48,623 bases of DNA, taken from positions 1 to 48,623 of the IMG/VR virus record IMGVR_UViG_3300035670_007543. One strand, 5' to 3'. Below the pieces are notes generated by a model that saw only the letters and a list, made by a program, of their open reading frames with translations, did not search any database and was not told where the DNA came from. The position numbers and the translations under genes were made by a program. This stretch comes from a virus. Of this stretch, positions 1-48,623 are shown piece after piece (within the stretch, counting starts at the first letter, position 1; each line of letters starts with the position of its first letter).

Positions 1-283
1 AAATAAGCTGATGAGGTTCGCAAGGATCATTATCCCATGTGTCTCCCTCTCTAAGAATATTTGTAATGATATTAGCATTTAAAGTGTTAATCCATCGTAC
101 CTCAAATTCACCGCTAAGAACATACCAAGACTCTTTTTTCTCTCTGTGAAAGTGCATTGAAAACTTAGCGCCCTCGTTAAATACCATGAGTTTTCCACAA
201 TATTTATCGTTAGTAGCCCAGATTAGTTCGTGACCCCAACCTTTTTTAACGAATCCTTGGAGCCTAGTAATTGAGTCTGTCAT
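1..283 (-). CDS. Cupin-fold sugar isomerase-like protein (partial, 3' end off window)
   Basis: I translated this ORF by hand from the ATG at 283; it stays open to the left edge, so about 94 N-terminal residues are visible. The text KKGWGHELIW, CGKLMVFNEGAKFSMHFHRE and SWYVLSGEFEV has the glycine and histidine pattern of a small cupin, as in mannose-6-phosphate isomerase type II C-terminal domains and sugar epimerases; the HFH group would bind metal. Its ATG overlaps the stop of the PfkB kinase (ATGA), so the two are translationally coupled and probably act on the same sugar phosphate. The exact reaction cannot be read from the sequence. Confidence 0.75.
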   Translation of the reverse strand, partial: MTDSITRLQGFVKKGWGHELIWATNDKYCGKLMVFNEGAKFSMHFHREKKESWYVLSGEFEVRWINTLNANIITNILREGDTWDNDPCEPHQLI

Positions 284-1059
284 AGTAAAAAGTATCCTGT
301 TTCTCTTAAATCTTTGTCTGTAATAGTATAAGTACCAAAATGCTCTACTGACTTAGCAGCTAAAGCGTTTGCAGCCTCAATACCTGTGTATAAGTTAGAA
401 CTTACTGTGCTAAAATAAGCAAGAGCGGCTAGAAACACATCTCCCGCACCTGTTACATCGTGCACCTTTACTTCATGTGCTGGATAGTGTACACCTTCGC
501 ACAATGCCCCATTTCCACCAAGAGTTACTATTTTAGTAGAAGTTCTTGGAAGATTTCTAGCTGCTAAGTCCTCTAAAGCATTTACTTTAATAAAAGCACC
601 TGGAAATACTGATAGATCCTCTCTTTTGGTATCAACAAAAACTTTACCTTTAAAGTGTGTACAAATATGCAGTGCCAGTTCGTCTGATATAAAACCTTTA
701 CAATAATCAGATATAACAACTGCATCATATTGGCTCAAAGATATTTTACTAGCAGTTAAAGGTTCTAAGTCTTGTTCTATATCTAGACGCATAAGTTGCT
801 GATTAGATTTTTCATCTACAAAACGTCTTTTTACTATTTTAGTTCTATCGTTCGTTAAAAAATTCACAGAACAGCCTAGTGCTTCTAAGTTGCTCTTAAC
901 ATTTTCAGCCATGCCCAGCTTAGTAATCGTATGAGAGTATTTTAAAATAGGTACGGGAGCTTCAGGAGAAATTCTAGTTACTGAACCTACTTCATATTCG
1001 TCTATACAAGACTCACCTATTAGTAATATGTTTAAGTATTTGTGTTGTTGAGTATCCAT
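280..1059 (-). CDS. PfkB-family sugar kinase, HldE N-domain-like (heptose-7-phosphate kinase-like)
   Basis: 259 aa ribokinase/PfkB-fold kinase. It has the N-terminal NILLIGESCIDEY strand, a variant glycine motif (LGMAENVKSN, 49-58), the KVNALE substrate/Mg motif (158-163) and the PfkB signature DVTGAGD (201-207), whose last Asp is the catalytic base. The substrate-loop text (SPEAPVPILK) and the adjacent nucleotidyltransferase are what HldE/RfaE shows, so phosphorylation of a heptose-7-phosphate-type sugar at C1 is the best guess. It is about 50 residues shorter than HldE domain I. It overlaps the nucleotidyltransferase upstream by 47 nt and the cupin downstream by 4 nt. Another PfkB sugar kinase is possible. 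Confidence 0.85.
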   Translation of the reverse strand: MDTQQHKYLNILLIGESCIDEYEVGSVTRISPEAPVPILKYSHTITKLGMAENVKSNLEALGCSVNFLTNDRTKIVKRRFVDEKSNQQLMRLDIEQDLEPLTASKISLSQYDAVVISDYCKGFISDELALHICTHFKGKVFVDTKREDLSVFPGAFIKVNALEDLAARNLPRTSTKIVTLGGNGALCEGVHYPAHEVKVHDVTGAGDVFLAALAYFSTVSSNLYTGIEAANALAAKSVEHFGTYTITDKDLRETGYFLL

Positions 1060-1444
1060 TGATTTTCCTAAAGTATTTTACTTCGTGTACTAAGTCTTCT
1101 CCAATTACGTACTTACCTTCATAGTCATTACCTATGACTAAATAGTAAGGATTGTAAAAAGTTATTAACTTTCTAAGCTCTTCTTCAGATCCAAAGCTTA
1201 CCACTTCGTCTACACCTTTTAATGCACTCATCATAAACATTCTATCTTGTAAAGTGTTTATAGGTCTATCAGGTGATTTATTAGCTTTAACTCTCTCGTC
1301 TGTATCTAGCGCTACTATTAGCCTATTTCCTAAACTAGCGGCGTATTGTATTAGCTTTATATGTCCTGGATGCAGAATATCGTAGCACCCATTAGTAAAG
1401 ATGGTTCTAGAACTCAACACGATATCCATGCACTCTGTAGTCAT
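1013..1444 (-). CDS. Cytidylyltransferase-like protein, HldE C-domain/RfaE2-like
   Basis: 143 aa. TIFTNGCYDILHPGHIKLI contains the nucleotidyltransferase HxGH motif (HPGH, 25-28); the SPDRPINTLQDRMFMMSALK stretch and VIGNDYEGKYVIGED match the conserved core of RfaE2/HldE domain II and glycerol-3-phosphate cytidylyltransferases. It would join a sugar-1-phosphate to a nucleotide to give ADP- or CDP-sugar. Together with the kinase downstream it looks like a bifunctional HldE split into two genes in reversed order. An internal ATG at 1429 with AGAG upstream is an alternative start and would shorten the overlap with the SET gene. Confidence 0.85.
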   Translation of the reverse strand: MTTECMDIVLSSRTIFTNGCYDILHPGHIKLIQYAASLGNRLIVALDTDERVKANKSPDRPINTLQDRMFMMSALKGVDEVVSFGSEEELRKLITFYNPYYLVIGNDYEGKYVIGEDLVHEVKYFRKINGYSTTQILKHITNR

Positions 1445-1820
1445 AAGTAAGTTCTTGTCCGGCTGATATAGCAGTTTTTGATATAATAAAGTTAGACTCT
1501 ATATCATATCTACAATTAGGTGTAGTAGAATGGTTTAGATAGAAACTTATTCCAATACTAGAGAATCCATCTTGAGGAACATAGATACATTCTGCTTCTT
1601 TATCTTGCCTAAGAAACTGTTTGTATACAGCTGCTACTTCTGGATCAATTCTACTTAATACTGTAAGAGGAACCTTTGCCCACTCAGTATCTGACCTAAA
1701 AACTATAGTATTTTGGGGTATGTCTTTAAGTGCAAAAACACCTACACCGTGTATCGGTGAAGGTGCTAATTTGCAATACACATCATTATGAGCTTCAGCT
1801 ATAAGATGTCTTAGATTCAT
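1407..1820 (-). CDS. SET-domain protein (putative protein lysine methyltransferase)
   Basis: 137 aa, essentially only a SET domain. Visible motifs in order: SPIHGVGVFA (21-30, the SET N-terminal GxG strand), LNHSTTPNC (95-103, equivalent of the NHSCxPN knot that binds S-adenosylmethionine) and GQELTYDYR (121-129, with the catalytic tyrosine region). No pre-SET or post-SET cysteine cluster is present, as in many short bacterial and viral SET proteins. It would methylate lysine side chains on a host or phage protein; the target is unknown. It overlaps the nucleotidyltransferase by 38 nt (23 nt if that gene uses its alternative start) and lies 14 nt after the stop of the next gene upstream. Confidence 0.82.
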   Translation of the reverse strand: MNLRHLIAEAHNDVYCKLAPSPIHGVGVFALKDIPQNTIVFRSDTEWAKVPLTVLSRIDPEVAAVYKQFLRQDKEAECIYVPQDGFSSIGISFYLNHSTTPNCRYDIESNFIISKTAISAGQELTYDYRVHGYRVEF

Positions 1821-1834
1821 AACTTAACCTATAA

Positions 1835-2518
1835 TTAACTATGTGAGTAGAATTCTTTTTCTTCCCAAGCTAGGCAAGAGCGTAGATTGTGACAAATAAA
1901 CTTAAATTTTTCACAATATCCTCTTCCTCCGCCATCAGCATCAAAAGCGTTAAAAGGTACATTTTCCATCGCTTCTTGAGCTTTTGGAGTGTTATTAAAG
2001 TACTCGCAATTAGAGCAAGTCTGTCTTCTAGCAGTAGCTTCGTCAGTTTGCCAAGCGGTAGCCATATCCCTCCAGAACTCTGGGTTAGACTCTGGGTCTT
2101 CACTAGCTTTTTCGGGTCCGAGATTCCAGAAATCCATAACAACTTTCATATTTGCGTTGTTAGTTTCTTCATCTATTTCAATATCAGAACCTTCTTCTTC
2201 GTACATGCTTTTTGTTTTAGTGCTGTATGCCTTGCTAGCGTCTCCAGAAATAGAGTAGTCACTATACTTATAGAAGTCATAAACTCCATCCATGTACTCA
2301 GATGCTAAAGTAACTTTAGATTGCATCCAAGACGGAAATTGCTCATCATCCTTAATAGCGTTGATCAATTCTTGGGACTGTGCATTAATTCTGCGAAGCT
2401 GAGTTCGAATCATATAACCTTCATAGTCATACTCTTCACCAGGACCGGCTTTAATTTCAATAGTTTCTACATCTGAAAGATCTAGGAATAAAGCCTCTAG
2501 TTCTTCTTCATTATTCAT
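1835..2518 (-). CDS. Phage protein with C-terminal Cys cluster, function unknown
   Basis: 227 aa. The N-terminal two thirds are acidic with no motif I recognise. The C-terminus holds five cysteines at about 168, 171, 202, 209 and 215 (CSNC, then GYCEKFKFICHNLRSCLAW), a likely Zn or Fe-S site. The end resembles a short cysteine module I associate with uncharacterised proteins near portal or head genes of marine phages, but I cannot assign a role. Its start overlaps the stop of the next basic protein by 4 nt (ATGA), so the two are coupled. Confidence 0.75.
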   Translation of the reverse strand: MNNEEELEALFLDLSDVETIEIKAGPGEEYDYEGYMIRTQLRRINAQSQELINAIKDDEQFPSWMQSKVTLASEYMDGVYDFYKYSDYSISGDASKAYSTKTKSMYEEEGSDIEIDEETNNANMKVVMDFWNLGPEKASEDPESNPEFWRDMATAWQTDEATARRQTCSNCEYFNNTPKAQEAMENVPFNAFDADGGGRGYCEKFKFICHNLRSCLAWEEKEFYSHS

Positions 2519-2874
2519 TTTCTTGGCCCTCCAGGTTTAGGTGCTTTTTTAGAGGCTCCAGGACCTCCCCATAGTTTTTTTCTTGCCCAGTAATTAGCTG
2601 AGAACTTATCGTCTTTAGTTAAATTACCAGACTTATCTTTGATTCCTGCGCTACGTTCTAAATAATTCTTTCTAGCCTCAGAAGAATAATTATGTCCGTA
2701 GTCTTTGTGTCCGAATCTAACAACCTTGACTTCTTCGCCTTTTTTAGCTAAAACTACTTGTTTATGCTTAGAAGCAGAAGTATTTCTTTTAGGCTTATTA
2801 AATCCTGGAAAAGTTTCACCGCGATACTCTAGTTTACCGCTAGGCAGTCTTTTTACGTCTTTTGCTTTTGCCAT
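2515..2874 (-). CDS. Small basic phage protein (DUF6321-like), function unknown
   Basis: 119 aa, rich in Lys, Arg and Gly, ending in a Pro/Lys/Gly tail (ASKKAPKPGGPRK). The central text FGHKDYGHNYSSEARKNYL and FSANYWARKKLWGG resembles a small domain common in marine phages that I would place near DUF6321. A GGGAG ribosome-binding site lies just before the ATG. It is the first gene after a 66 nt gap that carries a promoter-like sequence, so it probably begins a leftward transcript with the 227 aa gene and the sugar genes. The role could be nucleic-acid binding or structural; unproven. Confidence 0.75.
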   Translation of the reverse strand: MAKAKDVKRLPSGKLEYRGETFPGFNKPKRNTSASKHKQVVLAKKGEEVKVVRFGHKDYGHNYSSEARKNYLERSAGIKDKSGNLTKDDKFSANYWARKKLWGGPGASKKAPKPGGPRK

Positions 2875-2907
2875 GGTTTTCTCCCATCTATTAATAGATT
2901 TATAAGT

Positions 2908-2936
2908 AATATATCATACTAATCGTAGTAAAGCAA
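2908..2936 (-). promoter_or_regulatory. Promoter-like element, TTGCTT-17-TATATT
   Basis: On the minus strand TTGCTT (2936-2931) is followed after exactly 17 nt by TATATT (2913-2908), about 34 nt before the ATG at 2874. It lies in one of the few real gaps of the left arm. Its -35 matches the TTGCTA/TTGCTC type seen upstream of the tmRNA, the HTH-repeat gene, the PDDEXK nuclease and the flap exonuclease. Transcription start is inferred only. Confidence 0.5.
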
Positions 2937-2940
2937 GTGT

Positions 2941-3606
2941 TTATTTATATAAAAAACCTAATCTAGGATCAGAGAGATTTTTCTCTGCATCCATATAGTC
3001 AGATTTATATTTATAGCCATCAGCTAATAAATTTTGTACTAACGCTTTGTCTGTGGTAGACCATATAGGTATTATCTCGACTGAGTTTTCAGGAAAATCT
3101 ATACCCCATCGTAAGTGAATTTCTATAGGTTTATTATCTATAAACTCTATATTTAAATATCTTACATCATATAAACTATTAATCCAATCTGGTAATGGTA
3201 TTTTTCTATTAGGCACTAGGGACCATTTTTTAAATCTACTCAAATTGGAAAAGTCTGTTTCTGCTAAGCTTGTATGCACTTCTTTAAATCTGTCAGAGCT
3301 CCATTCGTAGTTTACACTTACATGATCTCCTACAAATCTTTCACACCAAAAATATGCTGGAGGACTATCATATACTGTATCTTTTTCTAACATTTTTATA
3401 TGTGCGCCAATTCCCATACCACTAAAATTATATATAGGTCTAACTACATACTCCTGTGTTACAGGAACAGGTTTAGGGCACGGGCCTGCTAGATATCCTA
3501 GTTTTAAGGCTAACTCTAACTTATTAAATGTCCATCTATGTTGAGGGTATAAATCCCAAATATCCCACTCTTCTAAATCTTGTAAATTATAGTAGCTCAA
3601 AACCAT
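2941..3606 (-). CDS. ATP-grasp-like protein (short, N-terminally reduced)
   Basis: 221 aa from the ATG at 3606. I prefer this start to an upstream one at 3678 because it cuts the overlap with the neighbouring gene from 92 to 20 nt. Features of the ATP-grasp fold: a nucleotide-binding strand and loop VVRPIYNFSGMGIGA (54-68), the hinge ERFVGDHVSV (89-98) and a C-terminal acidic metal site, NIEF (152-155) then EIHLRW (162-167), standing for the usual ExNxR. ATP-grasp ligases join an activated carboxylate to an amine or thiol. The pre-ATP-grasp domain is missing or minimal. It directly follows an Ate1-like gene, suggesting a peptide-bond-forming pair. Substrate unknown. Confidence 0.65.
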   Translation of the reverse strand: MVLSYYNLQDLEEWDIWDLYPQHRWTFNKLELALKLGYLAGPCPKPVPVTQEYVVRPIYNFSGMGIGAHIKMLEKDTVYDSPPAYFWCERFVGDHVSVNYEWSSDRFKEVHTSLAETDFSNLSRFKKWSLVPNRKIPLPDWINSLYDVRYLNIEFIDNKPIEIHLRWGIDFPENSVEIIPIWSTTDKALVQNLLADGYKYKSDYMDAEKNLSDPRLGFLYK

Positions 3607-3991
3607 CAAACTGCTCTTTATACTTATGGTATTCTCCAAGATATAAATAGTCGTATCCAAGTCTTTTATATCTAGCACACTCTGTTTTTAAGCTTCTAAT
3701 GCCTAACCTAAGAGAAGGGTTAGCGTAGTCCCAAGCAAACTGCTCAGCCTTAACATGTTTATCGTATATATTTATTATGCTAAAAGCTACTAAGACATTA
3801 TTATCATAATATCCTAGTAGCTCTGAGTTTTCTAGTTCTTTATATAGAAGAGGTATATACTCTTTAAATTTTTTATAGGCGCAGTACTTTTCGTATATAC
3901 TATTTATAGTAGAAAAATAGAATGAATCTAAAACAGAGTATTCTAGTTCTTCTTTATAATTTGTTTTACTTAAGTTTATTCTGCATTCCAT
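3587..3991 (-). CDS. Ate1/Bpt-like (GNAT-fold) aminoacyl-transferase-like protein
   Basis: 134 aa. Residues 87-125 (WDYANPSLRLGIRSLKTE, then YKRLGYDYLYLGEYHKYK) closely follow the conserved C-terminal segment of arginyl/leucyl-tRNA-protein transferases, where a Ser-Leu-Gly stretch leads to the YYYLGYYI motif and a following YK. The N-terminal cysteine domain of Ate1 is absent, so it is only the acyltransferase half. It may transfer an amino acid or acyl group to a protein or small molecule. It is coupled to the ATP-grasp gene downstream (20 nt overlap) and abuts the basic DUF5872-like gene upstream (1 nt overlap). Generic GNAT acetyltransferase is the alternative. Confidence 0.6.
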   Translation of the reverse strand: MECRINLSKTNYKEELEYSVLDSFYFSTINSIYEKYCAYKKFKEYIPLLYKELENSELLGYYDNNVLVAFSIINIYDKHVKAEQFAWDYANPSLRLGIRSLKTECARYKRLGYDYLYLGEYHKYKEQFDGFELL

Positions 3992-4242
3992 TACTTTCTA
4001 TGTGCACGAACCTTTTTAGCAATTTTAGAAGGCTGCTTTACAAACTGCTTACCTTTAGCACTACCTTTTCTCTTAGCTGCATTTGTAGCTCTTTTTTCTC
4101 CTGCAGATAGAGAACTCCATGCAGACTTAGGTAGATACCTACCTCTTTTCTCAACAGGCTTGTCTTCTTCCTTATCAGAAGAATATTGCCACTTTTGTGC
4201 TGTCCATTTTTTAAGACTTTGTTGAGATTTTTTTAAGGCCAT
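3991..4242 (-). CDS. Small basic protein, DUF5872-like
   Basis: 83 aa from the ATG at 4242 (MALKKSQQS). An ATG 13 codons upstream is in frame but would run into the small membrane-protein gene, whose stop lies at 4244-4246. The protein is strongly basic: SLKKWTAQKWQYSSDKEE, then KRGRYLPKSAWSSLSAGEKR and TNAAKRKGSAKGKQFVKQP. This is the pattern of DUF5872, a small domain common in large and marine viruses with unknown function. It opens the run of genes leading to the Ate1-like and ATP-grasp proteins. Nucleic-acid binding or a virion role is possible but not shown. Confidence 0.75.
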   Translation of the reverse strand: MALKKSQQSLKKWTAQKWQYSSDKEEDKPVEKRGRYLPKSAWSSLSAGEKRATNAAKRKGSAKGKQFVKQPSKIAKKVRAHRK

Positions 4243-4243
4243 A

Positions 4244-4408
4244 TTACTCAGCCTTCCAGAAAGTCCATGCTCCATATGCAATAGCTGCGTAAGCTGCCAT
4301 GTCTGCTATAGGCCCAGCAAATAGGATTACAGCTCCGATAGCAATCAGAGTCGCACCATCTAGTGAAGTTCTTTCTTGTAGCCTGTCTTTAATCCAGTCT
4401 ATAATCAT
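4244..4408 (-). CDS. Small membrane protein, 54 aa
   Basis: Translated by hand. ATG at 4408 is preceded by a very strong Shine-Dalgarno, GGAGGAGG. The 54 aa product starts with an amphipathic charged stretch (IIDWIKDRLQERTSLDG), then a hydrophobic helix (TLIAIGAVILFAGPIA) and a second hydrophobic run (MAAYAAIAYGAWTFW). Two short transmembrane segments and small size fit a holin-like or other phage inner-membrane protein; no lysis gene is adjacent. Its start overlaps the stop of the 60 aa gene (ATGA). Confidence 0.7.
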   Translation of the reverse strand: MIIDWIKDRLQERTSLDGATLIAIGAVILFAGPIADMAAYAAIAYGAWTFWKAE

Positions 4409-4587
4409 TTATATCCTCCTCCTTGTTTCTTATATTCCACAGCGAGAAGTTGTGCTTTTCTTGCACTCCACTGGCCAGGACGTCCACCCTTTGAACCAGC
4501 TTTAATCTGTTCAAATAGTCGTTTTCTAAGTGTAGGCTTTGTATAATTTCCCGCCTCATTCACTCTACTTTTTTGTTTTTCTGCCAC
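4405..4587 (-). CDS. Small basic phage protein, 60 aa
   Basis: 60 aa with TKPTLRKRLFEQIKAGSKGG then PGQWSARKAQLLAVEYKKQG. The GSKGGxPGQWSARKAQ text is a recurring small-protein signature in marine phage genomes as I remember them, without a known function. It overlaps the membrane protein by 4 nt and the ATG sits 2 nt from the stop of the 45 aa gene upstream, consistent with one transcript. Confidence 0.7.
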   Translation of the reverse strand: MAEKQKSRVNEAGNYTKPTLRKRLFEQIKAGSKGGRPGQWSARKAQLLAVEYKKQGGGYK

Positions 4588-4589
4588 AA

Positions 4590-4727
4590 TTACTTCTTCT
4601 TTTTCTTTAGAATAGCAGCTTGTAGTGCAGGAGGAAGTTTCTTTTGTGCTGCGCTCAGGCCACTGCTTGGCATCTTATCTTCTTTAGCCTTAGCTTTTTT
4701 ATCTTTTGACATAGGTTTCTTAGCCAT
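4590..4727 (-). CDS. Tiny lysine-rich protein, 45 aa
   Basis: Too short for standard gene calls but well supported. ATG at 4727 is preceded by AAGGAG at good spacing, the frame is open for 45 codons, and the spacing to both neighbours is tight. About a third of residues are Lys, with a central LSAAQKKLPPALQAAI helix and a terminal Lys run. It resembles the neighbouring small basic proteins in composition, not in sequence. Function unknown; RNA, DNA or scaffold contacts are possible. Confidence 0.65.
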   Translation of the reverse strand: MAKKPMSKDKKAKAKEDKMPSSGLSAAQKKLPPALQAAILKKKKK

Positions 4728-4744
4728 GTTCAATCTCCTTATAG

Positions 4745-4945
4745 TTAGCCTTTTTTAGGTCTAGCTTTTCCTGCAGCGCTTAGAGCAATTGCAATTGCCT
4801 GTTTTCTTTTTGCTGCAGCAGGGCTGATTCCCTGTTTCTTAGCAATGGTTTTAACTGCTTTTTTTCTGGTTGCTCCAGGTTTACCCATTAGCTCAGATAT
4901 ATTTGCAGAGATAGTTTTTTGAGATTTACCTTTCTTTAGAGGCAT
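4745..4945 (-). CDS. Small basic protein, DUF6496-like
   Basis: 66 aa starting MPLKKGKSQKTISANISELM and ending ALSAAGKARPKKG. This frame (a Lys-rich head, an Ile-Ser-Asn-Ile-x-Glu-Leu helix, a KQAIAIAL helix and a Lys tail) is the DUF6496 pattern widespread in phages. The middle section GATRKKAVKTIAKKQGISPA looks like an inserted copy of the same helical theme. AGGAGA precedes the ATG. Function unknown. Confidence 0.8.
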   Translation of the reverse strand: MPLKKGKSQKTISANISELMGKPGATRKKAVKTIAKKQGISPAAAKRKQAIAIALSAAGKARPKKG

Positions 4946-5135
4946 AATCTTCTCCTTCTAACACAAAGTATTTTTCATATACTATCCAAAATGCTTTATA
5001 CATTCTAGGAGTAATCTGAGGATAATCTTTTTGTGCTTTAATAATACTGTTAACTAGACCTCGCTCTTTAGGCTCTAAGTCTTTTTTGGCTATGTTGAGA
5101 AGGTATCTCAACGGTATTCGACGTTTCTGATGCAT
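4926..5135 (-). CDS. Hypothetical protein overlapping the 3' end of phoH
   Basis: 69 aa: LRYLLNIAKKDLEPKERG, then QITPRMYKAFWIVYEKYFVL. It overlaps the PhoH gene by 68 nt and the DUF6496-like gene by 20 nt. The middle, beyond PhoH, has the amphipathic composition of a real small helical protein and similar text follows phoH in other marine phages as I recall. The true start may lie downstream of 5135, closer to the PhoH stop; no alternative ATG fits well. Confidence 0.5.
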   Translation of the reverse strand: MHQKRRIPLRYLLNIAKKDLEPKERGLVNSIIKAQKDYPQITPRMYKAFWIVYEKYFVLEGEDYASKER

Positions 5136-5745
5136 AAAGATATTTCATCACTTCTTTTACTAGAGGGCTTCTAACTACTTGTTCTGAGTCAAAATGTATA
5201 TTAGTAACCAACTTAGAAGGTTCTAGCTTATCTTTTGCCCACTTTAACCCGTTTTCAGATGGACGGGGCAGGTCAGACTGTTTTAAATCTCCAATAACAC
5301 AGCCTTTAGAGTTTATTCCAAATCTTGTTAAAAACATACTAATTTGGGTTTTAGTGGTATTTTGAGCTTCGTCTAGAATAACAAACGAGTTTTTAAAAGT
5401 TCTGCCACGCATAAATGCTAAAGGTACTGTCTCTATTTGCCCGGCGCTTATCATTTTATTTACTGCTGCTTTGCTGTAAATCTCTTTCAACATTCCGATA
5501 ATAGGGTCCATGAAAGGATCTATCTTTTCGCCTAGAGTACCTGGCAATATCCCTACTTCTTCAGTAGTAACCAGAGGTCGAGAGATTATAAGCTTTTCTA
5601 CTTTTTTTCTTTCTAAAAACTCGATTGCAGACAAACAAGCAATATATGTCTTACCTGTCCCTGCTGCTCCTGTTAAAAAACATAAGTCATACTTTTCAAT
5701 GAGTCGTAAGTATTCTTTTTGTTTTTCAGTTAATTTATCTATCAT
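5068..5745 (-). CDS. phoH: PhoH-like ATPase
   Basis: 225 aa. Walker A is GAAGTGKT (26-33); Walker B is VILDEAQN (122-129); the conserved IISRPLVTTEEVGILPGTLG and FMRGRTF stretches mark the PhoH family. In phages PhoH is very common and serves as a diversity marker; its biochemical role is unsettled, with links to RNA metabolism and phosphate stress. No PIN domain is fused. Its start overlaps the stop of the exonuclease gene by 11 nt. Confidence 0.93.
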   Translation of the reverse strand: MIDKLTEKQKEYLRLIEKYDLCFLTGAAGTGKTYIACLSAIEFLERKKVEKLIISRPLVTTEEVGILPGTLGEKIDPFMDPIIGMLKEIYSKAAVNKMISAGQIETVPLAFMRGRTFKNSFVILDEAQNTTKTQISMFLTRFGINSKGCVIGDLKQSDLPRPSENGLKWAKDKLEPSKLVTNIHFDSEQVVRSPLVKEVMKYLYASETSNTVEIPSQHSQKRLRA

Positions 5746-6427
5746 TTACTTCTTTCTGTTTATAAAAAGACTTAACCCTAAATTTTAGGTCTGGTATGTA
5801 TGGAGCTACATTTCCAGTAAAACACTGAGGGTCTGCGTCGTCTACCCCTATTACAATAGCAAAGTTATTGATTTTAGTATCAAATAGGTAGTTGTGTGCT
5901 ACAGCATATGCAGTTGCTTGTATATAATAGTTCTTAATTTGAGAAGGATATTTACGTTTTTTAGAGGTTTTAAAGTCTACAATTGTTAGCGTATTGTTCC
6001 ATAGCCCTACTCCGTCTACTCTACCCGCGTACTTTAAAATTGGGTGCCATAGTGGAATTTCTTGGGCATAAGGAATAAACTTATTGCGCTCACATTCTTT
6101 AATAATATCTCTAGCTGGTTGTTTTATTTTTACTGGCTCATAAGATAGCCCTGATTCAATAAAATAATCAGAAAAGTTTCTATCTTCTTGCAAAAAGTAC
6201 TTTTCGATATAGTCGTGAACAGCTGTACCACGATCTGTGGCTTCTTTAGATACTCTATCAGCTTCTTCGTCTCCAACTTTTTCTCTCCATTTATCTAGAA
6301 AAGAGTTGTTAGAAGTAGCACCTAAAATTGTAGTAATGCTAGGATATTCGCCATCGGGGGTAACATATACTCTACCAGAAGGCTTGTCAACGTTGTAGGA
6401 GGTTAGACATTTTTCATAATTAAACAA
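5735..6427 (-). CDS. PD-(D/E)XK exonuclease, Cas4/RecB-like
   Basis: 230 aa. The nuclease core is visible: RGTAVHDYIE (67-76), GRVDGVG with the first metal Asp (138), IVDFKTSK with the D-x-K pair (151-153) and the following YYIQATAYA (167-175, QxxxY motif IV). N-terminal YPSITTILGAT is typical of phage members. No four-cysteine Fe-S cluster of true Cas4 is seen, so it is closer to lambda-exo/RecB-type phage nucleases. It probably processes DNA ends in recombination or host DNA turnover. Confidence 0.85.
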   Translation of the reverse strand: MFNYEKCLTSYNVDKPSGRVYVTPDGEYPSITTILGATSNNSFLDKWREKVGDEEADRVSKEATDRGTAVHDYIEKYFLQEDRNFSDYFIESGLSYEPVKIKQPARDIIKECERNKFIPYAQEIPLWHPILKYAGRVDGVGLWNNTLTIVDFKTSKKRKYPSQIKNYYIQATAYAVAHNYLFDTKINNFAIVIGVDDADPQCFTGNVAPYIPDLKFRVKSFYKQKEVNDR

Positions 6428-6755
6428 TCTTAAAACTTTCTCTTACTGAAGATGGTTTTTCTCTAATATAGCTTTCTTCTTTTAGCTCTTTTATCATATC
6501 TTGCCAGAGCGCTGCGAGAACTTTAAGGGTGCTTTTATCTTTAGCAGGAATATCTATTCCATTAATAGTACCAAGAAATGCAGAAGCTAGAAATAAATTG
6601 GCAGAGCCTATTTCTCTTGTCATTTCACCGTCTACTTCTCTTTCTTCAATGAGCTCGATATTACTTTCTCTAACATCGTAATCGTCTTTGTAAATGTCTG
6701 TAGGAGGCGAGGAGATAATGCTTTTAAAAGTATTTTTTATCTCTTCTTTTGTCAT
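6420..6755 (-). CDS. Hypothetical protein, 111 aa
   Basis: Acidic protein with no motif I recognise. It begins MTKEEIKNTFKSIISSPPTD and has a helical middle (ANLFLASAFLGTI) that is too short and polar-flanked for a clear membrane span. It overlaps the exonuclease start by 8 nt and starts 1 nt after the coiled-coil membrane gene stops, so it belongs to the same leftward operon. Confidence 0.6.
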   Translation of the reverse strand: MTKEEIKNTFKSIISSPPTDIYKDDYDVRESNIELIEEREVDGEMTREIGSANLFLASAFLGTINGIDIPAKDKSTLKVLAALWQDMIKELKEESYIREKPSSVRESFKIV

Positions 6756-6756
6756 A

Positions 6757-7056
6757 CTATCCCTTATAAATACTCATTATAGTGTAAATAAAACCAGCTA
6801 GAGTAACTACCATACTCCCTAAGAACATTACAGTTCTAAAACCCATTTTACTTTCTGTAGCTATACGATGTAGATCTGATATTTGTTTGTTATTTTCTTC
6901 TACCATGCGATTAAGCTTATCAAGTTTTTCTTCTATTCCTTGATATCTAATTGCGCAAACTGCCTCATGCGTCTCTAAATCACTTTTTGTTCTTTGAGAT
7001 CTTTCATGAAGAGTGTATATATTATTTTGTATATCGGAGAATCTATCGTCTGCCAT
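6757..7056 (-). CDS. Coiled-coil protein with C-terminal membrane anchor (XhlA/holin-like)
   Basis: 99 aa. Residues 1-70 are a charged heptad-like helix (IEEKLDKLNRMVEENNKQI) and the C-terminus is a single transmembrane segment (TVMFLGSMVVTLAGFIYTIM) with a short KG tail. This layout matches the XhlA/hemolysin-type membrane proteins that accompany endolysins. It directly follows the SleB-type lysin, ending the lysis pair. It may act as a holin or as lysin regulator; the sequence alone does not decide. Confidence 0.65.
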   Translation of the reverse strand: MADDRFSDIQNNIYTLHERSQRTKSDLETHEAVCAIRYQGIEEKLDKLNRMVEENNKQISDLHRIATESKMGFRTVMFLGSMVVTLAGFIYTIMSIYKG

Positions 7057-7584
7057 TTAGTTCCTTTTACGCGAGTCCCACCTATAAAATATATGGTCTT
7101 CTATCGCTGCTACCTTTGTAAACTGCTTTCTCCAGTAAGGAGAAACTGCAGTAGAATGATAATGTGTTGCCCCGTTTGTTACATCTAAGTAATTACCCAT
7201 AAGGGCATTTCTAGCTATTGAAATAGCATAATATTTTTCTTCCGACTCTAACATTCTATCAGGTTTTCCATCACAATACCAGCTAAATTGACATTTGTCT
7301 TTAATTGGCTTTCCATTGCGATCTTTTTTAGCCTGAGTAACTACTGAGCATACTGAGTCTGGGAATCTTGAATCACTAACTCTATTTAGTGTTACTTGTG
7401 CTACAGCAATTTGACCTCTAAAACTTTGATTACGGGCTTCAAAGTATATATTCCTTGCTAAACACATAACATCAGCTGTAGAGTAAGAGTGCACGACAGG
7501 AATTACAGTAGGAGTGGTACCAACGCTAGCGCTACTTGCACTAGCACTGTATATGAGGAGAGAAGTAAGTAGTCCTTTGATCAT
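7057..7584 (-). CDS. SleB-type cell wall hydrolase (endolysin)
   Basis: 175 aa. A short hydrophobic start (MIKGLLTSLLIYSASASSAS) looks like a signal or signal-arrest peptide. The Hydrolase_2/SleB domain follows: CLARNIYFEARNQSFRGQIA with the catalytic Glu at 49, VAQVTLNRV, CQFSWYCDG and ATHYHSTAVSPYW. The family cleaves peptidoglycan glycan strands. The export signal suggests it can reach the periplasm without depending wholly on a holin hole. The start lies inside the Fpg/Nei gene (44 nt overlap). Confidence 0.88.
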   Translation of the reverse strand: MIKGLLTSLLIYSASASSASVGTTPTVIPVVHSYSTADVMCLARNIYFEARNQSFRGQIAVAQVTLNRVSDSRFPDSVCSVVTQAKKDRNGKPIKDKCQFSWYCDGKPDRMLESEEKYYAISIARNALMGNYLDVTNGATHYHSTAVSPYWRKQFTKVAAIEDHIFYRWDSRKRN

Positions 7585-8383
7585 CTAGTATCACCTTTTC
7601 AACTTTATTTCCGTAGATATCTGTTTTTTGGTTATATACTAGTAGTCTTGACTTCTTTGGGTATGACCCTTCTTCTCCGTATAAATCTTTATACGTTTGA
7701 ATAGTAGATCCGCCCGTTTTATATGCTTCTTTTAAAATACTGATTATGCTATTATATAGGGTAACAAGTTCTGAATCTGATAAGTCTTTTACGTAGTTTA
7801 GCGGAGAAATTTTAGATAAAAATAAGCTCTCACTTTTATAAATATTGCCTACGCCACTAATATACTTTTGCTCCATAAGAAACTTAACGATAGATTTATC
7901 ATTATGTTTCCGAGCTATTTCCAAAAATTTAGACACACTACAAGGATTATTTAACATATCTGGACCGATAGAGTCCAATTTTTTATTCAAGATATTTCTA
8001 TCATTTACAAACTTAATCGTCCCGAAATTTCTAGTGTCTTCATAGAAAATAGGAAACGACTCTGTGTATCTATTATAGGCTTTAGTAACCTCAAATAGAA
8101 CTCTAGAATGAGCACTATTTTGTAAAGAGTAACGTCCACTCATGCCTAGAGTGGAGAAAATGAACCAGTCATGCTCAAGTTCCCACCAAATGAATTTTCC
8201 TTTGTTATAAACACCTTTAACAAGCAGAGCGCCCCTATTAAGGGCGCTCTCAAACTCAAAAAAATTGTCAGGTGCTTTTTTACTATACCTACCCGATAAA
8301 ACTGTAATAGAATCTAAAAGAGTATTCTTTACTACAGAGTTAAGCTGAGTAGCTACTCTAGTAACTTCTGGCCCTTCAGGCAT
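7541..8383 (-). CDS. Fpg/Nei-family DNA glycosylase with a zincless finger
   Basis: 280 aa. The N-terminus MPEGPEVTRV holds the catalytic Pro2 and Glu3; a lysine pair at 61/63, TLGMSGR (78-84), the H2TH region LMEQKYISGVGNIYKSE (169-185) and the finger text DDQRTTYFSPHIQ (267-279) are all in place. The four zinc cysteines of the finger are missing; the only Cys there is the last residue. This resembles NEIL1 and viral Nei 'zincless finger' enzymes. It would remove oxidised bases. The retained Arg (270) is the one that contacts the lesion site in the family. Confidence 0.88.
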   Translation of the reverse strand: MPEGPEVTRVATQLNSVVKNTLLDSITVLSGRYSKKAPDNFFEFESALNRGALLVKGVYNKGKFIWWELEHDWFIFSTLGMSGRYSLQNSAHSRVLFEVTKAYNRYTESFPIFYEDTRNFGTIKFVNDRNILNKKLDSIGPDMLNNPCSVSKFLEIARKHNDKSIVKFLMEQKYISGVGNIYKSESLFLSKISPLNYVKDLSDSELVTLYNSIISILKEAYKTGGSTIQTYKDLYGEEGSYPKKSRLLVYNQKTDIYGNKVEKVILDDQRTTYFSPHIQC

Positions 8384-8708
8384 TTTTTACCCAATGATTA
8401 AGGTTATTACTGGTAGTCCAAGAATATTCTACTTGAAGCTTTTTGAGCATATCAAATAGATCTTGACTTTCATTAATAATTTTGATACACTCTGATGTAA
8501 ATTTAGTCAGTATATTATTAGAATAGTCATCTTTATCTCCAAAGCCGAATTGCTCAAGAGGCTTAGAGTAGATATGTTTTTTGTAAAAAGTTGGATTATT
8601 GAGTTTGAGGAAAACAGGTTTAATAGACCTTTTTGCTTCTTCTAGAGAATCATAGTTAGCATTAAGAAGTTGTTTAATATCAGAAAGATCTTTTTGGTAG
8701 GTATTCAT
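8376..8708 (-). CDS. Hypothetical protein, 110 aa
   Basis: I start it at the ATG at 8708 (MNTYQKDLSDIKQLLNANYD) because this avoids overlap with the gene before it; a longer reading from 8762 would overlap by 50 nt. GGAG lies 14 nt upstream, rather far. The product is helical and charged, with Trp/Asn-rich C-terminus (YSWTTSNNLNHW). No known domain recognised. It overlaps the glycosylase start by 8 nt. Confidence 0.6.
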   Translation of the reverse strand: MNTYQKDLSDIKQLLNANYDSLEEAKRSIKPVFLKLNNPTFYKKHIYSKPLEQFGFGDKDDYSNNILTKFTSECIKIINESQDLFDMLKKLQVEYSWTTSNNLNHWVKNA

Positions 8709-8712
8709 AAAG

Positions 8713-8949
8713 TTAAATCTCCAAGCGAGTAGGTGTAGTGTTTTTCCAGAGTTTCTTTTCATTATAGAATCTGGTTTTTTCTATTGTATCTAAGAATAAA
8801 TTTATTTCTTTAGCTGCGCGTAACCACATCTTTTCCTTTAGAATTGAGGTATTTGCTTCATATTTTAACAGCAACATATCATGTATAGCTGTTGAAGGAT
8901 CCCATTTAGCTACAGATACACATCTATTTAACTCATTTTGATATTCCAT
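8713..8949 (-). CDS. Hypothetical protein, 78 aa
   Basis: First gene of the leftward arm. Helical, with AAKEINLFLDTIEKTRFY and a basic end. No motif recognised. A TATAAT on the minus strand at 8970-8965 ends 15 nt before the ATG, which would give a very short leader, so either expression is nearly leaderless or the promoter lies further upstream. Confidence 0.55.
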   Translation of the reverse strand: MEYQNELNRCVSVAKWDPSTAIHDMLLLKYEANTSILKEKMWLRAAKEINLFLDTIEKTRFYNEKKLWKNTTPTRLEI

Positions 8950-9067
8950 TTTTTAAACCTAATTATTATAGATTCATATTAGCTAAAAAAGTCCAACATG
9001 GCAAGCATAAAATGACTTTGTTTTGTGCGTATAAGAGAAAACACACAAACTAAGCAGGAGAATTAAG
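8950..9067. other. Divergent intergenic region between left and middle arms
   Basis: 118 nt separating the minus-strand arm from the plus-strand arm. On the minus strand a perfect TATAAT (8970-8965) is preceded by TTGGAC, but at 20 nt, longer than usual. On the plus strand AGGAG lies before the TTG start at 9068; no clear -35/-10 pair is visible in that direction. As the point where transcription diverges it is a natural place for early promoters or an origin, but no repeats or iterons were seen. Confidence 0.4.
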
Positions 9068-9310
9068 TTGAAAAACGTAAAAGCATACTATACAGATAAC
9101 AATAGACTGTATGTAGAAAAAGAAGCTTTAATGCTTACTCAAAATGGTATAGAAGTAGAGCTTGTAGATGCAAAAACTCTGCCTAAAAATATCTTAACTC
9201 CTTCATTTGTTATTTTTAAAAATGGTGGCATGTTGTCTAAATTAAATGGAAAGTTTACACCCGGATTAGTACTGTCTTGGGTAAAAAAATATATAAAGGA
9301 AACTATATGA
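9068..9310 (+). CDS. Thioredoxin-fold protein lacking cysteines
   Basis: 80 aa from a TTG start with AGGAG well placed (GCAGGAGAATTAAG before it). It reads like a small glutaredoxin: beta strand VKAYYTDN, helix EALMLTQNGIEVELVDA, then ILTPSFVIFKNGG with the cis-Pro loop (TPS) and strand. There is no cysteine at all, so it cannot be a redox enzyme; it may be a protein-binding derivative. It overlaps the bS21-like gene by 4 nt (ATGA). Confidence 0.65.
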   Translation: MKNVKAYYTDNNRLYVEKEALMLTQNGIEVELVDAKTLPKNILTPSFVIFKNGGMLSKLNGKFTPGLVLSWVKKYIKETI

Positions 9311-9582
9311 AAATTAGTGTAAAACGCTATAGTAACGACGTATCCAGAGCATACAGAGTTATGATGAGAAAACTAAATGCTGAAGGGTATTATACCGATA
9401 CTAAACGTAAAGCATTTTATGTATCTAAAAGTGAGCAGGCTCGCGAAGATAAAAAAGCAGGCACGGCTAGATATAAAAAAGCAGAATCTAAGCGCATAGC
9501 GTTACTAGACAAATTAGAACAAAAACAAGGCTTTACAAAAACAAAAAAACCGCATAAGTCAGAACGTACTAGCAAAGAGTAA
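9307..9582 (+). CDS. bS21-like ribosomal protein
   Basis: 91 aa from the ATG at 9307, chosen because AAGGA precedes it and it couples to the previous stop. MKISVKRYSNDVSRAYRVMM then EGYYTDTKRKAFYVSKSEQA follows bacterial S21: an N-terminal strand, a basic helix, the 'hrrxFYxkPsexr' turn and a second long Lys/Arg helix (DKKAGTARYKKAESKR). It is longer than usual S21 (about 70 aa) by a Lys-rich tail. S21 sits at the 30S platform near the anti-Shine-Dalgarno, so a phage copy could change which mRNAs are initiated. It lies immediately before the tmRNA. Confidence 0.72.
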   Translation: MKISVKRYSNDVSRAYRVMMRKLNAEGYYTDTKRKAFYVSKSEQAREDKKAGTARYKKAESKRIALLDKLEQKQGFTKTKKPHKSERTSKE

Positions 9583-9602
9583 TTTTTAAATTTAAATTTT
9601 TG

Positions 9603-9631
9603 TTGCTATGTGCTATTTTCTATGTTAAATT
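9603..9631 (+). promoter_or_regulatory. Promoter-like element for tmRNA, TTGCTA-17-TAAATT
   Basis: TTGCTA (9603-9608) and TAAATT (9626-9631) are 17 nt apart in the AT-rich gap after the bS21 gene. A start a few bases downstream would fall at about 9638, just at the 5' edge of the tmRNA acceptor piece. The -10 is weak (4 of 6), but the -35 belongs to the TTGCT type repeated elsewhere in the window. Confidence 0.45.
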
Positions 9632-9635
9632 TAAT

Positions 9636-9698
9636 GAGTAATCGTTGAAGCAGACGATAGACATTCTGGACCCGGTTTCGATACCGGCGGCTCCACCA
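9636..9698 (+). ncRNA. tmRNA acceptor piece
   Basis: Contains the 3' half of the tRNA-like domain: ATCGT/ACGAT hairpin (9640-9657 region), the P2 strand (9660-9668), a T-arm-like hairpin with CCGG stems and TTCGAT in the loop (9672-9687), the 3' acceptor strand and an encoded ACCA end (9695-9698). The T-loop closes irregularly (T9676-A9683), a small departure from the canonical seven-base loop. The 5' boundary is a guess. Confidence 0.85.
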
Positions 9699-9801
9699 TA
9701 GGTACACTCGGTTGGGTTTCAAGTTTAACTTGACTAAGAGGGTGCTGGCTATCCTATAAAATCCTGCCAGCACATTAGGATTATCCGAGTGTATCTTTGA
9801 T
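9699..9801 (+). other. Intervening segment of permuted tmRNA precursor
   Basis: 103 nt between the CCA end and the GGGG start. It begins and ends with complementary strands, TACACTCGG (9703-9711) and CCGAGTGTA (9785-9793), a 9-bp closing stem. Inside are CAAGTT/AACTTG and GTGCTGGC/GCCAGCAC hairpins. In known two-piece tmRNAs this segment is cut out of the precursor; the strong closing stem would hold the two cleavage sites together. Confidence 0.75.
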
Positions 9802-10011
9802 GGGGCCGAAAGGGATTCGACAGGTGTTGAAAAGACGTGGAGATTACCGTGGTGGCTTACGATATTCGGCCAACTTTACAAATGCAAACGATAACTTTGC
9901 ACCTAAGGAATTTGCACTAGCTGCATAATCCTGTGGGCGGGCCACCGGCCTAGAAACAGAAATGGTGGTGTTTTCATAAAATTTAGTGGGGTCACTACCT
10001 AATAAGTGCGC
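9802..10011 (+). ncRNA. tmRNA coding piece with proteolysis tag ANDNFAPKEFALAA
   Basis: Starts at GGGG (9802). The resume codon is GCA at 9884; 14 codons give ANDNFAPKEFALAA and stop at TAA (9926-9928). The ANDNF start and ALAA end are classic SsrA-tag features; ALAA is read by ClpXP. After the tag, CTGT (9932-9935) and ACAG can enclose a loop whose CCACC can pair with a downstream GGTGG, a likely pseudoknot. AGTG/CACT forms a further small hairpin. The PK1 pseudoknot before the tag cannot be assigned with confidence by eye. Confidence 0.88.
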
Positions 10012-10041
10012 GCTGTGCCACGGTTAGCACAGCATTTTTTT
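10012..10041 (+). terminator. Rho-independent terminator of tmRNA
   Basis: Perfect 7-bp stem GCTGTGC / GCACAGC (10012-10018 and 10027-10033) with an 8-nt loop, followed by A and seven T. It closes the bS21/tmRNA transcript and separates it from the glycan cassette. Confidence 0.85.
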
Positions 10042-10055
10042 ACATAGAGAGCTCA

Positions 10056-10646
10056 ATGAAAATAATATCAGCTAACAGCCTTCAAGATTCTAGTATTCTT
10101 AAGAATAATTATATTCATGAAAGTGTAGTTTTTATAACTGAAGATGAAAATTTTGGAATCAGTATAGGAACTAACAATACTATAATGGCAGGCTGTGTAA
10201 TCTTTGCGGGATCTAGCTATAGAGAAAATACTGTTATTGGTAATAATAACTATATTGGGCCTGGTACAACCATACAATCAGATGCTTTAATTGGTAGTAA
10301 CAATAATTTAGAAGGTTCTAACTTTGTAAGCCATCATAGCTGTATTATGAATCATGCTACTATTGAAGCAGGAGCCACGATCAGTCCTTATAGTACAGTT
10401 GGGAGCTGGTCAGTGTTAGGAACCCTAACACCTTTAGTAAAAGATGCTAAGCCTTTCTCAAAAGTTTTTGGTAATCCTGCAGTTTCTAAAGGTATAAATT
10501 CTTCTAAAGTATTTAAAGAGCACTTCTCAGAGTTAGAAGTATTAGAGATTAAACAATATCTCAAAGACAAGATACCTCCAGTATCTCCTTATGTAGTAAG
10601 TATTCTTGACGAGTTTGAGAATCAGTCGCGAAAGAAAGCACTATGA
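10056..10646 (+). CDS. Hexapeptide-repeat acyltransferase (left-handed beta helix)
   Basis: 196 aa. From about residue 35 to 125 it shows the six-residue rhythm of LbH enzymes (IGTNNTIMAGCVI, VIGNNNYIGPGTTI, LIGSNNNLEGSNFVSHHSCI), then VGSWSVLGTLTPLVKDAKP and KVFGNPAVSKG, the classic end of sugar O- and N-acyltransferases with the FGNPA motif. It would acylate a sugar amine or hydroxyl. GAGAGCTCA lies before the ATG. First gene of the seven-gene glycan cassette; stop overlaps the next start (ATGA). Confidence 0.87.
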   Translation: MKIISANSLQDSSILKNNYIHESVVFITEDENFGISIGTNNTIMAGCVIFAGSSYRENTVIGNNNYIGPGTTIQSDALIGSNNNLEGSNFVSHHSCIMNHATIEAGATISPYSTVGSWSVLGTLTPLVKDAKPFSKVFGNPAVSKGINSSKVFKEHFSELEVLEIKQYLKDKIPPVSPYVVSILDEFENQSRKKAL

Positions 10647-11416
10647 TAATTTTATATAGGGCATCAGAAGCTAATAAGTCTCCTGGTAGTGTATCTGATG
10701 GTTCTCAGGATAAGCCTCGTTGGAATGGAAGAAAAAAAGACGAGATCTTTCGTAAGTGCTGGCTATCGCTACAGCAAGATCTTGAAGGCTGGGCCGATAG
10801 AATCGTTGTTCTAGCCGACAAAGTTACAGAAGAAACTAAGCAGTGGATGCGTGATACTTGTATCATTCCTACTAAGCTAGAGATTCGTGATATCCCCCCA
10901 AGAACAGAAGTTCCTCCTTATGGAACCCATCCTTATCCTCAATATCATCCCGTAACAATTAATACTTGTATACCTTTCATGGAGACTCTCATTAAGCTAT
11001 GTGAGCAGTATCCTGAAGAGGTTATATACTGCTGCGAAGACGATTACCTTCATACCCATGGAGCTATAAAGATTTTAAAGAATCTTTACTCTGCTGGGTA
11101 TGAAGGTTTTTATTTACCCTATGACTACCCTGATAGATACTTTGACAGAGATAGACACTGTGAAGTCTTAGTAGGGCCAGACTGCCACCTTAAAACAGTA
11201 TGCAGTGCTACTCTAACAATGGCTGGAAAAGGTAAAACATACTTACCGTTTAAATACTCTATTCTTCAAGCTGGAATCTTCTCTGATGATTCTTGGACTT
11301 GGAAAGCTTTTAGACAAGGTGTAGCTGTTTGCCCTCTACCAGGAACTAGCACTCACTTACAAGATAACTGTATAACTCCTGTAGTAGATTGGAATGAAGT
11401 ATGGAATCAGTGGTAA
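10643..11416 (+). CDS. Glycosyltransferase-like protein (GT-A-like, phage type)
   Basis: 257 aa. It starts with a short strand (MIILYRASEANKSPG), has WADRIVVLADKVTEET as a Rossmann-like second strand, and VIYCCEDDYLHTHGAIKIL at about 127-145, where EDDYL is a likely metal-binding DxD-type motif. HLQDNCITPVVDWNEVW closes it. Similar proteins occur beside glycan genes in phages, as far as I remember. Donor and acceptor unknown. Coupled to both neighbours (4 nt and 16 nt overlaps). Confidence 0.65.
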   Translation: MIILYRASEANKSPGSVSDGSQDKPRWNGRKKDEIFRKCWLSLQQDLEGWADRIVVLADKVTEETKQWMRDTCIIPTKLEIRDIPPRTEVPPYGTHPYPQYHPVTINTCIPFMETLIKLCEQYPEEVIYCCEDDYLHTHGAIKILKNLYSAGYEGFYLPYDYPDRYFDRDRHCEVLVGPDCHLKTVCSATLTMAGKGKTYLPFKYSILQAGIFSDDSWTWKAFRQGVAVCPLPGTSTHLQDNCITPVVDWNEVWNQW

Positions 11417-12432
11417 TTACAGGAAGCGCAGGCCTTATTGGAAGTCATCTATGCTACAAGTTTCTAGAACTAGGCTGGACTGTAGTAGGAGTAGATAACC
11501 TTATTGGAGGTTATGAGTCTAATATGCCAGACGATCCTAACTTCTTTTACGAGAACGTAGATATTCTAGATAACCAAACACTAGCCTCTATTTTTAAAGA
11601 ATATAAACCATCTTTAGTTATTCACTGTGCCGCGTTAGCCCACGAAGGGCTAAGTGTATTTGCGCCTAAAACCATTGTAGAAAATATCTATGCAGGCACA
11701 GCCTCAGTAGCCAGCGCCGCTATCGCGGCAGGTGTTAAATACTTTATTAATACTACTTCTATGGCTCGCTATGGAAATATTGAACCCCCTTTTGAAGAGC
11801 ATATGCAGCCTTCACCAGTAGATCCATATGGATTAGCTAAGTTACATGCAGAACAGCACTTAAACCTAATGAGCGATATTCATGGGATTAAAGTATTTCA
11901 TATGGTTCCGCATAATGTTTGTGGCCCGCATCAGTGCTATAGTGATCCATTCCGTAACGTAATGAGTATCTTTGCCAATCTAATTTCTAAAGATAAACCT
12001 GTTTATATCTATGGCGACGGAACACAGAAGCGCAGCTTCTCACATGTAAAAGACTGTGTTGATGCTTTTGTTACTGTATGGAATAAACGTGAAGAGATTA
12101 GCTCTAAAGAAGTATTTAACATTGGGCCTAGCCACGGAACTGAAACTACAATACATGAGTTAGCCAATAGAGTAGCTGCACATTTTAACAAACCTGTAGA
12201 TATTAAATTTGTACCTGAGCGTCCTCGTGAAGTTAAAAATGCGTGGGTTAGCACTCAAAAAGCTGAAACTCTGCTAAACTACCAAGCTGATACTTCTATG
12301 GAAGAAACTATTCGTGATACAGTATCATGGATGAAGACTCAGCCTGAGCGCGATTTTAACTATCATCTTGAATTAGAGATAGTTACAGATGCGACCCCTA
12401 GCACTTGGAAAGATAAGTTGTTCAACAAATGA
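11401..12432 (+). CDS. NAD-dependent sugar epimerase/dehydratase (extended SDR)
   Basis: 343 aa. Cofactor motif TGSAGLIG (7-14), VVGVDNLIGG with the Asp that binds adenosine ribose (32), CAALAHEG (76-83), NTTSMARYG (117-125) and the catalytic YGLAK (Y143, K147). C-terminal GDGTQKRSFSHVKDCVDAF and NIGPSH are standard for UDP-glucose 4-epimerase and dTDP-glucose dehydratase relatives. It makes an NDP-sugar for the surrounding transferases. The sugar cannot be deduced. It overlaps the GT-A-like gene by 16 nt. Confidence 0.92.
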   Translation: MESVVITGSAGLIGSHLCYKFLELGWTVVGVDNLIGGYESNMPDDPNFFYENVDILDNQTLASIFKEYKPSLVIHCAALAHEGLSVFAPKTIVENIYAGTASVASAAIAAGVKYFINTTSMARYGNIEPPFEEHMQPSPVDPYGLAKLHAEQHLNLMSDIHGIKVFHMVPHNVCGPHQCYSDPFRNVMSIFANLISKDKPVYIYGDGTQKRSFSHVKDCVDAFVTVWNKREEISSKEVFNIGPSHGTETTIHELANRVAAHFNKPVDIKFVPERPREVKNAWVSTQKAETLLNYQADTSMEETIRDTVSWMKTQPERDFNYHLELEIVTDATPSTWKDKLFNK

Positions 12433-13403
12433 CGCATGTAGTATTTATAAACACACAAGCTTTTGGTGATTGCATATTCGGTATCAACGCCGCCAGAAGA
12501 TATAAAGAAGAGCACCCTGATCACCTAGTGTCTTATTGTTTAACAAATAATTTTAATCTAACTACAAATGATGGGCCTACAGGTACCGCAGAAGCATTAG
12601 AAGTACTAGAAAAACAACTCTGGCTAGATGCAGTAGGATTAGTAACTTTTTCTCCACAAGGTCAGATACAAAGTATGCAAATCAACAGGCAAGAGCCTGA
12701 GTTTAAGCAAGTAGATAGTATTATAATGCACTATCGCTGGTTTTCTGATCTAGGTATTTCTAGAAGTACAAATCATCCTATTAAACATCTTATTAGTAAG
12801 GATAGTTATGCAGACGGAAATATTCAGTTAGTAGTAGGCTCAGAAAAACCAAAAGATGACATCATACGTATTGGTATTGCAGGCCCACTAGACTGGAATC
12901 GTAAGTTACAATCTGAAGCACTAAGAATAGAAGTACTACAAGGCATAAAACAAGTAATGGATAAGACTAATAAGCCTTATGAAGTTACTATGTTTGGAGT
13001 AGAAATGGCTAATTATACTTTGCACCAAACACTTATGCTATTAAATAGACAATCTATTTTCATAGCGCCTACAGGGTCACTTATACATGCTGCTGCGGCG
13101 CTAGACGTAGATACTATAACTATAGGTAGCGTATTTCCTGCAGAATATGAGTCGCCTGAATACTATATGACTAGAGGCCGCCATTTTACAGTAAAGGCAA
13201 CACCAAATAATCATTGTGACACTTTTAAATGTGTAATACCTAAAAATAGTGAAGACTCTAATAATAGTCCTGGTAATCCACCTGCTACTTTAGGATTCTG
13301 GCCTCGTCTATGTACACATACTAGTAGTGGGCTTTCTTGCACTAAAACGTACACAGCAGATCAAATTATGCACAATTTTGAAAGATGGGTAAATGGCGTA
13401 TAA
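12429..13403 (+). CDS. GT9-like glycosyltransferase (heptosyltransferase-like)
   Basis: 324 aa. The start, VVFINTQAFGDCIFGINAAR, resembles the GT9 opening 'iGDvvlttP'; the middle IRIGIAGPLDWNRKL and especially IFIAPTGSLIHAAAALDVDT correspond to the GT9 donor-binding loop before a Rossmann strand. GT9 enzymes use ADP-heptose, which fits the HldE-like genes at the left end, though they are more than 10 kb away. C-terminal CDTFKCVIPKN and cysteines are unusual and may form a separate small site. Confidence 0.72.
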   Translation: MTHVVFINTQAFGDCIFGINAARRYKEEHPDHLVSYCLTNNFNLTTNDGPTGTAEALEVLEKQLWLDAVGLVTFSPQGQIQSMQINRQEPEFKQVDSIIMHYRWFSDLGISRSTNHPIKHLISKDSYADGNIQLVVGSEKPKDDIIRIGIAGPLDWNRKLQSEALRIEVLQGIKQVMDKTNKPYEVTMFGVEMANYTLHQTLMLLNRQSIFIAPTGSLIHAAAALDVDTITIGSVFPAEYESPEYYMTRGRHFTVKATPNNHCDTFKCVIPKNSEDSNNSPGNPPATLGFWPRLCTHTSSGLSCTKTYTADQIMHNFERWVNGV

Positions 13404-14172
13404 AAACGTAAACAATCCTATTGTGATAACTCCTTATTTATTTGAACAAGAAGTTCAAGAGTTAAAACGCGCACTAGGATGGAAAATTCCTTACGAATTT
13501 TGGCAAGATGTAGGACAGATAGGTAGTGATTTAGCCTATCAATACTTATGGAACAAATATAGGGATAGAGATGTAATCATTCTACATGCAGATATGATGC
13601 CTCTCCCAGAAGATACTACTAATAAGTGGTACAGTGATTTGCTAGACATAGTAGATACACATCCAGAAGCAGGTATCTTTGGAATGAAGCTGCTCTATCC
13701 AAGAAAAAATGAAAATAACCAGTATATTATCCAACATGCTGGCGGGAGATTTGAAAAGAATGGTGAAGCAGTACATTTCGGAGGAGGACTTAACCTCATT
13801 GATGGAACAGCAAATAAAGAACTGGAAGCAGACTCGGGACAATACGACAAACTTAGAGAAGTTTCCTGGGTTACTATGGGCGGCGTATATATCCGCGCTG
13901 CTAGTCGTAATGTTGTTGGTAATTTTGATCCCCGTTATTATTGGACTTACTATCGTGATGTGGATTGGTGCTTGTCTGCCCGCCGCGCTGGTATCAAAAT
14001 TTATCAAACGGGTATCCCTCTTCTTCACTTCGAAGGAAAAGACAACAAAAGACTAATGGCAAATAATCCTGCTCTTGGCGAAAAGTGGGGAATTAATCGC
14101 TCTATTTTCATGGAAAAGTGGAATGGCTCTGAGGAAATGAAAACTATTGACCGTGAGGTAACAAATGCGTAA
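13393..14172 (+). CDS. Family 2 glycosyltransferase (rhamnosyltransferase-like)
   Basis: 259 aa. DVIILHADMMPLP (56-68) holds the metal-site region; EAGIFGMKLLYP, WVTMGGVYIRAASRNVVGNF and YYWTYYRDVDWCLSARRAG are the conserved core of GT2 enzymes of the WbbL type, with the acidic catalytic pair in YRDVD. The N-terminus is short compared with typical members, which start with the nucleotide-binding strand. Overlaps by 11 nt with the GT9-like gene and by 8 nt with the next transferase. Confidence 0.82.
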   Translation: MAYKNVNNPIVITPYLFEQEVQELKRALGWKIPYEFWQDVGQIGSDLAYQYLWNKYRDRDVIILHADMMPLPEDTTNKWYSDLLDIVDTHPEAGIFGMKLLYPRKNENNQYIIQHAGGRFEKNGEAVHFGGGLNLIDGTANKELEADSGQYDKLREVSWVTMGGVYIRAASRNVVGNFDPRYYWTYYRDVDWCLSARRAGIKIYQTGIPLLHFEGKDNKRLMANNPALGEKWGINRSIFMEKWNGSEEMKTIDREVTNA

Positions 14173-14983
14173 AAAAAGTGTAATCAGTTTAATCTCGTAT
14201 GACGCTGCATACCTAGCGAATTCCATTCGCACCTACTATAACTATGTAGACGAAATTGTACTAGGACTAGACCAGGATAGAATCTCATGGAGTGGTAATA
14301 AGTTTTCTTTTGACGAAGAAACTCTTTGGAAAGAACTATCTCAAATTGATGGTGACGGTAAGATTAATGTTGTTGAAGGTAACTTCCATCGTAGCCGAGT
14401 CCCCATTGAAAATGATAATCACGAACGTAACTATCTAAAAGAGCACTGCACCCACGACTGGATTTTTAGTTTTGATGCAGATGAAGAGCTTGTAAATGCG
14501 CATGACTACTTTACAAAGTTCTGTCCACTGGTAGAATCTTATAACCTAGATCATATGTTCTACTGGATTCTACCTTATAAGCGTTTACCTAATGGAGAAA
14601 TATTAGTTATTACTCGTGAAGATGGTAATCTACAGAATAATGAAGTTCAAGGTTTTGTGACTAATCGTGAAAATACCTATAACTATTGTCGCTGGACAAA
14701 TAATCAACAGCGTATTCAGTCTCCACTAGCTATTCTTCATTGGAGTTTCTGTCGCCCACCTGAAGAGTTGAATCTAAAAATTAATAACTTTGGTCATAGC
14801 ATTGAATCTAAAAAAGATCCTTTCTATGATATTCAAGCGCGAGTAGATGAAAATAACTATGAGCAGCTAAAGAACTTTAAGACAAGTAACATGGGTCCTC
14901 AATGGGAAAAGCTTACTAAGATTAAAGAAGCGGATCTACTAAGCTACTGCAAAACTCAAGCCAAACTAATGTACGGAGCCTAA
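14165..14983 (+). CDS. Glycosyltransferase-like protein (GT2-type fold)
   Basis: 272 aa. It begins RKKSVISLISYDAAYLANSI; YVDEIVLGLDQDRISWSG gives the second strand and WIFSFDADEELVNAHDYF the DxD motif (DAD). These are the marks of small GT2-like enzymes that keep a beta-1,4-glucosyltransferase type layout (IRTYYNYVDEIV). The C-terminal half is unlike the common families. Acceptor unknown; the neighbours suggest stepwise assembly of one glycan. Confidence 0.72.
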   Translation: MRKKSVISLISYDAAYLANSIRTYYNYVDEIVLGLDQDRISWSGNKFSFDEETLWKELSQIDGDGKINVVEGNFHRSRVPIENDNHERNYLKEHCTHDWIFSFDADEELVNAHDYFTKFCPLVESYNLDHMFYWILPYKRLPNGEILVITREDGNLQNNEVQGFVTNRENTYNYCRWTNNQQRIQSPLAILHWSFCRPPEELNLKINNFGHSIESKKDPFYDIQARVDENNYEQLKNFKTSNMGPQWEKLTKIKEADLLSYCKTQAKLMYGA

Positions 14984-14984
14984 T

Positions 14985-16106
14985 ATGTTAATCGAACTTG
15001 TTGGAAAATTTTATGATAATCACTCACTATCTATTGTAAATAGATACCTAGCGCTTCAACTTAGTAAGTATGCTAAAGTGATTATTTCTCCTATTGATAG
15101 CTTTAAGCCAGAGGCTAAACTATCACTAGACACTCTAGAAGCACTAGAGTCTTTAAAAGCTAAGGCAGAAGATACTACTGCACCTGATGTGCAGATTAGA
15201 CACACCTATCCGCCAATTTGGCGCTGGCCAGCTTCTAATGAAACTAAAGTAGTATTTATTCAGCCGTGGGAGTTTTCAAAAGTTCCTTTTGAATGGCAAT
15301 ATAAATTTGAGAATTTTGCAGACGCACTAATCACTTTTACTCGTTGGACAGCTGCTGTATACCATGAAGGCGGTATAAATCCTGAAAGGCTCTTTGCTAT
15401 TCCTATTGGGTACAATCCTGATATTTTCTACACTGATAGAAGTGTTAAAAAGACAGATAAATACAAGTTTTTATTTGTAGGCTGCGATCAGTATAGAAAA
15501 GGTTTTGATATTCTTCTTCAAGCGTGGGCTAATACTTTTAAGTCTACAGACAATGTAGAGCTTATTGTAAAAGATACCCCACAAGTATATGGTAAAACTG
15601 CTCTACAAGAGCAACTTATTAAACTTCAATACCAACATAATATAGGAAAGATTACTTATATTGATGATGGCTATTCTGAAAAAGAAATGGCTGATCTATA
15701 TAGAAGTGTCGATGTAATTGTGCATCCTTATCGTGGAGAAGGATTCGGTATGCCAATTCAAGAAGCTATTGCTTGTGGAGTAATTCCGCTTGTAACAGGA
15801 CGAGGCTGTACAGACGAGTTTGTTACAGACTACAAAATTAAATCTTCACAAAAACTAGTAGATATTAATAACATATTTGCTGGTAAGCCAGGAGACAGCT
15901 TTAATCTAATGGGTTCTCACACTTGGGTCATTGAGCCTGATATTCCAGACTTAATGCAGAAAATGAGAATGCTATATGACTCTAGAAAGAGAGCTATTCC
16001 TCGCAGCGATAAAATTAGAACATGGGATGAAGTAGGAGAGCAGTACTATAAAGCTATTAAAGCTGTGCACGACTATCCTACGATAAAAAGAGTTCATGGA
16101 AATTGA
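14985..16106 (+). CDS. Family 4 glycosyltransferase (GT-B)
   Basis: 373 aa. The donor-binding C-terminal domain is clear: KYKFLFVGCDQYRKGFDILL, then ADLYRSVDVIVHPYRGEGFG, PIQEAIACGVIPLVTG with the GT4 E-x7-E signature (GEGFGMPIQEAIA). The N-terminal domain is short (about 145 aa). It transfers a sugar from an NDP donor with retention of configuration. Last gene of the cassette; it overlaps the PC4-like gene by 11 nt, so sugar and regulatory genes share one transcript. Confidence 0.88.
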   Translation: MLIELVGKFYDNHSLSIVNRYLALQLSKYAKVIISPIDSFKPEAKLSLDTLEALESLKAKAEDTTAPDVQIRHTYPPIWRWPASNETKVVFIQPWEFSKVPFEWQYKFENFADALITFTRWTAAVYHEGGINPERLFAIPIGYNPDIFYTDRSVKKTDKYKFLFVGCDQYRKGFDILLQAWANTFKSTDNVELIVKDTPQVYGKTALQEQLIKLQYQHNIGKITYIDDGYSEKEMADLYRSVDVIVHPYRGEGFGMPIQEAIACGVIPLVTGRGCTDEFVTDYKIKSSQKLVDINNIFAGKPGDSFNLMGSHTWVIEPDIPDLMQKMRMLYDSRKRAIPRSDKIRTWDEVGEQYYKAIKAVHDYPTIKRVHGN

Positions 16107-16383
16107 TTTAGGATTTGTAGGCTTTCTAACTGAAGATAAAGCTATCAAAATTACGATAAATGAGTTTAGAGGCCAAGAGTATGTTCACATTCGTGAATAT
16201 ATGAGAGACGGTGACACAGGTCAGTGGTTTCCTACCAAAAAGGGACTAGCATTAAGACCTGAGCACGTAGATATGGCTGCACACTTATTAGATCAAGCAG
16301 GTGAAATACTTGCAAAAACATATTTAAAACAAACTGGTGTTTATGATAAACAGCTAGAAATGTTTGAAGAGGGAGAGGAATAA
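16096..16383 (+). CDS. PC4-like single-stranded DNA-binding protein
   Basis: 95 aa. IKITINEFRGQEYVHIREYM then GQWFPTKKGLALRPEHVDMA matches the PC4/Sub1 domain: two strands ending in R-E-Y, then the 'PTKKGL.L' turn and a helix. PC4 proteins bind ssDNA and melted promoters as dimers. Phage and bacterial copies are known and proposed to act in transcription or replication. It is tied to the next gene (1 nt overlap). Confidence 0.8.
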   Translation: MEIDLGFVGFLTEDKAIKITINEFRGQEYVHIREYMRDGDTGQWFPTKKGLALRPEHVDMAAHLLDQAGEILAKTYLKQTGVYDKQLEMFEEGEE

Positions 16384-16697
16384 TGACTGCAAAGTCTAAT
16401 AAGGCCTGGAGCGACGAAGAAGAAGAGACTCTTCTAGATCTTTATGTTAATCAAGGGCTAGATGTGTATGATGTGGCAGAGCACTTTAAAAAAGGCCACA
16501 GAAGTGTAATCAGTAAACTAGTACAAATGAAGGTATATCGCAAACCTTCAGATGATAAAGAAGATAAGCGTAGTGTTAAGACTATGATTCGCGATATAGA
16601 GATAATGTTAGAAATTGAGATTGAGGGACTAAACCTCACAAAAAAATCAAATTTAGAGTTGCTTGTTGATGCTCTAAAGGATAAACTAACAAAATAA
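16383..16697 (+). CDS. SANT/HTH-like DNA-binding protein
   Basis: 104 aa. Residues 8-50 (AWSDEEEETLLDLYVNQGLD, then VYDVAEHFKKGHRSVISKLV) are a Myb/SANT-like three-helix unit, of the same type as found repeatedly in the 231 aa protein downstream. The rest is a charged helix. GGGAGAGG before the ATG is a strong ribosome-binding site. It is likely a transcriptional regulator; no target site is known. Confidence 0.68.
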   Translation: MTAKSNKAWSDEEEETLLDLYVNQGLDVYDVAEHFKKGHRSVISKLVQMKVYRKPSDDKEDKRSVKTMIRDIEIMLEIEIEGLNLTKKSNLELLVDALKDKLTK

Positions 16698-16778
16698 GAG
16701 TGATAAGAATAAGTTTAACGTTTAGCACTTAGAAAATAAATTTAAAAGGTCAATACCTAACTTAATTACATTTTCTTC

Positions 16779-16807
16779 TTGCTCATACTTAAAACATTTG
16801 ATAATAT
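16779..16807 (+). promoter_or_regulatory. Promoter-like element, TTGCTC-17-TAATAT
   Basis: TTGCTC (16779-16784) and TAATAT (16802-16807) are 17 nt apart in a 181 nt gap. The predicted leader of about 65 nt carries a CGAAAC/GTTTCG hairpin (16815-16831) that would lie at the very 5' end of the mRNA, where such hairpins often protect a message from decay. The region before this promoter, 16698-16778, shows nothing else I can interpret. Confidence 0.6.
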
Positions 16808-16878
16808 CATCTTACGAAACGAAAAGTTTCGATTCAACACACAACAAAACCATTACATTTTGTTCAGAGGGGATAAAA

Positions 16879-17574
16879 ATGGCAAAATTTGAATACACTG
16901 AAGACATGGTTGCTCGCATGGAGCAAGTATGCAAGGGCGGCATTAACGAAGATATCATCGTTTCACTTTGTGAAGAGTTTGATTTTCCTCGCCGTTCTGT
17001 AACTGCGAAACTTCGTAAGCTCGGATACGACGTTCCTACGAAGCCTAAAGCTGCTCCTGCTTTCGACGAAGCAGAAACTGCAGCTCTTACTGAGTTCTTG
17101 GAAGCTAACAGCGGCGTTCACACTGCTGAAGAAATTGCAGCTCACTTCTCCGATGCTTGGGGTCGTGAAGTTACTTCTCGCCAAGTAAACGGTAAGGCAC
17201 TTTCTCTTGAAATGACTGGCCACATCAAGCCTGCTGAGAAGAAAGTTGCTCCTCGCACTTACACAGAAGCAGAAGAAGCTCAGATCGCTGACATGGCGAA
17301 CGACGGTGCCTTCCTTGAAGACATCGCTGAGACTCTCGGTAAGAGTGTTAACTCTATCCGTGGTAAGCTTCTTTCCATGCAGCTTAAGGCGCCTCAGCGT
17401 GATAAGAAAGCAGCTAAGGCTGATTCTTACGACGGGATCGAAGATCTTGCAACCACTATGAGCGTTGCTGAGCTTGCTGAGCACTATGGTAAGAGCGAGC
17501 GCGGTGTTAAAACCGTTCTTACTCGCCGTGGCATCAGCGCCACCGATTACACTCCAAAAGCTTTGGAAGCGTAA
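16879..17574 (+). CDS. Four-repeat HTH/SANT-like protein, probably highly expressed
   Basis: 231 aa from the ATG at 16879, which has AGAGGGG upstream; a longer frame from 16798 would begin inside the -10 element. Four HTH-like units are visible: about 5-50 (MVARMEQVCKG to VTAKLRKLGYDV), 63-115, 129-170 (DIAETLGKSVNSIRGKLLSM) and 190-225 (SVAELAEHYGKSERGVKTVL). Codons differ from neighbours, with many GCT, CGT, AAG and C-ending choices, a sign of strong expression. With its own promoter and terminator it is a monocistronic unit, perhaps an abundant DNA-binding or nucleoid-like protein. Confidence 0.75.
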   Translation: MAKFEYTEDMVARMEQVCKGGINEDIIVSLCEEFDFPRRSVTAKLRKLGYDVPTKPKAAPAFDEAETAALTEFLEANSGVHTAEEIAAHFSDAWGREVTSRQVNGKALSLEMTGHIKPAEKKVAPRTYTEAEEAQIADMANDGAFLEDIAETLGKSVNSIRGKLLSMQLKAPQRDKKAAKADSYDGIEDLATTMSVAELAEHYGKSERGVKTVLTRRGISATDYTPKALEA

Positions 17575-17599
17575 TCTCTGTAAAATAGAGTAACCAGTA

Positions 17600-17626
17600 G
17601 GCACGACAGCAATGTCGTGCCTTTTT
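17600..17626 (+). terminator. Rho-independent terminator
   Basis: Perfect 9-bp stem GGCACGACA / TGTCGTGCC (17600-17608, 17613-17621) with GCAA loop and five T. It ends the HTH-repeat gene. Confidence 0.93.
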
Positions 17627-17640
17627 CATGAGAAGAGCCA

Positions 17641-17958
17641 GTGACCAATAGTGATTCTAATTTTTTCTTAAATAAACTCCCTACTGAAAAGCTAGAAGAC
17701 GTTTTAGGGCTGTCCGAAGAGGAACAGCACTATTATTGCTTGCAACTTATTAAACGTTTTTATCCTAATACAGATAAAGATGAAAAAGCTAAACTAATCA
17801 AAGCCTATATTGCAGGCTTTGAGCTTGAATATTTACTTAGAACAGAGCCTAATTTAGCAGAGGCTTTTACCTGCGTTTATACTAAAACTGGTATGATTCG
17901 CGAGGTTTCTAATGATATATTTTTTATACCCGAAGCATATCAGTATCAAATAAATTAA
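17641..17958 (+). CDS. Hypothetical protein, 105 aa
   Basis: GTG start at 17641 with AGAAGAG upstream. Acidic helical protein (LPTEKLEDVLGLSEEEQHYY, then KAKLIKAYIAGFELEYLLRT), no recognised domain. It sits just after the terminator, so it must be expressed by read-through or a promoter inside the terminator region, which I do not see. Confidence 0.6.
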   Translation: MTNSDSNFFLNKLPTEKLEDVLGLSEEEQHYYCLQLIKRFYPNTDKDEKAKLIKAYIAGFELEYLLRTEPNLAEAFTCVYTKTGMIREVSNDIFFIPEAYQYQIN

Positions 17959-17966
17959 TTTACATC

Positions 17967-17996
17967 TTGACAGTTACCCATTTTTTAACATATACT
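17967..17996 (+). promoter_or_regulatory. Consensus sigma-70-type promoter
   Basis: Perfect TTGACA (17967-17972), 18 nt spacer, TATACT (17991-17996). The predicted start lies about 20 nt before the GTG of the HTH gene, which has GGAGG at 18014-18018. It probably drives the replication operon that starts with HTH protein, helicase and primase. Confidence 0.78.
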
Positions 17997-18024
17997 TAAC
18001 TATATAAACATATGGAGGCTGTTC

Positions 18025-18795
18025 GTGGTTGTAAAAAAAGCAAAAACAGAAGAGATTCCAGAGGCTAAAATCCGTCAAGCCATCTGGATGATGAAGACTA
18101 ATAAGACTAAAAAAGCAATCTGTGAACACTTAGGAATCGCTTATAACACTAAGCGACTAGATAATATTATTAATGACTTTCTTGAGCGTCAAGAACGTAT
18201 TGTACAGCTTAAGAAAAAGGCTAAAGAAAAAGAGTTTACTGAAGCCGAAAAACGGCAGATGGCTAAAGACTATCAAGAAGGAGAAAGCGTATCTGCAATT
18301 GCAGAACGTAACTATATTTCTTCTCAAAAAGTAAAAAGCTTCCTACTAGAAGTAGGAGTGCCAATCCGTGCACGCAAAAAGAATGCGGCTGCACAAACAG
18401 ATCACGTTATCCAAGATCTAGATATTAAGTTTAAGAAAGGGGATCGTGTGTTTCACGGTCCCAGTAACGCATTTGTTACTATTACTAAAGTACGAGATGA
18501 AGAGTATGTAGAATGGCTTCGCTCTGGTTTGCAAAAATATGTAGAGACTTTTCCTTGGAATCCTCTCAAGTCTAAACACCCAGAACCAGTAGAAGGCATT
18601 CATTATGAAATTTATTGGGTGTTAGAAGATGGAGAGATGATGAAGCTACCCGCCCTAAAGCGGATAGTGAAGTCTATTGAAACGCATATCGAAGAATATG
18701 GTCGAGAGTCTTATGATATCTGGATTGAAGGTGACTATAACCACTTTAGACTCAATATTCCTCGTCATGAACTATTTCCGGTGATTACAAAATAA
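18025..18795 (+). CDS. HTH-domain phage protein preceding the replicative helicase
   Basis: 256 aa, GTG start at 18025 after GGAGG. Two HTH-like units: AKIRQAIWMMKTNKTKKAIC then EHLGIAYNTKRLDNII (15-50) and KDYQEGESVSAIAERNYISS (88-107). The C-terminal half, KKGDRVFHGPSNAFVTITKV, reads as a small beta domain with no family I can name. Its place between a strong promoter and the helicase suggests a regulator or an origin- or helicase-loading factor; this is inference. No overlap with helicase: the helicase ATG follows its stop directly. Confidence 0.7.
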   Translation: MVVKKAKTEEIPEAKIRQAIWMMKTNKTKKAICEHLGIAYNTKRLDNIINDFLERQERIVQLKKKAKEKEFTEAEKRQMAKDYQEGESVSAIAERNYISSQKVKSFLLEVGVPIRARKKNAAAQTDHVIQDLDIKFKKGDRVFHGPSNAFVTITKVRDEEYVEWLRSGLQKYVETFPWNPLKSKHPEPVEGIHYEIYWVLEDGEMMKLPALKRIVKSIETHIEEYGRESYDIWIEGDYNHFRLNIPRHELFPVITK

Positions 18796-20172
18796 ATGGC
18801 AGTTGATCTACAAAAGTTGGCCTTAAAAAGGCTGTTAACAACTCAAAGCCCTGATTTTTATAATAAGCTAGTAACCAAGTATTTTACTGGTAACAACCTT
18901 ATTCTATTCAGGAAAATTAATAACTTCTATACTAAACACCTTAGAATTCCTTCCCTACAGGAGTTCTATGAAACACAGAAACAAGAGTCTGCAAAAGACT
19001 ACTTGTACCGTGAACTCATGTCTACTGAACTAGAGGGAGACTCTACTATTGAGTCTAACTTCATTGCTTCACAGCTACAAGACTACTATATCAGGGAAGA
19101 GACTATCTCTTTCCTAGATAAGTTTATTGATGAGTTAGATAATCTAGAACAAACTGAGATTATTGATAAGCTTCAAGAGCATATCCTTTCAACTCAAAAA
19201 TTTATTCCAGAAGGCGAAGAGCTTTTTGATGTGGCAACTATTGAAACAGTTCCACAAGAGGATAAGTTTGTGATGTTCCCAAGTGGGCTCAGCACAGAGT
19301 TTGATGCTACTAATGGTGGATTTGGGCTTGAAGAACTGATTCTATTCGGTGGTCGTCGAGGCTCAGGTAAGTCTATTATCACTCTTAACATGGCTCTCAA
19401 CAACTTTTTGTTGGGTAACTCAGTTATGTTTATGAGTATTGAAATGCGTTATGTCGAAGTTTACTATCGACTAATGAGTATGATCAGTGGCGTATCTTTC
19501 AGTAAGTTCATGCTTAATCAGCTTACTCCAGAAGATAAGCTGCAAGTTGCTAAAGCTAAGCTAGACACCTTTTATAAGAGTGGCCAAGAAGCAACAGATG
19601 TATACAACAAACTACTCAAGACTGGCAGCGTAGTAGAGTTTGACCGAGAGCTAAAACAAGGCACAGTGCCTTTTAAAGATAATAGGTTTCACATTATTGA
19701 CGACGTGCAACTTAGTCTTGCTCGTATTGACCACTATTTGAACATGATGAGTTCTAAATATGATGTTAAAATGTGTGTGGTTGATTATCTTAACATTGTT
19801 AAAGTGGAAGATCGAATGGATTGGAAGTCTCAGATTGGTATCTCAGACTCTCTAAAAACTCTGGCTCGTAAGTATAAAGTTATGATGTTGTCTCCTTACC
19901 AGATTGACGCTTCTGGTGAAGCTCGATTTGCTAAAGGTGTTCTCGACTCAGCAGATAAAAGCTTTAGGTTTATGCCTAGCGATCTTAACGAAGATCCTAA
20001 TGCCTTACCTTTTGAAACGGCTAAAATCCGTAATGGCAAAGCTATGAAGTTTAATGTTCATATGGATTGGGACTGCCTTCGTATTGACGCTAATAAGTCT
20101 AAGGCTATTAGTGGCAAGATACTTAATAAGTATGGCGATGATGCTAAAGAGCAAGGAAGGGATCTAGGATAA
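18796..20172 (+). CDS. DnaB-type replicative helicase
   Basis: 458 aa. RecA-like core with Walker A LFGGRRGSGKSIITLNMALN (about 183-200), SIEMRYVEVYYRLMSMISG as the H1a region, and MCVVDYLNIV as Walker B. The following KSQIGISDSLKTLARKYKVM then LSPYQIDASGEARF holds the Gln of the H3 sensor. The N-terminal about 130 aa are the collar/primase-interaction part. It unwinds DNA 5' to 3' at the fork. The stop codon overlaps the primase start. Confidence 0.92.
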   Translation: MAVDLQKLALKRLLTTQSPDFYNKLVTKYFTGNNLILFRKINNFYTKHLRIPSLQEFYETQKQESAKDYLYRELMSTELEGDSTIESNFIASQLQDYYIREETISFLDKFIDELDNLEQTEIIDKLQEHILSTQKFIPEGEELFDVATIETVPQEDKFVMFPSGLSTEFDATNGGFGLEELILFGGRRGSGKSIITLNMALNNFLLGNSVMFMSIEMRYVEVYYRLMSMISGVSFSKFMLNQLTPEDKLQVAKAKLDTFYKSGQEATDVYNKLLKTGSVVEFDRELKQGTVPFKDNRFHIIDDVQLSLARIDHYLNMMSSKYDVKMCVVDYLNIVKVEDRMDWKSQIGISDSLKTLARKYKVMMLSPYQIDASGEARFAKGVLDSADKSFRFMPSDLNEDPNALPFETAKIRNGKAMKFNVHMDWDCLRIDANKSKAISGKILNKYGDDAKEQGRDLG

Positions 20173-21056
20173 TGCATGATATCTTTACTGCGCTGAATAA
20201 GCACGGGGTAGAGTATGTATCTAACCCTAATAAAAAGAGTGAACTTCTTATCAAGTGTGTAAGCGGTCTTCATGAAGACTCAAATCCTAGTATGCGCTTT
20301 GACTTAGATAAGAACATTTTCCATTGTTTTTCTTGTGGTTTTGGTGGTTCTTACAAAAAGCTGTTAAAAGCTATTGGAGAAGATCCTACTATAGAAATTG
20401 AAACTAAGCAGACTTATAAAGTAAGAAAACTAAAAGATAAACTACATGCAAAGTACTTTAAGCTTGATATCGAGCTTCCTACTGATGCTATCAATTTTAA
20501 CTTTGACTTTAAGAGTGTAGACGCAAAAACTATTAAAGAGTTTGAAGCTTTTACTACAAATCAACATGGATTAACTGATTATATTTGCTTCCCGGTGTAC
20601 CAATCGGGAAGACTTCGTTTTATTGAAGGTAGGTATAAGCTACTCAATGTAAAAACTAATAGCCCCAGATACATGAGGAAACCTACAAATGCTAAGGTTA
20701 GCGACTTGTTGTTTCCACTAGACAAAATTAAAAATAAAAGTCATTTAATCCTTGTCGAAGGGTTATTTGATATGTTAAACTTATGGCAACACGGATATAA
20801 AAACACTGTGTGCATTTTCGGAACAAATAATTTTAAACAAGAAAAAGCTAAAATAATTGATGATGCAGGCTGTAAGAGTGCTACTATTTTCATGGACAAT
20901 GATATTAGTGGTAGAAAAGCAGCTGAGGCTATTCAAGCATTACTAGAAGCTAAAGATATTGAAACACGTATCATATATCCTCCTGACGGCAGAGACCCTG
21001 GAGACATGAGTAAAGAAGAACTAATGATGATTTTTGGAGAAGAATATGAGTCTTAA
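20172..21056 (+). CDS. DnaG-type primase (zinc-binding and TOPRIM)
   Basis: 294 aa. A CHC2-like zinc site: C29, H34, C52, C55 (KCVSGLHEDSNP, FHCFSCGFGG). The TOPRIM part has LILVEGLFDML with the catalytic Glu (about 197) and TIFMDNDISGRKA with DxD (about 239-241). It is short, lacking the helicase-binding C-domain of bacterial DnaG. It lays RNA primers for the adjacent polymerase. The 3' end overlaps polA by 11 nt. Confidence 0.9.
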   Translation: MHDIFTALNKHGVEYVSNPNKKSELLIKCVSGLHEDSNPSMRFDLDKNIFHCFSCGFGGSYKKLLKAIGEDPTIEIETKQTYKVRKLKDKLHAKYFKLDIELPTDAINFNFDFKSVDAKTIKEFEAFTTNQHGLTDYICFPVYQSGRLRFIEGRYKLLNVKTNSPRYMRKPTNAKVSDLLFPLDKIKNKSHLILVEGLFDMLNLWQHGYKNTVCIFGTNNFKQEKAKIIDDAGCKSATIFMDNDISGRKAAEAIQALLEAKDIETRIIYPPDGRDPGDMSKEELMMIFGEEYES

Positions 21057-23283
21057 ACTAGCCTACGTATTGAGCTCGCCGCTCAAGCAAGATACCCCTG
21101 TTAAACTGCGTCCTTTTGCTAAAGGGCTGGACTTTGATGTATTCTATCTATCTTCTTCTCCTAAAGAAAAAATTCTTAAGAAAGATGTTGATCTAGATCT
21201 AAGTGTTCTAGACAGCTATGATATTGTAAGTCCTGTGGGCGCAGAATCACTAAAGTATGCTTGTGGTCTGACAGGCATTCTTAAGTATGCTGGACAAGTA
21301 GTTAATGATAAGTATGTTCCTATCATTGATCCATCTATGCTATCTATCAAACCTCAGTATCGAGTTGAACTGCAGAAGAGTTTTGATAAAATCAACTCTA
21401 TCGCTACGGGAGACCAGCCTCTTAAGTTTGAAAAAGACTATGCGTATATTGATACAGCAGAACAATTCATTCCTTATCTAAAACAGCTTCAAGAGGCTGA
21501 TACAATCGTATGTGATATTGAGACTACCGCTCTCAGTGCTCGTAAGGGTTCTGTGATTGGGGTAGCACTATCTTCTCGCCCTCACCAAGGCATTTTTGTT
21601 GCAAGTGATGTTATTGAAGAGTTCTATGAAGAAGTGTCAGAACTTTTCCGTACTAAACCTACCGTTCTTCATAATGCAAAGTTCGACGTTCAGTTTCTTT
21701 ATAAAGAAATGAAGTTTGAGTTTCCTCTATTTGAGGACACTATTCTTATGCACTACTGTCTAGACGAAACTGTAGGCTCGCACGGCTTGAAAGAGCTTGC
21801 AATGAAGTTTACTGATCTTGGTGACTATGATAAAGATTTGCATGAGTACAAGAAAGAATTTTGCCGTAAGAACAAGATTCTGCTTGCAGACTTTAACTAT
21901 GGTATGCTTCCGATTGAAATTCTGGCTCCTTACGCATGTAAAGACGCAGATGCGACTTTCCAACTGTATAATAAGTTTAAGCCTATCATTGACAAGAATA
22001 AAAACTTTAAGAATGTGTATTATAACATTCTTAAACCGGCTACTCGCGCACTCATGTATCTAGAAGATACCGGAGGACCTATCGATCTGTCTGTTCTAGA
22101 AAGCATTGAATCTGATTTCCGTATCGATATTGAAGAGTGCATGGCTGAAATTTCTATGCACCCTGCAGTAAAGATCTTTGAAGACAATAACAAAAAGACT
22201 TTCAACCCTAACAGCACTTATCATCTTCGTGATGTTCTGTTCAACATTATGAAGCTAAAGTCTACTAAAAAGACTACTACAGGTGCGCTGTCTACTGACG
22301 CAGAAGTGTTAGAAGAACTTAATAATCCTCTGGCAGATGCTATCCTTGATCTTCGTAAGAAGGTAAAGCTGTCTACTACATATATCAAGAACATTCGTGA
22401 AGGCGTAGACGATGATATGCGTTTGCGCTCGTCTTTCAATATCATTGGCACTGCCGCAGGACGACTATCGTCGTCCGGTGTTCTAAACTATCAAAACCTG
22501 CCGCGTGACAAAGACTCAGGTATTAAAAAGTTCTTCCGTGCTGCCCCAGGTTACAAGATTGTTCAGGCTGACCTTGGTACTGCCGAGGTATATGTTGCTG
22601 CTGCACTAGCTAATGACAAGTTCTTACAACGAGCGTTTGTGGAAGAGCTAGACTTCCACTCATACGTTGCGCATGGCATGTTTAAACTGCCTTGCTCAAT
22701 TGATGAAGTAAAAGAGCTATATCCTGAATATCGTCAAAATGCTAAAGCTATTACCTTTGGTATTCTGTATGGCGCTGGACCTTCTAAAATTGCAGAAACT
22801 GCTAATGTCTCAATGGAAGAAGCTAAACGTTTTATCAAACTTTACTTTGATCAAGCTCGTGATCTTAAGGTTTGGATTGACTCTAACATCAAATTCATTA
22901 AAGAAAATCATTTTACCTACAGTGAGTTTGGTCGTAAGCGTCGTCTTCCTGAAGCAGGTGCAGAATCTAAAGGTGTGGCTGCTCACGCAGAGCGTTCAGG
23001 CCTAAACTTCTTGATTCAGTCTGTTGCGTCTGACATTAACCTGCTTGGTATTATTGATACTGTAGACTGGGTACAAAGCAATAATCTACAAGACGCTGTT
23101 CGCATCTTCGCTACAGTGCATGACTCTACTGTTGCAGAAGTTCGAGACGATATGATCGACGAGTATGTGCATAACCTTCGTTCAAATCTTCAGCGTGATC
23201 GTGGTGTATTCATTAAGGGTAAGCCCATCAACGTAGATATTGAAGTAGGTCCAAGCTGGGGCGAACTAAAGGGGTATAAATGA
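21046..23283 (+). CDS. polA: Family A DNA polymerase with 3'-5' exonuclease
   Basis: 745 aa from ATG at 21046, preceded by GGAGAAGAAT; an ATG four codons upstream lacks such a site. Exonuclease: VCDIETTALSARKGSVIGVA (near 157) and LHNAKFDVQFL, DADATFQLY. Polymerase motif A is QADLGTAEVYVAA (near 507), motif B KAITFGILYGAG (near 567) and motif C TVHDSTVAEV (near 690). The motif B Phe equals E. coli Phe762. No 5' nuclease domain is present; the flap exonuclease at 35.7 kb supplies that role. Motif A departs from the common DYSQIELR in most positions except Asp and Glu. Confidence 0.95.
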   Translation: MSLKLAYVLSSPLKQDTPVKLRPFAKGLDFDVFYLSSSPKEKILKKDVDLDLSVLDSYDIVSPVGAESLKYACGLTGILKYAGQVVNDKYVPIIDPSMLSIKPQYRVELQKSFDKINSIATGDQPLKFEKDYAYIDTAEQFIPYLKQLQEADTIVCDIETTALSARKGSVIGVALSSRPHQGIFVASDVIEEFYEEVSELFRTKPTVLHNAKFDVQFLYKEMKFEFPLFEDTILMHYCLDETVGSHGLKELAMKFTDLGDYDKDLHEYKKEFCRKNKILLADFNYGMLPIEILAPYACKDADATFQLYNKFKPIIDKNKNFKNVYYNILKPATRALMYLEDTGGPIDLSVLESIESDFRIDIEECMAEISMHPAVKIFEDNNKKTFNPNSTYHLRDVLFNIMKLKSTKKTTTGALSTDAEVLEELNNPLADAILDLRKKVKLSTTYIKNIREGVDDDMRLRSSFNIIGTAAGRLSSSGVLNYQNLPRDKDSGIKKFFRAAPGYKIVQADLGTAEVYVAAALANDKFLQRAFVEELDFHSYVAHGMFKLPCSIDEVKELYPEYRQNAKAITFGILYGAGPSKIAETANVSMEEAKRFIKLYFDQARDLKVWIDSNIKFIKENHFTYSEFGRKRRLPEAGAESKGVAAHAERSGLNFLIQSVASDINLLGIIDTVDWVQSNNLQDAVRIFATVHDSTVAEVRDDMIDEYVHNLRSNLQRDRGVFIKGKPINVDIEVGPSWGELKGYK

Positions 23284-23906
23284 TACTTGTAAATGGTCTA
23301 TATAGAAGCGGCTCTACTGTAATATATAATATAGTACACCATATTATTACAGACAAGCTGATAAAAGATTCAGTTGTAAAGCAGCATGAACACTGGGTTA
23401 CTAGGCCATTAGAAAAAAGTGATCTAAATATATACTCTTATAGAGATGTAAGAACTATCACAGCCTCTCTTATGCGTAAGAGGGGCTGGACTGAAGATAC
23501 CTTTTCACATCCCTCTCTTCGTAGTAACTCTACAAAAGACTTTATGTTATTTTTAGTAGATGTAGATCGTAGAGTACGAGACAGATTAGAACGAGAGCAG
23601 CTTAATCACTTAATACTGCGATATGAATCTGATATAGTTAACATAGAGCAAGGCATAAGAAAGATTATAACAAGTCTATCTCTTGAGCTACCAGAAGAAG
23701 TAATACAGATACTAGTAGAGTGTCATAATATAGAGGCGGTAAAGCGCTATGTTGATACTCTACAAAATAAAGAAGATAAGCGCACGTTGTTTCATCCGAA
23801 CCACGTAAGTTTAGAAAAGACACAGTTTAGAGACTATTTAAAAGATGATTCTTGGGATCATCCAATTATTCTAGACTGGTTAAAGGAGCAAAACTATGAC
23901 GTCTAG
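23280..23906 (+). CDS. Sulfotransferase-like protein
   Basis: 208 aa. The start MILVNGLYRSGSTVIYNIVH holds the 5'-phosphosulfate loop (RSGST, 9-13) at the very N-terminus, and NIYSYRDVRTITASLMRKRG resembles the 3'-phosphate site (YRDVR then S). This is the pattern of small PAPS-dependent sulfotransferases seen in marine phages. It may sulfate a sugar from the glycan cassette or another molecule. It is inserted between polA and the helicase, overlapping polA by 4 nt. Confidence 0.78.
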   Translation: MILVNGLYRSGSTVIYNIVHHIITDKLIKDSVVKQHEHWVTRPLEKSDLNIYSYRDVRTITASLMRKRGWTEDTFSHPSLRSNSTKDFMLFLVDVDRRVRDRLEREQLNHLILRYESDIVNIEQGIRKIITSLSLELPEEVIQILVECHNIEAVKRYVDTLQNKEDKRTLFHPNHVSLEKTQFRDYLKDDSWDHPIILDWLKEQNYDV

Positions 23907-24042
23907 CTGCTGTAATGACACCCAAATACGTTCTCATGTAGAAATGCTAACCATAAATGGATTCGAGTATAAAGTAACTATAGTATACTGTTCCAGTTGT
24001 GGAAGCCTAAAAGCTTTATCTAATATCAGGCATGAGAAGTAA
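23896..24042 (+). CDS. Small zinc-ribbon-like protein, 48 aa
   Basis: Hand-translated. ATG at 23896, with AAGGAG 13 nt upstream inside the sulfotransferase end (11 nt overlap). Two cysteine pairs, CC at 5-6 and CSSC at 32-35, are spaced as in a tiny zinc ribbon, and the sequence between alternates as beta strands (HVEMLTINGFEYKVTIVY). It overlaps the next gene by 11 nt. Function unknown. Confidence 0.6.
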   Translation: MTSSCCNDTQIRSHVEMLTINGFEYKVTIVYCSSCGSLKALSNIRHEK

Positions 24043-24550
24043 ATTTTACACAATACAGTTTCCGATATTTACTAAAAAAGTAGCACCTGAATCAGAGCTG
24101 TATAAACGAGATAAACTATTTATATTACCGCCTAAAGGTGATCCAAATAATTTAACCTTAGTAGATGACCTTTCTATCAAAGATATATATCCGCGAAGGT
24201 TAGAGCTACTAAGAAGCACTGATTATAAAGTAATCGAATATGACTATACTTGTAAAGACTTAAGCGCCCTATTGCTAAGTAAGTCTAAGTGGGGGTATGA
24301 TAGTGCTAATAAAACGCACTATTTAAATCAGTCATATAAAGAATATAGAATGAGCTATAGAAAAGTTATAAAAGTTGTCAAAAACGCTTTTTGGGTAGAA
24401 GGAATCAGTTACCCATTCGAGTTACCAGAATTTTTAATTGAAATTACAGATTTAAAAAACTTATGGGTGGGAATGGTATACGTAGATTTTTGTTGGCATA
24501 TTTATGACTTTAGTCCTTTCTATAAACAAAAGGATCGAATAAAGCTTTGA
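24032..24550 (+). CDS. Hypothetical protein, 172 aa
   Basis: No family recognised. It is basic and aromatic-rich: FYTIQFPIFTKKVAPE, TDYKVIEYDYTCKDLSALLL and LWVGMVYVDFCWHIYDFSPF. The mix of strands and charged turns suggests a soluble alpha/beta domain. It is tightly packed between the zinc-ribbon and the SF2 helicase, so a part in replication or recombination is possible by context only. Confidence 0.55.
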   Translation: MRSKFYTIQFPIFTKKVAPESELYKRDKLFILPPKGDPNNLTLVDDLSIKDIYPRRLELLRSTDYKVIEYDYTCKDLSALLLSKSKWGYDSANKTHYLNQSYKEYRMSYRKVIKVVKNAFWVEGISYPFELPEFLIEITDLKNLWVGMVYVDFCWHIYDFSPFYKQKDRIKL

Positions 24551-25851
24551 ATGACTCAAAATTCTCTCTAAAAAATGCTAGAATCTCTGATAAAATTTAT
24601 TTTACGCAAGATGATTTGTACAAAGACGCTAGCGATATATTCTATGAATATTTTAATTACCAAACCGGAGATAGCTTCACGTCAACCTGGTCTCAAGATG
24701 AGGCTACAGGAGAAATTTCTGTACCCTCTGGCGCCTTTTATAAGATAAATTTTGAGAATATCGTAGATGAAAGACCTCTATTTGATAAAAGAGACTGGAC
24801 ATTTAAAGGAACTCTTAAGTCTGAACAACAACAAGTAGCTGATAAAGTATTTAAAGAAGGCAGACTATATAACGCTCTAATAAAAGCTCCTTGTGGCTGG
24901 GGCAAAACTTTCTTGGGGTGTCATTTAATAGCTAATAACGGTAAACCTACTATTATTGTGGTTCACACAAAGTTATTAGCTTATCAATGGCATGAATCGC
25001 TAGAAGCACTAATACCAGATCAAAAAATAGGCTTTATCGGTGACAGTAGGCTTGAAGTGCAAGATATAACAGTAGCTATTTACAAGACTCTAATAAACCA
25101 TCTAGATACCCTAAAAAATAGATATGAAGTAGTATTTGTAGACGAAGCACACCTTTGTCCTGCAGAAATGTTTAGTCAAGTAGTAAATGGTTTAAGTGCT
25201 AGAACTAAAATAGCACTAAGTGCAACCCCTACTAGAAAAGATGGACTTCACATATTTTTATCTGACTACTTTGGGCCAAACAGAGTTACTGCAATAGATA
25301 AGGCTAGATTAACTCCTGCAGTAGAAGTTGTTAGAACAGATATAAACTTTAGGATCCGTAATCCAGCTAGAGATTGGGCCCTAGGATTAAATCAAATATC
25401 TCAAAACGATCAGTATATAGATCTAATATGTGATGTAGCTAGACGAAAAATAGCACAAGGTCGCTGTTTATTAATAATATCTGAACGCATTGACATGCTA
25501 AACAGAATTAACGCTAAACTAGAACGCTCTGAAATGTTAGTAGGCGCTACTAAAAACGCAGACAGAGAGCGGATACTCAAAGAGGCTGGAAAGTCTGTAG
25601 ACGCTATTTTATCTACAAAAATATTTGATGAAGGTATTTCTTGTCACAGATTAGACACTATTCTATTTACCTGCCCTCAAAATAACTATGCAAAGCTAGA
25701 GCAAAGAATAGGACGTATTGTTCGTGAACATGATGAAAAAAAGTTCCCACTGATTGTTGACTTTTGGTTAAAAGGTCCGATAGTAAAAAATATGCAAGAG
25801 AAACGGTTGCAGTGGTACAAGCAGCAGCAATTTCATATAAATCCATTTTAG
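24547..25851 (+). CDS. SF2 helicase (UvsW/DEAD-like)
   Basis: 434 aa from a TTG overlapping the previous stop. Motif I is APCGWGKT (114-121), motif II VDEAH (about 198-202), motif III ALSATPTRKDG; the C-terminal half has ATKNADRERIL, LSTKIFDEGISCH (motif V) and QRIGRIVREH (motif VI). T4 UvsW-type helicases unwind branched intermediates and R-loops, so this enzyme probably moves replication from origin-based to recombination-based. The N-terminal 90 aa are a separate accessory domain. Confidence 0.9.
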   Translation: MNDSKFSLKNARISDKIYFTQDDLYKDASDIFYEYFNYQTGDSFTSTWSQDEATGEISVPSGAFYKINFENIVDERPLFDKRDWTFKGTLKSEQQQVADKVFKEGRLYNALIKAPCGWGKTFLGCHLIANNGKPTIIVVHTKLLAYQWHESLEALIPDQKIGFIGDSRLEVQDITVAIYKTLINHLDTLKNRYEVVFVDEAHLCPAEMFSQVVNGLSARTKIALSATPTRKDGLHIFLSDYFGPNRVTAIDKARLTPAVEVVRTDINFRIRNPARDWALGLNQISQNDQYIDLICDVARRKIAQGRCLLIISERIDMLNRINAKLERSEMLVGATKNADRERILKEAGKSVDAILSTKIFDEGISCHRLDTILFTCPQNNYAKLEQRIGRIVREHDEKKFPLIVDFWLKGPIVKNMQEKRLQWYKQQQFHINPF

Positions 25852-25853
25852 CG

Positions 25854-25882
25854 TTGACAATCCCTAATTATATGCGTATACT
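25854..25882 (+). promoter_or_regulatory. Consensus promoter overlapping the start of the next gene
   Basis: TTGACA (25854-25859), 17 nt, TATACT (25877-25882), two nt after the helicase stop. The best ATG for the next gene (25872) lies between the two boxes, so a transcript from here would start downstream of it. Either the gene has a later start, or the promoter serves the SSB gene. Confidence 0.6.
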
Positions 25883-26306
25883 ATTAAATATATTAGAGAT
25901 AAAAAAAGCTGCAAGAAATAACCCAGACGCAGAAGTGCTACTAACATTTGCGCTAGCTGTTGGGCCAAATAGAGTAATCTCTACAAACTTTGCATCTCTT
26001 CGAGATAAGCTGAACATCAGTTCAGTACCCCAATTCTTATTCACTAAGGGATATCTAGAAAGATTCCCTACAACAATCGTATCAAGATTTTACCTACAAG
26101 AACCACAGTGTTATATGACTAACCCTGGATGGCTTCATTATAAACTACCGGCTAAAATTAAGAGCGATTACCTGCACATCCTTGGTCAACGAAGTTTAAG
26201 TAATTCTTCAAACTGTTTTCCAGAACACTATGTTGACGAGCTTTATTGGAAAAACCCATTAATAACTCACGCTGACCGGATGATTAAACTTACATTGGAG
26301 AAATAA
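25872..26306 (+). CDS. Hypothetical protein, 144 aa
   Basis: I choose ATG 25872 (MRILLNILEIKKAARNNPDA), since the longer frame from 25764 overlaps the helicase by 88 nt. No Shine-Dalgarno is seen. The protein contains LTFALAVGPNRVISTNFASL and KLNISSVPQFLFTKGYLERF, a possible winged-helix-like layout, but I do not recognise a family. It lies directly upstream of the SSB gene. Confidence 0.5.
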   Translation: MRILLNILEIKKAARNNPDAEVLLTFALAVGPNRVISTNFASLRDKLNISSVPQFLFTKGYLERFPTTIVSRFYLQEPQCYMTNPGWLHYKLPAKIKSDYLHILGQRSLSNSSNCFPEHYVDELYWKNPLITHADRMIKLTLEK

Positions 26307-26307
26307 T

Positions 26308-26976
26308 ATGGCACTAGAATGGACTAACCTAAAAGTACAACCCGCTGGGAATAATAACAATAACCGTAATATTGAGCGCATCAAGCTTGTAGATGGAGAG
26401 AATCGTCTTCGTCTAGTAGGCAACGTTATGCCTCGCTACGTATATTGGGTGACTAATAACGAAGGCAAGCGCACTCCTGTTGAGTGCTTGAGTTTTGTTC
26501 GGGAGAATGAAACTTTTACAGAAGCAGCAGGTATTGATCCTGTTAAAGAGATTGACCCTGCAATCTATGCAGAAAAGCCAGTATTCTCTTATGTTTGTAA
26601 TGCTATTGATCGCAAAGATGGCCAACTAAAGCTGTTTGACCTAAAGCCAACTATCTACCGCCAGATTCTAGATTATGCTATGAATCCTGAGTACGGCAAT
26701 CCTGCCGACCATGAAGAAGGCTATGACATTACTATTAAGAAGGAAAAAACCGGCCCACAGGTAATGAACGTTAAGTATACCTGTATTCCTTCTCGTAGAA
26801 CAGTTCCTCTTACTGAAGCTGAAAAGTCTGCCGAACATTATGATCTAGAAAAGATCTTTAAACGTCCTTCTTATGCAGAACAGAAGGAATTCCTACTTCG
26901 CAACACTTCTTACTTCTCTGAAGCTGTTGTAGGTGACTTGCGAGTAGGCAGTGATGAAACTATGGAAGATATTTAA
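26308..26976 (+). CDS. Single-stranded DNA-binding protein (gp32-like)
   Basis: 222 aa. It starts with MALEWTNLKVQPAG and a short Asn-rich stretch, then RIKLVDGENRLRLVGNVMPR, an OB-type strand set also seen in phage SSBs; aromatic VYWVTNNEGK, YVCNAIDRKDGQLKLFDLKP and an acidic end (VGSDETMEDI) are typical of gp32-like SSB tails that bind partner proteins. GGAG lies just before the ATG. Position after the SF2 helicase and before SbcD/SbcC agrees. Confidence 0.75.
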   Translation: MALEWTNLKVQPAGNNNNNRNIERIKLVDGENRLRLVGNVMPRYVYWVTNNEGKRTPVECLSFVRENETFTEAAGIDPVKEIDPAIYAEKPVFSYVCNAIDRKDGQLKLFDLKPTIYRQILDYAMNPEYGNPADHEEGYDITIKKEKTGPQVMNVKYTCIPSRRTVPLTEAEKSAEHYDLEKIFKRPSYAEQKEFLLRNTSYFSEAVVGDLRVGSDETMEDI

Positions 26977-27992
26977 TGACTAAGAAAAAACTATCTGATT
27001 ATGCAGGTGGTTCTGATGGGGAGCCTAACAGCTCCCCAGAAGTTTCTGCACCTCAAGAAAGCACTAGGATGGCTGCCCCTTCTATTGCAGAGTCTGATGC
27101 AACTAGAGACGTAGCAGCACTAGGAGCTAGAAAAACACTTAATAGCGCTGTCAATAATGTTACGATTCCTCCTGACGGTAAAGCTTTCTTTAACCAAGTG
27201 GGCCCTAATCAAGTAAAACTTGATGGTGAAGAGCTGAAAAAGATGAATGTCTTTTTTGCGACACCTTGCTATGGTGGACTAGTTACTGACCAGTTTTTCT
27301 TAAGCATGTTTAAGTTGTCTCAAGCACTTATTCAAAATGGTATTAACTTTAGAATTACCACTCTACGTAACGAAAGCTTGATTCCTCGCGCTAGAAACAT
27401 TCTAACTGCTATGTTTATGGATGATCCTAGTGCTACCCACTTAATGTTCATTGACGCAGACATTGAGTTTGAGCCTGATGCAGTTCTTCGTATGCTAGCA
27501 ATGAATAAGAACGTAGTTGCTGCTGCATACCCTAAAAAGACTGTTGACTGGGCTGGAGTCTCTCGTGCAGTTGAGCGTAAGGAACAAGACCCTGCTCCTT
27601 TTGGCGCAGAGTACGCTATCAATTTAAAATTTGTTGATAGAGAAACTAAGCGTGTGCACTCTCAAGATGGTGCTGTAGAAGTTCTTGACGCATCTACCGG
27701 CTTCTTTATGATTAAAAAAGAAGTAATTAAAACAATGTTTGAAGCGTATCCTGATCTACACTACAGAAATGATAGTTCTATTGATCCTCGCTTTAATAAA
27801 TACTGCTATTCTCTCTTTGATACTATCCATGATCCAAGAGACAATAGATATCTGTCAGAAGACTATACTTTCTGCAGACGTTGGCAAGCCTTAGGTGGCA
27901 AGATTTGGGTTGATCCTAATACTAAACTAAATCATGTCGGCGCCTTTACTTTCCAAGGTAATCTAAATAAGATCTTCAACTATGGCGCTTAA
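26976..27992 (+). CDS. GT-A glycosyltransferase-like protein in the replication module
   Basis: 338 aa. The first about 85 residues are a Ser/Ala/Pro-rich low-complexity leader (GEPNSSPEVSAPQESTR). The domain begins NVFFATPCYGGLVTDQFFLS, has the DxD motif in LMFIDADIEFEPDAVLRML, VVAAAYPKK, DASTGFFMIKKEVI and DYTFCRRWQALGGKIWVDP ending in NHVGAFTFQG. This is an Anp1-like/GT2 set common in large marine phages. Acceptor could be DNA, a protein or a glycan. It overlaps SSB by 1 nt and SbcD by 11 nt, so it is co-expressed with replication genes. Confidence 0.75.
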   Translation: MTKKKLSDYAGGSDGEPNSSPEVSAPQESTRMAAPSIAESDATRDVAALGARKTLNSAVNNVTIPPDGKAFFNQVGPNQVKLDGEELKKMNVFFATPCYGGLVTDQFFLSMFKLSQALIQNGINFRITTLRNESLIPRARNILTAMFMDDPSATHLMFIDADIEFEPDAVLRMLAMNKNVVAAAYPKKTVDWAGVSRAVERKEQDPAPFGAEYAINLKFVDRETKRVHSQDGAVEVLDASTGFFMIKKEVIKTMFEAYPDLHYRNDSSIDPRFNKYCYSLFDTIHDPRDNRYLSEDYTFCRRWQALGGKIWVDPNTKLNHVGAFTFQGNLNKIFNYGA

Positions 27993-28947
27993 GATTCTTT
28001 CTAGTGCTGATTGGCACATTCTATTAAGAAAAAAGAAAGTTCCTTACGAATGGCAAGAGAACCGCTTCAAGCTCATGTTCCAAAAGCTTCATGAGCTTGA
28101 AGCGTCTTGCGATATACATATTATAGCAGGCGATATTTTTGATAAGAAGCCTGAGCCTGATGAGATTTGCTTATTTCTAAGTTATATCAACGCGGTTACT
28201 ATACCTACATTTATTATTCCTGGTAATCACGAAGCGACTAAAAAAGGCGAAAGCTTTTTTGAGTATTTTACTCAAGATAACGCTATTACTAATCCTAATG
28301 TTAGAATCTTTACTAAAAACGGTAGAGCAGAGATTTTTGGTCAAGGATTTCAATTTTTTCCCTATGGAGAAATGCAGTTAGGAAATATACCTGAGTATGT
28401 AGAGAATGATATCCTAGTTACGCATATTAGAGGAGAAGTACCTCCTCATGTTACAGCAGAGTTTGATTTTGAGCAGATTAGACGCTGGCCTATAACACTA
28501 CTAGGTGACTTACATTTTAGACATAAGTATAAAGACTTTAATGTGTATTACCCAGGGTCTCCTTTAAACACGCATTTTGATAGAGACTCTAAACGTAAAT
28601 ATGGTGTAGACGTATTTACTATTATCGACCCAACAAACTACACCATAGAATTTGTAGACTTAGAACTTCCTAAATTAATCAGAAAAACTGTTAGCAAGCA
28701 GTCAGATATTGTTCCTCACAGCTACGATCATGTTATATACGAAATAACAGGGTCTATTGATGAAGTATCTAAAATTGAAAACTCTGAATTAATTGATAAG
28801 AGAATAGCTGTGCAACCAAGTGAAGATTCTAAACTTGATTTACGAAATAAATCTTTGATAGAAGAGCTAGAAGAGTATCTTACCTACATTAAAGTAGAAG
28901 ATAAACAAAGCATCTTAGACGAGTTCAAGAAAACAGGAATTAAGTAG
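27982..28947 (+). CDS. SbcD/Mre11-like nuclease (T4 gp47-like)
   Basis: 321 aa. Metallophosphoesterase motifs in order: SSADWHI (D10, H12), IIAGDIFDK, PGNHEATKKG, VTHIRG and LLGDLHFRHK. It works with the following SbcC-like ATPase to process double-strand ends for recombination-dependent replication. A perfect 15-bp inverted repeat lies in codons 28-41. Three nt separate it from sbcC. Confidence 0.92.
   Translation: MALKILSSADWHILLRKKKVPYEWQENRFKLMFQKLHELEASCDIHIIAGDIFDKKPEPDEICLFLSYINAVTIPTFIIPGNHEATKKGESFFEYFTQDNAITNPNVRIFTKNGRAEIFGQGFQFFPYGEMQLGNIPEYVENDILVTHIRGEVPPHVTAEFDFEQIRRWPITLLGDLHFRHKYKDFNVYYPGSPLNTHFDRDSKRKYGVDVFTIIDPTNYTIEFVDLELPKLIRKTVSKQSDIVPHSYDHVIYEITGSIDEVSKIENSELIDKRIAVQPSEDSKLDLRNKSLIEELEEYLTYIKVEDKQSILDEFKKTGIK
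28063..28104 (+). repeat. Perfect 15-bp inverted repeat inside the SbcD-like gene
   Basis: CGCTTCAAGCTCATG (28063-28077) and its exact complement CATGAGCTTGAAGCG (28090-28104) enclose a 12-nt loop. RNA from this region would fold into a long hairpin about 80 nt after the start codon. No T-run follows, so it is not a simple terminator. It is far longer than chance hairpins in this window that I noticed. Confidence 0.9.
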
Positions 28948-28950
28948 TAT

Positions 28951-30774
28951 ATGTCTGTTACGCTAGAGAAATTAACCTTTAGCAATATGTATAGTTATGG
29001 TAAGAACATTTCTATCGAGCTAAACAAAGAAAGAATTACACAGCTTGCCGCTCCTAATGGGAGCGGCAAAAGTTCTATTGCCCTAATCTTACAAGAGATT
29101 CTATATAATAAAAATATCAAAGGTGTTAAGAAGGGCGACATTCTTAATAAGTATTCAAAAGAGAAAACATGGGACGCTACCTTAGAGTTTTCTGTTGACG
29201 ATAATAAATATATATTAGACGTTGTTCGCTCTAGTACACAAACAAAAGTTGTTCTGCTAGAGAATGGCGTAGATATTTCTGAGCATAAAGTATTAGATAC
29301 CTATAAAAAGCTTCATGCTATTCTAGGCATGGAGTTTGAAGTTTTTTCTCAATTAACATATCAAAGCTCTACTGATTTACTAGACTTCTTAAAGGCTACA
29401 GACTCTAATAGAAAAAAGTTCTTAATCAACCTATTTGGATTTGAAAAGTATCTAGAGATTGGTGATCAACTAAAGCAAATTACTAATGATAAAGATAAAG
29501 AGCTAGTGTCTCTAAAAGGAGAGCTTAAGACTGTTACAAGCTATCTAGACTCTGTAAACCTTTCTGAAAAGAAAGACTTTGTAGAAGTTCCAGAGGTGGA
29601 CGAAGATCTGGAAGAGCAGATAATTACTATAGCAGCAGCTATAGAAAACGTAGAAAAAGATGCTAAGCGAATTGATAGAAATAATCTAAATATAAAAGAA
29701 AGAGACGCTATCAAATTTGATGTATCTATAGTAGCACCTAAAGATCCGCAGGTAGATAGCGAGATTCAACATGCTCGTGATAGTGCTAACCAAGCAAAAC
29801 GCATAGTAGATGAAACTAAGAAAAAACTTGATCACTTGGACCTAAGTGATGTATGCTATGCTTGTCAGCAACCTTTAGATAACTCTCAGTCTATGGCACA
29901 GAAAAATAGATTTGAGGAAGAGATTGCTTTACAGACTTCACTGTATAAAGAGTTTAAAGCTAAGTTTACTGAGTTGAGTAAGATTAAAGAGCAGTATATC
30001 AGCGATTTAACTGCGTATAATGAAAATCAAAAAGCAATAGAGAAGTTTGAGTCTCTATCTAACTTAATTGACAGCTCAATACCTAGAGAACTTCCTGATA
30101 AAACAGAATTAACCAAAAAAGAAGCTTTACTTAAATCAACCTTGCGGAATCAAAAATTAGAAAAAAGTAATGCTGAGAAGATAAACGAAGAAGTACGTCT
30201 ACATAATACTAAAGTAGATCTTTTACGTGAAGAAAAAGAAAAATTTTTAGTTAGACAGACCTCGCTTAATGATGATATAGTTAAAGCTCAACATATATCT
30301 AACAACCTACAGATCCTGAAAAAAGCTTTTTCAGCGTCAGGAATTGTTGCTTTTAAATTAGAGAATGTTGCAAAAGATTTAGAGCAAACTATAAATAAAT
30401 ATCTATCTGTTCTGTCCGACGGACAGTTTTCAGTAATATTTAGACTAACTGGAGAGAAGTTAAACGTAGTTATCATTAACAATGGTTATGAAGTAACTAT
30501 AGAATCTTTATCCGGCGGAGAGTTTAGTAGGGTTCAAACTAGTGTTCTCTTAGCTGTAAGATCAACATTATCAAAAATTGGTGGAAACAGTCTAAACCTG
30601 TTATTCTTAGATGAGATTACAGGAGTTTTAGACGAGTCTGGTAAAGAAAAACTATTTGAGGTTCTTTCTGAAGAGGAAGGACTAAATGTATTTTTAATTA
30701 GTCATGACTACAGTCACCCGCTGATTCCTAAGATAGAAATAGTAAAAGAAAATAACATTAGTAGGATACTCTAA
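28951..30774 (+). CDS. SbcC/Rad50-like ATPase (T4 gp46-like)
   Basis: 607 aa. Walker A LAAPNGSGKSS (32-42), a central coiled coil interrupted by a zinc hook YACQQP (about 305), signature SLSGGEFSRVQTS and Walker B LLFLDEITG near the C-terminus, then FLISHD. The coiled coil is short, about 300 aa, as in T4 gp46. Only one CxxC hook motif, which dimerises by zinc. Partner of the SbcD-like nuclease. Confidence 0.93.
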   Translation: MSVTLEKLTFSNMYSYGKNISIELNKERITQLAAPNGSGKSSIALILQEILYNKNIKGVKKGDILNKYSKEKTWDATLEFSVDDNKYILDVVRSSTQTKVVLLENGVDISEHKVLDTYKKLHAILGMEFEVFSQLTYQSSTDLLDFLKATDSNRKKFLINLFGFEKYLEIGDQLKQITNDKDKELVSLKGELKTVTSYLDSVNLSEKKDFVEVPEVDEDLEEQIITIAAAIENVEKDAKRIDRNNLNIKERDAIKFDVSIVAPKDPQVDSEIQHARDSANQAKRIVDETKKKLDHLDLSDVCYACQQPLDNSQSMAQKNRFEEEIALQTSLYKEFKAKFTELSKIKEQYISDLTAYNENQKAIEKFESLSNLIDSSIPRELPDKTELTKKEALLKSTLRNQKLEKSNAEKINEEVRLHNTKVDLLREEKEKFLVRQTSLNDDIVKAQHISNNLQILKKAFSASGIVAFKLENVAKDLEQTINKYLSVLSDGQFSVIFRLTGEKLNVVIINNGYEVTIESLSGGEFSRVQTSVLLAVRSTLSKIGGNSLNLLFLDEITGVLDESGKEKLFEVLSEEEGLNVFLISHDYSHPLIPKIEIVKENNISRIL

Positions 30775-30785
30775 AGAGGAGAAAA

Positions 30786-33074
30786 ATGATTCAGGTAACT
30801 AAGAGAGACGGGCGTAAAGAGCCCCTAGACATTGAAAAACTACATAAAGTAGTTTTTTTCGCTTGTGAAGGTATCGCAGGTGTGAGTGCTAGTGAAGTTG
30901 AACTTCACAGCCAAGTACAGTTTTTTGATGGTATCACTTCTAGTGAGATTCAAGAAACTCTTATCAAATCTGCTGCAGACTTAATCTCAGAAGAGAATCC
31001 TAACTATCAGTTTGTAGCTGGTAGACTAATTAACTATCACCTTAGAAAACAAGTATACGGACAATATGAACCGCCTGAACTACTAGACATTACAATCAAG
31101 AATATTGATCTAGGATTCTACGACAAAGAAATTCTAAAAGCATACTCTAAAAAAGAGTTTGCTACACTAAATAAGTATATCAAGCATCAAAGAGATGAAA
31201 AACTTACTTATGTAGCAATGGAACAATTTAGAGGTAAGTATCTAGTACAGAATAGAGTTACAGGGCAAATATACGAAACTCCTCAAGTTGCCTATATGCT
31301 TATAGCTATGACTCTTTTCCAAAACTATCCTACTGATACTAGACTTCGCTGGGTAAAAGAATACTATGATGCTATTAGTCAACATGATATTAGCCTACCG
31401 ACACCTGTTATGGCAGGTGTTCGTACTCCTCAGCGCCAGTTTAGCTCTTGCGTACTTATTGAGGCTGATGATAGTCTTGACAGTATTAATGCTACTACTT
31501 CAAGTATTGTGAAATATGTGAGTCAAAAGGCTGGTATTGGTATTGGAGCTGGACGTATCCGTGCGCTAGGCTCTCCTATTCGTAAGGGAGATGCTTATCA
31601 CACTGGCGTTATTCCTTTCTATAAAATGTTTCAAGCTGCTACTCGCTCTTGTAGCCAAGGTGGAGTGCGTAATGGAGCTGCAACGCTTTATTATCCTATT
31701 TGGCACCTTGAAGTAGAAGATCTACTAGTGCTAAAAAATAATAAGGGTACTGAGGATAATCGTGTACGTCATATGGATTATGGAGTCCAGTTTAATAAGT
31801 TAATGTATGAAAGACTTATTTCTGGCGGAAATATTACTCTATTCTCTCCTTCTGATGTGCCAGGTCTTTACGAAGCCTTCTTTAATGACCAGCATATCTT
31901 TAAAATTCTGTATGAGGCAGCTGAAAAGAATCCTAATATTCGTAAAAAGACTCTAAAAGCTATTGATCTATTTACTTCCTTTATGGAAGAACGTAAAAAT
32001 ACAGGTCGTATTTACTTGCAAAACGTAGATCATGCTAATACACACTCTAGCTTTGATGAACGTGTAGCACCTATCCACCAGTCTAACCTTTGTGCGGAGA
32101 TTGACTTACCTACAAAACCACTAAAGAGCTTTGAAGATGAAGACGGAGAGATTGCACTATGTACATTAAGCGCTATTAACTGGGGTAATATTAAGTCTCC
32201 TGCAGACTTTGAACGTCCTTGTGAACTAGCCATCAGAGGTCTAGATGCTCTGCTATCATATCAAGACTATCCAATTAAAGCCGCACTCCGTGCTACCGAT
32301 CGTCGTCGGCCCCTTGGTGTGGGCATTATTAATTTTGCATATTGGATGGCAAAAAATGGTTCCACTTATCAGAATCCTAATCTAGAACTGATTGATGAGT
32401 GGGCAGAAGCTTGGAGTTACTACTTAATTAAGGCGTCTAATACTCTTGCAAAAGAACAAGGTGCGTGCCCTGGAAACTTTGAAACTAAGTACTCATCTGG
32501 TATTACACCTAACATGACTTATAAGCGTGAGGTAGACGAGTTAGTACCTCATGTAGAGCGTATGGATTGGGAATCTCTACGAGAAGACTTAAAGGTCTAT
32601 GGTATTCGTAACTCTACTCTTATGGCGCTCATGCCTGCCGAGACAAGTGCTCAAATTTCTAACAGTACAAACGGAATCGAACCACCACGATCTTTTGTAT
32701 CTGTTAAGCAAAGTAAGCATGGTGTGTTAAAGCAAGTAGTTCCTGGTATCCATAAGCTAAAATCTAAGTATGATCTACTTTGGGATCAGCGCAGCCCTGA
32801 AGGTTATCTCAAGATTGTATCTGTTCTACAAAAGTATATTGATCAAGGTATCTCTGTTAATACTTCTTATAACCCACAGCACTTTCCAGATGAAAAGATT
32901 CCAATGTCAACAATGTTACAACACCTACTAATGTTCTATAAATATGGAGGCAAACAACTGTACTACTTTAATACCTATGATGGTCAGGGAGAAGTTGACC
33001 TAGGTAAGCTAAATGAAGAACCTTTAGCCTTAAGCGCCGTCGATGATGCAAACTGTGAAAGCTGTGTAATTTAA
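30786..33074 (+). CDS. nrdA: Ribonucleotide reductase class I alpha subunit
   Basis: 762 aa. The N-terminal ATP-cone MIQVTKRDGRKEPLDIEKLH is present, then SLPTPVMAGVRTPQRQFSSC with the first redox cysteine, NLCAEIDLPTKP with the active-site cysteine, ALMPAETSAQISNSTNGIEP and the terminal CESCVI that reduces the active site. Length and ends match E. coli NrdA. AGAGGAG lies at the start. It makes dNTPs for replication with NrdB and the glutaredoxin at 37.2 kb. Confidence 0.97.
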   Translation: MIQVTKRDGRKEPLDIEKLHKVVFFACEGIAGVSASEVELHSQVQFFDGITSSEIQETLIKSAADLISEENPNYQFVAGRLINYHLRKQVYGQYEPPELLDITIKNIDLGFYDKEILKAYSKKEFATLNKYIKHQRDEKLTYVAMEQFRGKYLVQNRVTGQIYETPQVAYMLIAMTLFQNYPTDTRLRWVKEYYDAISQHDISLPTPVMAGVRTPQRQFSSCVLIEADDSLDSINATTSSIVKYVSQKAGIGIGAGRIRALGSPIRKGDAYHTGVIPFYKMFQAATRSCSQGGVRNGAATLYYPIWHLEVEDLLVLKNNKGTEDNRVRHMDYGVQFNKLMYERLISGGNITLFSPSDVPGLYEAFFNDQHIFKILYEAAEKNPNIRKKTLKAIDLFTSFMEERKNTGRIYLQNVDHANTHSSFDERVAPIHQSNLCAEIDLPTKPLKSFEDEDGEIALCTLSAINWGNIKSPADFERPCELAIRGLDALLSYQDYPIKAALRATDRRRPLGVGIINFAYWMAKNGSTYQNPNLELIDEWAEAWSYYLIKASNTLAKEQGACPGNFETKYSSGITPNMTYKREVDELVPHVERMDWESLREDLKVYGIRNSTLMALMPAETSAQISNSTNGIEPPRSFVSVKQSKHGVLKQVVPGIHKLKSKYDLLWDQRSPEGYLKIVSVLQKYIDQGISVNTSYNPQHFPDEKIPMSTMLQHLLMFYKYGGKQLYYFNTYDGQGEVDLGKLNEEPLALSAVDDANCESCVI

Positions 33075-33084
33075 GGAGTCACAT

Positions 33085-34212
33085 ATGTCAGTACTAAACG
33101 TAAGTAATAACGACCACACTCAAGCGCTCATGTTCCTAGATCCGACCGAGGATCTAGGGATGCAGCGTTACGATACAATGAAGTATCGTGCCTTTGATAA
33201 ACTAACCGATAAACAACTAGGATTCTTTTGGCGTCCAGAAGAAGTAGACGTGCTACGTGATGCAAAAGACTTTAAAGAGCTTACTCCGTCTGAGCAGCAC
33301 ATTTTTACGTCTAATCTAAAGCGTCAAATTCTACTTGATAGTGTGCAAGGGCGTTCTCCTAATCTTGCACTGCTTCCTATTGTGACAATTCCTGAACTCG
33401 AAACTTGGATTGAAACTTGGGCATTTTCTGAAACTATTCACTCTCGTTCTTATACTCATATCATTCGCAATGTCTATGCTAACCCATCTAAAGTGTTTGA
33501 CGAAATGCTAGACATTCAAGAAATTGTAGATTGTGCTGATGATATTACAAGAAACTATGACGAGCTTATTACTGCTAGTCAGTGGTATCAGCTTCTTGGA
33601 GAAGGTAAGCATACAGTAAATGGTGAAGAAGTAGTAGTTGATCTGTATGATCTAAAGAAAAAACTATATTTGACTCTTATGAGTGTTAATATTCTTGAAG
33701 GCGTTCGATTCTATGTCAGCTTTGCCTGTTCTTGGGCATTTGCAGAACTTAAGAAGATGGAAGGCAATGCTAAGATCATCAAGTTTATTGCTCGTGATGA
33801 AAACCTACATCTTGCATCTACTCAACAGATTATTAAGCTTCTGCCAAAAGATGATCCTGATTATGTCAAGATCATGGAAGAGTGTGATGCAGAAGTTAAA
33901 CAAATGTTTATGGATGCTATTCAGCAAGAAAAAGAATGGGCTGAATACCTGTTTAAAGATGGAAGCATGATTGGTCTAAATGCGCAGCTTCTAAAAGAGT
34001 ATGTAGACTGGATCGCACACAAGCGTATGACTTCTGTCGGTCTAAAACCTTCTTTCTCTGTTCCTCGTTCAAATCCTCTTCCTTGGACTCAAAAGTGGAT
34101 TTCTGGTGCAGAAGTACAAGTAGCTCCTCAAGAAACTGAAATCTCTTCTTATGTTATTGGGGGAACTAAACAAGACGTTACTTCTACGACCTTTGAGGGT
34201 TTTAGCCTCTAA
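33085..34212 (+). CDS. nrdB: Ribonucleotide reductase class I beta subunit
   Basis: 375 aa. Iron-ligand helices are visible: WRPEEVDVLRD, WAFSETIHSRSYTHI (E and H ligands), ILEGVRFYVSFACSWAF and IARDENLHLASTQQII. The radical tyrosine position lies in the DI-QEIVDCADDITRNYDE part. The end, TTFEGFSL, is the C-terminal tail that docks on NrdA. AAGGAG just before the ATG and 10 nt from nrdA show an operon. A TATGCAA/TTGCATA dyad follows the stop (34215-34231) without a T-run. Confidence 0.96.
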   Translation: MSVLNVSNNDHTQALMFLDPTEDLGMQRYDTMKYRAFDKLTDKQLGFFWRPEEVDVLRDAKDFKELTPSEQHIFTSNLKRQILLDSVQGRSPNLALLPIVTIPELETWIETWAFSETIHSRSYTHIIRNVYANPSKVFDEMLDIQEIVDCADDITRNYDELITASQWYQLLGEGKHTVNGEEVVVDLYDLKKKLYLTLMSVNILEGVRFYVSFACSWAFAELKKMEGNAKIIKFIARDENLHLASTQQIIKLLPKDDPDYVKIMEECDAEVKQMFMDAIQQEKEWAEYLFKDGSMIGLNAQLLKEYVDWIAHKRMTSVGLKPSFSVPRSNPLPWTQKWISGAEVQVAPQETEISSYVIGGTKQDVTSTTFEGFSL

Positions 34213-34259
34213 GCTATGCAAATTTTGCATACCTGGTTTGCGGTTTTAGTAGTGGTTAT

Positions 34260-34310
34260 TTTCTCCTTGTTATGTTATATTAATAGTATGATAAATATAG
34301 CAAGGAGAAA
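34260..34310 (+). promoter_or_regulatory. Inverted repeat covering the Shine-Dalgarno of the mini-protein operon
   Basis: TTTCTCCTTG (34260-34269) and CAAGGAGAAA (34301-34310) are exact complements around a 31-nt AT-rich loop. The right arm contains the AAGGAG ribosome-binding site for the ATG at 34316. If transcription starts upstream, the site would be locked in a 10-bp stem; a start inside the loop would free it. Confidence 0.6.
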
Positions 34311-34315
34311 TAGCT

Positions 34316-34534
34316 ATGACACAGGTAAACACTTCTGTATCTTTAATTTCTATTTTCACATATAAACTAGTATTAACTATAGAGAACATCTTTAGAGCTC
34401 TTACGAGCAGACAAAATGACGATAATAAGGCACTACGTGAGTGGGCAAGAATTGAGTTTAAACATGACTCTAACTTTGCCTACAACTATGTAAAAGAGTT
34501 TGGAAAAGTCCCAACAATAGGAGCATCGCTATGA
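34316..34534 (+). CDS. Small protein, 72 aa, first of a mini-protein cluster
   Basis: It has an amphipathic N-terminal region (SLISIFTYKLVLTIENIFRA) and a charged C-terminal half (ALREWARIEFKHDSNFAYNY). It is translationally coupled to the DUF1127-like gene (4 nt overlap). No family assigned, but size and neighbours suggest the same kind of small regulatory protein. Confidence 0.65.
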   Translation: MTQVNTSVSLISIFTYKLVLTIENIFRALTSRQNDDNKALREWARIEFKHDSNFAYNYVKEFGKVPTIGASL

Positions 34535-34692
34535 TAGCCCTTATTAAAGACTGGTATATTAAGCGTCGTGTATACAGACAAACTGAAAATGAACTTTACA
34601 AGCTCACACCGCATGAGTTGAATGACCTCGGCTTAAGCCGTGATATGATTCCCATGATTGCGTTTGAAGCTGCTTATGGAGTAAAACAATGA
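34531..34692 (+). CDS. DUF1127-like small protein
   Basis: 53 aa, hand-translated. YIKRRVYRQTENELYKLTPH then ELNDLGLSRDMIPMIAFEAA matches DUF1127: an Arg-rich helix, then 'L...eLxDiGlsR.dI'. The EAAYG end is, as I recall, typical of Rhodobacterales DUF1127 proteins. In alphaproteobacteria these small Arg-rich proteins act in RNA turnover and stress or phosphate regulation. A phage copy could imitate or compete with the host one. Overlaps both neighbours by 4 nt. Confidence 0.75.
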   Translation: MIALIKDWYIKRRVYRQTENELYKLTPHELNDLGLSRDMIPMIAFEAAYGVKQ

Positions 34693-34880
34693 TAGGTTTA
34701 GTCAATCTAAAAAATATGTTCAGAGGGCTTACAACTGTTCGTACTGAAAAAGAAAGAGTTGAAGAGTATCTTGCCGACAGTGCCAGTCTCGAAGATCTAG
34801 AACGCAGACAGCGTTTGATCAACAGAGGCGAAGCACCGTGGCAAATTCATGCTAATGCAAATCTAAGAGGATGGATATAA
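34689..34880 (+). CDS. DUF3563-like small protein
   Basis: 63 aa. KERVEEYLADSASLEDLERR resembles DUF3563 ('EryLaqSvDlaDLErRqR'), a small domain that appears next to DUF1127 genes in proteobacteria. The end is QIHANANLRGWI. Overlaps the DUF1127-like gene by 4 nt (ATGA). Role unknown, likely regulatory. Confidence 0.68.
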   Translation: MIGLVNLKNMFRGLTTVRTEKERVEEYLADSASLEDLERRQRLINRGEAPWQIHANANLRGWI

Positions 34881-34942
34881 TGATAGATCCAGATCACAGT
34901 TACTTTAAAGGCTCTAAAAACGATAAAAAGGGTGGAAAATGA
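34880..34942 (+). CDS. Possible 20-residue mini-ORF
   Basis: ATG at 34880 overlaps the previous stop by one base; 20 codons (MIDPDHSYFKGSKNDKKGGK) end at TGA, which itself overlaps the next ATG. The preceding AAGAGG could serve as ribosome-binding site. It may be a real micropeptide or just a coupling device keeping ribosomes moving to the next gene. Confidence 0.4.
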   Translation: MIDPDHSYFKGSKNDKKGGK

Positions 34943-35085
34943 TGTGGGAACGAATAATGGCTTGGTTTGAAGACATTGGCACTGCACGTGCTGCCGCAGA
35001 ACTAGCACGCCAAGGACGACACGATCTCGCACAGAAAATGATACTAGAAGGTAAAAAATCTAAAAATAAAAAGAGTCCTAACTAG
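34939..35085 (+). CDS. Small protein related to the DUF1127/DUF3563 cluster, 48 aa
   Basis: Hand-translated from ATGATG at 34939, with GGTGG upstream. WERIMAWFEDIGTARAAAEL then ARQGRHDLAQKMILEG is an Arg/Ala helix followed by a helix ending in a Lys tail. 'Ala-Arg-Ala-Ala-x-Glu-Leu-Ala-Arg-Gln-Gly' recalls small Rhodobacterales proteins related to DUF1127. It is the last gene before the terminator, whose stem begins inside its final codons. Confidence 0.6.
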   Translation: MMWERIMAWFEDIGTARAAAELARQGRHDLAQKMILEGKKSKNKKSPN

Positions 35086-35097
35086 GGCTCTTTTTTT
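35072..35097 (+). terminator. Rho-independent terminator of the mini-protein cluster
   Basis: AGAGTCC / GGGCTCT (35072-35078, 35085-35091), 7 bp with one T-G pair, 6-nt loop, and a run of seven T overlapping the stem end. Confidence 0.85.
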
Positions 35098-35105
35098 ATG
35101 GACTT

Positions 35106-35134
35106 TTGCTACTAAGATTAGTACACTTTAATAA
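35106..35134 (+). promoter_or_regulatory. Promoter-like element, TTGCTA-17-TAATAA
   Basis: TTGCTA (35106-35111) and TAATAA (35129-35134), 17 nt apart, directly after a terminator and 14 nt before the ATG at 35148. The short distance means either a very short leader that would cut into the AAGGAG site (35134-35139), or an imperfect match; hence moderate confidence. Confidence 0.4.
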
Positions 35135-35147
35135 AGGAGTTGCTATA

Positions 35148-35582
35148 ATGAGTAGTAAAAGTAAAACAAAAGGAAGGTCATTCGAATACGTGGTTAGAGA
35201 CTTATTCTCAGAACACTTTAACAATAAATTCGAAAGAGTACCGTTATCCGGCGCACTAGAGTATCTTAAAGGCGACGTTTATTGCCCTTGGCTGCCTGAG
35301 TTTCCTTATTGTATTGAAGCTAAACATCATAAAGAAGTTCCATGGAATAATATTATTAGCGCTAAAAAATCATCTCTTCTATTAGACTTTTGGAAACAAA
35401 CATCTAGAGAAGCAGAAAAGATGAAAAAGAGTCCGTTACTAGTATACAAATGGGATAGAAGTAAAATATACGTATGTTGGAATGATGATGTAGAAATTGC
35501 AGATCAAATAACAGTTAAGGTAGATGACTTATACTTTAAGATGGGTTTATTTGACGACTGGATTCAACAAGTTAAAAAATAA
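35148..35582 (+). CDS. PD-(D/E)XK endonuclease, Holliday-junction-resolvase-like
   Basis: 144 aa from ATG 35148 with AAGGAG upstream, preferred over an in-frame upstream start at 35106. KGRSFEYVVRDLFSEHF is the first helix with the conserved Glu, RVPLSGALEYLKGDVY holds the catalytic Asp (D52) and FPYCIEAKHHKE the E-x-K pair. Phages use this enzyme type to cut branched DNA before packaging. Confidence 0.8.
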   Translation: MSSKSKTKGRSFEYVVRDLFSEHFNNKFERVPLSGALEYLKGDVYCPWLPEFPYCIEAKHHKEVPWNNIISAKKSSLLLDFWKQTSREAEKMKKSPLLVYKWDRSKIYVCWNDDVEIADQITVKVDDLYFKMGLFDDWIQQVKK

Positions 35583-35606
35583 GCTAGTTAAACTTCTATT
35601 TTTTGT

Positions 35607-35635
35607 TTGCTCTGTGATTAATTATAATGTATTAT
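35607..35635 (+). promoter_or_regulatory. Promoter-like element, TTGCTC-17-TATTAT
   Basis: TTGCTC (35607-35612) and TATTAT (35630-35635) with a 17-nt spacer, between the PDDEXK nuclease and the flap exonuclease. It leaves about 17 nt of leader to ATG 35660, which includes the GGAG site at 35648-35651. Same -35 as the element at 16779. Confidence 0.58.
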
Positions 35636-35659
35636 GATTATATAATTATGGAGAATTAT

Positions 35660-36520
35660 ATGACTAGCAGTTGGAACGACCTAGCGGAACTCGAACAAGA
35701 GAAGCTAGAAGAAAAAAACTTGTTGCTTATCGATGCAAACAATCTTGCATTTAGATACTTGCATCGCCCTAACTACGATAACTTTTCTCAAGAGTACATT
35801 CGTACAATTAGTAGTTTAGCTAAAAGCTATTCTGCTGTTCGTACCATTTGTAACTTTGACGTAGGTGCATCTACCTATCGTAAGACTATCTATCCTGGAT
35901 ATAAACAGAATCGTAAAGAGATTCAGAGAACAGAAGAAGAACAGATTCGGTTTACAGGGTTCTTTAACTGTCTAAAAGATACAACTGATATCCTACCTTT
36001 TGAGCACTATAAGTTCAAAGGTATTGAAGCTGATGACATCATTACTTATCTTACTCTTAACCTAAAAGAGCATTATGATAATGTTTGGATTGTATCTAGT
36101 GACCGAGACCTATATCAGCTTCTAGATGACAATGTTCATATCTTTAATCTATTTTCTCGTAAGGAAATCACACTAGAAAGTCTTTATGAAGAGTCGGAAC
36201 TTACTCCTGAAGAGTTTCTATTCTCTAGGTTTATCGAAGGCGACAAAAGCGACGGAATTATGGGTATTGAAGGTATTGGTAAAAAACGTAGTCAGACTCT
36301 TGTAAAAGAGTATAAAACATTGGATAATCTAATTCAAGCCTTGCCAATTAAAGGCAAATCAAAGTATATCCAAAATCTAAATAGTGGCAAAGAAACGCTT
36401 CTACTTAATAAACAACTTATGGATCTAACTTCATATATCAATGAGGCTATTGCAATGGCAGAAAATCCAGAAGTAGTCAAAGAAGTACTTGCTGCAGCTC
36501 TGTCTAAAACAAAGGTATAA
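35660..36520 (+). CDS. 5'-3' exonuclease / RNase H-like flap nuclease
   Basis: 286 aa from ATG 35660 (TGGAGAATTAT before it). FEN-type motifs: LLLIDANNLAFRYL, TIYPGYKQNRK, KGIEADDIITYL with the acidic pair, WIVSSDRDLYQLL and SRFIEGDKSDGIMGIEGIGK, the last with the helix-hairpin-helix GIEGIGKKR. It removes RNA primers and supplies the 5' nuclease that PolA lacks. T4 RNase H is the closest known analogue. Confidence 0.92.
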   Translation: MTSSWNDLAELEQEKLEEKNLLLIDANNLAFRYLHRPNYDNFSQEYIRTISSLAKSYSAVRTICNFDVGASTYRKTIYPGYKQNRKEIQRTEEEQIRFTGFFNCLKDTTDILPFEHYKFKGIEADDIITYLTLNLKEHYDNVWIVSSDRDLYQLLDDNVHIFNLFSRKEITLESLYEESELTPEEFLFSRFIEGDKSDGIMGIEGIGKKRSQTLVKEYKTLDNLIQALPIKGKSKYIQNLNSGKETLLLNKQLMDLTSYINEAIAMAENPEVVKEVLAAALSKTKV

Positions 36521-36521
36521 A

Positions 36522-37208
36522 ATGAAAGTAAGACTTTTTGCATGTAGTCAACCTATTAAAGATAGGATTATTGGACTAGAAGATGTGCAAGACATTATCT
36601 CTTATTGTGCAAAGGTATCAAATCCTCAATTTCAAACTCAATTTGATACCTCAGAACGTCTATTAAACTATTTGATCAAACATCAGCATTGGTCTCCTTT
36701 TGAAATGGCAAGTGCCACTCTTGAAATTGAGACTACTCGTGATATCGCTCGTCAAATGCTTCGTCACCGTTCTTTTTCTTTCCAAGAGTTTTCTCAAAGG
36801 TATAAAGAAGTAGATGCTCTTGGTGAATCTTTTGTAATTCGCGAAGCTCGTTATCAACATCCTACAAATCGGCAGGATTCTGTTGACTTAGATTTGACTA
36901 GGCCTTATGATAGAGACCTTGATCGTGAGTGGAGGTTACAGCAAGAAACTGTAATTAAAGCAGCAAAGAGTGCTTATGACTGGGCAATCAAGAATAAAAT
37001 TGCTAAAGAACAAGCTCGTGTAGTCTTGCCAGAAGGTAATACTGTAAGTCGTCTGTACATGCAGGGCACTATTAGATCGTGGATACACTATATTGAACTT
37101 CGTTCAGCAAATGGCACACAAAAAGAACATATGTTAATTGCTAAAGAAATTGGTAAAGCTATTGCTGAGATCTTTCCGTTAGCAGAACAAGTTACAAAAG
37201 GAAACTAA
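36522..37208 (+). CDS. thyX: Flavin-dependent thymidylate synthase
   Basis: 228 aa from ATG 36522, one base after the exonuclease stop; an upstream frame start at 36489 would overlap. The ThyX signature RHRSFSFQEFS (RHRx7S) is present, with SQRY following, and N-terminal ISYCAKVSNPQF and SPFEMASATLEIE. C-terminal LYMQGTIRSWIHYIELRSAN is also diagnostic. It makes dTMP using FAD, NADPH and methylene-tetrahydrofolate. Confidence 0.96.
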   Translation: MKVRLFACSQPIKDRIIGLEDVQDIISYCAKVSNPQFQTQFDTSERLLNYLIKHQHWSPFEMASATLEIETTRDIARQMLRHRSFSFQEFSQRYKEVDALGESFVIREARYQHPTNRQDSVDLDLTRPYDRDLDREWRLQQETVIKAAKSAYDWAIKNKIAKEQARVVLPEGNTVSRLYMQGTIRSWIHYIELRSANGTQKEHMLIAKEIGKAIAEIFPLAEQVTKGN

Positions 37209-37209
37209 T

Positions 37210-37563
37210 ATGGAAAATGCAAAACCTGCTATAAAAACAGTAAAGGCTCCGCTAAAAGAAGCAGAGCCTGTTGCCGTAAAACCAAAACATTGGTTGAAAG
37301 ATAGTTATAGAGCTAAAAGATGGGTAGTATTCTCTGTCCCTAACTGCGACTTAACTCCTAAAGCTTTAGATATTCTTAGAGAGCACGGAGAAAACTTCAG
37401 TCATCAAGTTTACTCTGTTGGCTCTGCACAAGATGCTTTAACAAGAGGGCACAACTTTTCTCCCTGCATCTACGCCGATAATAAGCTGATTGGGAGTCTT
37501 GGAGACTTAGAATCATATTTTAAACGAAACTTCTTCTCTTCTATTCTAGAAGGCATTGAATAA
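37210..37563 (+). CDS. Glutaredoxin-like protein
   Basis: 117 aa. After a Lys/Pro-rich start, WVVFSVPNCDLTPKALDILR resembles a glutaredoxin active-site strand and helix with a single cysteine (CDLT in place of CxxC), and FSPCIYADNKLIGSLGDLES replaces the usual TVPQIFI with a Cys at the cis-Pro site, followed by the GG-like turn. It may reduce NrdA, or be a monothiol variant. Follows thyX at once; ends at a bidirectional terminator. Confidence 0.75.
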   Translation: MENAKPAIKTVKAPLKEAEPVAVKPKHWLKDSYRAKRWVVFSVPNCDLTPKALDILREHGENFSHQVYSVGSAQDALTRGHNFSPCIYADNKLIGSLGDLESYFKRNFFSSILEGIE

Positions 37564-37567
37564 AAAA

Positions 37568-37588
37568 GGCGGGAACTTCCCGCCTTTT
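37568..37588. terminator. Bidirectional terminator at convergent transcripts
   Basis: GGCGGGAA / TTCCCGCC (37568-37575, 37577-37584) flanked by A-run on the left and TTTT on the right, so it can stop transcription from both arms. It lies between the plus-strand glutaredoxin gene and the first minus-strand gene end. Confidence 0.9.
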
Positions 37589-37591
37589 CTA

Positions 37592-37906
37592 TTATCTTTT
37601 TGGTTTTTTGCTAACCGTACCCATGCCTTCACGACCTGGTGCTAGAGGAGCATTAGCTCTTCCACCAGTTAAAGGCTTTGCGCTTACGTGATTCTCGACA
37701 GCATCACCACCTACTTTAGCCATTCCTGCATTTGCAGAAGCTGTAGTAGTGCCTCTCATGGCAGTAGTTCCGCCATTAGAGTTTACTGGGGTACCAGCAA
37801 TATTTCTTTTACCTTTGGCACGGCCATCAGGTGTTTCGATGAAGTTGTTCTCGTCACCCTTAGAGTGACTGTAGTCGCGTGGGTTTCCACTTACTTCTGG
37901 TCTCAT
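37592..37906 (-). CDS. Hypothetical Gly/Thr/Ala-rich protein, 104 aa
   Basis: Low-complexity, likely disordered: MRPEVSGNPRDYSHSKGDEN, then a middle with GTTTASANAGMAKVGG and end GMGTVSKKPKR. GGAG precedes the ATG. No domain. Last gene of the rightward-to-left tail arm. Confidence 0.6.
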   Translation of the reverse strand: MRPEVSGNPRDYSHSKGDENNFIETPDGRAKGKRNIAGTPVNSNGGTTAMRGTTTASANAGMAKVGGDAVENHVSAKPLTGGRANAPLAPGREGMGTVSKKPKR

Positions 37907-37919
37907 TATAAATCTCCTG

Positions 37920-38117
37920 TTATCTTATAGGTTTATTTGAAATTGGATTCATACCGCTATTTTGACCTCGTACCTGAGTGGTACTTTCCAAAGTTGGATT
38001 ATCCGCACTTGCTAGTTTTCTATAACGTGCGTCTCTCTCGGCTGGGGTCATTGAATCTAGATTTCTAGCCTCATTAGGCAGCGGGGTAATTGATCTATTA
38101 ACTTCAATCTTTGCCAT
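37920..38117 (-). CDS. Hypothetical protein, 65 aa
   Basis: MAKIEVNRSITPLPNEARNL then DSMTPAERDARYRKLASADN. A single short helix in an otherwise loose sequence. GGAG with A-rich spacer precedes the ATG, and a good promoter-like sequence lies upstream, so expression is likely. No family recognised. Confidence 0.6.
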   Translation of the reverse strand: MAKIEVNRSITPLPNEARNLDSMTPAERDARYRKLASADNPTLESTTQVRGQNSGMNPISNKPIR

Positions 38118-38138
38118 ATTTTATCTCCGATTTTCTAT

Positions 38139-38168
38139 ATTATAGGCGATAAATCTTCTTATTACCAA
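38139..38168 (-). promoter_or_regulatory. Promoter-like element, TTGGTA-18-TATAAT
   Basis: On the minus strand TTGGTA (38168-38163), 18 nt, perfect TATAAT (38144-38139), 22 nt before the ATG at 38117. It would transcribe the two small genes up to the bidirectional terminator. Confidence 0.6.
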
Positions 38169-38192
38169 TAATTAATTTTTAATTTTAAGGTT

Positions 38193-38516
38193 TTACTTAC
38201 CTTTTGTATAACCTTCTTTAGCATAGAAAGCTGCTACGATAGCCGCTACAGAAACAAAGTACGTTGGAGCCATATCCCCTAAAATACTTCCTGCCCCTTC
38301 TAGTCCTACCATCCCTGCTGCAATAACTGCAAATGGGTATAATAACATACCTAATAATGCAAACCAAGCCATGCCTCTTTGAGCATCTTCTTTCTTATCT
38401 TCGTTTTCTATTTGAAGCATACGTTCTGCTCTTGACATTTCATCATCTGTTACGATTCCATCTTCATCTGCATCAAATTGTGCGTATCTTGAGCCTTCTT
38501 CTAAAGTTTTTACCAT
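38193..38516 (-). CDS. EF-hand membrane protein (holin-like)
   Basis: 107 aa. Near the N-terminus YAQFDADEDGIVTDDEMS has the 12-residue Ca-binding loop of an EF hand (DADEDGIVTDDE, 15-26). Then a charged helix, and two transmembrane segments (AWFALLGMLLYPFAVIAAGM and YFVSVAAIVAAFYA). This arrangement is found in small proteins of many marine phages as I recall, near lysis or tail genes. It lies next to the spanin pair, so a holin role is likely but unproven. AAGGAGACC precedes the ATG. Confidence 0.75.
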   Translation of the reverse strand: MVKTLEEGSRYAQFDADEDGIVTDDEMSRAERMLQIENEDKKEDAQRGMAWFALLGMLLYPFAVIAAGMVGLEGAGSILGDMAPTYFVSVAAIVAAFYAKEGYTKGK

Positions 38517-38565
38517 TATTGGTCTCCTTCGTATCTTAGAGATACAACTAGGATACTCCTAGTAT

Positions 38566-38961
38566 TTATTGAACTATTACTGCGTCTTCTAATACCTTTT
38601 CCGCTTGTTTATAGTATTTTTCATATGCGATAATAATAGCTTGTTGCTGTTGAACCATTGCTCTAATATCGCTAAAATTTAATCCTAAATTGCTATAGCC
38701 GTCACCTGTTAAAGCATATACTGCAAAAGATTTACCAGATGCTTCAAACTCTGCTATTACTTGCTCTAAATTATCTTTATTTATAACTACCCATTTTACA
38801 GGTCTTAAGTTTAACTCATCCACAGGAGGTAGAGTTAATTCTGGCTTATCAACCGGTTTTGTACTAATTTCCAGTTCCCGAGGAGCTGGTTTCATTGAGC
38901 AAGCCGCGAGACTTATAATCACTATAAAGCCAAGGGCACTCTTTATTAAAGCTGACACCAT
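38566..38961 (-). CDS. Outer-membrane lipoprotein, o-spanin (Rz1-like)
   Basis: 131 aa. Signal peptide ALIKSALGFIVIISLAACS with lipobox LAAC (18-21), Cys21 being the lipid site. Mature part begins MKPAPRELEISTKPVDKPEL (Pro/Lys-rich), as in o-spanins, then extends to a helical C-terminus. Its 5' part overlaps the coiled-coil i-spanin candidate by 98 nt in another frame, the classical Rz/Rz1 overlap. It would join with the inner-membrane partner to fuse membranes at lysis. Confidence 0.75.
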   Translation of the reverse strand: MVSALIKSALGFIVIISLAACSMKPAPRELEISTKPVDKPELTLPPVDELNLRPVKWVVINKDNLEQVIAEFEASGKSFAVYALTGDGYSNLGLNFSDIRAMVQQQQAIIIAYEKYYKQAEKVLEDAVIVQ

Positions 38962-39370
38962 CTTTTGCTTCTTTCTCTGCTTCTGTTAAGGGAGCGCCGG
39001 ATAATAGCTCAAAACATCTTCCGGCATTTTCAGTACCTCTATTAACTGCTCTTTCTATTGCGGTAGGATTAGCTAATGCCGCGGCAGTTAAATCTAGTTT
39101 TTGCAATTTTTCTGCTAACTCTTGATTCTGTCTACGAATAACTGTATAAGCAGTATTTAGTTCTGTCAAACGAGACTGAGCCGCTGCATAATTAGTTTGA
39201 AGAGAATTTATTGTTTCTTCGTTAGTAGCAACTGCTACTTCTAATTTAGCGTTATTTGCAGTCAGCACTCTTATAGCTTCTTGTGAGTCTTTGTAATACT
39301 TGTACGCTCCAAAGCCCGCTGCTGATAGAAGTCCTACAAGTATTAACATAAAGTATAATTTTAAAGGCAT
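38864..39370 (-). CDS. Inner-membrane coiled-coil protein, i-spanin (Rz-like)
   Basis: 168 aa. N-terminal anchor KLYFMLILVGLLSAAGFGAY, then a long heptad region (AKLEVAVATNEETINSLQTN to QNQELAEKLQKLDLTAAALA) and a C-terminal globular tail with two Cys (CFELLSG, KECPWL). Topology is that of Rz: one membrane span, periplasmic coiled coil. It directly follows the fibre gene, stop of fibre at 39371. Confidence 0.75.
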   Translation of the reverse strand: MPLKLYFMLILVGLLSAAGFGAYKYYKDSQEAIRVLTANNAKLEVAVATNEETINSLQTNYAAAQSRLTELNTAYTVIRRQNQELAEKLQKLDLTAAALANPTAIERAVNRGTENAGRCFELLSGAPLTEAEKEAKDGVSFNKECPWLYSDYKSRGLLNETSSSGTGN

Positions 39371-39994
39371 TTATAAAACCAATCCTAGCAGTACTAAAGA
39401 AGAGTCTAATTTAGAATCTGTAACCGATTCATCTGCAAAGTCTGCTGCAATAACTGTACCATCTGCAATATGCGCTGCCGTAATAGTGTTATTAGCAATC
39501 TCAGCTCCTGTAATAGTCTTTAATACTATTTTAGTATTATCAACAGTTCGTTCATAAGGAGTTCCAAGGTCTAATAGGTTTTTAGCAGAATCTGTAACTA
39601 AATAAACTCTGTTATTGGCGGCACTACCTGCAGAGTCATTTACTACAACTATTAATTCCCCAGGATCAAGCTCATATTTTTTACTTACAGCCTCAGAAAT
39701 ATTAGTATAAGAGCGTGTAGCTAGTCCAACTCTTCTAAAAGTTCCATATGGCCCTGAACCAAACTTATCAGTATTTACGTATATACCGCCAGTATCTTCA
39801 TTATACCACAGCATACCATTTGGAGCAGATTGTAATCCGTCTTCAAAAAATAGATTAGTACTTACAGGAATAGCATTGGCGCTTGAAAAATTTTGTAGCA
39901 GTGCTTTAAAGCTAGAGTTAAAGTAGACTCTAGACTGTGCTATCGTATCCGCAGTAGCTGCTAAGTGAAAAGTATTTGAAGTAGTTAGCGTCAT
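39371..39994 (-). CDS. Tail fibre-like protein with ITAAHIADG-type repeats
   Basis: 207 aa. The C-terminal part repeats a motif of the form 'a-eIannTITaahIAdGTViaadFAdesVTdsKL', seen as ITGAEIANNTITAAHIADGT then VIAADFADESVTDSKLDSSL; these short repeats form beta-helical or collar segments in phage fibres. N-terminal half has LFFEDGLQSAPNGMLWYNED and GGIYVNTDKFGSG, like a structural peptide loop. Probably a minor tail fibre. Confidence 0.72.
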   Translation of the reverse strand: MTLTTSNTFHLAATADTIAQSRVYFNSSFKALLQNFSSANAIPVSTNLFFEDGLQSAPNGMLWYNEDTGGIYVNTDKFGSGPYGTFRRVGLATRSYTNISEAVSKKYELDPGELIVVVNDSAGSAANNRVYLVTDSAKNLLDLGTPYERTVDNTKIVLKTITGAEIANNTITAAHIADGTVIAADFADESVTDSKLDSSLVLLGLVL

Positions 39995-39997
39995 TTA

Positions 39998-42900
39998 TTA
40001 TGCTCCAGTAGCCGATACTAGAATCTCTATTCCCTCTACGGTTGCGACATTCCCTGTAGTAGTATCAATAAGTCTAACATTACATCCATCGTTTGTCAAA
40101 CTATTCGTTTTTGCTAAATATGGACCCTCACTCAGCACTTGACAGAATACAGAAGGACTATTGTAGAAACCTGTACTGCTAAAATCTACTGCAATATTAC
40201 CTAGAATATTTCCGGTAGAGGTAACTGTTGAGTTAAAAATCTTTCTGGGAGAAGAAACTTGGTAGTATAGCTGATCTAAATAAGCATTAGCAGTCTCTCC
40301 ATAGTCTGCAATATTTATATCTAACCTAACTTGGAAGTATCTAAAGTTTCTAATTCCAGAATACTGCTGAGTCCAGTTTCCATCTAAACTAGTAGAGTCA
40401 AATAGATCTTCTGATACATTACCGTGAGGCTTAGAAGAGCCTTCTGGAGCGGCAGTAAATACATTAGCTGACGCAAAACGTACATAAACATTCTTAGTAA
40501 TATCTAACTCAGGGGTATAGTCTCTTTCTGCTTCTTCATCTATAAACTGGTATAGGTCTACTAGTCTATATGAGCTTCCTGCAGCAGTTAAGTTAGCTAC
40601 TGCAATACTGCCACTAGTGTTACCCCCAACTACCGCAGTACCATTAGCGTAATAGACGTTTGAAATTTCAACTGCGTGAGCATTTATAGCTCCTGATATC
40701 AACGCGTAACTAAATACATTAGAGACATCTTCTCTAGCACTCATCTCTCCAGGAACTTCTTGACCTGGATTTACTATAGCGAATACTCTTGTGTGGGGGG
40801 AATTATCAATGATAGTTGCATGTACGTTACTAAAGCTGAAGCTAAAGTTAGAATTATTATAACCTACTACTGTACCTATCTCAAAATCTGCATCAAATAA
40901 CACATTTGGGCTAGGAGGTTGTTCCGCTACCCCAACTATTAAGTTTTCTGATATTTCTAGCCAAGTTTTTGTAAGTTGAGTATCAACAGTGCTAGTAATA
41001 GCAATTGAACCTCTCACTACCTCACCTAAATCTCTAATAGGACTGATATAAGAAGCATAAGGTCCAGAAATAACTAAATCTGAAGCTCCTAGAACACCAT
41101 TAGCATTAGCGCTCCAAGAAAAACCACTGGCTGAAGAGTTAGCATCTTCAGCATTAGAAGAAGGTACATCGTATCCTAGAATCACACTGGTTACAGGGTC
41201 AATATCATAAACTAGTCCACCATTATCTGACTCTGTTACGCCCACAAAATAGTTAGCCCCATAGTTATTGTTGAATACTCCTGCAATAACATTAGCACTA
41301 GGATCTGCCTCATTCCAAGCAGCTATAGGTAGAATAGTAGAAGGTAAGTCTACGCTTAAGTTTCTAGCTGAGGCACTTCCTGATTTATTACCACTAGTAT
41401 CAACAGTCTTAGCAGTAAAAGTAAAGCTGCCTTCACCAACTCTGTCTGCAGAGATTTCTGCTCTAGTAAGCGGATGTGGTATTAAGATAAGTAGATCACC
41501 ATTAGTAAATGCAAAATCTCTTTGCTCTACAGTGCTAATAGCTACAATAGGAGATCTGACTCTAATCTCTGTATGAAGAATATCTAGTTCATTTAAGTTA
41601 TCTTGACTATCTACTGGGTAGTCTACTTCAAATACTACTGTATTATCAGTTTGATACACATTAAAATTAGTTAGTGGAAGAGGTCTATCAGATTTGCCTC
41701 TAAGCTCAAGCTTTTTAGTATTATATAAGCCTCTATTAATACCATTGATGGGAGTAACCATTACCTCTATTTCGTAAAGATTACTGACCTTACCTATATC
41801 AATATTATCTATAGTAAAACGTACCTTACCATCAGTCCCTACACCTGACTTGTCTACCTTAAAAGAGTTAAAGTTAGTCATGCCACTAGGATGTGGCTCT
41901 GTGCCTGCTACAAGATTAATTCTATACGCAATATCGTACTCTTGAACGTTTCTTCCCTCTATGTGATCAAAAACACCGCTGATTCTAGACATAACACCTT
42001 TAGTTCTATCTCTAAATAGAATCTCGGTAAGAGAGAAGTTTTCTACTTGACCTAAGGGTAGATCTTCGAGAGACACAGATTTTGTTACAGGAGAGCTAAG
42101 TCTACCTAATTCGTTGACGCTTGCGACTTTAAATATATAAACGCCAGATACTGTAGGGACACTTATTTTATTATCAACTATCTCTACATCCCTAAATAGT
42201 GAATAATCAAAGGGCGCCATATTATAGATACCTTGAGACGCTAGATTAAAGTTGTAAGGGTAAACAGTATCATTGTAAGTCACACTTACTACATTAGACG
42301 TAGTGTTAGTTTCGCTAATATCTGCAATTAGATCTTCAGTTATATTTACAAGAATAGCACTAGATACATTAGAGGTTAAATTATTAGTTAGTTTTACTTT
42401 GAAAAAATCTGATGCAGTAAGAGCAGCATTATATATAGAAGAAGTAGTTGTATAACTAGTAGCGTTTACCTCAACAGTTTGTTGATTGTCATAAATGTAA
42501 ACTAGGTCTTTATCTTCTAAGTGCGGTACTGCATAATCTTCTACTACTGTTTTAATAGTTAAATCAGTATTAGATAGGTTATGTGTGATATAGCTAGTGC
42601 CTGGTATATAAGAATACTGCTCAGAATCTGTTTCTTGATATGCGCCATTAATATAAGTTGAAATTAACCCCTTCAAAGGCACTGTTGTGCCTAGAGCTAA
42701 ATTAGCAGTACCCGTCACATTTGTGACATTGTGTGTAGTGCTGACTAGACGCAAATCCCCTGAAACATAGTAAGTATTAGAAGAAGAAAATCTCTTATCT
42801 ATTAGTTGATTTAAATTTATATAGAAGGGGGTACTAAGTAGTTTATTCTTTATACTAGTTGCAACACTATTATTGCTAAAGCCTATACTAATAGTGTTAG

Positions 42901-43285
42901 CATTTATATCGTATGCTATTATATTTGCAGTAATACTTTCTAAAGTAGATTCATGTCCTACTGTGCCGGAAATTTTACCTGCAGTATTTGAGGCTATTTT
43001 AGAGTTTATAGAAAAAGTAACTAGATTGTCAGGCACTCTAGAGCTTAAAGATAATAGCTGTGCATTACTTCTAGCCTCTAAAATATGACAGTTAAAATTA
43101 TCATCATATAGTAAATGTAGGTTTGAAACAGTAAAATCAATATTAGCACTGGAAACAGTTGCTGAAGTTACTAAAGGTTTTATTTGGCCTAGAGTCGATT
43201 CAAAGCCATTCTTACCGAGTACAACAATGCCTTCACGGCCTACAAAAGGCTGTGCATTTGCTACTCTAAAATTTACTGTTTTCAT
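39998..43285 (-). CDS. Large tail protein, probable tail tip/fibre, with FnIII-like domains
   Basis: 1095 aa. It begins MKTVNFRVANAQPFVGREGI. Several segments have a fibronectin type III rhythm (GVYIFKVASVNELGRLSSPV, and LYEIEVMVTPINGINRGLYN, and GSFTFTAKTVDTSGNKSGSA), followed by a beta-rich C-terminus. FnIII-like parts are usual in siphophage central fibres and in the C-terminus of gpJ. It lies immediately downstream of the J-like gene (1 nt overlap), so it is likely an extension of the tail tip that reaches the host surface. Confidence 0.75.
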   Translation of the reverse strand: MKTVNFRVANAQPFVGREGIVVLGKNGFESTLGQIKPLVTSATVSSANIDFTVSNLHLLYDDNFNCHILEARSNAQLLSLSSRVPDNLVTFSINSKIASNTAGKISGTVGHESTLESITANIIAYDINANTISIGFSNNSVATSIKNKLLSTPFYINLNQLIDKRFSSSNTYYVSGDLRLVSTTHNVTNVTGTANLALGTTVPLKGLISTYINGAYQETDSEQYSYIPGTSYITHNLSNTDLTIKTVVEDYAVPHLEDKDLVYIYDNQQTVEVNATSYTTTSSIYNAALTASDFFKVKLTNNLTSNVSSAILVNITEDLIADISETNTTSNVVSVTYNDTVYPYNFNLASQGIYNMAPFDYSLFRDVEIVDNKISVPTVSGVYIFKVASVNELGRLSSPVTKSVSLEDLPLGQVENFSLTEILFRDRTKGVMSRISGVFDHIEGRNVQEYDIAYRINLVAGTEPHPSGMTNFNSFKVDKSGVGTDGKVRFTIDNIDIGKVSNLYEIEVMVTPINGINRGLYNTKKLELRGKSDRPLPLTNFNVYQTDNTVVFEVDYPVDSQDNLNELDILHTEIRVRSPIVAISTVEQRDFAFTNGDLLILIPHPLTRAEISADRVGEGSFTFTAKTVDTSGNKSGSASARNLSVDLPSTILPIAAWNEADPSANVIAGVFNNNYGANYFVGVTESDNGGLVYDIDPVTSVILGYDVPSSNAEDANSSASGFSWSANANGVLGASDLVISGPYASYISPIRDLGEVVRGSIAITSTVDTQLTKTWLEISENLIVGVAEQPPSPNVLFDADFEIGTVVGYNNSNFSFSFSNVHATIIDNSPHTRVFAIVNPGQEVPGEMSAREDVSNVFSYALISGAINAHAVEISNVYYANGTAVVGGNTSGSIAVANLTAAGSSYRLVDLYQFIDEEAERDYTPELDITKNVYVRFASANVFTAAPEGSSKPHGNVSEDLFDSTSLDGNWTQQYSGIRNFRYFQVRLDINIADYGETANAYLDQLYYQVSSPRKIFNSTVTSTGNILGNIAVDFSSTGFYNSPSVFCQVLSEGPYLAKTNSLTNDGCNVRLIDTTTGNVATVEGIEILVSATGA

Positions 43286-45768
43286 TAAATTACTCCGAGA
43301 ATTGGTACAATTAGGCTGAGGGGTAAGAATGCTACTCTAGTAGTGGCAGCACCTGTAGGTGATGATACAGATACCGATATAGTTGTAGTAACAGCCCCAG
43401 AAGCACTAGAAGTCGGGACTAGAGATACAGATACAACAGGCGGTGCCGGCTTTACAAAAGGATTCGCTATAACTTTTCTAGGAGTTGGTTCATAGTTTAT
43501 TAGAGTATCACTATCTAAATAAACATTAGATACATACTCTGTAGCAGTGACCGAAGCACTGCCTTCTTCACTGAAAGATATAGAATCAATCCTAAATAGT
43601 TTATCTGAACTAGTACTGTAGTAGTTATCTGGATTAATCTCTCCAAACGCCCAAGGATCGTTTGGCTCAGGAGAGTTAAGAGTCTCAAATCCTCCAAAAG
43701 ATTCAAATTTTCTTATAGAGGGATTCCATTTTTTGTCTAGAACTAGCTCAACATAATCAAAACCGTTATAAGAGTTGCCAGTATTTTGTAACGTAAAAGA
43801 GCTATTATTTACTAAGTATACCTCACTCTTATTACTTTTATTGCTAAAATGTCTTAAAACTATAGGTAGAGTATTACCAGTAATAGTACTACTAGACATT
43901 GAGGGATAAGAGATATGCTGTAGTCTTATATTAGAACTACCTACACTAGATGCGTCTTGTACTATTCCGTTATAGCCTAAATTTAAAGTAGCATTTTGAG
44001 TAGAGATAGATACTATAGAGCCTGGCTGCAGATCTTCACACTCGCTAGTAGTGTTAAAAGAGACTTTTCTACGAAGATACTTAAAATTAGCTAAAAGATA
44101 TTGAGCATATCTCATTGCTTGGCTACGTCTAGAACAAGAAGGGAGCTCTACTGTTATAGTTTTTTCTGGTAAATTTACTAAGTCAGGGTCTGTAACTAGT
44201 ACAACATCTCTTTCATAGTTATTTGCGCCATCAAAAAATACTACTTCTACTTGTGTGATAATCTCATCACGTCTAACACCTGAAAATTCTATGTTTTGCA
44301 TGTTAGAGTCTGCAAATAAAAACTCTGGTATTTCTCCTGGGTAGTCTACGACTAAATCAATCTTACCGCCTGAAGTAGTAGGAATAGCTCGCATACTAGC
44401 ACAGATCTTGTTTATTAGCTCTAGGGCCTCAATCTTACTCATAGTATTGATATCACAAGTAAAACGACGTTCCTTTACTCGCGCTGTAGAGGGTAATCCA
44501 ATTTGATTTTCTAAAATACTAGTGTAAAAACCTCTAGGTTTATAACGTAAGCTTCCGTCTGCGTAAGCATCTACACCGTAGAATCTACCTGTATTAGGAT
44601 CTACACCATCAGCAAACTGTGCTGCGCGATATAAACTGTACTTATTTATATCACTTTCTGAAATGCCTAAACCATATTCTGTGTTAGTTAATAAGTCATA
44701 CATAATCCATACTGGATTTTGTGTCCAATCATACTTAAAAGTTCCATCCCAGATACCCTTGTAAATTTCTGGGTGAGCGCTACTTTGAACTATATTTGGA
44801 TTTTCTTGAAGAAGATACCCTGTAGAGCTAGGATCTTCTACTTCTAACTCTCTCCAATTTACTTCACCGTTATCTAAAATAGGTTGATTATAATTAGAAG
44901 GTACTTTTACGATAAGCCCTTTAACAAGAGAAGAAAAATTAGGAATATCATTTCTAAAATTAGTAGCCTTAAGAGCATATCCTATAGTAGCTGTTCTTGG
45001 ATATGCAAAAGACTCATGAGTAACTTCATCAAATCCTAAAAACTTAACTTCTGAAGAGATAGCAGTGTTATTAGAATCGTCCGAGGCTTTTAGCACAGAT
45101 ATTCTATAGCCTTCTGTAGTAAGTAAAGAATCAGGGATAGAGACAGGGATCTCTAGTGAAGTAGTAGAATCAATGCTCTCATAGAAAGTCTTTTGTACTA
45201 AAGATATATAATTATCAATATTGGAAGTCTCATCTCTTGGATGAATAATACATCTCAAATCTAACCTTTGAGGTTGTCTCTCTTGAGTAGAGTCATTATC
45301 TGTGGCTGCACGATATAGCTTTTCTACGTTAAACTTTAATACTACTGTGTCTATAGGGGCATTATTAGCATCAGCTGAGGTAGGAAAGAACAATATATTA
45401 GCCTCTGGGATATCAGTAGCTATACCATTTATTTGCCCTGCCTTTAGAGCGATTGGAGAAGTAAATCTAACAGAATTAACAACTTCTGACCCAAAAGGCT
45501 TTAATGGTGGCTGACTTAGTGTTCCGGGAGTAGTTTTATATTGGAACACGTATGGATCAGGTTGATTAAACTCATTTATTAAGTCATCAATAAATTTATT
45601 GTCAATTCGGATATCTTGAACACCGTTAGGGTTAATACGGTATACAGGACCCTCTCCCAATCCTATGTGGGAAAATAATATATCAGTATTAAACTTAGTT
45701 AGCTCTTTAGAGTAAGGAGTAGCTTGTCCAACACTTAAGTCTATATAGGATTTAGGATCTATTGCCAT
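43285..45768 (-). CDS. Tail tip attachment protein, lambda gpJ-like
   Basis: 827 aa. The core is lambda J-like: NPVWIMYDLLTNTEYGLGIS, then FTCDINTMSKIEALELINKI with CASMRAIPTTSGGKIDLVVD, and YLRRKVSFNTTSECEDLQPG and SIVSISTQNATLNLGYNGIV. This is the phage-tail_3/baseplate hub pattern. The C-terminus ends in Ser/Thr/Val-rich strands. It recognises the host and directs DNA passage. Order L, K, I, J upstream matches lambda. Confidence 0.88.
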   Translation of the reverse strand: MAIDPKSYIDLSVGQATPYSKELTKFNTDILFSHIGLGEGPVYRINPNGVQDIRIDNKFIDDLINEFNQPDPYVFQYKTTPGTLSQPPLKPFGSEVVNSVRFTSPIALKAGQINGIATDIPEANILFFPTSADANNAPIDTVVLKFNVEKLYRAATDNDSTQERQPQRLDLRCIIHPRDETSNIDNYISLVQKTFYESIDSTTSLEIPVSIPDSLLTTEGYRISVLKASDDSNNTAISSEVKFLGFDEVTHESFAYPRTATIGYALKATNFRNDIPNFSSLVKGLIVKVPSNYNQPILDNGEVNWRELEVEDPSSTGYLLQENPNIVQSSAHPEIYKGIWDGTFKYDWTQNPVWIMYDLLTNTEYGLGISESDINKYSLYRAAQFADGVDPNTGRFYGVDAYADGSLRYKPRGFYTSILENQIGLPSTARVKERRFTCDINTMSKIEALELINKICASMRAIPTTSGGKIDLVVDYPGEIPEFLFADSNMQNIEFSGVRRDEIITQVEVVFFDGANNYERDVVLVTDPDLVNLPEKTITVELPSCSRRSQAMRYAQYLLANFKYLRRKVSFNTTSECEDLQPGSIVSISTQNATLNLGYNGIVQDASSVGSSNIRLQHISYPSMSSSTITGNTLPIVLRHFSNKSNKSEVYLVNNSSFTLQNTGNSYNGFDYVELVLDKKWNPSIRKFESFGGFETLNSPEPNDPWAFGEINPDNYYSTSSDKLFRIDSISFSEEGSASVTATEYVSNVYLDSDTLINYEPTPRKVIANPFVKPAPPVVSVSLVPTSSASGAVTTTISVSVSSPTGAATTRVAFLPLSLIVPILGVI

Positions 45769-45777
45769 TTACATTCC

Positions 45778-46761
45778 TTAGTGGTCGGTATACCCAACTG
45801 GAGGTGAGTAGTAGCAACTATTGCCAGTTAAAACTCTTACATTACAGTTAGCTTGTTCATCAGTCATAAAACTACTTATAGAATTTTTCTTAAAAGGTAC
45901 AGCATAAAGAGCAAAGATATCTTGGTCTGATGGATTACCGCCACTAATCATTATACCTGTATTAGCATTAGTCCCATCCATAGTAGTATAACTACTTGAG
46001 ACATTCCACCTAGCATATATACCATTCATCCCCACAAAAGCTACTCCTAAGTCTGTGTCATATGCGAACTGTAATATATCTCCTGCGGTAAAAGGCTCAT
46101 TATATTTATTAGTGCCTCCTACTTTAGTAGGAAATACTGCAGAATGCTCTGCGTTCAATAAATTAGAGTCATTGTACTTTCTACCTGCAAAATAGCCTCT
46201 GCCTGTAGATCTTTGAGTATTTTCTGCACCGATAGCAGCTATAGAGCCAACACCTGTCGTAGATAAGTTTTCTGATTCCCAAGCTACAGGAGCTAACATA
46301 AAATAATAGTTTGTATCTTCTAAAATCTCTACTTCAAGATAAAATTTACCTTGTTTTACAGGAGTAGTAGCTAGGAGACCCGCAGCAGGTGCAGCATCGC
46401 TAGTATTAGGATAAGTATTACTTAGATAAGAAGATCTGTTGGGCACTAGCATAGAGTAATTATTTACCACTAGATTGCCATTATTATCCCAAGTTATATC
46501 TTGAGGGGCGTTAAAAGCTTGATAGTTTCCAGGTACATTAGGAATGACATTGTAATTCCAAGTTATTTTTTGAGAGAGTGAAGGAGTTACTGTGCCTAAA
46601 GTTTGAAGCACAGCTTGGTATATAGTTTGTTGTAAGGCTAAGTTATCGAAGTAATCAGTGCGATAATCATTTCGTATCCAGCCAGTGTACTCACTAGCTT
46701 TAAATGCGGCACTTACATTAGCCCCTGGTCCTGTTGCATATCTACTGATTGACTGATTCAT
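45778..46761 (-). CDS. SPRY/B30.2-like tail protein
   Basis: 327 aa. From about residue 120: VKQGKFYLEVEILEDTNYYF, GVGSIAAIGAEN, GDILQFAYDTDLGVAFVGMN and GIYARW. The 'KFYLEVEI' start, 'GDILQFAYDTD' core and NG turn are the SPRY fold signature. In phages SPRY domains decorate fibres or capsids and bind sugars or proteins. N-terminal 120 residues resemble a short trimeric fibre stem. It sits between the J-like gene and a small fibre. Confidence 0.7.
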   Translation of the reverse strand: MNQSISRYATGPGANVSAAFKASEYTGWIRNDYRTDYFDNLALQQTIYQAVLQTLGTVTPSLSQKITWNYNVIPNVPGNYQAFNAPQDITWDNNGNLVVNNYSMLVPNRSSYLSNTYPNTSDAAPAAGLLATTPVKQGKFYLEVEILEDTNYYFMLAPVAWESENLSTTGVGSIAAIGAENTQRSTGRGYFAGRKYNDSNLLNAEHSAVFPTKVGGTNKYNEPFTAGDILQFAYDTDLGVAFVGMNGIYARWNVSSSYTTMDGTNANTGIMISGGNPSDQDIFALYAVPFKKNSISSFMTDEQANCNVRVLTGNSCYYSPPVGYTDH

Positions 46762-46773
46762 TTATTTTTCCCT

Positions 46774-47283
46774 TTACGCTAAAGATAAAGAAGTTACTGT
46801 TATTTCTGTATCAGCAGAAACTCCTAGAGATAAAGTAACTGTATTACTACTAGCGGTTAGTACGTAGTCATTACTATTTCTTAATAGTAGCCCATTCATA
46901 TATACTTGAGTAGTATTTACATTAAATACCATAGATTGACTATTAATATCTGGACCATTAAATACTGTTTGATTAGCGTTCGCTACATAGTCAAACCTAT
47001 TCATAGTAATAGCTAAAGAAGATAGATTGGACTGGACAAGATCGATTAAGCCAGAAAGAGTATTATAAGTAGTATAAAGATTTCCTGTAACAGTGCTATA
47101 CGTATTAAAAGTATTAGCAACAGCAGTAATATTGTTAGAAGTAAGATTACTTTGTACTGTATTGATCCACCCACTTAAAGTAGTATAGGTGCTGTAGTCA
47201 TTACTTACAAGAGTAGTAAAATTTTCATCTAGTTCTGGGTGTGTTAGAGCACTACCTTTTGTGCCTCTTAAAGTAATTGCCAT
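46774..47283 (-). CDS. Small tail fibre-like protein with stem repeats
   Basis: 169 aa. MAITLRGTKGSALTHPELDE NF is the 'xxxLxGTKGSALTHxELDxNF' opening common to phage fibres. Two repeats follow, YSTYTTLSGWINTVQSNLTS and YTTYNTLSGLIDLVQSNLSS, and a C-terminal beta part (QTVFNGPDINSQS, YMNGLLLRNSNDYVLTASSN). It is probably a trimeric fibre joined to the tail tip. Confidence 0.75.
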   Translation of the reverse strand: MAITLRGTKGSALTHPELDENFTTLVSNDYSTYTTLSGWINTVQSNLTSNNITAVANTFNTYSTVTGNLYTTYNTLSGLIDLVQSNLSSLAITMNRFDYVANANQTVFNGPDINSQSMVFNVNTTQVYMNGLLLRNSNDYVLTASSNTVTLSLGVSADTEITVTSLSLA

Positions 47284-47292
47284 TTAGGTCTC

Positions 47293-47991
47293 CTATTTAG
47301 TTACTACATAGTCTGGGAGCACATATCCAGGTAGAACGTATTCGAGAGCACTTGAGGTTCCATAAGGACTACTAGTCACCACATCACTGACTCTAAAAAA
47401 ATCAGGATTAGCTCTATAGTTTCTTATGTAGGTATTTATATTATTACCTGCGACTCTTGTCTCTCCGTAAATTAATCCTACAGGTGCATTTGCAGTATTA
47501 GTTATTTTAAGCTCTCTAAAAAGATCATTATTCTCTCTAAAGCCAACATCGTAAATATTTTCAGCCCTACCAAACAAAGAAGAGTCAGCTACTCTTTTAC
47601 CCATGCCTTCTAAGTCCATTTGTTCATAGCTGGCAGTAGATAAACCAAATAGAGGAAACATGAAACTACTTTTTAAACTATTATAATAAGCACTAGACTC
47701 AACTCCATAAGTAGGGGCGCCCCCAAATATCACTGGAGTAAGGTAAATAGGCTCATCATTCCTAATAGGAGTGCCTAACTGTTTGGACTCTATAACTTTA
47801 TTATTATGAACTAAGCAAATATCTTGATGGTTACTTATATTACTTTTAATACTAGATAGTAGCTTTTTAAAAGAAGGAAATAAACTTTTTAAGGCAGATA
47901 CAATGTCAAAATAGTCAGAAACTTCTAATTGGAGTTCTGACTGAGGTATATACTGCTGTAAAGGCTTAGTTATTTTTAAAGTGATCTTCAT
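47293..47991 (-). CDS. Tail assembly protein, lambda gpI-like
   Basis: 232 aa. N-terminal about 90 residues are a ubiquitin-like/beta-grasp domain (MKITLKITKPLQQYIPQSEL, then IRNDEPIYLTPVIFGG), which is how gpI of lambda begins ('l.G.lG..F' and 'iP.i.Ga'). The middle contains a Gly/Ala hinge and the C-terminal part is not similar to anything I know. It lies between K-like and fibre genes as in lambda, needed for tail tip assembly. Overlaps the JAB gene by 26 nt. Confidence 0.72.
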   Translation of the reverse strand: MKITLKITKPLQQYIPQSELQLEVSDYFDIVSALKSLFPSFKKLLSSIKSNISNHQDICLVHNNKVIESKQLGTPIRNDEPIYLTPVIFGGAPTYGVESSAYYNSLKSSFMFPLFGLSTASYEQMDLEGMGKRVADSSLFGRAENIYDVGFRENNDLFRELKITNTANAPVGLIYGETRVAGNNINTYIRNYRANPDFFRVSDVVTSSPYGTSSALEYVLPGYVLPDYVVTK

Positions 47992-48340
47992 TTAAAAGCT
48001 CATACCTTTTTATATTTTTTTCTTTATCATACCAATAAATAAATAAGGTATCTTGAACTCCTAGTACAAACTTTAGCTCGTCATAAACTAGATGCTTTAA
48101 GTCTTCTTCACTAGGCGCAGAATGTTTTTCATTAGGGTGAGAATGAAAGATACCCCATATGTTATCATCATGTTCTACGAATAGTAAGGGGTCTAGCATA
48201 AAACTGCTTCTAGGTTTATTACTAAGGTTCTTACTAGGAATAAACCTAAAATCTTTTGTAATAATACCGCAAGCTTCAAAAGGATACTGAGCTTGTGCGT
48301 ACTTTCCTAACTCAGTAGTAAGTTGCTTATAGTTTATCAT
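47966..48340 (-). CDS. JAB/MPN metalloprotease domain tail protein, lambda gpK N-half-like
   Basis: 124 aa from the ATG at 48340, which overlaps the gpL-like gene end by 14 nt; a longer frame needs a TTG inside gpL. JAMM motif visible: E22 in PFEACGII, HSHPNEKHSAPSEED with two His and the Ser/Asp pair. Lambda gpK joins this domain to an NlpC/P60 hydrolase; here only the JAB half exists. In tail tips it cleaves a partner or its ubiquitin-like neighbour gpI. Confidence 0.82.
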   Translation of the reverse strand: MINYKQLTTELGKYAQAQYPFEACGIITKDFRFIPSKNLSNKPRSSFMLDPLLFVEHDDNIWGIFHSHPNEKHSAPSEEDLKHLVYDELKFVLGVQDTLFIYWYDKEKNIKRYELLNEDHFKNN

Positions 48341-48623
48341 TAGTACCAGGGAATCCGCCAAAGTTTTGTATATTATTTCTAAGTCTACAAGCAGTAATAC
48401 TCTTAGAACATTTATCTAAGCTAACATCTGTAGTAGCTACATTATTAATAGTAAACATACCGTTAGCTGTAGTTTCTGGATGCGTATTAGCTATAATTCC
48501 AGTACCGTTACTTGGATATTTACATTCTACACCTTTGTACTTCCAAGGACAAGTATTTTTATAAAACTTTCTCCTAGGAAGCTCTTTATTTATTTGTGAA
48601 GTTCTTTCAGATAAGTTAAATAC
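48327..48623 (-). CDS. Minor tail protein, lambda gpL-like (partial, 5' end off window)
   Basis: 98 codons are open up to the right edge; the start lies beyond it. Hand translation gives NTCPWKYKGVECKYPSN, then DVSLDKCSKSITACRLRNNI and the end QNFGGFPGTNDKL. Four cysteines and 'CxxRxxN..FGGFPG' are the mark of the gpL C-terminal domain, which binds an iron-sulfur cluster in lambda. The cluster in this homologue is inferred from the cysteines. Next gene is the JAB domain protein. Confidence 0.85.
   Translation of the reverse strand, partial: VFNLSERTSQINKELPRRKFYKNTCPWKYKGVECKYPSNGTGIIANTHPETTANGMFTINNVATTDVSLDKCSKSITACRLRNNIQNFGGFPGTNDKL

Follow-up and report, generated by a model that had tools for sequence, protein, structure and literature searches.

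A circularly permuted tmRNA gene with a clamped intervening segment adjoins a bS21 gene in a siphovirus-like phage

Positions 9637-10005 (plus strand) of the window, the whole 48,623-base linear virus record analyzed here, contain a circularly permuted tmRNA gene of the alphaproteobacterial type, which very probably encodes a functional two-piece tmRNA of the phage itself. In cmscan, Rfam tmRNA_permuted (RF04321) matched 9637-9928 over its full model (1-213) with 120 bits (E 5.6e-23), and alpha_tmRNA (RF01849) matched 9594-9971 with its whole model covered and 89.9 bits (E 3.5e-23), the gathering scores being 47 and 50 bits, respectively. The covariance search named as a check in the original prediction was therefore clearly positive. 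ARAGORN also reported a permuted tmRNA, at 9604-10019, with the tag ANDNFAPKEFALAA. The alpha_tmRNA score was lower than the best match (143-313 bits) of each of the 105 sampled alphaproteobacterial genomes above the cut-off, and a blastn search of the gene against 50,697 phage records gave no match.

The anatomy that had been read from the sequence was recovered, with the CCA-ending half (to 9698) preceding the GGGG-starting half (from 9802). The two Rfam alignments and the pairing counts delimit the acceptor piece, or 3' half (9637-9698, plus strand), comprising the T-arm, the acceptor 3' strand, A73 and the encoded CCA of the tRNA-like domain. The coding piece, or 5' half (9802-10005, plus strand, 3' end approximate), starts with GGGGCCG and includes the pseudoknot region, the tag frame and a 3' domain with GAAACAGAAA. 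The 7-bp acceptor stem (GGGGCCG/CGGCUCC) contains the predicted alanine identity pair, G3-U70, and the T-stem (CCGGU/ACCGG) closes a T-loop of 6 nt (UUCGAU). This short loop was rejected as a phage-specific trait, being present in the permuted tmRNA of Mesorhizobium and the standard tmRNAs of Bacilli. Helix P2, likewise predicted, is formed by 9661-9668 and 9821-9827, and a GUAAUC/GAUUAC pairing connects 9638-9643 with 9842-9847. The tag frame (9884-9928, plus strand), as read by ARAGORN, has a resume codon, a hydrophobic C-terminus and a stop codon.

An intrinsic-terminator-like hairpin (GCTGTGCcacggttaGCACAGC) followed by ATTTTTTT is located at 10012-10041 (plus strand). The terminator that the original prediction ascribed to the gene is thus present in the window and in the related viral contig L116, but it was absent from L003, L015, L042, L120 and L124. 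Around it, approximately 50 nt (9982-10033) were near-identical between the window and L116, though their tRNA-like halves were only about 70% identical, and this conservation exceeds the needs of a terminator. A candidate promoter (TTGCTA-16 nt-TTAAAT; 9603-9630, plus strand) lies in a block of the gap between bS21 and tmRNA that is conserved in the window, L116 and L003; it is a weak sigma-70 match that the consensus scan did not report. A repeated phage promoter motif was rejected because the AT-rich upstream element occurred only once in the window. The interval covered by the earlier prediction (9636-10041) begins a little downstream of this candidate promoter and of the bS21 gene, and that prediction missed both the directly adjoining bS21 gene and the clamp that closes the intervening segment.

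The window is a fragment of a siphovirus-like phage, and the linear contig may be incomplete. Its phage genes encode a DnaB-like helicase, DNA polymerase, SbcCD-like nuclease, ribonucleotide reductase, thymidylate synthase, PhoH, endolysin and a lambda J-like tail protein. On the minus strand, a formamidopyrimidine-DNA glycosylase-like protein (7541-8383) is kept in relatives. Downstream of the tmRNA, an operon-like run (10056-16106, plus strand) includes genes for a hexapeptide acyltransferase-like protein, a nucleotide-sugar epimerase and a group-1 glycosyltransferase, and is perhaps involved in surface or DNA glycosylation; a PC4-like coactivator (16096-16383) follows these sugar genes.

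Relatives were collected by similarity to the neighbouring DNA-glycosylase-like protein and the bS21 protein, and share the gene order. L003/L008, L116/L117 and L120 each had a full permuted tmRNA in the equivalent slot, downstream of bS21 and ahead of the next operon. Most of the gene was present in L118, where the contig end cuts off the rest, and L002 showed the acceptor half only, up to its contig end. The proteins flanking this slot have diverged to 39-88% identity. ARAGORN detected no tmRNA in L002-L009; nevertheless, absence from close relatives was rejected as an ARAGORN miss, because Rfam recovered the gene fully in L003/L008 and partly in L002. In total, the permuted tmRNAs of L003/L008, L118 and L124 were found by Rfam and missed by ARAGORN. 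The claim that the gene has been kept by phages is borne out by these syntenic orthologues, together with the covariation described below. Because the window comes from a metagenomic assembly and the gene is of the alpha type, host DNA or a chimeric contig might be suspected instead of phage DNA; however, phage genes are present on both flanks, and synteny in several independent viral contigs already refutes this reading, to which we attach next to no probability.

Base pairing was counted for 20 pairs of the acceptor stem, T-stem and clamp in 18 distinct viral genes. All cells were paired (356/356), with the limit that the alignment comprises clamp-bearing genes only, so that the 100% pairing of the clamp is partly due to choice; the compensatory changes in the clamp and the counts for the acceptor and T-stems are independent of this choice. 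Changes on both sides were observed at 13 of the 20 pairs, compared with 7.0 ± 1.3 in shuffles (0/500 as high), and pairing collapsed to 39-56% in slid-alignment controls. G3-U70 was invariant in 18/18 genes, while the neighbouring pairs vary; the acceptor stem of L120, for example, is GGGACCG/CGGUUCC, with A4-U69. The covariation and the invariant G3-U70 therefore indicate that selection maintains the tRNA-like structure, and the pairing pattern is, as judged from sequence comparison, the one expected if a charged tRNA-like domain is under selection. Since ssrA is a common integration site (PMC9004378), a passive remnant without function, either an integration-site copy of host ssrA or a relic of imprecise excision, was also considered. 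The covariation already speaks against it, both halves are complete and occupy the same slot in several relatives, and no integrase was found among the scanned window proteins, making a remnant very improbable.

The open tags of the relatives (ANDNFAIEDIRLAA, ANDNFAPSEFALAA, ANNNFAPVALAA and ANDNFAPEMRLAA) all end in LAA, and the pattern ANDN/ANNN...LAA is preserved despite nucleotide variation. SmpB (PF01668) had no match in the window or in 17 other viral records. The lack of an SmpB gene would also suit a tmRNA-like competitor that occupies host SmpB, AlaRS or ribosomes and blunts host rescue or tagging without performing trans-translation, and in E. coli the endogenous tmRNA is inhibited by a tagless tmRNA of phage DS6A (PMC11915505). 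Unlike that of DS6A, however, the present gene has a complete acceptor and mRNA-like domain, and its tag is intact, with resume and stop codons and an end conserved among relatives; a competitor role is therefore considered unlikely. Because no SmpB was found in the phage, ordinary trans-translation relying on host AlaRS, EF-Tu, SmpB and RNases is the most likely mode of action.

The intervening segment (9699-9801, plus strand; 103 nt), presumably removed during maturation, forms a strong stem and folds far better than shuffled sequences (z -4.5). Its ends form an 8-bp clamp (core 9700-9707/9789-9796) that begins 1 nt after CCA and ends 5 nt before GGGG, these 5 nt being mostly UUGAU or AUGAU in phages. 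Mononucleotide shuffling of the window segment produced 8/8 pairs at a rate of only 0.0006. The full 8-pair clamp in fixed register was found in 33 of the 40 distinct parsed viral permuted tmRNAs, including that of Methylophilales phage Melnitz, and in all 31 viral genes with a segment of at least 53 nt; this set was gathered by sequence patterns, and its members are phylogenetically non-independent. Compensatory changes occurred at 8/8 clamp pairs across phages. In one class-wide sample of 65 alphaproteobacterial genes, by comparison, a same-register clamp of at least 7 pairs was present in 6 and any stem of at least 8 pairs near the segment ends in 11, and the median segment length was 30 nt. 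The clamp prolongs the acceptor stem and would probably keep the halves joined until they are processed by RNase P and the 3' nucleases.

Several intervening segments contain ATG-started open reading frames running into the acceptor 5' strand: a membrane-like one of 36 aa with a Shine-Dalgarno sequence in L124 (5658-5768), a Cys-rich one of 47 aa in L003, and one of 54 aa with a Shine-Dalgarno sequence in Melnitz (L197). These may be due to chance. A reading frame in the segment of the window itself was rejected, as none was credible.

The gene upstream of the tmRNA (9307-9582, plus strand) encodes a 91-aa homologue of ribosomal protein bS21 and ends 54 nt before the tmRNA on the same strand. 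Its Pfam match (PF01165, Ribosomal_S21) was barely above the cut-off (27.3 vs 27 bits), and a profile of four phage homologues matched solved bS21 chains in the PDB (E 8e-5); a genome search also picked up the gene a second time. Searching viral contigs with these four homologues yielded nine loci, four of which were on contigs already in the comparison set, and in 9/9 a permuted tmRNA (the acceptor half in L002) was located downstream on the same strand. Most of the nine have a gap of about 55 to 155 nt; longer ones occur in L067 and L002 (approximately 0.45 and 0.9 kb, respectively) and in L124 (1.4 kb). Moreover, record G005 carries bS21 about 1.3 kb upstream of a tmRNA fragment at the contig end.

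This adjacency might simply be a phage gene order inherited by shared descent, with the two genes functionally unconnected; we give this reading close to an even chance, and it competes only with a joint role of the two genes. Most records with the bS21-tmRNA pair come from a single, broadly syntenic lineage, the two genes are about 10 kb apart in Melnitz, and in large-phage records carrying both, about 20 kb or more lies between them. On the other hand, a tmRNA following bS21 in the same orientation is kept in L124, where no other window protein is recognizable within 8 kb, and in L067, where several neighbouring genes are missing; in L002 the tmRNA still lies downstream despite two genes inserted between the pair. 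Inheritance of the adjacency from hosts was rejected: ssrA and bS21 were within about 3 kb in 3/40 alphaproteobacterial genomes (G113:C2:1765304-1768373, G077:C3:43430-46969 and G078:C59:21929-23657), in other orders, and not in the rest.

L015, a phage with almost nothing else in common with the window across its fetched region, has tRNA-like halves that are 97% and 96% identical to those of the window. In the wider comparison, the halves of the IMG/VR records L015 and L042 are 94-97% identical to those of the window and their tag (ANDNFAPKAYALAA) is near-identical, whereas the intervening segment, the pseudoknot region, both flanks and most genes are unrelated. Conversely, the flanks of the window resemble those of L116 (69% upstream; 86% downstream, including the terminator), whereas the halves are only 70-71% identical. 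The tRNA-like domain has thus been either exchanged between phages or held alike through a common host. Capture from a host, as originally proposed, is plausible at the root, but the nearest sequences found are those of other phages, and the exact T-arm and acceptor string was found in 8 viral contigs and in 0 of 84,980 bacterial and archaeal genomes. In L010, L012, L028, L037, L041, L065 and others, which are mutually distant, the permuted tmRNA lies between PhoH/exonuclease and endolysin genes; PhoH and PDDEXK genes also lie upstream of the Melnitz tmRNA, making this a recurring neighbourhood.

Phage-borne permuted tmRNAs as such are already known: among 18,146 phage genomes, 402 phages with tmRNA genes were reported in 2022, with 133 unique structures and 53 two-piece tmRNAs, 50 of the latter being marine or aquatic (PMC9004378). 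The earlier statement that they are little described is therefore not supported. Melnitz and pelagimyophages likewise carry a permuted alpha-type two-piece ssrA (PMC9004378). Melnitz resembles the window in its clamped intervening segment of similar length (142 nt vs 103 nt) and in its nearby PhoH and nuclease genes. However, Melnitz is a cultured 141-kb T4-like myovirus with a different tag, its bS21 is distant from ssrA instead of adjacent, and a glutamine riboswitch was reported in it (PMC9004378), whereas the window had no riboswitch match. The Melnitz case also shows that tmRNA type is unsafe as a host marker. Bacterial alpha_tmRNA (RF01849, for example, that of Caulobacter) shares the gene order, tRNA-like domain, G3-U70, ANDN tag start and 3' ACAGAA domain, but the window differs in its long clamped segment, 6-nt T-loop and lower model score. 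Proteins of the bS21 family are also encoded by HTVC008M and other phages, and the HTVC008M protein entered E. coli ribosomes (PMC6375957); that study does not mention tmRNA, which bS21 adjoins here. No description of an adjacent phage bS21-tmRNA pair was found in the literature searched, outside which most subscription journals lie, and the pair and the phage-enriched clamp may be undescribed.

In the proposed mechanism, the precursor would start near 9637, and its tRNA-like halves would pair across the clamped intervening loop. Cleavage by host RNase P would fall just ahead of GGGG (9802), and trimming by host 3'-end nucleases would stop at CCA (9698), giving an acceptor piece of about 62 nt and a coding piece of about 200 nt joined by base pairing. 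Host AlaRS would charge the tmRNA via G3-U70. With EF-Tu and SmpB, also presumably from the host, the tmRNA would enter ribosomes stalled on broken mRNA and append ANDNFAPKEFALAA, a putative ClpXP-type degron, to the stalled products. A tag end of LAA is the usual ClpXP degron. Function would have to depend on the SmpB of the host, as expected for a phage. What the phage might gain is the release of ribosomes caught on mRNA fragments, a safeguard should the host tmRNA be lost, or tag-directed degradation.

That bS21 lies next to the tmRNA speaks for a shared part of both in the takeover of host ribosomes, although common descent of gene order explains the adjacency at least as well. Tentatively, bS21 and the clamped tmRNA might form a small translation-takeover cassette in which bS21 would act in initiation on phage-marked ribosomes and the co-expressed tmRNA would recycle those stalled while host mRNA is being degraded; the clamp would give a maturation distinct from that of host pre-tmRNA, and some segments would also carry a small open reading frame. 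As a simple signature at the sequence level that is enriched in phages, the clamp could assist in annotating permuted tmRNAs missed by ARAGORN. With this gene, ribosome rescue encoded by phages reaches a siphovirus-like lineage, where it is physically tied to a phage bS21, and the bS21-tmRNA pair offers a concrete, testable unit for asking how phages may govern initiation as well as rescue on the ribosomes of their hosts.
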